Assembly (NCBI GenBank): GCA_014879445.1
Contig: JACSSC010000011.1
Span: 1-37,345, forward strand
From: Candidatus Competibacteraceae bacterium
GTDB taxonomy: Bacteria > Bacteroidota > Bacteroidia > CAIKAF01
Length of the DNA stretch: 37,345 nt
Reading direction: 5' to 3'
Numbering within the stretch: position 1 is the first letter of the stretch; each line of letters begins with the position of its first letter. This document shows positions 1 to 37,345 of this stretch, piece after piece. The notes below the pieces were generated by a model. It did no database searches. It was not told the origin of the DNA and worked only from the letters and a program-made list of their open reading frames with translations. A program made the position numbers and the translations under genes.

Positions 1-4
1 TCCG

Positions 5-37
5 TCGTCGGCAGCGTCAGATGTGTATAAGAGACAG
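5..37. other. Nextera-type transposase adapter (not genomic)
   Basis: These 33 bases match the Illumina Nextera read-1 adapter, ending in the 19-bp mosaic end AGATGTGTATAAGAGACAG at 19-37. The four bases before it are probably read error or further adapter. Genomic sequence starts at about base 38. This is recognised from memory of the adapter and is an untrimmed library artefact, not an insertion sequence. Confidence 0.97.
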
Positions 38-118
38 GTGTATGCTTACAAGTTGAATGTGCTGACGAATTTGGGTGAGGTATTTGAGTATTATGGACAT
101 GTGAACTTGATAAGATAA
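38..118 (+). CDS. C-terminal fragment of a T9SS type B sorting-domain protein (5' end missing)
   Basis: An open frame runs from the adapter junction to the TAA at 116-118 and encodes 26 residues ending in GHVNLIR. The pattern VYxYKLNV, then a Gly-Glu turn, then GxVxLIR at the extreme C-terminus is that of the CHU_C / gliding-motility-associated C-terminal domain, the type B signal for type IX secretion. The rest of the gene lies off the contig, so the passenger function cannot be known. It is probably a large secreted or surface-attached protein. Only the last strand of the domain is visible, so the family call is inference from a short motif. Confidence 0.6.
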   Translation: MYAYKLNVLTNLGEVFEYYGHVNLIR

Positions 119-139
119 AATATTATCTATAACGAAATA

Positions 140-177
140 AAAGAAGCAGTATCATTGATGCTGCTTCTTTCATTTTT
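140..177. terminator. Bidirectional intrinsic terminator between convergent genes
   Basis: AAAGAAGCAG (140-149) pairs perfectly with CTGCTTCTTT (161-170). The stem can continue inward by four more pairs (one a G-T wobble), leaving a three-base loop. A T-rich run follows on the plus strand, and A-rich DNA precedes it for the minus strand. It sits between the sorting-domain gene ending at 118 and the minus-strand gene ending at 198, so it can serve both. Confidence 0.85.
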
Positions 178-197
178 AGAGATGCTGAGAGTATTCT

Positions 198-773
198 TTA
201 AGAATTCATTTTATATTTCTCAGAAAGTTGAGGAAAGAATAAAAAGAAATATTTTTCGAGTTCGGGATAATGCTGATTGAAAAGAATGATTGTGCTATCA
301 GCGTGTGTAAATAGGGGAGTTCGGTGGTTGAGGTTATAAATGGTTTTCCTTATGTAGTCGGGATATTGGTAGTTAGATAGCCAGCGATGAGCTTTCATAC
401 GAGAATACATGAATGAGAACTTGTCAGTAAAAAAATCAGCATGTTGATCGAGGATTTGATAAATATAATTTTCGTAAAGATGAAGAGGTTGAGTATGAAA
501 CTGCAGCCAATGTTGAGCAAGAAAATGATCGAATAGCACATCAACAATTACAGCTGCATAGTGTCGAATTTGAGGAAAGAAGACAGCACGACATGAAGCA
601 ACAACAGGGTGAGAGTCAGTAAATAGATCAACCATTCGATGATGTTGAATACCTGCTTGAATAGAAGGAGGCATTCGATTGAAAGCAGAGAGGTTGATAG
701 AATCCGCAATCAGATTACCTGTAATAAACTCAGGATTTTGTCCGGCTAAATATGCATGCGCCAAAAAATTCAC
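198..773 (-). CDS. Acyl carrier protein phosphodiesterase family protein (AcpH-like, DUF479)
   Basis: The predicted 191-residue protein begins VNFLAHAYLAG (first residue read as fMet), close to the MNFLAHxHLA start of AcpH/YajB. Later come GNLIADS, IQHHRMVDLFTDSHP and VDVLFDHFLAQHW, the His/Asp-rich metal-site segments of the family. Family members remove the 4'-phosphopantetheine arm from holo-ACP. Length matches E. coli AcpH (about 193 aa). I chose the GTG at 773. The in-frame ATG at 806 adds an unrelated 11-residue leader and lies upstream of the -7-like box at 796-789. The gene diverges from the hydrolase at 828 and converges on the terminator at 140-177. Enzymatic activity in Bacteroidota is inferred, not shown. 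Confidence 0.85.
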   Translation of the reverse strand: MNFLAHAYLAGQNPEFITGNLIADSINLSAFNRMPPSIQAGIQHHRMVDLFTDSHPVVASCRAVFFPQIRHYAAVIVDVLFDHFLAQHWLQFHTQPLHLYENYIYQILDQHADFFTDKFSFMYSRMKAHRWLSNYQYPDYIRKTIYNLNHRTPLFTHADSTIILFNQHYPELEKYFFLFFPQLSEKYKMNS

Positions 774-788
774 AGGAAGTAATTTAGG

Positions 789-814
789 CAAATCTATACA
801 TTTCATTACATTTG
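789..814. promoter_or_regulatory. Back-to-back Bacteroidota -7 boxes for a divergent gene pair
   Basis: The plus strand carries TACATTTG at 807-814, and the minus strand reads TAGATTTG from 796 to 789. Both fit the Bacteroidota -7 consensus TAnnTTTG. Transcription would start about 7 bases further on, near 821 rightward and near 782 leftward. The leaders would be very short before the ATG at 828 and the GTG at 773. I find no convincing -33 TTTG at normal spacing for either box. Confidence 0.4.
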
Positions 815-827
815 TTATATGATACAA

Positions 828-1628
828 ATGTCAATCCACGAAACACCATACGGCCATCTTCATGTTCAACAATCGGGTGAAGGGACACCGGTGCTATGGT
901 TGCACGGTTTTTTAGAGAATCTGAATATTTTTCATCCTTTGATACGGATGTATCAAAAGCCGGCCAAGCATATATTGATAGATTTGCCCGGTTATGGCAT
1001 ATCGAGTGCAGATGATGCGTTTGATTTCAGTATGCCCAAGATGGCAGAAGCCGTGAATCATATTTTAGCAAAACTATCTATTACGAATGCACATATTATT
1101 GCACACTCGATGGGAGGATATGTTGCGTTGCAATTAGCAGATAAATATCCAGACCGTATAAAATCGTTGTTGCTAATGCACTCGACAGCTGTTGATGATA
1201 ATGAACAAAAGAAGCAGAATCGGAATCGAACGATTGAAGTAGTTCGACAAGATTATACGATACTTTTAAACGAGTTTTATCGGAATCTTTTTTATGAGGC
1301 AAATCGTGAACGATTTGCCGGCGAAATAGAATACATACGTCGAAATGCTGGTGAGTATATCACAGCCGAAACCATAATAAGATCGTTGGAGGGAATGCGT
1401 GATAGGCCATCAATGATAGATATGCTTAAGAATAGGAAATTTAAGCTGCGATATATGATTGGTCGTCATGATCCTCTTTTTATAGCATCGGAGTTGATTG
1501 CGCAGGCGCTGGATGTTGATGCTGATTGTGATGTGTTGGAAATGTCGGGGCATATGGGATACATTGAAGAGAAAGAGAAGTGTCTATCATTGATAACATC
1601 ATTTGTAGAGAGTTCAGAAAGCGTATAG
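828..1628 (+). CDS. Alpha/beta hydrolase fold protein
   Basis: A 266-residue single-domain alpha/beta hydrolase. The oxyanion segment LHGF lies at residues 25-28. The nucleophile elbow is AHSMGG with Ser94, the acid is probably Asp215 in GRHDP, and the base is His242 in SGHMGY, so the full catalytic triad is present in order. The family includes esterases, lipases and C-C bond hydrolases, and the substrate cannot be told from sequence. There is no signal peptide, so it is cytoplasmic. An ATG three codons upstream (819) is in frame, but 828 follows the -7 box at 807-814 better. A GC-rich structured element, not a gene, separates it from the next gene. Confidence 0.9.
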   Translation: MSIHETPYGHLHVQQSGEGTPVLWLHGFLENLNIFHPLIRMYQKPAKHILIDLPGYGISSADDAFDFSMPKMAEAVNHILAKLSITNAHIIAHSMGGYVALQLADKYPDRIKSLLLMHSTAVDDNEQKKQNRNRTIEVVRQDYTILLNEFYRNLFYEANRERFAGEIEYIRRNAGEYITAETIIRSLEGMRDRPSMIDMLKNRKFKLRYMIGRHDPLFIASELIAQALDVDADCDVLEMSGHMGYIEEKEKCLSLITSFVESSESV

Positions 1629-1635
1629 GATTACC

Positions 1636-1790
1636 GGGCGGGATGCGGCCCCGATTGCAGCGGAAAGCCCGGAATGGCGGCGGCCTGTCAGCGTTGACGT
1701 GGCAGGGGCTTTAAAGAAAGACCATTGCCACGACAGTACGATGCGGCTGCCGGCATGAGGACTTGCAGAGGAAAGCGGGAAATGCCGCCC
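1636..1790. ncRNA. GC-rich structured intergenic element, candidate non-coding RNA
   Basis: This segment is strikingly GC-rich against AT-rich flanks and holds no convincing gene. Its ends pair: GGGCGG (1636-1641) with CCGCCC (1785-1790). Inside, AAAGCCC (1664-1670) pairs with GGGCTTT (1706-1712), or alternatively GCCCC (1648-1652) with GGGGC (1705-1709). GTCA/TGAC forms a tetraloop hairpin at 1687-1698, and ATGC/GCAT pairs at 1741-1756. The motif TGCAG-(C/A)-GGAAAGC occurs twice, near 1656-1668 and 1764-1775. Similar GC-rich intergenic elements are, from memory, common in Bacteroidota, and the Rfam Flavo-1 motif is one candidate. Strand and identity are unproven, and no promoter is evident. 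Confidence 0.5.
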
Positions 1791-1846
1791 AAAGCACAAA
1801 ATAAAAGAAACAGAGAGTAAGCGTAATTTTTTAGTTACTTTGTGGC

Positions 1847-2620
1847 ATGAAGTTTTTGATAAGTATAGCCACTCGACTGATACCTCGGCGATATTTGCAT
1901 AGGGTGAGTCATGCAGTGCTTCGCATTGTTGGATTATTTTATAGAGGGAATGTTTATGAGGATCCGATAACGGGCATTACTTACCGAAAGATGTTGCCGT
2001 ATGGGAGAATGCATTCAAGGAGTAATGCATTGGCACCTGATTCGATGTCGTTGGAGCGACATAGGTTGATATGGCTGTATTTGCGTGATAGAACTGATTT
2101 TTTTACCTCACATTATAAGGTATTGCATATAGCGCCGGAGTATTGTTTCATCAAGCGCTTTAGGAGAATGAGAAATCTGCATTATACGACAGGAGATTTG
2201 GAATCGCCTTGGGCGGATGTGAAGATGGACATTAATGCAATGCCCTTTGCCGATCGAACTTATGATGTAGTGATTTGCAATCATGTGTTGGAGCATATAC
2301 CTGATGATGTACACGCCATGCGTGAAATATACAGAGTAATGAAGCCGGGCGGTTGGGCGATACTTCAAGTGCCTATGCGCTATGATATGGATATAACAGA
2401 TGAAGATATCAGCATTACGGATCCGTCAGAGCGTGAACGACGATTTTTGCAGCGCGATCATTTTAGGTTGTATGGTCGCGACTATGCCGACCGGCTCAAA
2501 CAAGCAGGATTTGAGGTGGAAGAGAACAAGCTTGTTTGGGAATTGCCAGTTGAGTTGGTAAAAAGGTATGTATTGCCTGAAAATGAAGTATTGTATATAG
2601 CCCGAAGAAAAAAAGATTGA
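1847..2620 (+). CDS. Class I SAM-dependent methyltransferase (Methyltransf_11 type)
   Basis: A 257-residue protein with a basic N-terminal extension and a Rossmann methyltransferase core. In order come VLHIAPE (a diverged motif I), the acidic motif II region TGDLESP, DVVICNHVLEHI (motif IV) and YRVMKPGGWAILQVP (motifs V and VI). The C-terminal RDHFRLYGRDYADRLKQAGF is typical of methyltransferases near polysaccharide genes. The substrate is unknown. Its stop codon overlaps the TTG start of the next gene (TTGA at 2617-2620), so the two are translationally coupled. Methylation of a surface sugar or its carrier is therefore a reasonable but unproven guess. Confidence 0.88.
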   Translation: MKFLISIATRLIPRRYLHRVSHAVLRIVGLFYRGNVYEDPITGITYRKMLPYGRMHSRSNALAPDSMSLERHRLIWLYLRDRTDFFTSHYKVLHIAPEYCFIKRFRRMRNLHYTTGDLESPWADVKMDINAMPFADRTYDVVICNHVLEHIPDDVHAMREIYRVMKPGGWAILQVPMRYDMDITDEDISITDPSERERRFLQRDHFRLYGRDYADRLKQAGFEVEENKLVWELPVELVKRYVLPENEVLYIARRKKD

Positions 2621-4485
2621 AAGCAGTAATATTAGCCGGAGGAAAAGGAACGAGATTGGGAGATTTGACAAAAGAAATTCCCAAACCCATGCTGCCTGTT
2701 TGTGGAAGACCACTATTAGAGTATCACCTAACACTTTTGAAGCGATATAACATTACGGAAGTGTGGATTATGGTCAACTATTTGAAAGATGTTATCATTT
2801 CGCATTTTGGAAATGGCGAAGCTTGGGGCGTGCAAATACACTATTATGAAGAAGCAGAGCCGCTTGGCACGACAGGAGGAATTAAAGCAATTGAGCATGT
2901 ATTGCAAGAAGATTTTTTAGTGTTGTATGGAGATGTGATGGTAGAAATGGATTTGTCTCGACTAATAGATTTTCATCAACAACATAATGCTGATGCTACT
3001 TTGGTGTTGCATCCCAACGATCATCCGGCAGACAGTGATTTGGTGGAGCTCGATAAGGAGAAACGAATTATTCGATTTCATGCCAAACCCCATAACTCAG
3101 AATTGTATTACAGGAATTTGGTGAATGCAGGATTGTATGTGATGCGTCCTCAACTGATAAAGAGCATACCGGCAGGATGTGCAGCAGATTTTGGCAGAGA
3201 TATTTTTCCTTCCATCGTTGGCACACATTATTTAGCAGGATATAATACGACTGAATATTTGAAAGATATGGGAACACCTGAACGGTTGCATCGTGTAGAA
3301 AAAGATATCATGTCGGGTAGGGTAGAAAGAAGGAGTTATAGGCACACACAAAAGGCCATATTTTTAGATCGTGATGGCGTATTGAATGATGATACTGATT
3401 TTATTCGTCGTTTGGATGATTTGATTTTGTATCCAGATGTTCCAGAAGCCGTAAAGCGAATTAATGATAGTGATTATGCAGCCATTGTAATCACAAATCA
3501 ATCAGTTGTGGCTCGCAATCTCTGTACAGAGGATTATTTGAGACAGATACATAATAAACTTGAAACAGATCTTGGGAAGTCCCATGCCTGGTTGGATGAT
3601 ATTTATTATTGCCCTCATCATCCGCATAGAGGATATCCGGAAGAGAATACAGCATTAAAAATTGAATGTGAGTGTAGAAAACCCAAGCCCGGCATGTTGT
3701 TGCAGGCGGCAAAGGATTATTGTATAGATTTATCTGCATCATGGATGCTGGGTGATAATGAGCGTGATATTGAGGCAGGACGCGCTGCCGGTTGTTATAC
3801 GGTAGGTTTGGCAACCGGAAAAGGATTAAGGCAGACACAGATTTTCCCGGATTATTTCTTTTTCTCTCTTCGAGAAGCTATTGATTTTATACTTGACGAT
3901 CCTTTATATGATACCGCTGTAAGAATGTATAAATCATATCAGCAAGCAGATAAACGCCCTTATATTATAGCTATTGGCGGTAATACAAGAAGTGGAAAGA
4001 GTACACTTACAACCTACGCAAAATCGTATTTCAAAAAAAAGGGAATGAGTGTATTTTGTATTCGATTGGATGATTGGATATTGCCACCATCAGGTCGCAA
4101 ACATCCACACGATATTTATCAGGTATTTCAGTTGGAAAAGTTAAACCAGGATTTGGAAAAAATTCGAATTGGAGAGGAAGTTGTTTTGCCCGGATATGCG
4201 GCACATCCTATGCGTAAACCTATAGCTGTAAACTATGAATATAATTGTGAAGATGTGATTATTGTTGAAGGAATATCGGCTATGGAATTACCCTTTGTGC
4301 AATCACAAGCTCATTTGAAAATATATACATCCATAGATTTTACAACATTAAAAGAACGATTATATGCTTTGTATAAATGGAAGGGATTCCCAGATGAAGC
4401 CATAGATAGTAAGTGGAATGAGCGTCTTGAGCCGGAATATTATAGGATAGAAAAAGGTCGTCATGTAGCCGATTGGATTTTGTAA
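2617..4485 (+). CDS. Three-domain fusion: sugar nucleotidyltransferase, HAD (GmhB-like) phosphatase, P-loop kinase
   Basis: A 622-residue cytoplasmic protein made of three enzyme modules. Residues 1-235 are an NTP_transferase domain, with LAGGKGTRL at 6-14, the KP of IPKPML at 21-26, and YGD at 104-106. Residues 245-428 are a HAD-IIIA phosphatase with DRDGVLN (Asp251, Asp253), TNQS (293-296), a GmhB-type zinc site (Cys332, His334, Cys351, Cys353) and GDNERD (379-384). Residues 446-622 are a uridine-kinase-like P-loop kinase with Walker A GNTRSGKS (455-462) and RLDDW. The first two modules resemble HddC (heptose-1-phosphate guanylyltransferase) and GmhB (heptose-1,7-bisphosphate 7-phosphatase). 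The third could supply the missing 1-kinase step, and that is inference. The TTG start is forced, because the family motif begins there. Confidence 0.88.
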   Translation: MKAVILAGGKGTRLGDLTKEIPKPMLPVCGRPLLEYHLTLLKRYNITEVWIMVNYLKDVIISHFGNGEAWGVQIHYYEEAEPLGTTGGIKAIEHVLQEDFLVLYGDVMVEMDLSRLIDFHQQHNADATLVLHPNDHPADSDLVELDKEKRIIRFHAKPHNSELYYRNLVNAGLYVMRPQLIKSIPAGCAADFGRDIFPSIVGTHYLAGYNTTEYLKDMGTPERLHRVEKDIMSGRVERRSYRHTQKAIFLDRDGVLNDDTDFIRRLDDLILYPDVPEAVKRINDSDYAAIVITNQSVVARNLCTEDYLRQIHNKLETDLGKSHAWLDDIYYCPHHPHRGYPEENTALKIECECRKPKPGMLLQAAKDYCIDLSASWMLGDNERDIEAGRAAGCYTVGLATGKGLRQTQIFPDYFFFSLREAIDFILDDPLYDTAVRMYKSYQQADKRPYIIAIGGNTRSGKSTLTTYAKSYFKKKGMSVFCIRLDDWILPPSGRKHPHDIYQVFQLEKLNQDLEKIRIGEEVVLPGYAAHPMRKPIAVNYEYNCEDVIIVEGISAMELPFVQSQAHLKIYTSIDFTTLKERLYALYKWKGFPDEAIDSKWNERLEPEYYRIEKGRHVADWIL

Positions 4486-4499
4486 TACAGATTGAAGCG

Positions 4500-5438
4500 A
4501 TGAGCCAGTCATTATATTCTGATTATTCTTCATACATACGCAAGCTTTTTGGAGAGCGAGTACAAAAGATTTCGCTAAATACAGGTTATGGTTGTCCGAA
4601 CCGCGATGGAACAAGAGGTTATGGAGGTTGTACGTATTGCAATATTCATACATTTAGTCCTGATTATTGTAAGCCACAAAAGTCGGTGAGTCAGCAATTA
4701 TCTGAAGGAATTCAATTTTTTTCAGCTCGATATCAATCACAAAAATATTTGGCCTATTTTCAATCATATACAAATACATATGCGTCGTTTGATTTGCTTA
4801 AGCAAACCTATGAAGAGGCCTTAACTCATCCAGGCGTGGTAGGATTAGTTGTGGGAACAAGGCCCGATTGTATTTCGGATGAGATTGCTGCTATGTTCTC
4901 TGACTTAGCAACAAGATGTTATGTATCTGTAGAGTTGGGAGTGGAGAGTACGATTAATCGCACGTTGGAGTTGGTAAATCGATGTCATACTTTTGAAGAA
5001 ACACAGGATGCTTATGCCCTATTAAAAAACAGAGGTATGGATCTGGGTGCTCATATCATCATAGGTTTACCTGGAGAGAATGAAGAGGACATGTTGAGAC
5101 ATGCAGATACATTGTCGGCATTGCCGATTCAGACGCTTAAGATACATCAGTTGCAGATTGTAAAGCATACACGTATGGCAATGCAGTATGAGCAAGAACC
5201 GTCAATGTTTCGTTTGTTTGATTTGGAAGCATATATTGATTTTATGGCGCGGTTTACAGCGCGATTGCGTTCGGATATTGTAATTGAGCGTTTCAGTAGC
5301 GAGTCGCCAGATCGTTTATTAATTGCGCCTAAATGGAATGGAATCAAGAATTTTGAAATTTCACATCGTGTAAAGAAAAAAATGATGGAGAAAGGGTTAT
5401 ATCAGGGTTGTGATTTCAGGAATTCAAAAGAAGGATAA
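4500..5438 (+). CDS. Radical SAM protein of the TIGR01212 (YhcC-like) family
   Basis: A 312-residue protein. The iron-sulfur motif is Cys-x11-Cys-x2-Cys (CPNRDGTRGYGGCTYC), the extended spacing that marks the YhcC/TIGR01212 group. It is preceded by KISLNTGYG, the usual entry strand. Downstream are GTRPDCI, VELGVES and HIIIGLPGE, the conserved barrel strands. The family's reaction is not established. I chose the ATG at 4500, since the TTG at 4473 would overlap the upstream gene and add nine unrelated residues. Only 14 bp separate it from the fusion gene, so the two are probably cotranscribed. It ends 2 bp short of the convergent pdxH. Confidence 0.9.
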   Translation: MSQSLYSDYSSYIRKLFGERVQKISLNTGYGCPNRDGTRGYGGCTYCNIHTFSPDYCKPQKSVSQQLSEGIQFFSARYQSQKYLAYFQSYTNTYASFDLLKQTYEEALTHPGVVGLVVGTRPDCISDEIAAMFSDLATRCYVSVELGVESTINRTLELVNRCHTFEETQDAYALLKNRGMDLGAHIIIGLPGENEEDMLRHADTLSALPIQTLKIHQLQIVKHTRMAMQYEQEPSMFRLFDLEAYIDFMARFTARLRSDIVIERFSSESPDRLLIAPKWNGIKNFEISHRVKKKMMEKGLYQGCDFRNSKEG

Positions 5439-5440
5439 TG

Positions 5441-6088
5441 TTAGGGAGCCAGGCGTTCAATCATCCAATCATTAGGAGAGGTGAGCCGGTATCTAATTCT
5501 GTCGTGAAGGCGCGAAGGCCGGCCTTGCCAAAATTCAAACAAAGTAGGAACCACTCTAAACCCACCCCAGTGAGGCGGCTTTTCAATAACAGTTTGGTTT
5601 TTAAATTTGTTTTCAAAAGTTTTTACCTGATCTTCGATTACTTGACGAGAAGAAATAACACGACTTTGCGGAGAAGCCCATGCAGAAATTTGACTTTCAA
5701 TAGGGCGTGATTGAAAATATTCGGTAGATTCAAGTATGCTGATTTTGCCGGCTAATCCATCAATGCGAACTTGTCGTTCGAGTTCAACCCAAAAAAAAGT
5801 GAGAGAAACATGTGGGTTATGTTGGATATGAAGAGATTTTTCAGATTCATAATTGGTATAAAAAACCAATCCTTGTTGATCAAAATTTCGCAATAATACG
5901 ATTCGGCTGTGAGGTCGCTGATGTTCATCAACGGTTGCAAGCGTCATGGCATTGGGCTCGTTAATACCTGAGTTGGCAGCTTCTGCCATCCACCTTTCGA
6001 ATTGTATGAAAGGATTAGGAGAAACATCTTGTTGAGATAATCCCATCAACGAATAATCTTTCCGAAGTTTTGACAGAAAATCTTTCAT
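5441..6088 (-). CDS. pdxH: Pyridoxamine/pyridoxine 5'-phosphate oxidase
   Basis: A 215-residue FMN enzyme that oxidises pyridoxine or pyridoxamine 5'-phosphate to pyridoxal 5'-phosphate, the last step of vitamin B6 synthesis and salvage. The FMN-binding segment RPHSRIVLLRNFD and the C-terminal signature FEFWQGRPSRLHDR (PROSITE PdxH pattern) are intact, and the length is normal. The ATG at 6088 is preferred. The alternative three codons upstream is a TTG. The gene stands alone on the minus strand, and its stop is 2 bp from the stop of the radical SAM gene. Confidence 0.97.
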   Translation of the reverse strand: MKDFLSKLRKDYSLMGLSQQDVSPNPFIQFERWMAEAANSGINEPNAMTLATVDEHQRPHSRIVLLRNFDQQGLVFYTNYESEKSLHIQHNPHVSLTFFWVELERQVRIDGLAGKISILESTEYFQSRPIESQISAWASPQSRVISSRQVIEDQVKTFENKFKNQTVIEKPPHWGGFRVVPTLFEFWQGRPSRLHDRIRYRLTSPNDWMIERLAP

Positions 6089-6202
6089 GATTGGCAATTA
6101 TTATTCGAAGTTACAAAAAATGTATTCACGGTTGGATAAAGAATAATATAAATTATTCAATGATATGCTTTCAGATTTGACATACATCTGTATTTTTATG
6201 GA

Positions 6203-8113
6203 GTGAAACAAAAAACAGACGTAATCATTTCATGGATGTTGCCATTGCTTATTATAATCGTGGCAATGCTTTTACGCATATGGAATGTAGGCGAACTAAG
6301 TATGTCGAATGATGAGCTTAGTGCTTTGTTTCGGCTAGAGGCATCTTCTATAGCGGAGCTTTGGCAGAAGGGTGTGATGGTAGATGGGCATCCGGCATTT
6401 GTGCAGACCTTCTTGTATTTATGGCTTCAGATTTTCCCCCAAGACCCCTTGATGATAAGATTACCTTTCGTTTTGGCTGGTGTATTTTCTGTATTTTTTG
6501 CCTATCGTATAGCTTTAAAACAAGTCGGAGAAGGGGCTGCCTTGCTAACCTCAGTTACCATGGCTTGTATGCAGTACTTTATTATCTATAGTCAGCTTGC
6601 TCGCCCGTATGCGTTTGGTTTATTATTTACACTCATGGCTTATGATGCGTGGAGCAGGTGTATGCTGGAGAAAGATCGAAAATTAGGTTTGATTGATTGG
6701 CTATATTTTTTGATGAGTTCTGTATTAGCAATGTACACACATTATTTCAGCTTCCTGATGGTGATATTGTTAGGGGTAGCCGGTTTGTTTTTTATGGGGT
6801 CAGCCAATCGAAAGGGATATTTAATTTCTGGCATGTTAATGATTGTTTTGTTTATTCCTCATATACACATTACTGTCCGTCAATTATCAGAAGGCGGAGT
6901 GGGAGGCCCACAGGGATGGTTGGATAAACCCCGATATGATTTTTTATATCATTACTTTTTTTATGCATTTAACAAGTCATGGTATGTGATAGCTGTATTG
7001 CTGGCGGTTTTACTAATGAGTTGGATTAAGTATAAAAAGCATGAATATAGATCAATGTTGCGTTGTCGTATACTTTGGTTTGGTTTATGGATACTGCCAA
7101 TAATCATAGGATTTTATTATTCGCGATGGCGAAATCCTGTATTACAATATTCTGTCGTGATATTTTCATTTCCGTTTCTTCTATTTTATTTGTTTTCATT
7201 TATTAAGGGATTGTCAAGAAATATGCAGATGGGAGCGGCTATAGTGATGTTGTTGGTGGGATTATATAGCACGGTGATTGAAAAAAAATACTTTCAGCGA
7301 ACACATTGGGCAGAGTTTAAAGATTTAGCTTTGCGAATAACAGAGTGGAAGCGCAGATATGATAATAATATATATCAGTTAGTAGCAGCAAATGCGCCCG
7401 GGTATTTAGGTTTTTATCTCAATCGCAACACGGATGGCATTAACGCTGATGAATATATTCAAGCATTGCCTGAGGATTGGACAAGCTTCAGAAAGAAAAT
7501 CAAGCAAGTTCCAACTCAATATCTTTCATTTTGTTGGTCAAATCAGGTAATACCTATTGAGTGGTTTGAGTTTGTCAGAGAGTCATATCCACATTTATTG
7601 TATCGTCAATATTATTTCAATTCAGAAACTTGGTTGTTTTCGCGTGATGGAACTCAAGAAGGGCTGAAGGACGAGGTACAAAAGAAATTATTTTTCTCAC
7701 CTCATCAAGGTTGGCAGACAGAGTTTGTTGCAGATAGTATAATATGGACAACGCAAGAGGAATACATTTCAACCATTGAAATACCTATTCGGGAGCTCAT
7801 TATCCATAAATCAGATATTTTATATATGCATGGGATATTTGAAACTAGAGATGCATGCAATTTGCACATGGCATTTTCAGTGCATACGCCATCAGGAAAA
7901 ACCGTATTTTGGGAAGCTCGACAGTCAAAATTGCAATGCGAAGACGGAATACTATGTTCGTTTTGGCATGCGATGAGATTTACCTTTAAACCCATGCCAT
8001 GGAATGGCACATTGAAAGCGTATATTTGGAATCCTGACGCTTGTGATGTTGATATAAAAGGACTTAGTATTGAAGTCCGTCCTGGCAATCCGATTATTTA
8101 TGGCTATGATTGA
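6203..8113 (+). CDS. GT39/ArnT-like integral membrane glycosyltransferase
   Basis: A 636-residue polytopic protein with about ten hydrophobic segments in the first 400 residues. The first, PLLIIIVAMLLRIW, is followed by the periplasmic acidic motif SNDELSAL and by DGHPAF. This is the GT-C fold layout of dolichyl-phosphate-mannose mannosyltransferases and ArnT, which take a sugar from a polyprenyl-phosphate donor. The C-terminal 200 residues are soluble and look like a beta-sandwich. Acceptor and sugar are unknown. Start is a GTG at 6203, and no ATG is available near the first membrane helix. It is separated by about 100 bp from divergent pdxH and from porZ. Confidence 0.8.
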   Translation: MKQKTDVIISWMLPLLIIIVAMLLRIWNVGELSMSNDELSALFRLEASSIAELWQKGVMVDGHPAFVQTFLYLWLQIFPQDPLMIRLPFVLAGVFSVFFAYRIALKQVGEGAALLTSVTMACMQYFIIYSQLARPYAFGLLFTLMAYDAWSRCMLEKDRKLGLIDWLYFLMSSVLAMYTHYFSFLMVILLGVAGLFFMGSANRKGYLISGMLMIVLFIPHIHITVRQLSEGGVGGPQGWLDKPRYDFLYHYFFYAFNKSWYVIAVLLAVLLMSWIKYKKHEYRSMLRCRILWFGLWILPIIIGFYYSRWRNPVLQYSVVIFSFPFLLFYLFSFIKGLSRNMQMGAAIVMLLVGLYSTVIEKKYFQRTHWAEFKDLALRITEWKRRYDNNIYQLVAANAPGYLGFYLNRNTDGINADEYIQALPEDWTSFRKKIKQVPTQYLSFCWSNQVIPIEWFEFVRESYPHLLYRQYYFNSETWLFSRDGTQEGLKDEVQKKLFFSPHQGWQTEFVADSIIWTTQEEYISTIEIPIRELIIHKSDILYMHGIFETRDACNLHMAFSVHTPSGKTVFWEARQSKLQCEDGILCSFWHAMRFTFKPMPWNGTLKAYIWNPDACDVDIKGLSIEVRPGNPIIYGYD

Positions 8114-8212
8114 TGGAGGGCGACAAAACCAACCGTGGAAGGACAATAATTTGTACATTTGTCAGTTAAAGGTTGGTGTATTTTGCATACACTATTAGTT
8201 TGATAAGCGAAG

Positions 8213-10495
8213 ATGAAAAGATTTTTTTTGTTGATTTTTGGATTAATACCATTATGGGTATCTAGTCAAAATGTACCTATTGGTACTTGGCGAACACATT
8301 TGCCTTATAACAGAGCAACAACGATTACCAGCGATGGCACCACTCAGTATTGTGGAACGCTTAGTAGCTTGTTTGCTTATAATTCATCTACGGGTCATTA
8401 TGAAAGATATACAAAAACTGAAGGATTCTCAGGCGTAGGAGTGAGTCGAGTGGCTTATCACAAGCCATCTCAAACACTTATTATAGCATATGATGATGCG
8501 AATATTGATTTGTTGTATCAGGATGAGGTTTATAATCTTTCTCAAATCAAAACCTTTTCTATTCAGGGAAGTAAAAAAATAAATAACATTACATTTAAAG
8601 GAGATACGGCAATTCTTTCATGCGATTTTGGAGTTGTCTTTTTGGATGTTAGAAACCGTATATTTAAAACGGATGTTAAATTTAGTGATAATCTTAGTTT
8701 TTCCTCACTTAATTGCCATGATGCAGCTTTTATGAACGGATATTACTACTTTGCTACAAGCGGTGGCGTATTTCGTGTTCATCAGTCGGATGAGATTAAA
8801 AACCTATTAAACTGGACTCAAATAAATGCATTTGGCGTTGGCCCGTATGGTGCGATGGAAGTGATGAACAACATGCTTTATGTTTCATATTCAGGGTTGT
8901 TGGCTTTTGGCTTGAATGATGCCGATACGCTTTTTAGTTTTGACGGGATGCAAAAAACAGTTTTGTTTCCTGGTCATACTAAAGTGATTTATGATTTGCA
9001 TGCAGCCAATAATCAGTTGGTGATATTAAATGAAGACGAGTTGCGTGTAATCAATACAGCAGGTTCCATCGTATGGCAAAAAGCAGGGTGTTTTGATAGA
9101 GCACGTCAGGCCACAATGGATAATTCCGGTAGTGTGTGGATAGCTGATAATGTTTATGGCGCTTTTCATGTTAATCCTTCGACTTGTCAAATTTATGTGA
9201 TGGATGGGCCCTTCACGTTTAATGTTTTTGATATTGAAATTTCTCAAGGTATTATTTGGTGTGCAGCAGGGGCATTAAATGTGAATTTTAATAATGCATA
9301 TAATATTGAAGGATTGTATTATAGGCGCGATAATGATTGGAAAGCTCTTTATATACCTGATTTTGGATACCCTGAGCAAACGCTTGATGTGATTGATATT
9401 GCGATTGACCCCAATGATCCACTTCATGTATATGCTGCATCATGGGGTATGGGTTTGTTTGAAATTCAAAATTATACTGTTATTAATCAGTTAGTAGCTG
9501 CGCCATTACAGACCTCATTGCTGGCCGGATTTGAATATAAGATTGGGGGGGTGGCTTTTGATCACAATAATAATCTTTGGTTATCAAATGCACATACGAC
9601 TGCGCCATTAAAAGTGAAAAAAACCAATAATTCTTGGTCAGTATTTGGTATGGGGTCAAATACACCCACTTCAAATGCTGTTGTTAAAGTTGAGATTGAT
9701 GATTTAAATCATATTTGGGTTTCAGTTGTTGGAAAGGGAGTATCTGTTCTAAATCCCGAATCAGGGGCATCTCGATTACTTACAAATATATATAATCAGG
9801 GAGATTTGCCCAATGTTAATGTGAGAGCTATCGCATGCGATAAAAATGGAGAGATGTGGATAGGTACTGATGATGGCATTCGAGTGTTTTCTCCCGGTCA
9901 GGTTTTCTCCAGTTCTAATATAAACGGACAAAAAATTGTTATTAAAAATGCTGACGGGAACAATGAATTACTTTTAGGAGAAACCATGATTACGGATATT
10001 GAAGTAGATGGAGCCAATCGAAAGTGGATTTCAACTTTTGGCAATGGCGTTAGATTGGTTTCTGAAAATGGAAAAGAAATTCTTTATTCATTCACTACAG
10101 ATAACAGCCCTTTATTGTCAAACAATGTTCATTGTATTGGGATTGATCACCAAACCGGTGAAGTTTTTTTTGGAACAGAGTTAGGTTTGGTTTCTTTTAG
10201 AGCAGAAGCTACACAGGCAAACAATTCATTTGGGCAGGTGTATGCATATCCAAATCCGGTAAAGCATGATTATAAAGGAGTGATAACGATTGCTGGCATG
10301 GCCGAACGTGCTACAGTTAAGATTACTGATGTGAGCGGCAACTTGGTGTATGAAACAGAATCACTCGGTGGTCAAGCTATTTGGGATGGGAAAAAATTTG
10401 ATGGTAGTCGTGTACAAACCGGTGTTTATTTAGTGTTTTGTACGAATCGTGATGCTTCTGAAACCGTAATCACCAAAATTCTTTTCATCAACTAA
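8213..10495 (+). CDS. porZ: Type IX secretion system protein PorZ (beta-propeller with C-terminal sorting domain)
   Basis: A 760-residue protein with signal peptide MKRFFLLIFGLIPLWVSSQ. The mature start, IGTWRTHLPYN, is typical of PorZ. Two beta-propeller regions follow, with repeats such as NNLWLSN, NHIWVSV, GEMWIGTDDGI and GEVFFGTELGL. The last 80 residues form a T9SS type A domain (YAYPNPVK, VKITDVSGNLVYE, TGVYLVF). In Porphyromonas gingivalis PorZ (776 aa) belongs to the surface attachment complex with PorU, PorV and PorQ and helps deliver A-LPS to cargo. Length and architecture agree. A generic propeller protein is the alternative. TACATTTG at 8154-8161 may be its -7 box. recO follows after one base. 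Confidence 0.85.
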   Translation: MKRFFLLIFGLIPLWVSSQNVPIGTWRTHLPYNRATTITSDGTTQYCGTLSSLFAYNSSTGHYERYTKTEGFSGVGVSRVAYHKPSQTLIIAYDDANIDLLYQDEVYNLSQIKTFSIQGSKKINNITFKGDTAILSCDFGVVFLDVRNRIFKTDVKFSDNLSFSSLNCHDAAFMNGYYYFATSGGVFRVHQSDEIKNLLNWTQINAFGVGPYGAMEVMNNMLYVSYSGLLAFGLNDADTLFSFDGMQKTVLFPGHTKVIYDLHAANNQLVILNEDELRVINTAGSIVWQKAGCFDRARQATMDNSGSVWIADNVYGAFHVNPSTCQIYVMDGPFTFNVFDIEISQGIIWCAAGALNVNFNNAYNIEGLYYRRDNDWKALYIPDFGYPEQTLDVIDIAIDPNDPLHVYAASWGMGLFEIQNYTVINQLVAAPLQTSLLAGFEYKIGGVAFDHNNNLWLSNAHTTAPLKVKKTNNSWSVFGMGSNTPTSNAVVKVEIDDLNHIWVSVVGKGVSVLNPESGASRLLTNIYNQGDLPNVNVRAIACDKNGEMWIGTDDGIRVFSPGQVFSSSNINGQKIVIKNADGNNELLLGETMITDIEVDGANRKWISTFGNGVRLVSENGKEILYSFTTDNSPLLSNNVHCIGIDHQTGEVFFGTELGLVSFRAEATQANNSFGQVYAYPNPVKHDYKGVITIAGMAERATVKITDVSGNLVYETESLGGQAIWDGKKFDGSRVQTGVYLVFCTNRDASETVITKILFIN

Positions 10496-10496
10496 G

Positions 10497-11213
10497 ATGT
10501 ACATTAAAACGGCAGCCATAGTGCTGCAACAAATACCATATTCCGATTCTCGTTTCATTCTAAAAATGCTAACCAGAGAATATGGGATTCAAACATACTT
10601 AGTGCATGGTTCCAAAGGAAAAAAGAATAATAAATCGGCTTATTGCCAACCTATGCAATTACTTGAAATTGTTGCCACTTCTCATACTAATCGTAATTTT
10701 CAACACATAAAAGAGATATCTTTATTATATGTGTACCGTTCTTTATCAGTGCAGCCATATAAATCATCCATTGCTATGTTTGTTAATGAGATACTTATTA
10801 AAACGTCACCTGATGCAGGGCATGCTGAGCAGATATTTGATTTTGTTTATGAATGGTTAATCGAGTTAGACCATACATCTCAGCCACTAACGTATCATGC
10901 AATCAAGTTTTTGCTCGATTTTACAGTGTATCTTGGCATTGACCCAATGAATAATTTTAGTGAGCAGCATTGTCTGTTTTGTATTAGAGACGGAAAGTTT
11001 GTAAAACAGGGTGAGATATTAGAGTTACATTTATTGTTTACAGAAGAGCAGAGCAGATGGCTTTATGCTTTAATGAGTGAAGATAAAATTTGTTTAACTC
11101 GTCAACAGCGTATTGAATGCCTCGATGCTTTCATTAGGTATTATCAATATCATGTGCCCGGTTTTAATGAATGTAAAACGGCAGGGGTGTTGCATCAAGT
11201 ATTTGATGCATGA
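10497..11213 (+). CDS. recO: DNA repair protein RecO
   Basis: A 238-residue protein. The N-terminal OB fold carries the standard entry KTAAIVLQQIPYSDSRFILKML and GIQTYLVHGSKGKK. It is followed by the helical region with the RecO segment FVNEILIKTSP. RecO loads RecA with RecR in gap repair. The C-terminal zinc module is reduced: one CxxC (CLFC) is visible, without a clear second pair. The start lies 1 bp after the porZ stop, so the genes are coupled. The gene ends 1 bp from the convergent kinase-like gene. Confidence 0.93.
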   Translation: MYIKTAAIVLQQIPYSDSRFILKMLTREYGIQTYLVHGSKGKKNNKSAYCQPMQLLEIVATSHTNRNFQHIKEISLLYVYRSLSVQPYKSSIAMFVNEILIKTSPDAGHAEQIFDFVYEWLIELDHTSQPLTYHAIKFLLDFTVYLGIDPMNNFSEQHCLFCIRDGKFVKQGEILELHLLFTEEQSRWLYALMSEDKICLTRQQRIECLDAFIRYYQYHVPGFNECKTAGVLHQVFDA

Positions 11214-11214
11214 T

Positions 11215-12096
11215 TTAAAATGGATTAATAATATTTCGAACAGATTGAATATATGATCCGACAAACAGATTGACGTGTACCAAAAGCGGATATAAGTTAC
11301 AGATTGAAAGACGTTGTTTCCAGTTTTTTTCCATAGGAAATTCTTCCTGATATGCATCATAAAATGCTGAGTCAAACCCACCAAATAGTGTTGTCATGGC
11401 AATGTCCATTTCTCGATGACCGTAATAAGTAGCTGGATCGAAAATGACTGGATCCCCATCCATGTTCGACATAAAGTTACCGCTCCATAGATCACCGTGC
11501 AATAAGCTCGGCTTCTCATCAGGAAAAATTTCATCTAATTTTTTATAAAGCAATTGAAACTTATTGACTAGCATTTCATCTGCTTTCCCACTATCGAATG
11601 CAAGGCGAAGCATGGGTTCAAGACGTTCGGTGATAAAGAACGAAGACCATTTGGTATGCCAGGTGTTTTTTTGTTTAAGTGAACCAATATAATTGTCGTA
11701 GTCAAGCCCAAATTGAGCTTGTGTTTGTTTGTGCAAACCTGCCAAGCCGTAACCAAAATCTCGCCAGAAATCATAATGGGGTGTGCCATTTTCAATATAT
11801 TCCATCAGCAAGCAGGAGGTATCTTCAGCCGATAAAACGGTTAACACTTTGGGTGTAAGAAGTGATGTATTGGTTTGAAGTAAGGATAGATTTTTGTTTT
11901 CAGTTTCAAAAAGGTCGGGATAGGATATCTTGTTATTACATTTGATAAAGAAAGATTGGTGGGATGTGCGGATAATATAGCTTGCATTGATAGACCCACC
12001 GCTAAGTTTATTCCATTCAGAAATATGCAAAGAAGAATCCGCATTTTTTCTTAAGTAATCTTCAACGATTCCTTGAAGTGGTAAATATTCAGCCAT
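11215..12096 (-). CDS. Fructosamine kinase family protein (APH-like fold)
   Basis: A 293-residue protein. The glycine-rich/nucleotide region includes SGGSINASYII and FIKCN. LLMEYIENG is the hinge. The catalytic loop is LLHGDLWSGNFM (Asp and Asn), and the metal-binding segment is VIFDPATYYGHREMDIAM. These match the FN3K/ketosamine-3-kinase family, which phosphorylates the sugar of glycated proteins or small ketosamines and leads to deglycation. The substrate in bacteria is usually unproven. I chose the ATG at 12096 (MAEY). The open frame extends 42 codons further upstream, but that part is unlike the family and would more than fill the space a promoter needs. It converges with recO. Confidence 0.88.
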   Translation of the reverse strand: MAEYLPLQGIVEDYLRKNADSSLHISEWNKLSGGSINASYIIRTSHQSFFIKCNNKISYPDLFETENKNLSLLQTNTSLLTPKVLTVLSAEDTSCLLMEYIENGTPHYDFWRDFGYGLAGLHKQTQAQFGLDYDNYIGSLKQKNTWHTKWSSFFITERLEPMLRLAFDSGKADEMLVNKFQLLYKKLDEIFPDEKPSLLHGDLWSGNFMSNMDGDPVIFDPATYYGHREMDIAMTTLFGGFDSAFYDAYQEEFPMEKNWKQRLSICNLYPLLVHVNLFVGSYIQSVRNIINPF

Positions 12097-12106
12097 ACCC
12101 TTAAAT

Positions 12107-12140
12107 TTTGATGTAAATTTCAAAAATTTATCTAAATTTG
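12107..12140 (+). promoter_or_regulatory. Possible promoter for the tRNA-Ala transcript
   Basis: TTTG at 12107-12110 and TAAATTTG at 12133-12140 are 22 bases apart and match the Bacteroidota -33/-7 pair. The direction is toward the tRNA, whose 5' end is about 109 bases beyond the expected start site. A nearer near-match, TAAATTTT at 12227-12234, is an alternative. Confidence 0.35.
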
Positions 12141-12255
12141 TCATGCATTTTAAAGAATCTTTATGTTTTCTGATTTTTTGATTTGCATTTTCTTTGCATG
12201 CAATTCGACAATAACAATGCATCCTATAAATTTTAGTATGTGTTAGTTAATAATA

Positions 12256-12329
12256 GGGGAATTAGCTCAGTTGGCTAGAGCGCTACAATGGCATTGTAGA
12301 GGCCACCGGTTCGAATCCGGTATTCTCCA
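12256..12329 (+). tRNA. tRNA-Ala (anticodon GGC)
   Basis: A complete cloverleaf. The acceptor stem is GGGGAAT (12256-12262) with ATTCTCC (12322-12328). The D arm is GCTC...GAGC. The anticodon stem is CTACA/TGTAG around loop ATGGCAT, with anticodon GGC at 12290-12292. The T arm is ACCGG-TTCGAAT-CCGGT. The discriminator is A12329. CCA is not encoded and must be added. GGC reads the GCC and GCT alanine codons. Confidence 0.97.
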
Positions 12330-12344
12330 CGTATGCATTCGCAT

Positions 12345-12369
12345 AAAGCCCGTCCTATGGACGGGCTTT
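12345..12369 (+). terminator. Intrinsic terminator of the tRNA transcript
   Basis: AAAGCCCGTCC (12345-12355) pairs perfectly over 11 bp with GGACGGGCTTT (12359-12369) around loop TAT, 15 bases after the tRNA. The trailing T run is weak (CATGTTTT), but the stem itself ends in TTT. Confidence 0.75.
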
Positions 12370-12461
12370 CATGTTTTAAGAATCCTTAAAACATGAAAGC
12401 AACAGGCAAGGCCGTGCTTTAATCGGATGTTGACGACTGGTATAAAACGGGTCGCAAAGCA
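12365..12461. repeat. Chain of overlapping inverted repeats after the tRNA
   Basis: The right arm of the tRNA terminator is reused. GCTTTCATGTTTTAAG (12365-12380) pairs perfectly over 16 bp with CTTAAAACATGAAAGC (12385-12400), loop AATC. The end of that stem is reused again: AAAGCA (12396-12401) pairs with TGCTTT (12415-12420). A further AAAGCA at 12456-12461 can also pair with that TGCTTT. The hairpins are therefore mutually exclusive alternatives. What this does is unknown. Confidence 0.7.
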
Positions 12462-12801
12462 ATCCCTTTTTGAACATTAATTTTTTCTTTACTTTTTAAT
12501 TAGGCAAATGTCGTATTGTAATATCTAAAACAAAGTCAAAAATTTGCATGGTTAATCAATAGCTATGATTCGTAATGCTTTTTTTTCAATCTTATTCCTA
12601 ATGGTGTTATCTGATTTAACGCATTATGCTCAAGAAGTTAATTTTGGTTTGAGAGATGTAGTTAACATATCTAATGTGGTTTTCATAAATACTGGACATG
12701 TATTATGATTCGTATCATTTATCCTGTATCATGGTTGAATCTTGTATGGATTTTTTTTGCGGAGTCAAAATTTCATCCATATAGGAAATAACTCCTACAG
12801 A
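12421..12801. other. Sparse region between tRNA-Ala and the RemB-like gene
   Basis: About 380 AT-rich bases. The only credible coding signal is the 47-codon signal-peptide ORF at 12565-12708. A second ATGATTCGTA start (12704) opens a 28-codon frame ending at 12790 that looks like chance. I find no tRNA-end duplication, integrase or transposon end. The stretch could be the remains of a deleted secreted-protein gene. Confidence 0.5.
12565..12708 (+). CDS. Short secreted peptide or gene remnant
   Basis: 47 codons from ATG to TGA. The first 22 residues look like a Sec signal peptide: a basic MIRN start, the hydrophobic core AFFSILFLMVL, then HYAQE with a likely cut before Gln, as is common in Bacteroidota. 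The mature part, about 25 residues, resembles no family I know. Either it is a genuine small exported peptide or, more likely, the front of a gene whose remainder has been lost. No promoter box was found. Confidence 0.35.
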   Translation: MIRNAFFSILFLMVLSDLTHYAQEVNFGLRDVVNISNVVFINTGHVL

Positions 12802-14409
12802 TTAGTAATCCATATAGAAGTTTGGTATTCGAGTTCGAAGGCCAAAATAAATAACAAAGGTTTGATCATCACGTATGGCTGATGATAAGCTACGGAACTG
12901 CATTCCCATTTCAACTCTTAAGTCATATGTTGGATTGATAATATAACCACCTCTTAATTCTCCAAACCAGATTTGTTCTTTCATTCCTTGTCCAACATAA
13001 TTGCCAAATTCGTTTGGATGATTAATGTCTTGTACAAAAACATTACCTCCATAATTCACCCCACCGGTATCTGTGCCATGCTGAGCATAGGATAATCGAG
13101 CTTCAGCTGTAATACGTTTGTTTTGATATCTTAAGATACCAATGGCTTCCCAAAAATTAGCACCTAATGGATGCGCTAAAGCTTGGTTGTAGTGTCCATA
13201 ATTGCTATTGATTCGGTAGTGTTGGTACGTGTATGGTCTAACGTAATTAAATTCTGTTTGGAAGTTTAAATTTCTCAAACCAAACATATGAAAATATTTG
13301 TATCCAATTTGAAACCCTTGCTTATTGGCACGCCACCCTTTTTGTGGATTTCCTAAAACGTATTGCAATAGAAACTCATCCAATAGGATTTGTGCATAAA
13401 TTTGATGATTATCGTGAGGTCTGATTTGCAAAGTAAAGCCCATTAGTGCATTGTCAGCCGAACCGAGCCCATATTCAATAGGCCGATAGAATATAATCGG
13501 ATTTATATAGTTCACGTCGAATCCACGCGTATTTCCTGTACTATCAGAACCACTCCAAATGATAGATTCAAAAAATCCTAGGGTTAGATAGCGAACGGGT
13601 TGAATGCTCAGATAATGAAATGTGCCATATTTTTTGTAATTCAAGTTGTCGGCATTCACTGAAGGTGTATTGTCTTGAAATTCAGCCCAGATATTAACAT
13701 ATTTAATTTTCCATACTTGAGTGCTGATCTTAAAATACGGATAGTTAAAGCTGTTGTCGCTCAGTAATAGTGAGCGATATCCATCACCAATAAAATGCTT
13801 TCCGTGCCCTAATTCAAAGCTGATATATTTTACTGGTGTAAAGTTGATATATCCACCGGCAAATGCATAGTCATAGCTTGCTTCTTTAAACTGTTTCGTT
13901 CGTCCTTGCCCCGGTATTACACGATTCGAATCAATGAAGTCAGTAATATAGTCGGCGAATGCTGCCTGATTTTCATAAAACTCGGTATAGAATGAAAGCA
14001 TTTTTGTGATATTTCCTCTGGCATGAAATCCACGCGTATTAAAGTATGTGAGCTGCCCAGGCAAGAAATTACGTCCGAGTTGAAAATTGAATGCAGGATT
14101 GGCATATAGTTGCACGTGTTTGGTTTCTAAATACAATAAATCTTCAGAAAATAGGCGCCGTCCCACAAATGAGCGGGCAAATTTACTGTTATAGTTAGGT
14201 ATATATCGCAATGAATCATAATCTAAATGTTGCTTGATTTCTCCAATTCTCCATGGTTTTACAGCTGTATGAAATGAAACATCTAGATTATTTAGCCCGG
14301 CTTCTGCTTGATTATAATCAAATGGATTATAATACATATGAGTATGCTGCGAATATGTATATACTCCACTAACACTAAGGATTAAAACGATTATAAATGT
14401 CTTTTTCAT
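12802..14409 (-). CDS. RemB/Wzi-like outer-membrane beta-barrel protein
   Basis: A 535-residue protein with signal peptide MKKTFIIVLILSVSGVYTYSQ. It has many amphipathic strands with alternating aromatic residues, and a C-terminal aromatic end (IPNFYMDY) typical of BAM-inserted barrels. The segment FELGHGKHFIGDGYRSLLLS and the following FNYPYFKI match the gliding-motility protein RemB and, more loosely, capsule-assembly protein Wzi. In Flavobacterium johnsoniae RemB is linked to gliding and surface behaviour. Here the role is inferred. The ATG at 14409 is chosen over a TTG at 14424. The gene diverges from metF with about 90 bp between starts and faces the sparse region after the tRNA. Confidence 0.72.
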   Translation of the reverse strand: MKKTFIIVLILSVSGVYTYSQHTHMYYNPFDYNQAEAGLNNLDVSFHTAVKPWRIGEIKQHLDYDSLRYIPNYNSKFARSFVGRRLFSEDLLYLETKHVQLYANPAFNFQLGRNFLPGQLTYFNTRGFHARGNITKMLSFYTEFYENQAAFADYITDFIDSNRVIPGQGRTKQFKEASYDYAFAGGYINFTPVKYISFELGHGKHFIGDGYRSLLLSDNSFNYPYFKISTQVWKIKYVNIWAEFQDNTPSVNADNLNYKKYGTFHYLSIQPVRYLTLGFFESIIWSGSDSTGNTRGFDVNYINPIIFYRPIEYGLGSADNALMGFTLQIRPHDNHQIYAQILLDEFLLQYVLGNPQKGWRANKQGFQIGYKYFHMFGLRNLNFQTEFNYVRPYTYQHYRINSNYGHYNQALAHPLGANFWEAIGILRYQNKRITAEARLSYAQHGTDTGGVNYGGNVFVQDINHPNEFGNYVGQGMKEQIWFGELRGGYIINPTYDLRVEMGMQFRSLSSAIRDDQTFVIYFGLRTRIPNFYMDY

Positions 14410-14473
14410 GCCGGATTTCGACAACTAAGATATAAACTTCAACTTGAAACCACAACCGAAATGGATTGTTTGA

Positions 14474-14481
14474 TATTTTTG
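14474..14481 (+). promoter_or_regulatory. -7 box for metF
   Basis: TATTTTTG fits TAnnTTTG and predicts transcription starting near 14488, 11 bases before the metF ATG. No -33 TTTG at normal spacing was found. No SAM riboswitch fits in the short leader. Confidence 0.4.
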
Positions 14482-14498
14482 CATAATAATTCGCGTAT

Positions 14499-15455
14499 AT
14501 GAAAGTTATCGAACGCATAAAAAAATCAAATGGGAATCCTATGTTTTCCTTTGAAATCATACCACCTCTTAAAGGGAATGATATTCAAACCATTTATAAT
14601 AGTATTGATCCATTGCTGCCATTTAATCCCTCTTTTATCAATGTTACGTATCATAGGGAAGAATTTACTTACAAGCAACGTGAAAAGGGTTATCTTGAAA
14701 AGATTTCGATGCGTAAACGCCCGGGAACTGTTGCAATTTGTGCTGCTATTTACAATAAATATAAGATTGATACTGTGCCTCATCTAATCTGTGGTGGGTT
14801 TAATAAGGAGGAAACGGAAAATGCCTTGATTGATTTACAATTTTTGGGTATTCGAAATGTACTGGCATTAAGGGGTGATCCTATCAAAACGGAATCCCAT
14901 TTTCTGCCCACTCAGGGAGGGCATTCCTACGCCGTTGAACTGGTTTCTCAAATTGCAAGCATGAACAAAGGCGTGTATTTAGATGAAGATATTAAAGGTG
15001 CAACTCCAACAGATTTTAGTATAGGTGTAGCCGGTTATCCTGAAAAACATTTTGAGTCGCCTAATATGGCAGTTGATATGAAGTATTTGAAGGATAAAAT
15101 TGATGCTGGCGCTGAATATATTATTACGCAGCTGTTTTTTGATAATCAGAAGTTTTTCAAATTTGTAGAGAAATGTCGCGAATATGGTATTCACGTTCCA
15201 ATTCTGCCAGGTATTAAACCCATTACACAATTAAAGCATATTACTTTTATGCCTAAATTTTTTCATGTTGAACTGCCCGAAACACTAACCCATGAATTGC
15301 TTAAATGTAAATCAGACCAGCAAGTCATGCAAACCGGTGTTGATTGGGCTGTACAGCAAAGTCGTGAGCTATTAGCTGCCGGTATGCCTGGTATTCATTA
15401 TTTTACGATGGGTCGTTCAGAAGCCGTTAGTCAGATTCTTAAACAAGCTTGGTAA
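14499..15455 (+). CDS. metF: 5,10-methylenetetrahydrofolate reductase
   Basis: A 318-residue TIM-barrel flavoprotein that reduces methylenetetrahydrofolate to 5-methyltetrahydrofolate, the methyl donor for methionine synthesis. FSFEIIPP carries the catalytic Glu. PSFINVTYH, PHLICGGF, NVLALRGDP and YIITQLFFD are the conserved strands of the MetF barrel, in order. Length is normal for the bacterial single-domain enzyme. It stands as a single gene. Its stop is 4 bp from the stop of the convergent PhoD-like gene. Confidence 0.97.
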   Translation: MKVIERIKKSNGNPMFSFEIIPPLKGNDIQTIYNSIDPLLPFNPSFINVTYHREEFTYKQREKGYLEKISMRKRPGTVAICAAIYNKYKIDTVPHLICGGFNKEETENALIDLQFLGIRNVLALRGDPIKTESHFLPTQGGHSYAVELVSQIASMNKGVYLDEDIKGATPTDFSIGVAGYPEKHFESPNMAVDMKYLKDKIDAGAEYIITQLFFDNQKFFKFVEKCREYGIHVPILPGIKPITQLKHITFMPKFFHVELPETLTHELLKCKSDQQVMQTGVDWAVQQSRELLAAGMPGIHYFTMGRSEAVSQILKQAW

Positions 15456-15459
15456 TTTA

Positions 15460-17280
15460 CTAATCAACTTTCAATAATCGTTTGCTGGCTTTCGATTTTT
15501 CACCTTGTAATGTGATGATATACATGCCGGCAGCAAGTTGAGAACCATCAAAATGTGTATGATTTAATCCTGATTGTGAAAGCCCAAGCGGTTGATGCAA
15601 AATAATTTTGCCTTCTAAATTGGTAATGATAATATCCATTTTTTCGGGCTGATAAGTGTAATATTGTATTACGATTTGATGGTAGAAAGGATTAGGAAAT
15701 GCCCCCAATGTAATGACGTTTGCGTTGGGGTCTAAACTGATGTTCCCACTGTTATATGGAGCTAAAGGTGGATAAATGCCACCTACGGCAACAGATGATG
15801 CTTGCTGAAGATGACGTGTGCCGTCAAGCGTGTACCAACTGGCATCAACAGTTATGGTGTAATTTTTAGAGTTGATATCACTCACATTGTAAAAGTCGGC
15901 TTGTGTTCGTGTTTTATTCAAATCTAAAATATAATATCCGTGATTGGTAAGATTGGCATATTTTACATGTGAGAATAAGGCCGCTATGATAGATGATGAG
16001 AGTCCGAACGGTGAATTGGATGATGTGATGCTTGTTGTTACAAATTCAACACCTGCTGAGTTGGCACCTGTGCTACCTACATATCCTGACAATGGTAAAT
16101 CATTGGCCCATGATGTATGAATATCGCCGGTAAGCACTACCATGTTTTGAACATTGTTTATAAGAACGCTGTCATAAAGCTGCTGTCGCTGAACAGGATA
16201 TCCATCCCATTGGTCGGTATTAACGGGTGTCCCTAAAATCTTGAGAGGAGCAACCATAACTTGTTGTCCTAATACTTGCCATTTGGCTGCTGATTGTTTC
16301 ATGTTGTTTACGAGCCAATTGAATTGTGTTTCGCTAATAATTCGTCGGTTGGGATCATTGATTGCCGAGCTGGAGCCACTTACTTGCTCATCTCTCCCTT
16401 CTAAACGGGTATCGAGCATGTATAAATCAAGTAGATTACCAAAATTAAAATGACGATAAATCTTTAACGAATCGTTGATATCGGGTTGACGTAGTGGCAT
16501 CCATTCTAAATAGGCCTGAATGCCCGATTTCTTCCTTATTTGCCAATCACCTTCCGTTGAAGGTGTGTGATTTTCGGCACCATTCATCCATGAGTTGTTG
16601 GCTGTTTCATGGTCATCCCATACCGATATCATCGGTAGTTGCTGGTGTATTAATCTTAAATCGGCATCTAATTTATATAATGAATGTCGAATTCTGTAGT
16701 CAGAAATCGTAATAATTTCGTTTGTTGGTTCATGGTTTCGATCTGCTAAACTACTACTTGCAGCATATTCATAAATGTAATCTCCTAAATGCAAAAGATA
16801 ATCTACATCATTCCTTAATGCAATATCGCGGTAGGCATTAAAATATCCGTTTTGATAGTCAGAGCATGATACAACTGCTAAACGAATAGAATCAACATCA
16901 CCTATGGGCATAGTATGTGTTCTGCCTGTGATGGATTTGATACCATTGTATTCAAATTGATAATAATACCAACTGTTGGGCTGAAGTCCTGTAACATCTA
17001 CTTTGATAGTATAGTCGCGAATAACATCCGTTTGTGCGGTGCCTGATGCTACGATATTTGTAAAAAGGGTATCAGTTGCCATACGCCAACTAACGGTAAC
17101 AGGTGTTACTGGTGGATCTAAAGTAATCCTAGTCCATATCATTACCCTGTCAGGTAAAGGATCTCCTGATGCAATTCCATGATAAAATGGCGCTAAGGCC
17201 GGATCCAAAAATGAACGATCTGTTTGTGCTTGTGAATATGAATAAAGAAAAATCAGACAGAAGGTAAGAAGTTTTTTCAT
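15460..17280 (-). CDS. Secreted PhoD-like phosphatase with T9SS type A sorting domain
   Basis: A 606-residue protein. The signal peptide MKKLLTFCLIFLYSYSQA is followed by a PhoD N-terminal fibronectin-like domain (FYHGIASGDPLPDRVMIWTR, then LQPNSWYYYQF). The metallophosphatase domain has AVVSCSDYQ, LHLGDYIYEY, WDDHETANNSW and LTGDIHTSW, so the metal-binding Asp, His and Asn residues look intact. The last 80 residues form a type A sorting domain (GAFPNPF, IIITNLEGKII, AAGMYIITL). It is probably an extracellular or surface phosphodiesterase/alkaline phosphatase that scavenges phosphate. PhoD in other phyla uses Tat, whereas here the signal looks Sec-type with T9SS export. No Pho box was sought in detail. 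Confidence 0.92.
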   Translation of the reverse strand: MKKLLTFCLIFLYSYSQAQTDRSFLDPALAPFYHGIASGDPLPDRVMIWTRITLDPPVTPVTVSWRMATDTLFTNIVASGTAQTDVIRDYTIKVDVTGLQPNSWYYYQFEYNGIKSITGRTHTMPIGDVDSIRLAVVSCSDYQNGYFNAYRDIALRNDVDYLLHLGDYIYEYAASSSLADRNHEPTNEIITISDYRIRHSLYKLDADLRLIHQQLPMISVWDDHETANNSWMNGAENHTPSTEGDWQIRKKSGIQAYLEWMPLRQPDINDSLKIYRHFNFGNLLDLYMLDTRLEGRDEQVSGSSSAINDPNRRIISETQFNWLVNNMKQSAAKWQVLGQQVMVAPLKILGTPVNTDQWDGYPVQRQQLYDSVLINNVQNMVVLTGDIHTSWANDLPLSGYVGSTGANSAGVEFVTTSITSSNSPFGLSSSIIAALFSHVKYANLTNHGYYILDLNKTRTQADFYNVSDINSKNYTITVDASWYTLDGTRHLQQASSVAVGGIYPPLAPYNSGNISLDPNANVITLGAFPNPFYHQIVIQYYTYQPEKMDIIITNLEGKIILHQPLGLSQSGLNHTHFDGSQLAAGMYIITLQGEKSKASKRLLKVD

Positions 17281-17349
17281 ATCAATAGGTATTATAATAC
17301 TAATGCAATATACAAAAGTTTTTATGGTATTGTAGGATATGTAAAAAAA

Positions 17350-18621
17350 TTAAAGATGTCGAAACCTTAGCATAGCTTCTTCCTGTAATTTATCTCGATG
17401 CGAAGGGTGGGCAATGTTGATAAGCTCTTGGGCTCTCTGACGCAGATTTTTCCCAAATAGATTAGCAATTCCATATTCCGTTACTACATAGTGTATATGT
17501 GCTCTGGTTGTCGTAACCCCAGCTCCTATTTTGAGGAAGGAAACTATTTTTGATTCTCCTGAAGATGTTGTGGAGGGCATGGCTATAATGGGCTTTCCGC
17601 CTTGAGAAAGTGATGCGCCTCGCATAAAATCCATTTGCCCGCCTACTCCCGAATATTGAAATGAGCCAATGCTGTCTGCACACACTTGTCCGGTAAGGTC
17701 AATCTCAATGGCAGAATTGATAGCTGTTACTTTTGGATTCATGCGTATAATTCCTGTGTCGTTTGTGAAGCTAGCTTCACGCATTGATATTATTGGATTA
17801 TCATCTACAAAACGATATAATTTTTGACTACCCATCGCAAAGCATGCTACAACTTTCCCTTTTGATGATACTTTGTTTTCGCCGGTTACAACTCCTTTTT
17901 CTATTAATGAAATCAACCCATCTGAAAACATCTCGGTATGAACACCCAAACGTTTGTGATGTGTTAGTTGCGATAAAACGGCATTTGGAACTCCTCCAAT
18001 ACCCATCTGTAATGTGGCACCATCATCAATTAGTGTGGCCACATGATATCCAATTTTTTGTTCGGTTTCTGTAGGTTCGGGTGATATAGATTCAAATAAT
18101 GGGCGATTACTTTCTACAATATAGTCAAAGCGACTTATATGTATATTGCCAGACCCGTGTGTACGCGGAGCTTGTTGGTTGACTTCAGCAATTCGTATGC
18201 TTGATGTTTCATAAGCTGCTAAAGCAATGTCAACAGAGCAACTTAATGAGCAAAATCCGTGAGCATCAGGTGGAGAAACCTGTAATAATGAAACATCAGG
18301 ATTTAATATCTTGTTTTTAAATAATAGATGAATTTCACTCAGAAAAACAGGAATATAATTTGCGTTACCTTCATTAACAGCTTGCCTGAGATTAGATGCA
18401 ACAAAAAATGAATTTATACGAAATGCACGATTGTATTTATCTTGTGTGTATAATGCTTTTCCCTCAGTATGCAAATGAATAATTTCAATATCATTGAGTT
18501 CATGGCTTCTTTCACTGAGTGAAAGTACAAGGGGTTCTGGTGTCATAGCAGCACCATGTATAAAAATGCGCTGTCCATTCTTAATGATACCAACAGCTTC
18601 TTTTGATGAAACAATTTGCAT
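17350..18621 (-). CDS. Acetyl-CoA hydrolase/transferase family CoA-transferase (4-hydroxybutyrate CoA-transferase-like)
   Basis: A 423-residue class I CoA-transferase with two Rossmann-like halves. GIGGVPNAVL and LGVHTEMFSDG are diagnostic. The Glu of HTEMF corresponds to the catalytic glutamate of Clostridium 4-hydroxybutyrate CoA-transferase, and VVTEYGIANLFGKNLRQRA is the C-terminal signature. It transfers CoA between acetyl-CoA and a short acyl acid. The exact acid (acetate, butyrate, 4-hydroxybutyrate, succinate) cannot be read from sequence. It starts 11 bp after the transketolase C half and closes a four-gene operon. Confidence 0.9.
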   Translation of the reverse strand: MQIVSSKEAVGIIKNGQRIFIHGAAMTPEPLVLSLSERSHELNDIEIIHLHTEGKALYTQDKYNRAFRINSFFVASNLRQAVNEGNANYIPVFLSEIHLLFKNKILNPDVSLLQVSPPDAHGFCSLSCSVDIALAAYETSSIRIAEVNQQAPRTHGSGNIHISRFDYIVESNRPLFESISPEPTETEQKIGYHVATLIDDGATLQMGIGGVPNAVLSQLTHHKRLGVHTEMFSDGLISLIEKGVVTGENKVSSKGKVVACFAMGSQKLYRFVDDNPIISMREASFTNDTGIIRMNPKVTAINSAIEIDLTGQVCADSIGSFQYSGVGGQMDFMRGASLSQGGKPIIAMPSTTSSGESKIVSFLKIGAGVTTTRAHIHYVVTEYGIANLFGKNLRQRAQELINIAHPSHRDKLQEEAMLRFRHL

Positions 18622-18632
18622 AAAAATGAAAA

Positions 18633-19583
18633 TTATTTTCGACGTATAACCGACTCTGAAGCGGCTACTATATTGGGCACGTCTAATCCATATTTGATAA
18701 GCAAATCAAGTGGTTTCCCGCTTTCTCCAAAGGTATCGTTTACTGCAATAAAATGCATGGGCGATGGTAGGGTTTGTGCTAAAAGCTGGGCTACACTGTC
18801 GCCCAAACCACCATTGCGTAGATGTTCTTCTGCTGTTACAACACATCCGGTCTTTGATACGGAGGCCAAAATGGCTTCTTCATCTAAAGGTTTTATTGTA
18901 TGAATATTAATAACCTCGGCTGAAATTCCTCGTTCTTCTAATATTGCAGCAGCTTCAATCGATTTCCATACTAAATGCCCGGTAGCAATGATAGTAACAT
19001 CTTTTCCCTCTATCATCTTTTTAGCTTTGCCTATGACAAACGGTTCATCAGGTTGGGTGAAAACCGGCCATGAAGGTCGCCCAAATCGCAAATAAACCGG
19101 CCCATGATGTGCTGCGACAGCCAGCGTGGCAGCTTTGGTCTCATTGTAATCACATGGCGAAATAACGGTCATGTTAGGCAACATCTTCATCATCCCCAAA
19201 TCTTCAATCATTTGGTGAGTGGCGCCATCTTCTCCTAATGTTAATCCTGCATGTGAGGCGCAAATTTTAACATTGGTGTTAGAATAGGCAATGGATTGCC
19301 GTATCTGGTCATAAACACGGCCTGTACTGAAATTTGCAAACGTGCCCGTAAATGGTATTTTCCCTCCAACGGCAAGTCCGGCTGCTACACCCATCATGTT
19401 AGCTTCAGCTATACCGACTTGAATAAATCTATCTGGAAATTCTTTTTCAAAATCATTCATCTTTAATGACCCTGTAAGATCGGCTGTGAGCGCAACAACA
19501 TTAGGATTTTTCTTTCCTAATTCAAGCAATCCGGCACCAAACCCTGATCGTGTGTCTTTCTCTTCGGTAAAGGTGTATTTCAT
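18633..19583 (-). CDS. Transketolase, C-terminal subunit (split enzyme)
   Basis: A 316-residue protein holding the pyrimidine-binding and C-terminal domains of a split transketolase. It begins with the helix YTFTEEKDTRSGFG, then VALTADLTGS, QVGIAEANMMGVAAGLA (the Glu that activates thiamine diphosphate), HAGLTLGEDGATHQ, and the C-terminal domain with IIATGHL and VTAEEHLRNGGLG. It works with the N-terminal subunit at 20972-21817, from which it is separated by the VWA gene. The pair would interconvert pentose and hexose phosphates. 1-deoxyxylulose-5-phosphate synthase is excluded by the split form and motif set. Confidence 0.93.
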   Translation of the reverse strand: MKYTFTEEKDTRSGFGAGLLELGKKNPNVVALTADLTGSLKMNDFEKEFPDRFIQVGIAEANMMGVAAGLAVGGKIPFTGTFANFSTGRVYDQIRQSIAYSNTNVKICASHAGLTLGEDGATHQMIEDLGMMKMLPNMTVISPCDYNETKAATLAVAAHHGPVYLRFGRPSWPVFTQPDEPFVIGKAKKMIEGKDVTIIATGHLVWKSIEAAAILEERGISAEVINIHTIKPLDEEAILASVSKTGCVVTAEEHLRNGGLGDSVAQLLAQTLPSPMHFIAVNDTFGESGKPLDLLIKYGLDVPNIVAASESVIRRK

Positions 19584-19592
19584 ATTCTAAGT

Positions 19593-20963
19593 TTATTGCA
19601 TAAGGTTTACGATAACTGATTCGCCAGGCCTAACCGTGAAGTTCCTTTCTTTAGTTAAAATGGTTTCTTTGGCTAAGCGATATCTAAAAACAACTTTATA
19701 TTGACCGGGTTGTAAAATCAACGACTGATTGTATGCGTTTTCGTTCAAATTTGTTACAAATTCTATTTCATTCTTGTGTATTTGGAAGATGGATCCAAAT
19801 CCTACATTACCATATTGAAAATTCACGATTCCGGCTTCTTCTATTTCAATATGGGTTATTGTACTTTGACTAATTTTTACATTCTTTTGATAAATGCGGG
19901 GTAGTGTAAGTATCTCTAAATCATATTGGCCTGTAAGATATTTAACAGAAGCGCCAATATCTTGAACATGCAACGTGTTGCTATTACCTGCTTTGCGCAC
20001 TATACATTTAACAGTGCCATATTGATTGCGACCGTTAATTTTTACTGACAGACTTCCTTGTGGCGCATCAACAGCTATTACATTATGAATGCCTTGTGTA
20101 ATCGTAATATCATCTTTTTCTACCGGGGGTATTGTATGAACTTTTAATCTGTATGTTATAAAATTATCAAGAAAAAGAGTGTCTGGATTTCCTGCATGAT
20201 TTAACGTGTGCACAAAATGATATATCATCCTTCCTGTACGACTTTCATAAAGTGTAAATGGAACATTCGTCTCTGTTGGCTTTTTATATGCATCTAATAA
20301 ATTGACTTGTGCTGTAGTAGGGTAGAGGGCTTGCGTAATAACGATTTTCAATACATCGCGGAATGATTCTTCTGTATTTGCATCGTAGTATGATCCTACG
20401 CATTTAAGTGATGTTTTAATTTCATCACCCAACCCTATGCCTATGATAAAAGGTTTTAAGATAATTCCGTTTTTTTGTAATGCAGCTGAAACGGCACATG
20501 GGTCTCCTCCACATTCTTCTTTCCCGTCAGTAATGAGAATAATGATGTTTCGGGTGTTACTACCTCTGGGAAAATCATTGGCTGTGGCTTCCAGCGATAA
20601 TGCTATAGGTGTGGTACCTCGTGGCTGAATGGTAGTTAATAGGTTTTTGATTCTGTCATGGTTATTCTTGGCAAAAGGTATTTCCAACTTTGTATCATCG
20701 CAATCTTGTGGTGGATATTGTTTTTGATGTCCGAATATTCGTAAGGCCAAATCTACATGCGATTCTTTTTTTAAACTATCTACTAATTCGTTTAGCAATC
20801 GAACGGCAATTTGCATTTTAGTAGCCGATTGCCATCGCCCTAGCATGCTTTGCGATGCATCGAAAACAAAAAGAATACGTACGTTTTGTTTTTGCGAATA
20901 CAATTCACTCTTCCCAATTAAAATCAGGATTAGGAATGTAAGTATGAAAAAATTATTTTTCAA
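19593..20963 (-). CDS. Exported VWA-domain protein within the transketolase operon
   Basis: A 456-residue protein with an N-terminal hydrophobic signal (residues 5-17) ending near LYSQ. A von Willebrand A domain occupies residues 28-215 with a complete MIDAS: DASQS (35-39), Thr117/118 and Asp146 in ITDGKE. Cys88, Cys151 and Cys156 could form disulfides, consistent with export. The remainder, about residues 220-456, is beta-rich and looks like two or three carboxypeptidase-regulatory or Ig-like modules. The function is unknown. Gaps to the transketolase halves are 8 and 9 bp, so it is part of one transcript despite having no obvious metabolic link. Confidence 0.85.
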   Translation of the reverse strand: MKNNFFILTFLILILIGKSELYSQKQNVRILFVFDASQSMLGRWQSATKMQIAVRLLNELVDSLKKESHVDLALRIFGHQKQYPPQDCDDTKLEIPFAKNNHDRIKNLLTTIQPRGTTPIALSLEATANDFPRGSNTRNIIILITDGKEECGGDPCAVSAALQKNGIILKPFIIGIGLGDEIKTSLKCVGSYYDANTEESFRDVLKIVITQALYPTTAQVNLLDAYKKPTETNVPFTLYESRTGRMIYHFVHTLNHAGNPDTLFLDNFITYRLKVHTIPPVEKDDITITQGIHNVIAVDAPQGSLSVKINGRNQYGTVKCIVRKAGNSNTLHVQDIGASVKYLTGQYDLEILTLPRIYQKNVKISQSTITHIEIEEAGIVNFQYGNVGFGSIFQIHKNEIEFVTNLNENAYNQSLILQPGQYKVVFRYRLAKETILTKERNFTVRPGESVIVNLMQ

Positions 20964-20971
20964 AGTTTATA

Positions 20972-21817
20972 TCAATAATCACCAAGGGTTTGGGGCAGCT
21001 GGTTTAATGCGGATTCTAACTGAGAATCGTTAGGGGCTATCCCATGCCATTTGTGTGTACCCACCATGAAATCTACACCAAAACCCATTTCTGTTTTCAT
21101 GAGTATAACGACAGGTTTTTCTTTTCCTGTATGCTCGATAGCTAATTTAAGTGTTTTTATCGTGTCGTTGATGTCATTTCCTTGCATATGTAAAACATCC
21201 CATCCAAATGATGCCCATTTAGCTTGTATATCTCCCAGCGATAATACTTTTTCTGTGCTGCCATCTATTTGTTGACCATTCAAATCAATAGTGGCTATTA
21301 GGTTATCTATTTTTCGATGTGCAGCAAACATGGCTGCCTCCCATACCTGGCCTTCCTGTATTTCACCATCTCCCATCAACACAAAAACTTTTTTATTGTC
21401 GTTGTTGAGTTTTTTTGAAATGGCTGCTCCACAGGCCACTGATAAACCCTGACCCAAAGATCCAGATGCAATTCTTATGCCGGGTAGATGCTCTGCTGTA
21501 GCAGGATGCCCCTGTAATCGTGAATTGAGCTTACGAAATGTCTCTAATTCTGATATCTCAAAATATCCTTTTCTCGCTAATACACTATACCAAAGTGGCG
21601 ATATGTGCCCGTTAGAAAGGAAAAACATGTCTTCACCTTTTCCATCTTTGGAAAATTGCTCAGGAATGGCTTGAAGAATTTCAAAATAGAGAGCAACCAT
21701 GTACTCCGTGCAGCCCAATGACCCTCCTGGATGCCCTGATTGAACCGCATGCACCATGCGTAAAATATCTCTGCGTACTTGTGAGCAAATGTCTGTTAGT
21801 GGATGCTTTGATGTCAT
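20972..21817 (-). CDS. Transketolase, N-terminal subunit (split enzyme)
   Basis: A 281-residue thiamine-diphosphate-binding half of transketolase. HAVQSGHPGGSLGCTEY, ISPLWYSVLARKGY, GSLGQGLSVACG and the ThDP motif GDGEIQEGQVWEA ... IATIDLNGQQIDG are all intact. GVDFMVGTHKWHG closes the domain. The ATG at 21817 is preferred: the TTG at 21835 overlaps the -7 box, and the family begins near MTSKHPL. It is the first gene of the operon VWA, transketolase C half, CoA-transferase. Substrates are expected to be xylulose-5-P with ribose-5-P or erythrose-4-P. Confidence 0.93.
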   Translation of the reverse strand: MTSKHPLTDICSQVRRDILRMVHAVQSGHPGGSLGCTEYMVALYFEILQAIPEQFSKDGKGEDMFFLSNGHISPLWYSVLARKGYFEISELETFRKLNSRLQGHPATAEHLPGIRIASGSLGQGLSVACGAAISKKLNNDNKKVFVLMGDGEIQEGQVWEAAMFAAHRKIDNLIATIDLNGQQIDGSTEKVLSLGDIQAKWASFGWDVLHMQGNDINDTIKTLKLAIEHTGKEKPVVILMKTEMGFGVDFMVGTHKWHGIAPNDSQLESALNQLPQTLGDY

Positions 21818-21832
21818 AGCTAAAAATCTGCC

Positions 21833-21840
21833 CAAAAATA
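21833..21840 (-). promoter_or_regulatory. -7 box of the transketolase operon
   Basis: The minus strand reads TATTTTTG, fitting TAnnTTTG. Transcription would begin near 21826, nine bases before the ATG at 21817, which argues against the upstream TTG start. A -33 element at normal spacing is not evident. Confidence 0.4.
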
Positions 21841-21909
21841 CATTAAATCAAAGGGCTAGATTGGTTGCTGTTGAAAACTTTTGAAAAAGGAAGAAAATCT
21901 GATTGCAAT

Positions 21910-23250
21910 CTATTTTATTTGTTGTTCAGTACAGATTATACCAAATTGTTCTAGTTCATTTAATACCGGTTCATATATTTCAGGTATTACCGGAATTTGT
22001 ACACCTATTGAACTAATTTTTTCTTGTAATATTAGCTTAGTGGCTATTGCTACCGGCAATCCTACGGTTTGTGCCATTGCCGTGCAACGACTATTCTTTC
22101 CATGCACAACTAAGGTTGAGCGAATCTCTTTTTCTTCTTTGTTAGATGTTGTGTAGTTGAATTTGTGATACATCACAATCATATCTTTGTCATCTGGCGT
22201 AAGCGTCCACTTTTTTTCCAAAATGTGTTGCAGAATTCTAGCAGGAGAGGAGGATTGTTGGAGGCCGATGGGCTCATTTTCAAATATGCCTAGCCATTCG
22301 AGCATTAACATCTCGTCTGAATCAAAATCAATTCGCATGGCATGTGCTAATTTGATTTCTACTGAGTCGGTGGGATGATATAACAGAAATGAATTGATGA
22401 AGTCGCGGTGGGTCATCTCTTTTGATCCTTCAATAATATATGAATCGTCGGTTGCTCCTAATTGTACAAAAATATCCCATGCTCGACAAAATCCCGGACG
22501 ACGCAATGTTCCTCTATAAAGCGTTTTTATTCCATCTAAATGATAACATTTCATGTATTTAAGAGAATCTCGGTTTGCATACCCCTCAAAAACACCAATT
22601 CCATCCAATATGATACGCTCCGTTCGTCTGAACACCTTGTGGTATGGAATATATTTATATTTTCCACCATGAAGAAATTTAACAGCACCACCGCTTGCAG
22701 CTAGCACAACATTTCGTGGATTCCATGTAAATTTATATTTCCAAGGATTATTTTCTGATTCGGGCGAAAGAAGACCCCCTGCAAAGGTTTCAAATCCATT
22801 TATCTCAGATCCTTCTTTTTTTAGTTGATCTAAAACTCGCATTCCTGTCATATGATCAATGCCAGGGTCTAATCCAATTTCATTCAAGAAAATTAATCCT
22901 TTTGCTTTAACAGCTTCATCCAATGCTTGCATTTCTTCGGATACGTAAGAGGCCGTTACTAAATGCTTCCCATATTCAAGGCAGTCATACGCAACAGGCA
23001 TGTGCAAATGTGCTGGTAACATAGATATGACAATGTCCTGCTCTTGGATGTGCTTTTTTCGGCTTTCTTCATCTTCAATATCAAGAGAAATGGCACTGGT
23101 ATTTGGCCTATTATCCGTCTTTTTTAGTGCTTCGGTTAAATGCATGTCGGCAACTGTGATATGCCATTCTTGCACAATTGCTCTTTCACATAGATAGTCA
23201 ATCAATACACTTGCTGATTTCCCCGCTCCTATTATCAGGATATGCTTCAT
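21910..23250 (-). CDS. Saccharopine dehydrogenase family protein
   Basis: A 446-residue NAD(P)-dependent enzyme. The N-terminal Rossmann motif is ILIIGAGKSASVL. Then come DIVISMLPAHLHMPVA, NEIGLDPGIDHMTGMR (the substrate-domain signature) and FETFAGGLLSPES. Glutamate-forming saccharopine dehydrogenase converts saccharopine to glutamate and 2-aminoadipate semialdehyde in lysine catabolism. Length matches the LYS9-type enzymes. No lysine-ketoglutarate reductase gene is visible here, so the pathway assignment is inferred. It is transcribed divergently from ribBA and lies 92 bp upstream of the transketolase operon start. Confidence 0.9.
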   Translation of the reverse strand: MKHILIIGAGKSASVLIDYLCERAIVQEWHITVADMHLTEALKKTDNRPNTSAISLDIEDEESRKKHIQEQDIVISMLPAHLHMPVAYDCLEYGKHLVTASYVSEEMQALDEAVKAKGLIFLNEIGLDPGIDHMTGMRVLDQLKKEGSEINGFETFAGGLLSPESENNPWKYKFTWNPRNVVLAASGGAVKFLHGGKYKYIPYHKVFRRTERIILDGIGVFEGYANRDSLKYMKCYHLDGIKTLYRGTLRRPGFCRAWDIFVQLGATDDSYIIEGSKEMTHRDFINSFLLYHPTDSVEIKLAHAMRIDFDSDEMLMLEWLGIFENEPIGLQQSSSPARILQHILEKKWTLTPDDKDMIVMYHKFNYTTSNKEEKEIRSTLVVHGKNSRCTAMAQTVGLPVAIATKLILQEKISSIGVQIPVIPEIYEPVLNELEQFGIICTEQQIK

Positions 23251-23265
23251 GCTTAATTTTTTTTA

Positions 23266-23273
23266 CAAACTTA
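23266..23273 (-). promoter_or_regulatory. -7 box of the saccharopine dehydrogenase gene
   Basis: The minus strand reads TAAGTTTG, matching TAnnTTTG, with an expected start near 23259, nine bases from the ATG at 23250. No clear -33 TTTG was found. Confidence 0.4.
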
Positions 23274-23361
23274 TAATTACCTTTTCTATTTGTGATGAAT
23301 TAGCTGATAAATTTCATTTATTGAGCATAACATTTCTTTTTTTTATTAGATTATGAATTCG

Positions 23362-23394
23362 TTTGTGGCTTAATCCAATATTATGGTAAATTTG
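23362..23394 (+). promoter_or_regulatory. ribBA promoter (Bacteroidota -33/-7)
   Basis: TTTG (23362-23365) and TAAATTTG (23387-23394) are 21 bases apart, the best promoter match in the window. The start would lie near 23401, leaving a leader of about 20 bases before the ATG at 23421. That leader is too short for an FMN riboswitch. Confidence 0.65.
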
Positions 23395-23420
23395 CACTCT
23401 TAAAAAGAATTGTTGCAGTT

Positions 23421-24641
23421 ATGGGTGAATATACATTGAATAAGATAGAAGAAGCTATTGATGACCTGAAAAATGGAAAGATTGTTATTGTGGTTGATGA
23501 TGAAGATCGCGAAAATGAAGGAGATTTTGTTACTGCCGCCCGAAATGTAACTCCAGAGATTATTAATTTTATGGCCACCCATGGTCGAGGTTTAATATGT
23601 GCTCCACTTATAGAAGATCGTTGTGATGAGCTTGATTTGAAATTGATGGTGAATGACAATAGCGCTTTGCATGAAACTCCTTTTACTGTATCTATTGATC
23701 TGATTGGACAGGGAGTTACTACAGGTATTTCTGCTCCCGATCGTGCTAAAACGATTCTTGCTCTCATCAATCCTGACACAAAACCTTCTGATTTGGGCAA
23801 ACCCGGCCATATTTTCCCTCTTAGGGCTCGTAGAGGGGGCGTGCTTCGGCGTACAGGCCATACCGAAGCTACGATTGATTTGGCACGTCTTGCCGGATTT
23901 GAACCCGCCGGTGTATTGGTTGAAATAATGAATGAAGACGGCTCCATGGCCAGATTGCCTCAACTTATAGAAATTGCGAATCGCTTTAACCTTAAAATTA
24001 TTTCTATCGCTGATTTGGTCTCTTATCGCTTATCGCACGAAAGCTTGATTGAGAAAGAGGCAGAGGTGAAACTCCCAACAGAATTCGGCGATTTTCGTCT
24101 CATTGCCTTTAAGCAGACAACCAATGATCAAGTTCATCTTGCTCTGATAAAAGGCGATTTTAATGAAAAAGATCCTGTTTTGGTACGTGTTCACTCTTCT
24201 TGTATGACAGGAGATATATTTGGCTCACATCGCTGCGATTGTGGGCCTCAACTCCATGCTTCAATGGAAATGATTGAGAAAGAAGGCAAGGGCGTTATTG
24301 TTTACATGAATCAAGAGGGTAGAGGAATTGGGCTTATCAATAAACTGAAAGCATACGAGCTCCAAGAACAAGGCCTAGATACGGTTGAGGCCAATCTGAA
24401 ACTTGGTTTTGGTATGGATGAACGGGATTATGGAATAGGAGCGCAAATCCTTCGTTTTTTGGGAATAAGTAAAATCAAATTATTAACTAACAACCCTCGT
24501 AAAAGAGCCGCCCTCATTGGTTACGGACTGGAAATAGTTGAAAATATACCAATTGAATTCCCCTCGAATGCACACAATGATTTTTATCTCAAAACCAAAA
24601 GAGATAAATTAGGACACTTTTTACACAACCTGGGGCATTAA
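23421..24641 (+). CDS. ribBA: Bifunctional 3,4-dihydroxy-2-butanone-4-phosphate synthase / GTP cyclohydrolase II
   Basis: A 406-residue enzyme catalysing both entry steps of riboflavin synthesis. The RibB half (1-205) has [21 protein letters not shown] and the substrate-loop [14 protein letters not shown]. The RibA half (206-406) has the zinc ligands of [17 protein letters not shown] (Cys-x10-Cys-x-Cys), [11 protein letters not shown] and LLTNNPRKR. All catalytic motifs look intact, so both activities are expected. It is a single gene with its own promoter. No riboswitch was found. Its stop is 6 bp from the convergent DUF4197 gene. Confidence 0.98.
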
Positions 24642-24647
24642 TCTAAT

Positions 24648-25334
24648 TTAGTTTGACCCAAACACTCTTTGAAGTAGGTCGTTAACCCTGTGATTGATAT
24701 CGTTGCGAATCTTACCTTCCTCAATCGCTACAATGTGAAACAGGCCATCTAATCCTTTGCTGGTTGTATGTGATGCTAAATTATCTGGGATGTCTGGCTG
24801 CCCCAATAAATCATTATATGTATTGTAGGTGGATGTTACCTGATACCATAATTGCTGTGCGCCTACGCTGGTCAAAGCATCTTCTATCGGAGGGGTAAAG
24901 GCATCACGCAGTTGAGTATATGTTTGTGATTTTAAATATTGAGTGGCAGCATCATTGGGGCCATTTAATATATTCATAGCATCGCTGAATGTAATATTGG
25001 TAATGGCATTGTAAAATATGGGACCCGCTGCGGTTGCCGCCTCTTCTGCAGCTCGGTTGATTTTTAAAATTAATTCATCCACTATTGCATCGCCAATTCC
25101 TGGCACGATGCGTAATGTTGATTCTACGGCTGCTGCCTCTGGAGGAAGTAAAATCTTGACAGCCAAATTGGCAAAATAACCGTCTGTTTTGTTAAGTGTG
25201 GCAACGGATGTATCAGAACTAACTTTTAATGCCTCTTTTAATCCGGCTACAATATCATCATTAGTTAAAGAATTTAGCAAATCACATGAATACAGTGAAA
25301 TGGCAAACAAAGGAATCATGATTAATTTTTTCAT
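24648..25334 (-). CDS. DUF4197 lipoprotein
   Basis: A 228-residue protein with a lipoprotein signal (MKKLIMIPLFAISLYSC, lipidated Cys17). The rest is helical and matches DUF4197: IVAGLKEALKVSSDTSV, VKILLPPEAAAVESTLR, DELILKINRAAEEAA and FSDAMNILNGPNDAATQYL. The family is widespread in Proteobacteria and Bacteroidota and its function is unknown. The protein probably faces the periplasm from either membrane. It converges with ribBA and diverges from the next gene. Confidence 0.9.
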   Translation of the reverse strand: MKKLIMIPLFAISLYSCDLLNSLTNDDIVAGLKEALKVSSDTSVATLNKTDGYFANLAVKILLPPEAAAVESTLRIVPGIGDAIVDELILKINRAAEEAATAAGPIFYNAITNITFSDAMNILNGPNDAATQYLKSQTYTQLRDAFTPPIEDALTSVGAQQLWYQVTSTYNTYNDLLGQPDIPDNLASHTTSKGLDGLFHIVAIEEGKIRNDINHRVNDLLQRVFGSN

Positions 25335-25370
25335 AGCTTAATTTTTTTCTTACCTCTTATCTCAATTAAT

Positions 25371-26075
25371 GTGCTAAATTTACTAAAAACTTTTTACATT
25401 CTCTATTTTTTTGTGAAACTTTTGCTAAAAATCCTGAGTTATTTTTGGCCTATTACTATTAGTAGGTATCAAAGTCAATTTTCAGGAGCGTTAACAGTTG
25501 ACTTGATTAATGGGAGAAAATCGCTGAATACTTCTAATGCTAATTATTCTTTCGATTCTCTGCACAGGGTTTTTCAAAGTGTTTTACCTCAATATTTAAA
25601 GATACAATCTGAAACCGAAAAAATCCTATTGCTTGGTATGGGTGCTGGTAGCGTTGTTCATATCATTCGAAAGGAAATGAATATAATTAATCCAATTCAA
25701 TGTGTGGAAATTGATCCCATTATGATAGAAATCGCACAATCAGAATTTGATTTTAATCAGTTTAAGGAAGTGGATGTTGTTATTAATGATGCTGCTCTGT
25801 GGGTAAATAATCACTCTTCAACTTATCAATGGATTATCGTTGATTTGTTTATTGATAATATCATCCCTGAAGTATTTTGTAGCGAATCGTTTTGGTATTC
25901 CCTTGATAAATTGTTAACGAAAAATGGGGTATTAATTACAAATACCATTACGTCAAATGAAAATAAGAAAGATAATGAGATGATTATAGCTTCTATTCTA
26001 TCAGCATTGGGTTATGATATGCAGAGCGTAACAATGTGGAATGTAAATAGGGTTTGGATATGCAAAAAAAAGTAA
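25371..26075 (+). CDS. Spermidine-synthase-like methyltransferase-fold protein
   Basis: A 234-residue protein. A short hydrophobic N-terminus (residues 8-30) precedes a beta-rich segment (FSGALTVDLINGRKSLNTSN) resembling the N-terminal tetramerisation domain of spermidine synthases. The Rossmann core has ILLLGMGAGSVV (motif I), CVEIDPIMIEIAQ (motif II) and YQWIIVDLFIDNI. True spermidine synthases carry a GGGDG-type loop and a catalytic Asp pair, but here the loop is GMGAG, so aminopropyl transfer is doubtful. It may be a methyltransferase. The start is a GTG. Its stop is 1 bp from the convergent purL. Confidence 0.72.
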   Translation: MLNLLKTFYILYFFVKLLLKILSYFWPITISRYQSQFSGALTVDLINGRKSLNTSNANYSFDSLHRVFQSVLPQYLKIQSETEKILLLGMGAGSVVHIIRKEMNIINPIQCVEIDPIMIEIAQSEFDFNQFKEVDVVINDAALWVNNHSSTYQWIIVDLFIDNIIPEVFCSESFWYSLDKLLTKNGVLITNTITSNENKKDNEMIIASILSALGYDMQSVTMWNVNRVWICKKK

Positions 26076-26076
26076 A

Positions 26077-28305
26077 TTATCGAAGCCGTGAAGCGATACT
26101 ATTTTCGTAGAGATTTATAAAATCATCTACTTGTCCCCATTTTTCACCATCAACATTAATTTCACCATTAGTTACTTTACCTAACTCAAGTACACCAACA
26201 GTATGTTGGGCTATAATTGAGTTGAATAAATCTAGATGCGATTTTTGCACACTTACAACTACACGACCCTGGGCTTCTCCAAAAAGAAAGGCATCCTTTC
26301 GTTCTTGTATGGTTTGAGTAATGTCAAATCCGGTTCGTTTTACAAATGATGATTCCAAAAGGGTAGTAATCAGCCCCCCGTCGGATATGTCGTGAGCAGA
26401 TTCAATAGCAGAATTGCGAATTAACGACTTTAATAACTCATGCAAAGAGGTTTCTTCATCAATATTGAAGTAGGGTGCAGGCGAATTTTTAATACCTACA
26501 AATGAATATAGATATTCGGATGAGTGAATATCGCCGGTTCCATTTTTGCCGAGTAAAAAGATATAATCACCTGCTTGATTAAATCCAATTCCGGTTTGCC
26601 ATGTCTTTTGGTCGAGAATCCCTAACATGCCTATAGTGGGAGTTGGAAAAACTGGGATTGTTTTATCTCCAATTTTACTTTGATTGTAGAAACTTACATT
26701 CCCGCCGGTTACGGGCGTTTGAAAATGCTTGCAGGCCTTTGTCATTCCTTTGATGGCGCCAACAAATTGCCAGTATGCCTCTGGATTGTATGGATTTCCA
26801 AAGTTCAGGCAGTTAGTTATGGCTGATGGCTCTCCACCCGAACAAACAATATTACGTGCAGCTTCGGCAACAGCAATGGCGGTGCCTGTTTCAGGATCGG
26901 CTTGCACATATCTTGAATTACAGTCAACAGTTAGGGCTATGGCCTTATTGCTTTCTTTGATATTAACGATTGAGGCATCGCAGGGACGGTTTGTGTTCAT
27001 GTTTACGGTTCCAACCATTGAATCGTATTGATTGTAAACCCATTGTTTGGAAGCAATATTGGGATGTGAAATGAGATATTGAGCAACATCTTTATAGCTT
27101 TTGGGCTGTGAAATGGATTGAGAATTCAACTTTTTGGATTCTGCAAAATAAGCGGGTTCAGTATATTCTCTTTCGTATTGAGGTGCGCCACCGCCCAAAA
27201 CTAAGCTTTCGGCTGGCAAGTCAGCAACTAATTCGCCGAGATAATAAAACTTGAGCTGCCCTCCTTCAGTAACTTCTCCAATTTGAGCACATGGCAAGTC
27301 CCATTTCTCAAAAATATTTTCAATTATTTTCTCTTCGCCTTTTTTTACCACTACAAGCATGCGCTCTTGCGATTCGGATAATAGTAACTCATAGGGTTGC
27401 ATGTCGGCTTGTCTGGTAGGCACTTTGTCTAAGTCAATTTTCATTCCATGCATACCTTTTGCGCTCATTTCGGCTGTAGAACAAATAATCCCGGCGGCTC
27501 CCATATCTTGCATGCCCACCACAGCGTTTGATTCAATTACTTCGAGAGTGGCTTCTAATAGCAACTTTTCTTGAAATGGGTCTCCGACCTGAACTGCCGG
27601 AAGGTCTTTTTTGCTATCTTCTGTCAAATCACCTGAGGCAAATGCTGCACCACCTATGCCGTCTTTTCCGGTGGCAGAACCAACAATATAAACAGGATTT
27701 CCTACTCCATGAGATGTAGCCGAAATTGTTTTTCCAATTTTCACAATGCCTACCGACATGGCATTAACTAAAGGGTTTTGTTCGAAAGAGTCGTCGAAAA
27801 ATACTTCACCACCAACGGTGGGTATGCCAAAAGAATTACCATAATTGCCTATACCTTTTACAACGCCTCGAATAATCCATTGAGTTCGATCGGTTTCAAT
27901 ATTACCAAAACGAAGAGAGTTGAGCTGTGCTATCGGACGAGCTCCCATCGTGAATATATCTCGATTGATTCCTCCAACACCTGTGGCAGCACCCTGATAG
28001 GGTTCAATAGCTGATGGATGATTGTGTGATTCAATTTTAAAACAACAAGCCAGTCCATCGCCTATATCCACAAGTCCAGCATTTTCTTCACCGGCTTTGG
28101 CTAGCATATGTGGGCCATCTTTGGGTAAGGTTTTTAGCCATTTAATTGAGTTTTTATATGAGCAATGCTCGCTCCACATGCCCGAATAGGCACAGAGTTC
28201 GGTAAAGTTAGGTGTGCGACCTAAAATATGAGTAATGGCTTCGTATTCTTGAGGTAATATCCCTAGTTTTTGGGCCGTTTCTACAGTAGTTGACGTTTGT
28301 GTCAT
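26077..28305 (-). CDS. purL: Phosphoribosylformylglycinamidine synthase subunit PurL (small form)
   Basis: A 742-residue ATP-dependent FGAM synthase, step four of purine synthesis. TELCAYSGMWSEHCSYKNS, FKIESHNHPSAIEPYQGAAT, GVGGINRDI, VQVGDPFQEK and the second-half AHDISDGGLITTLLES are present. Length fits the small PurL that works with separate PurQ (glutaminase) and PurS. Neither is in the window. It is a single gene with its own -7 box. Confidence 0.97.
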   Translation of the reverse strand: MTQTSTTVETAQKLGILPQEYEAITHILGRTPNFTELCAYSGMWSEHCSYKNSIKWLKTLPKDGPHMLAKAGEENAGLVDIGDGLACCFKIESHNHPSAIEPYQGAATGVGGINRDIFTMGARPIAQLNSLRFGNIETDRTQWIIRGVVKGIGNYGNSFGIPTVGGEVFFDDSFEQNPLVNAMSVGIVKIGKTISATSHGVGNPVYIVGSATGKDGIGGAAFASGDLTEDSKKDLPAVQVGDPFQEKLLLEATLEVIESNAVVGMQDMGAAGIICSTAEMSAKGMHGMKIDLDKVPTRQADMQPYELLLSESQERMLVVVKKGEEKIIENIFEKWDLPCAQIGEVTEGGQLKFYYLGELVADLPAESLVLGGGAPQYEREYTEPAYFAESKKLNSQSISQPKSYKDVAQYLISHPNIASKQWVYNQYDSMVGTVNMNTNRPCDASIVNIKESNKAIALTVDCNSRYVQADPETGTAIAVAEAARNIVCSGGEPSAITNCLNFGNPYNPEAYWQFVGAIKGMTKACKHFQTPVTGGNVSFYNQSKIGDKTIPVFPTPTIGMLGILDQKTWQTGIGFNQAGDYIFLLGKNGTGDIHSSEYLYSFVGIKNSPAPYFNIDEETSLHELLKSLIRNSAIESAHDISDGGLITTLLESSFVKRTGFDITQTIQERKDAFLFGEAQGRVVVSVQKSHLDLFNSIIAQHTVGVLELGKVTNGEINVDGEKWGQVDDFINLYENSIASRLR

Positions 28306-28321
28306 GCATCTCAGTTTGCTG

Positions 28322-28329
28322 CAAAATTA
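28322..28329 (-). promoter_or_regulatory. -7 box of purL
   Basis: The minus strand reads TAATTTTG, matching TAnnTTTG, with a predicted start about 10 bases before the purL ATG. A TTTG lies only 14 bases upstream, which is shorter than usual. No purine riboswitch is seen in this short leader. Confidence 0.4.
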
Positions 28330-28382
28330 CACTTTTAGATGAGCAAACCGAGAGTAATTTTTTCACATATTTACTATCAGCT

Positions 28383-29510
28383 TTATAACGTGTTCATGTT
28401 TTGCTTAATCTCGCTACCGGATTGCTCTGTAACTTTGGTTTGGTGGTGTATGGACTCGTTGTGAATTTGTTGAAAAAGTTTTAAGATGAAATCATCGGAT
28501 AGCCCTTTTTTACGTGCTTTCTCTATGGCTCTGTTTACAATATCAGTCCATCTCTCTGGTTGATAAAGCGTAAGCCGTTGCTCTTTTTTTACTTCACCAA
28601 TTGATTTGGCTATAACCATGCGTTCATTAATCAAATCAATCAAACAGTCATCAATGATATCTATGCGGTCGCGTAGTGAATTTAGTTGACCTGATTCTTG
28701 ATCGGACAGATGTTGTTTCGTTTCAGGCAGTGAAGAGAGTATCTCTGCTAATCTCCATGGGGTTATCTGTTGCTTGGCATCGGTTAGTGCCTTGTCTGGA
28801 TCAATACTGCTTTCTATCATCAGTCCATCAAATCCTAACGACATGGCTTGTTGCGATAATACATAAATCAAGTCGCGGGCTCCTCCAATATGTGATGGAT
28901 CAACGATGATGGGTAGTTCTGGATAACGTCTTCTCAGTTCAATTGGAATTTCCCACATAGGGGGATTGCGGTATATGGTTTTCTCATACATCGAAAACCC
29001 TCTGTGAACAGCAGCAATTCTTTTAACTCCCGATGCGGTAAATCTTTCAATTGCACCAATCCACAACTCAATATCAGGATTAATCGGGTTTTTTATCATT
29101 AAGGGAATGTCTGTCCCCTTTAATGCATTAGCAATTTCTTGTATGGCAAATGGTGATACTGTAGTTCGTGCTCCAATCCATAAGATGTCAATTTTGTGTT
29201 TTAATGCACGCTCAACGTGTTCAGGACTGGCCACTTCAACGGCAACCGGCAAGCCAACTGCTGCCGATGCTTGCTTTATCCAAGGTAATCCTTTTTCACC
29301 TACGCCTTCAAACATGTTAGGACGTGTTCGTGGCTTCCAAATCCCTGCTCTTATAATTTGTACTTGGTTGTGGCAATAAGCAGAGATGGACTGTATGGTT
29401 TCCCAAATTTGAGTTTCATTTTCAACACTGCATGGACCGGCTATCACTATGGGCTTTTTGGCATTGATGCCCCAACTGCTTAAGGGTAATACTTGAATTT
29501 CTCCTCCCAT
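28383..29510 (-). CDS. Bifunctional DAHP synthase / chorismate mutase
   Basis: A 375-residue fusion. Residues 1 to about 265 are a type I-beta-like DAHP synthase with VIAGPCSVEN, IIRAGIWKPRTRP, AVEVASPEHV, IWIGARTTV, KNPINPDI, AAVHRGF and IIVDPSHIGG. It condenses PEP and erythrose-4-P as the first shikimate step. Residues about 280-360 are an AroQ-type chorismate mutase (LRDRIDIIDDCLIDLINERM, IGEVKKEQRL, YQPERW). The fused mutase commonly acts as the allosteric sensor for prephenate or chorismate in such enzymes. That is family knowledge, not visible here. I chose the ATG at 29510. The longer frame to 29561 begins with TTG and adds 17 unrelated residues. Confidence 0.93.
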   Translation of the reverse strand: MGGEIQVLPLSSWGINAKKPIVIAGPCSVENETQIWETIQSISAYCHNQVQIIRAGIWKPRTRPNMFEGVGEKGLPWIKQASAAVGLPVAVEVASPEHVERALKHKIDILWIGARTTVSPFAIQEIANALKGTDIPLMIKNPINPDIELWIGAIERFTASGVKRIAAVHRGFSMYEKTIYRNPPMWEIPIELRRRYPELPIIVDPSHIGGARDLIYVLSQQAMSLGFDGLMIESSIDPDKALTDAKQQITPWRLAEILSSLPETKQHLSDQESGQLNSLRDRIDIIDDCLIDLINERMVIAKSIGEVKKEQRLTLYQPERWTDIVNRAIEKARKKGLSDDFILKLFQQIHNESIHHQTKVTEQSGSEIKQNMNTL

Positions 29511-29675
29511 ATGTTTAGTGTTATTTTTTTTGATGCCCTTGTTTTGCAATAAATATGCCAACGAAGGAATTCGAATTTGTTAACGATCAACTTTAACAAA
29601 ATTCCTATTTGTTATTAATGATTTTATCCCTTGTTCGGCTTGATTTTTGATGCTTTGAGCCGAAGATTTGTTTGC

Positions 29676-31232
29676 ATGAAAAAATCTGAAAACAACCCAT
29701 CAAATTCACTTTTAGAGTACATCTTGACGCATTATCGTGGCCTTTTTGCTGTTTTTTTTCTTCTTCCTCTTTCTGTTGCATATAATATTTGGTTCTATTG
29801 GCGGAACCGTTTTGTCTTTTGGATGCATTCAGCCCCTGAAAAGCATGCTGAAAAGGTTGAAAAAATCAGGCAGCAAGTTCTTGCATGGAATCGTGATGGT
29901 AGAACAAGAAAATTATGCACATCTCGTTCTGTATGGCTTACCATGAGCGAATTAGTGCCTTCTTATAAACGTGAAAGAAGGAAAATTAAAGTTGATTTAA
30001 TGGATGTCTTGCATGTTGATAGTATTAATCAAACCGTTCGCGTTCAACCTCTGGTAAATATGGGTCAAATTACGGCAACCCTACTACCGCTTGGTTGGAC
30101 ATTGCCTGTTGTGCCTGAATTGGACGACCTTACTGTAGGCGGTTTGATTATGGGTTTTGGTATAGAATCTTCTAGTCATAAATACGGGTTATTTCAACAT
30201 ATTTGCGAATCCTTTGAGATTATTACAGCCGATGGCATACTGATATCTTGCTCTGAAAAACATCATCCTGAATTGTTTTGTGCCATCCCTTGGTCGCATG
30301 GAACGCTTGGTATTTTAGTTTCCGTTACATTGAAAATTATTCCGGTTTCGCCTTTTATCCGTATTACATACACTCCTTTACATGGTATTGATAATATAGT
30401 TGATACATTTTCTGCTGTTAGTCGTCAAGCAGATAGCTATGATTTTGTTGAATGCCTCCAATATGGGCACGATAAAGCCGTTTTAATGACAGGAAATTTT
30501 GCAGATAAGCCGAATGCTGATGGACGAATAAATCGAATATCTGCATGGTATAAACCTTGGTTTTATAAACATGTACATAAATTTCTATATCAGCAGAATT
30601 CAGTTGTTGAATATATCCCCACTCGACAATACTACCACCGTCATACACGTAGTTTGTTTTGGGAAATGGAACAAATTATTCCGTTTGGCAATCATCCCGT
30701 ATTTCGCTTCTTTCTTGGATGGGCTCTTCCGCCACGTATAGCACTTTTAAAGTATTTTGAAACTGAAACAACAGCTCAACTTCGTGAACAGTTTCACGTG
30801 GTGCAAGATATGTTGATGCCAATTAGTAAACTTTACGATTCATTGCAATATTTTGATAAGCATTATAATATTTATCCGCTTTGGATATGTCCGATGCGTA
30901 TTATTGAAAAAGAAGCTGGGTTTATTCACCCATATTCATCTAATAATCATACCGACGAATTGTTCGTTGATATTGGAGCATATGGCACTCCTTCCATCCA
31001 ATCATTTAACGGGAATGATGCCTTGCATGAATTGGAACAATTTGTTATCAAAAATAGCGGCTATCAAGCATTATACGCAAGATCATTACTGTCTGAAAAC
31101 GACTTTAGAGTCATGTTTGATCATTCGCTTTACGATAAATTGCAAAAAGAAATGCCACATACTATCGAAGCGTTTGGTACAGTTTATGAAAAAGTGAAAG
31201 GTCGAATGTCGGCCTCTCAGCATCGAAAATAG
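29676..31232 (+). CDS. FAD-dependent delta24-sterol reductase homologue (DHCR24-like)
   Basis: A 518-residue protein, nearly the length of human DHCR24 (516). A single N-terminal membrane helix (FAVFFLLPLSVAYNIWF) is followed by the FAD_binding_4 domain: VNMGQITATLLPLGWTLPV, then ELDDLTVGGLIMG and IESSSHKYGLFQHIC (residues 164-177), a block that recalls the human enzyme almost unchanged. YYHRHTRSLFWE (319-330), IIPFGNHPVFR, HVVQDMLMP and ELFVDIGAYG continue the match along the whole length. DHCR24 reduces the C24-C25 double bond of sterols with NADPH. Here the substrate is unknown, since no cyclase or other sterol gene is in the window. The ATG at 29676 is preferred over an upstream TTG (29631). 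Confidence 0.9.
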   Translation: MKKSENNPSNSLLEYILTHYRGLFAVFFLLPLSVAYNIWFYWRNRFVFWMHSAPEKHAEKVEKIRQQVLAWNRDGRTRKLCTSRSVWLTMSELVPSYKRERRKIKVDLMDVLHVDSINQTVRVQPLVNMGQITATLLPLGWTLPVVPELDDLTVGGLIMGFGIESSSHKYGLFQHICESFEIITADGILISCSEKHHPELFCAIPWSHGTLGILVSVTLKIIPVSPFIRITYTPLHGIDNIVDTFSAVSRQADSYDFVECLQYGHDKAVLMTGNFADKPNADGRINRISAWYKPWFYKHVHKFLYQQNSVVEYIPTRQYYHRHTRSLFWEMEQIIPFGNHPVFRFFLGWALPPRIALLKYFETETTAQLREQFHVVQDMLMPISKLYDSLQYFDKHYNIYPLWICPMRIIEKEAGFIHPYSSNNHTDELFVDIGAYGTPSIQSFNGNDALHELEQFVIKNSGYQALYARSLLSENDFRVMFDHSLYDKLQKEMPHTIEAFGTVYEKVKGRMSASQHRK

Positions 31233-31333
31233 ACATGATTTTACTTCAAGTCATACAGATAGATTTTTCTGAACTTTCTTTATTGTCGTGCTTATTCACG
31301 AAAAATTACACCATCTGGGATAATTTTTCTTAT

Positions 31334-31341
31334 TATATTTG
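31334..31341 (+). promoter_or_regulatory. -7 box of the DUF2851 operon
   Basis: TATATTTG matches TAnnTTTG, and the predicted start near 31348 lies 14 bases before the ATG at 31362. No TTTG at -33 spacing is seen. The 130 bp between the previous stop and this gene contain nothing else I can name. Confidence 0.4.
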
Positions 31342-31361
31342 GTAGTCAATACTCATAAGCC

Positions 31362-32654
31362 ATGAAAAATCAATCCGAAGAATTGTTGCATTTTATATGG
31401 CAGTTTTTGTTCTTCGACAGAGCAACATTATACACTGCCCAGGGCGAAACATTAGAACTCCTTAGTCAGGGTATGTTAAATCATGATTCTGGACCTGATT
31501 TTTTTAATGCACGTATTCGAATTAATCAGCAGGAATGGGCAGGGAATATTGAGATCCATTGGAATAGCTCCGAATGGCATCAGCACAAACATCACGAAGA
31601 TCCTGCTTATAACAATGTAATATTACATGTGGTTTTTAATCATGACCGTGATGCTAGAAAACAAAATGGCAATTTTGTTCCTGTGTTAGAACTGAAGAGC
31701 CGAATTCAGAGCACTATGCTTAATAGATATCATGCCATTATGAAAAGTCGAAACTATATACCATGTGAAAAATTATTACCCGAAGTTTCGAAAATGGACG
31801 GTAAATCATTATTCTTTCAAAAATTATTGATTGAGCGGTTAATGATGAAAACCGAATCCATTCGAAAGGTTCTGCAAGACAATGGGTGGAATTGGGAAGA
31901 TGCTTTTTATCGCTTTATGGCACGTGCATTTGGTTTTAAGGTTAATGCCGAACCATTCTTTCAGTTGGCTTCTATTACGCCACTTTCTATATTATCAAAA
32001 CATAAAAGCCAAATATTTCAAATAGAAGCATTGTTGTTGGGGCAAGCCGGTCTGCTTTCCGACCAATACAATGATGAATATATGCAACAACTTTTAAAAG
32101 AATATCGTTTTCTCCAATCTAAATTCTCATTAATACCTATGATGCCACACATGTGGAAGTTTGGAAGAATGCGACCGCCTAATTTTCCAACTGTTAGGAT
32201 TGTTCAATTTGCCGCATTAATACATTATTCATCTGCATTGTTTTCGCATATGATTGAAATTAAAAAATATGATGAAGCAATGAACTGGCTTATGCAACCT
32301 GTAAGCGAATATTGGCAATATCGTTACCAGCCAGATGGGCTTCCTTCAAGAAAAAGAAATCAAATTGGCGAACTCTCTGCTCAATCTCTTATACTGAATG
32401 TTACAGTTCCATTTATGTTTTTGTATGGTAGAGAACGAAACATAGAACAACTTTGTGACAGAGCGATTGATATGCTTCAGCAAATCCCATCTGAGCAAAA
32501 TCAAATCGTAAAACGATTTGATTTAATGGGCGTAAAATCAAACAATGCAGGAGATTCTCAAGCCCTTTTAACATTAAAATCGAATTATTGTGATAAAAGA
32601 AAATGTTTACATTGTATATTTGGGAATCAAATATTAGTACAGAATCGTGAATAG
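31362..32654 (+). CDS. DUF2851 family protein
   Basis: A 430-residue soluble protein of a Bacteroidota-enriched family of unknown function. The N-terminal half has the family hallmarks: ELLHFIWQFLFFD, GMLNHDSGPDFFNARI, WAGNIEIHWNSSEWHQHKH and NVILHVVF. This His/Asp/Glu-rich beta region resembles a nuclease or metal-binding site, but no activity is established. The C-terminal half is helical, and the extreme end has a Cys cluster (CDKRKCLHC). It starts the series with PspC and thioredoxin genes and overlaps the PspC gene by 8 bp. Confidence 0.88.
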   Translation: MKNQSEELLHFIWQFLFFDRATLYTAQGETLELLSQGMLNHDSGPDFFNARIRINQQEWAGNIEIHWNSSEWHQHKHHEDPAYNNVILHVVFNHDRDARKQNGNFVPVLELKSRIQSTMLNRYHAIMKSRNYIPCEKLLPEVSKMDGKSLFFQKLLIERLMMKTESIRKVLQDNGWNWEDAFYRFMARAFGFKVNAEPFFQLASITPLSILSKHKSQIFQIEALLLGQAGLLSDQYNDEYMQQLLKEYRFLQSKFSLIPMMPHMWKFGRMRPPNFPTVRIVQFAALIHYSSALFSHMIEIKKYDEAMNWLMQPVSEYWQYRYQPDGLPSRKRNQIGELSAQSLILNVTVPFMFLYGRERNIEQLCDRAIDMLQQIPSEQNQIVKRFDLMGVKSNNAGDSQALLTLKSNYCDKRKCLHCIFGNQILVQNRE

Positions 32655-32865
32655 AGTAGTTCAATTTTTTGAAAAACAGGCATTTGGGGTCTGCAATTGG
32701 TGGGGAGATAAGTTAGGGATTGATCCATCCCGTATCCGATTGTATTTTATTTATGCCTCTTTTGCTACGATGGGGTCATGGTTCTTCTTCTACTTGATCA
32801 TGGCTTTTGTTTTGAAAATCAGAAACTATACTCGCCCCAAGAGAACAAAAGTTTGGGATTTGTAA
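32647..32865 (+). CDS. Small PspC-domain membrane protein
   Basis: A 72-residue protein. FGVCNWWGDKLGIDPSRIRLYFIYASFATM follows the PspC pattern (a Gly-Val-Cys turn, an amphipathic segment, then GIDP-x-x-x-R). A membrane helix covers about residues 36-59, and the C-terminal tail is basic. PspC proteins sense or buffer envelope stress in other bacteria. The role of this short stand-alone form is unknown. Start is a GTG at 32647, overlapping the end of the DUF2851 gene, so translation is likely coupled. Confidence 0.78.
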   Translation: MNRVVQFFEKQAFGVCNWWGDKLGIDPSRIRLYFIYASFATMGSWFFFYLIMAFVLKIRNYTRPKRTKVWDL

Positions 32866-32891
32866 TTTCGAATTGCTCAAATTGTTTATAT

Positions 32892-33314
32892 ATGAATAAA
32901 CGACTACTTGTATTTTCAATATTCTTATTCTCTGCCCTGGGTTGTAAGCTTCCAGATGCTGATAAAATTAAAACGAATCTTAATTTTGAAGTAGGGGAGT
33001 ATGCCGTTTCGCTTGAAAAAGCTCGTCGTGACCATAAAAACATTATGCTACACTTTTATGCCAATTGGTGTCCTCCTTGCAAGAAGATGAGAAAGGTTAC
33101 TTTTTCAAATAAAACTTTGGTTGAAAAGCTGAATAATGAATTTATCAATATAAAAATGAATGTTGATTCACAAGATGGTCGAATGCAGGCCGCCAGATTT
33201 GGAGTGAATGGATTCCCTGTTGTTATATTGATGGATACAAGTGAACAGATTTTATATAGGCATACCGGTTTTGTGGAGGCCTCCGTTTTGATGCAGGCCA
33301 TTGATAAACTATAA
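32892..33314 (+). CDS. Thioredoxin-fold lipoprotein
   Basis: A 140-residue protein with a lipoprotein signal (MNKRLLVFSIFLFSALGC, Cys18) and a thioredoxin domain with the active site WCPPC (Cys60, Cys63), preceded by MLHFYAN. The cis-Pro strand is GVNGFPVVILMD. It is the thioredoxin_7 / DUF255-like type of periplasmic disulfide handler. The ATG at 32892 is chosen because the signal peptide begins there; an upstream frame from 32778 runs through the PspC gene. The gap to PspC is 26 bp, so it is in the same transcript. Direction (oxidase or reductase) is not evident. Confidence 0.85.
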   Translation: MNKRLLVFSIFLFSALGCKLPDADKIKTNLNFEVGEYAVSLEKARRDHKNIMLHFYANWCPPCKKMRKVTFSNKTLVEKLNNEFINIKMNVDSQDGRMQAARFGVNGFPVVILMDTSEQILYRHTGFVEASVLMQAIDKL

Positions 33315-33335
33315 ATTTAATTAAATCAAATAACT

Positions 33336-33530
33336 ATGAAACTTATTTTCTTTACAATTATGAGTTTTTCGGCTCTTACTTTTTATTCTTGCAGTACTTG
33401 CCAGACATGTAAACATTCAGACCCTCAAAATTTCGAAGATCTGGAAATTTGCTCAAGCAATTATGATAACGATCAGACATATAATAACAATATCTCGTTT
33501 CTCGAAACCATGGGTTACGATTGTCAATAA
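33336..33530 (+). CDS. Small Cys-rich lipoprotein
   Basis: A 64-residue protein with a lipoprotein signal ending FYSC (Cys19), then STCQTCKH (Cys22, Cys25) and two more cysteines near the C-terminus. The mature part is acidic and Asn-rich. It matches no family I recognise. It lies 21 bp after the thioredoxin-fold lipoprotein, which suggests that the thioredoxin acts on its cysteines, or that both share a redox or metal role. That is inference from position only. An AACTA/TAGTT hairpin with a T run at about 33542-33560 is a weak terminator candidate. Confidence 0.68.
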   Translation: MKLIFFTIMSFSALTFYSCSTCQTCKHSDPQNFEDLEICSSNYDNDQTYNNNISFLETMGYDCQ

Positions 33531-33585
33531 CAGTTGTGTTATTAACTAATTAATAGTTTTTATTTTGCAAAAGAGAAAGGGATAT

Positions 33586-35514
33586 CTAATCTCTTTTCAT
33601 TTTACTGTCTAACTGAGCCGCTTTTTCATAATAGGGTTTTGCCTTTTCTGGCTGCTTCATATTATCGTATGTCATACCCATAAAATAATATGCTTTAGCA
33701 TATTTTTCATCTAATTCGATACAGGTTTCATATGCTGTAATGGCTTTTTCATATTGCCCCAAAGTTCCGTAAGTGCTTCCTAAATTAAACCATCCATCGG
33801 TATATCTTTTGTCGAGAGTAACCGATTTCTCATACAATTCAAGCGCTTTTTCATAATCACCCTTCTCAAAATAAAGTGTACCCATATTGCTCAATGTAAC
33901 AGGCCTATCAGGTATGCGCTTTAGCGTTTCTTCATAGTAATACATGGCCTTCTCTGAATTGCCAAGTCGGTAGTGAGCCATTCCCGCTTGATCCATACAT
34001 TCTGTATATTCAGGGTAAATCTCGATTCCTTTCTCAAACTCCTTCAATGCCTTTTTCATCCAAAGATTTGATTCTTCTTGTTTGTTCTCATCCTTTAAAT
34101 CAAGTGCTTTGTCGCGTAATGCTAAACCGTAATATAGACGCATGTGTGCACTATTGGGCGAGCGCTTAATATCAGCACCAAATAGAATGATTTGACTTTC
34201 CCATTCTGCTGCCCTAACAACTGTTTTACTACTATATAGCACCAAAATAATAATCATTACCAACGCATAACCTTTATGTGGTGCCAGCCATGATATGAGA
34301 TTTTTAGGTGCAGCCGGTTTGAGCTTGGCTATACGTTCTACAAAAGCTACTACAGCCATGAAGAATCCCAAAGAAGGCAAAAATAATAGTCGCTCTCCAA
34401 ATGATGTTCCGATTAATAAAACAATGTTGCTGTATAAGCTCATAGTGAGTAAATAAAAAAGAATACCAAAGGAGAGAAGCGTCTTTTTTCTGAGTTCTCG
34501 AATCGCAATAAATAATAAAAAAGCATGAATAGCAAAAGAAAGTAAGAAGTAGGGATTGCCAGGACCTACCAATGGTAACTGACTATAGGAGTAATCACAA
34601 ACCAATTGGTATGGAACAAATAGTAAAAGAAGATATTTTCCCATTAACATAATGGCAGTTGAAAATTGTTGTACATATCCAGACCCTACCATGTAATTAT
34701 CTACTATTGAAATGACATCAGATGTGCTGTATGCTGATACAATGTTTCGCCGTATCACTATATATATCAGGGCAGGTACAAGAAGGGAAATCATTACCAT
34801 AGACGCCTTTTTTAGGTTTATATGATAAAAAAACCAACCCATAATCGGAAACACAAGCACAAGTGTAACACCACCTTCTTTTGAGAACATTGATAATCCA
34901 AATGATAAGGATGCGCATATAAGCGAGATTAATTTGTTGCTCTCAAAATATCTTATTAATAGAATTCCGCTAATTAGAATAAAGAATAACGACATGATTT
35001 CATCCCGACTTTTAATATTAGCCACAACTTCAGAATGTATGGGATGAGCAGCATATAACAATGTTATCAGCAACGGAACCCAAGGATGGTGATTCTTAAG
35101 TAGGCGATATAGAAAAACAAAAAGTAATGCACAGCAAAGGGCGTAAAATACTACATTGATGATATGATGAAATCCGGGATTATCAGGCGAAATTTCCCAT
35201 TCAATGGCGAACATTACTTGTGATAAAGGACGATATAGGTTGTCTGTTAAATGATTTATTCCATACCTGTAAGTTGTGTTGAGGATAGTGGGAATACCAC
35301 TTGTTCCTTCTTTGATTACCCAATTATCAGCCAAAACTCCATAATCATCCAACACCCAGCCGTGATTAAATGTATTAGAGTATATTATAAATCCTACAGC
35401 AAAACTAAGAATCACACCCCAACGCATATGTGGAAAGGTGGATATCGTTCCCTGCTTTTTTTCTATAATTGGCTTTTTTACTTGTGTTACTTTTTTTCTT
35501 GTATTGTTTTTCAT
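33586..35514 (-). CDS. TMTC-like polytopic membrane protein with C-terminal TPR repeats
   Basis: A 642-residue protein. After a basic cytoplasmic start come about ten membrane helices (residues 30-425), with the luminal/periplasmic motif WVLDDYGV after the first, LYRPLSQVMFAIEW, and AAHPIHSEVVANIKSRDE. This is the GT-C layout of animal TMTC proteins and their bacterial relatives. The last 165 residues contain four to five 34-residue TPR units (e.g. LSNMGTLYFEKGDYEKALELY). TMTC1-4 are O-mannosyltransferases. Activity of bacterial members is largely unknown. A role in protein or surface glycosylation is inferred. It converges with the small lipoprotein gene. The 227 bp upstream (35515-35741) hold no gene. 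Confidence 0.83.
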   Translation of the reverse strand: MKNNTRKKVTQVKKPIIEKKQGTISTFPHMRWGVILSFAVGFIIYSNTFNHGWVLDDYGVLADNWVIKEGTSGIPTILNTTYRYGINHLTDNLYRPLSQVMFAIEWEISPDNPGFHHIINVVFYALCCALLFVFLYRLLKNHHPWVPLLITLLYAAHPIHSEVVANIKSRDEIMSLFFILISGILLIRYFESNKLISLICASLSFGLSMFSKEGGVTLVLVFPIMGWFFYHINLKKASMVMISLLVPALIYIVIRRNIVSAYSTSDVISIVDNYMVGSGYVQQFSTAIMLMGKYLLLLFVPYQLVCDYSYSQLPLVGPGNPYFLLSFAIHAFLLFIAIRELRKKTLLSFGILFYLLTMSLYSNIVLLIGTSFGERLLFLPSLGFFMAVVAFVERIAKLKPAAPKNLISWLAPHKGYALVMIIILVLYSSKTVVRAAEWESQIILFGADIKRSPNSAHMRLYYGLALRDKALDLKDENKQEESNLWMKKALKEFEKGIEIYPEYTECMDQAGMAHYRLGNSEKAMYYYEETLKRIPDRPVTLSNMGTLYFEKGDYEKALELYEKSVTLDKRYTDGWFNLGSTYGTLGQYEKAITAYETCIELDEKYAKAYYFMGMTYDNMKQPEKAKPYYEKAAQLDSKMKRD

Positions 35515-35741
35515 GAATAGTTATTTCACTTATTCGTGTAACGAACTTACAAAAAAAGTAAATTCTTTGTTCAATTAAATAAGTAACTGAATCTATTTGT
35601 CTGAAACAGAATGATGCAATTAATATTGTTGAGAGAAGTGAATTCTACAAAATTATTATCCCAAATTCTAAGATGAATAAATCAAATTCAGCCACACCCT
35701 AACAGATGAAAGCACCTTTAATAGGATATTCAATGATATGA

Positions 35742-37262
35742 TTAGTATTTCTGTTCTACAAATACCTTGCGGGTAATGGTAGTTTCGTTTCCAGAAAGTG
35801 CAATCAAGTATATAGAACTTCTCAAACTAGCAATATCAAGTGTAATATGACCTGTGCCAGCTGTTGCATGACTGTTTATTGCATTTAATTTTCTACCTCT
35901 CAAGTCATAAACTTCAATTTGGTATGCCATATCAACTGGGAAGTTGGCAATAACTGTCAGCGATCCGCTCGGATTTTGGAAAGCACTTAACACGTCTAAG
36001 GTTTGCACATCGCTTGTACATACTTTATATTTTTCCCCAATTACCTGAGTCGTATTGTCGTAATCTGTTTGACTTAGTCGATAATAGTAACCGCTATTAT
36101 ACACTCCATCCTCGTATGTATATGAGTTTAATTGGTTGCTGTTACCTGCGCCGTCAATACTGGCAATGGTTTCCCATATCTGAGCGTCTTTGCTTCTTTC
36201 AAGCGTGAAATAATCATTGTTGGTTTCGCTGGCAGTAGCCCATTCAATTTTGAATGTTGCATTGTTGGTACAGTTGACATCAAAGGAGATTAATTCAACA
36301 GGAAGTGGGTTTATATCAAATTCACTTCCGATAGTAAACCATGACCAACCGGCTTGTCCATTTCTACGCACTGTAGGCGGAGTAACGCCACCATGCGATC
36401 CTTCTAGCATCCAACTGGTATGGTTTTCAGATTTAACGATGCCTAAACAATTGGCATTGTTTACAGTAGTAATGCCGGTATAGTTTAGTCGGATTGAATA
36501 AAGGTCCGTTTGTGCTGAAGTCCAACCGTCACCGGGATTAATCTCCCAATACCCTTCATTGGCTACATTATCAATGGGTTGACCACCTACATAACATGAT
36601 GTGTTTGAGGCGTCAGTAAGTGGTAATCCTGAATACATCGGATTGGTACTTACAAACCTAGCCCTAAGAGAGCCACCTGTTGAGCTTCCTGAAGGATACC
36701 AAACACGAGCCATATTGTAATTCGTGGCACTCATCCCAATAGGTATATCCCATGCAGCAATATCAGAATTGCCTGATGTGTTATACCATCGCTTAAAAAA
36801 GCCGTTGTAAACATGACCGGTAGTACGCACAAGTGTGCCATTTACTGCAGTAGATATACCTAGAATGATGGTACTGTTTAGGTTATTGTTCATGTCAATA
36901 TTACCTACTATCATCTCTAAATTGTTTTGTACTTCTAATTCAACTCCATCACTTAATACATCAATTTCCGAACCGCCTGTTTTGTTGATTTCCATGTTGT
37001 AAAATCGGGTGTCGTAACCGGCAGTACTGGTTACATTTACAGTGGTGTTGCCTGTAAATTGAACCTCGCTGGTAGCTGCAGTAAATAAATTTGATGAGGC
37101 ATTGTTAGCATATCCCATATTGTTGAGGACAATAAATGGGCTACCGCTACATACAATGCGAAGGGTACCACCTTCAGCACGTAACTGTGCTTGTGATTGT
37201 ACATTATATGCCACACAGCAAAAACTTAATGCTACTAACAAAAATCGTAATTCTTTTTTCAT
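35742..37262 (-). CDS. Secreted T9SS type A sorting-domain protein, passenger unknown
   Basis: A 506-residue exported protein with signal peptide MKKELRFLLVALSFCCVAYNVQSQ. The passenger is beta-strand rich and high in Asn, Thr, Ser and Gly, and includes NMEINKTGGSEIDVLSDGVELEVQNNLEM, split between strands as in parallel beta-helix adhesins. A fibronectin-like strand (PVELISFDVNCTNNATFKIEW, then ASETNNDYFTLERS) precedes the C-terminal type A domain (YQIEVYDLRGRKL, SIYLIALSG, ending KVFVEQKY). No catalytic motif is visible. It is probably a surface or released structural/adhesive protein. The sequence ends 83 bp upstream, and no clear promoter box is in that leftover. Confidence 0.85.
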   Translation of the reverse strand: MKKELRFLLVALSFCCVAYNVQSQAQLRAEGGTLRIVCSGSPFIVLNNMGYANNASSNLFTAATSEVQFTGNTTVNVTSTAGYDTRFYNMEINKTGGSEIDVLSDGVELEVQNNLEMIVGNIDMNNNLNSTIILGISTAVNGTLVRTTGHVYNGFFKRWYNTSGNSDIAAWDIPIGMSATNYNMARVWYPSGSSTGGSLRARFVSTNPMYSGLPLTDASNTSCYVGGQPIDNVANEGYWEINPGDGWTSAQTDLYSIRLNYTGITTVNNANCLGIVKSENHTSWMLEGSHGGVTPPTVRRNGQAGWSWFTIGSEFDINPLPVELISFDVNCTNNATFKIEWATASETNNDYFTLERSKDAQIWETIASIDGAGNSNQLNSYTYEDGVYNSGYYYRLSQTDYDNTTQVIGEKYKVCTSDVQTLDVLSAFQNPSGSLTVIANFPVDMAYQIEVYDLRGRKLNAINSHATAGTGHITLDIASLRSSIYLIALSGNETTITRKVFVEQKY

Positions 37263-37345
37263 AATGATGTAATTATTGGGTTCAGTATATTACGCATAAA
37301 ATTAAGGGTTTTTACTGAATTGGTAAAATTTCTATATGATTAATT

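Follow-up and report, generated by a model that had tools for sequence, protein, structure and literature searches.

The known route to GDP-heptose uses four enzymes in the order GmhA, HddA, GmhB and HddC (reviewed in PMC10680097). HddC is a nucleotidyltransferase (NTase), exemplified by the Yersinia protein of structure 5xhw and by C. jejuni Cj1423. GmhB is a phosphatase of the HAD-IIIA type, exemplified by the E. coli enzyme (structures 2gmw and 3l8e), WcbN and Cj1152, the single GmhB that serves both heptose pathways in C. jejuni (PMC10680097). The kinase of the route, HddA or WcbL, has the GHMP fold.

Proteins that join an NTase to a HAD phosphatase are common in Firmicutes, Spirochaetes and Prevotella, where they are named 'HAD-IIIA family hydrolase' and are encoded beside hddA and gmhA. 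The protein described here has these two domains in the same order, with 40-50% identity, but it carries in addition a kinase domain that its two-domain relatives lack. The first two domains are of a known kind. The third is undescribed in such an architecture in the open-access literature: a search of that literature, with subscription journals outside its scope, found no description of the three-domain fusion.

The protein is encoded in the window, the whole stretch of 37,345 nucleotides that was analysed. Its gene lies at 2617..4485 on the forward strand including the stop codon (coding 2617-4482) and is a single open reading frame of 622 amino acids without interruption. Pfam, NCBIfam, a sequence search of the PDB, and AlphaFold with Foldseek concur on an NTase, a zinc-binding HAD phosphatase and a P-loop kinase, which confirms the order given by an earlier sequence-only reading. 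The whole protein is modelled as a single compact unit (pTM 0.91). Orthologues are found in all 15 of the other genomes searched from the same family; 14 are fused, and in the remaining genome, whose assembly is 77% complete, the gene is divided between two contigs. The active-site residues of all three domains are invariant or nearly so in these 15 orthologues. The window protein thus comprises three domains with apparently intact active sites. An artefact of assembly or frameshift was considered and is ruled out, because the fusion is intact in 14 of the 15 other same-family genomes and in unrelated taxa.

The gene starts with TTG, which overlaps the TGA of the upstream gene as TTGA. This upstream gene (1847..2620, forward strand) encodes a class I SAM methyltransferase. 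It also lies directly upstream of the fusion in same-family genomes G006 and G012 and at locus L033, and the order is shared by L033, L197 and L200. Because the arrangement recurs in other same-family genomes, the two genes are probably co-transcribed as operon partners, and the methyltransferase may act on a heptose-containing product. Downstream, an open reading frame for a TIGR01212 radical SAM protein (MnmL/YtqA; 4473-5438, forward strand) overlaps the end of the fusion by 13 bases. The overlap is likely no more than tight packing of genes, or else this frame begins at a later codon. Further along the window, two transketolase-like reading frames on the reverse strand, recognized by eye, correspond to a C-terminal half (18633-19583) and an N-terminal half (20972-21835), with an unrelated secreted-type VWA-like reading frame (19593-20963) between them.

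The NTase domain spans residues 1-235 (2617..3321, forward strand). It matches PF00483 at 2.7e-40 (138.9 bits) and shows the fold of sugar-1-phosphate nucleotidyltransferases, with a GGxGxR motif (here GGKGTR), a PK motif and the metal-binding Asp (D106), all invariant in the 15 orthologues. Fold, motifs and linkage to hddA and gmhA are shared with HddC. The domain matches the Yersinia HddC structure 5xhw at 6.5e-20, and its Foldseek matches are MurU and HddC. It differs from HddC in being fused to a HAD domain and a kinase, and in scoring under the curated cut-off (104.2 bits against 300 for NF049965). Its sequence is no further from GDP-mannose pyrophosphorylase and MurU than from HddC: among NCBIfam models, mannose-1-phosphate guanylyltransferase scores 181.6 bits and MurU 132.7.

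The HAD domain follows at residues 241-430 (3337..3906, forward strand). Its best NCBIfam match is GmhB (7.3e-48; 162.5 bits for PRK08942), and its nearest solved structure is E. coli GmhB 3l8e (1.5e-30). With GmhB it shares the DxD pair (D251 and D253), D380 and the zinc ligands C332, H334, C351 and C353; the zinc ligands and the DxD pair are invariant in the 15 family members, so that the zinc site is intact, as first suggested from the sequence. Unlike GmhB, the domain sits between an NTase and a kinase and falls under the TIGR00213 cut-off (126.3 bits against 149.6), although one same-family orthologue reaches 152.7. The broader cut-offs of TIGR01656 (122.6 bits) and TIGR01662 are passed. 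In profile searches the domain is the sole clear GmhB match in its own genome. The same holds in nearly all same-family genomes, two of which have an extra weak match of about 50 bits. Since no other clear GmhB is present, the fused domain probably serves the ADP-heptose branch as well.

The C-terminal domain (residues 447-622; 3955..4482, forward strand) is a kinase of the PRK/URK superfamily, with the P-loop, the catalytic Asp, the EG motif and the fold all present. Its motifs are a Walker A sequence GGNTRSGKS, D485, R494, Y527, E551-G552, WKG at 588-590, R603 and E607. Across relatives the Walker A motif, the catalytic Asp (485), a basic residue of the lid and Glu-Gly (551-552) are kept, with Asp-Gly replacing Glu-Gly in some. 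The window protein only just passes the PF00485 model (22.5 bits, with the cut-off at 22), but this model is matched by 12 of the 15 family members, the best at 1.2e-14. Kinase profiles match uridine kinases and UCK2 in the PDB at 1e-13 to 1e-17, and the AF2 model (pLDDT 92) matches UCK2 (Foldseek 1.3e-10) and PRK. The fold is therefore unrelated to the GHMP fold of HddA and WcbL, as the sequence-only reading had it. The dN/dS ratio of the kinase is 0.07-0.16 in four pairs of relatives, indicating purifying selection. Together with the invariant catalytic residues, this rules out a vestigial domain.

The nearest folds to this domain are uridine kinases, and no other PF00485 protein is found in genomes G000 and G012. 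It could therefore be the organism's nucleoside kinase, for uridine or guanosine, fused by chance or for nucleoside recycling. In UCK2, ribose and uridine specificity are set by Asp84 and His117 (PMC9163393). Read by hand from profile alignments, these residues have no conserved counterpart in the kinase family: the positions vary, and no His occurs at the aligned site. Against the uridine kinase model NF004018 the domain scores 41 bits where 180 are required; a true Udk reaches 270 in the same search. Fusion to heptose enzymes also recurs across phyla. A nucleoside kinase is thus improbable, in agreement with the first reading of the sequence. The domain shares its fold, Walker A motif, catalytic Asp, Glu-Gly and lid Arg or Lys with UCK, PRK and PRK07667-type kinases (PF00485), but it is far under their family cut-offs and has its own lid motif, WKG...R...E. 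In the genomes searched it is seen solely as a C-terminal fusion, unlike those kinases. One scan of genome contigs with the kinase alone gave no match; the alignment is too divergent for a pattern search. A Rosetta-stone test found no separate kinase homologue in two-domain clusters at 80 loci, and two weaker stand-alone matches in a sample of 296 Bacteroidota genomes are uridine kinases or close to them.

The window's own genome encodes the other heptose enzymes elsewhere. HddA is found at C50:6179-7156 (8.7e-154) and a second GmhA-like isomerase at C28:16774-17358, so that the fusion and these two genes each lie on different contigs. HldA (C22:10577-11503) stands beside a classical GmhA (C22:11545-12066), and HldC is at C13:3389-3808. 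Gene absences in this genome were judged by profile searches. The HddA-like kinase scores 155 bits against an equivalog cut-off of 600. Its catalytic residues are intact: the residues mutated in WcbL (R13, D22, S118-120, Q162 and D163; PMC4691232) are present at the corresponding positions.

The same association is found in other genomes. HddA is present in 13 of 16 same-family genomes; profile searches found no match in G002, in G004 or in G010, which is 77% complete. Among 77 clustered NTase-HAD loci, a GHMP kinase with HddA as its best family is near 56, and a SIS isomerase with GmhA as its best family is near 55. At the kinase-bearing loci of other genomes each is found in cis in 9 of 11 cases; at kinase-less loci the GHMP kinase is near 47 of 66 and the isomerase near 46 of 66. 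HddA adjoins the fusion in Bacteroidales, Polynucleobacter, Methylovirgula and Rhizobium, with GmhA also next to it at such loci, and the Rhizobium and Methylovirgula clusters are on plasmids. The N-terminal motif type of HddA does not separate kinase-bearing from kinase-less loci.

Two genomes are informative about the kinase. In Nitrospirillum amazonense (L107, 7941-9752) the NTase no longer has its catalytic residues, GGxGxR and the PK lysine among them, while those of the HAD and kinase domains are complete. This genome gives no HddA match and no other strong GmhB match, but it encodes a full-length HldE-sized protein with the second domain of HldE. An hldE-like gene lies about 13 kb from the three-domain homologue. 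Genome G004 lacks both HddA and the second GmhA-like gene; of the otherwise invariant residues it has lost 14 of 51 in the NTase and 10 of 59 in the HAD domain, but 1 of 16 in the kinase. Both cases point to a kinase linked with the phosphatase, or with a shared pool of heptose phosphates, rather than with GDP-heptose formation. Each case is a single genome, so this link is suggestive only.

These observations bear on the original proposal that one polypeptide runs three consecutive steps of GDP-heptose synthesis. Two of the steps stand, those of the HddC-like and GmhB-like domains. The third, in which the P-loop kinase would phosphorylate heptose-7-phosphate at C1 as a non-orthologous replacement of HddA, does not. 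The PRK/URK fold does include PRK, which acts on a sugar phosphate; the kinase is fused to the two enzymes that would follow it, and G002 and G004 carry the fusion without HddA. However, fusion genomes had been expected to lack hddA and hldE while keeping gmhA, and the window's genome combines the fusion with canonical hddA, hldA, gmhA and hldC. In G004 the absence of HddA goes with an eroded NTase, and Nitrospirillum has retained the kinase although its HddC function is gone. The replacement, highly improbable on this evidence, was rejected because HddA is present in the genome and usually adjacent to the fusion.

Because every component scores below curated equivalog cut-offs, the identity of sugar and nucleotide depends on genomic context, from which we infer specificity of the NTase domain for GTP and heptose-1-phosphate. 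Isomerase, GHMP kinase, HAD and NTase could instead act on another ketose phosphate and make a different activated sugar, as the low scores and the greater closeness of the NTase to the mannose-1-phosphate guanylyltransferase and MurU models would allow. The best matches of the other three components are nevertheless all heptose enzymes (SIS to GmhA, GHMP to HddA, HAD to GmhB), and genes recognized by eye as GT9 heptosyltransferase-like are nearby in G004 and G006. A different sugar is therefore rather unlikely. In G004 the GT9-like gene follows the fusion nearby (L015, contig C69).

The three-domain fusion is also found in Bacteroidales, Cryomorphaceae, Polynucleobacter and Methylocystis, and on plasmids of Rhizobium and Methylovirgula; in Methylocystis the kinase domain looks damaged. 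The kinase domain occurs on 55 Rhizobium plasmid records. Two of the Rhizobium plasmid loci (L204, L205) show a cluster of SIS isomerase, GT2, membrane protein, SDR epimerase, three-domain protein and GHMP kinase. The fusion is sporadic: of 296 evenly sampled Bacteroidota genomes, the window's own is the sole positive. Two-domain NTase-HAD proteins, 42-47% identical, also occur in three unannotated records from human faeces labelled 'Bacteriophage sp.' (H26-H28; MT835828, MT836753, MT839678), which may in fact be capsule DNA of bacteria misassigned to phages.

In a quick, unrooted tree of the NTase-HAD region the kinase-bearing proteins cluster, and six changes are required. The pattern is most easily read as an old fusion followed by several losses of the kinase, with the losses taken from a tree that cannot be rooted. 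On this reading the kinase would have been lost in Flavobacteriales and alphaproteobacteria that retain NTase-HAD and HddA. Lineages without the kinase mostly retain HddA; therefore, the pathway runs without it.

The protein is probably a fused HddC-GmhB that catalyses the final two reactions on the way to GDP-heptose, with an accessory kinase rather than a substitute for HddA. Sequence and structure show what the domains are, that their active sites are intact, and the linkage and co-occurrence of the genes; enzyme activities and GDP specificity are deduced from these. As in the two-domain relatives, GmhA in trans would isomerise sedoheptulose-7-phosphate, and the GHMP kinase HddA, also in trans, would phosphorylate C1. 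The HAD domain would then remove the 7-phosphate of D-glycero-D-manno-heptose-1,7-bisphosphate, a step that it would also supply to the ADP-heptose branch, and the N-terminal NTase would convert heptose-1-phosphate into GDP-heptose. The C-terminal kinase, predicted to be catalytically competent, would act on a heptose or heptulose that feeds the shared pool.

Kinases of the PRK/URK superfamily usually phosphorylate primary hydroxyls. The simplest reaction would be transfer of phosphate to the primary hydroxyl O7 of free D-glycero-D-manno-heptose or sedoheptulose, a salvage or entry step feeding GmhA, HddA or HldA and running opposite to the GmhB reaction at that hydroxyl. Two observations fit such a role: the kinase has stayed with the HAD domain in the genome that has a dead NTase and an HldE, and other lineages dispense with it. 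But no linked transporter or source of free sugar is seen, and sedoheptulose-7-phosphate is normally supplied by the pentose phosphate pathway. This substrate is a guess, and a somewhat doubtful one.

The main alternative to salvage at O7 is that heptose, heptose-1-phosphate or GDP-heptose receives an additional phosphate from the kinase, giving a phosphorylated donor or a regulatory metabolite, possibly through a kinase/phosphatase switch in one polypeptide. Purifying selection on the kinase fits this, as does the joint retention of kinase and phosphatase even where NTase function has been lost. However, none of the linked genes hints at a new product, and this reading, a pure inference, is unlikely.

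The C-terminal domain may represent an undescribed class of PRK/URK-fold heptose or heptulose (phosphate) kinases, tied to GmhB rather than to nucleotide-sugar formation. The kinase is retained across a range that extends from Flavobacteriales to plasmids of rhizobia, and it goes unnoticed behind the unspecific label 'HAD-IIIA family hydrolase'. Nitrospirillum, with its dead NTase and its intact phosphatase and kinase, is in effect a natural experiment; the genes of Rhizobium belong to species that are tractable in the laboratory. If the assignment is correct, this kinase class would give bacterial heptose metabolism an additional step, for salvage, entry or regulation, and heptose activation would have an extra kinase step that is absent from the published pathway schemes examined.
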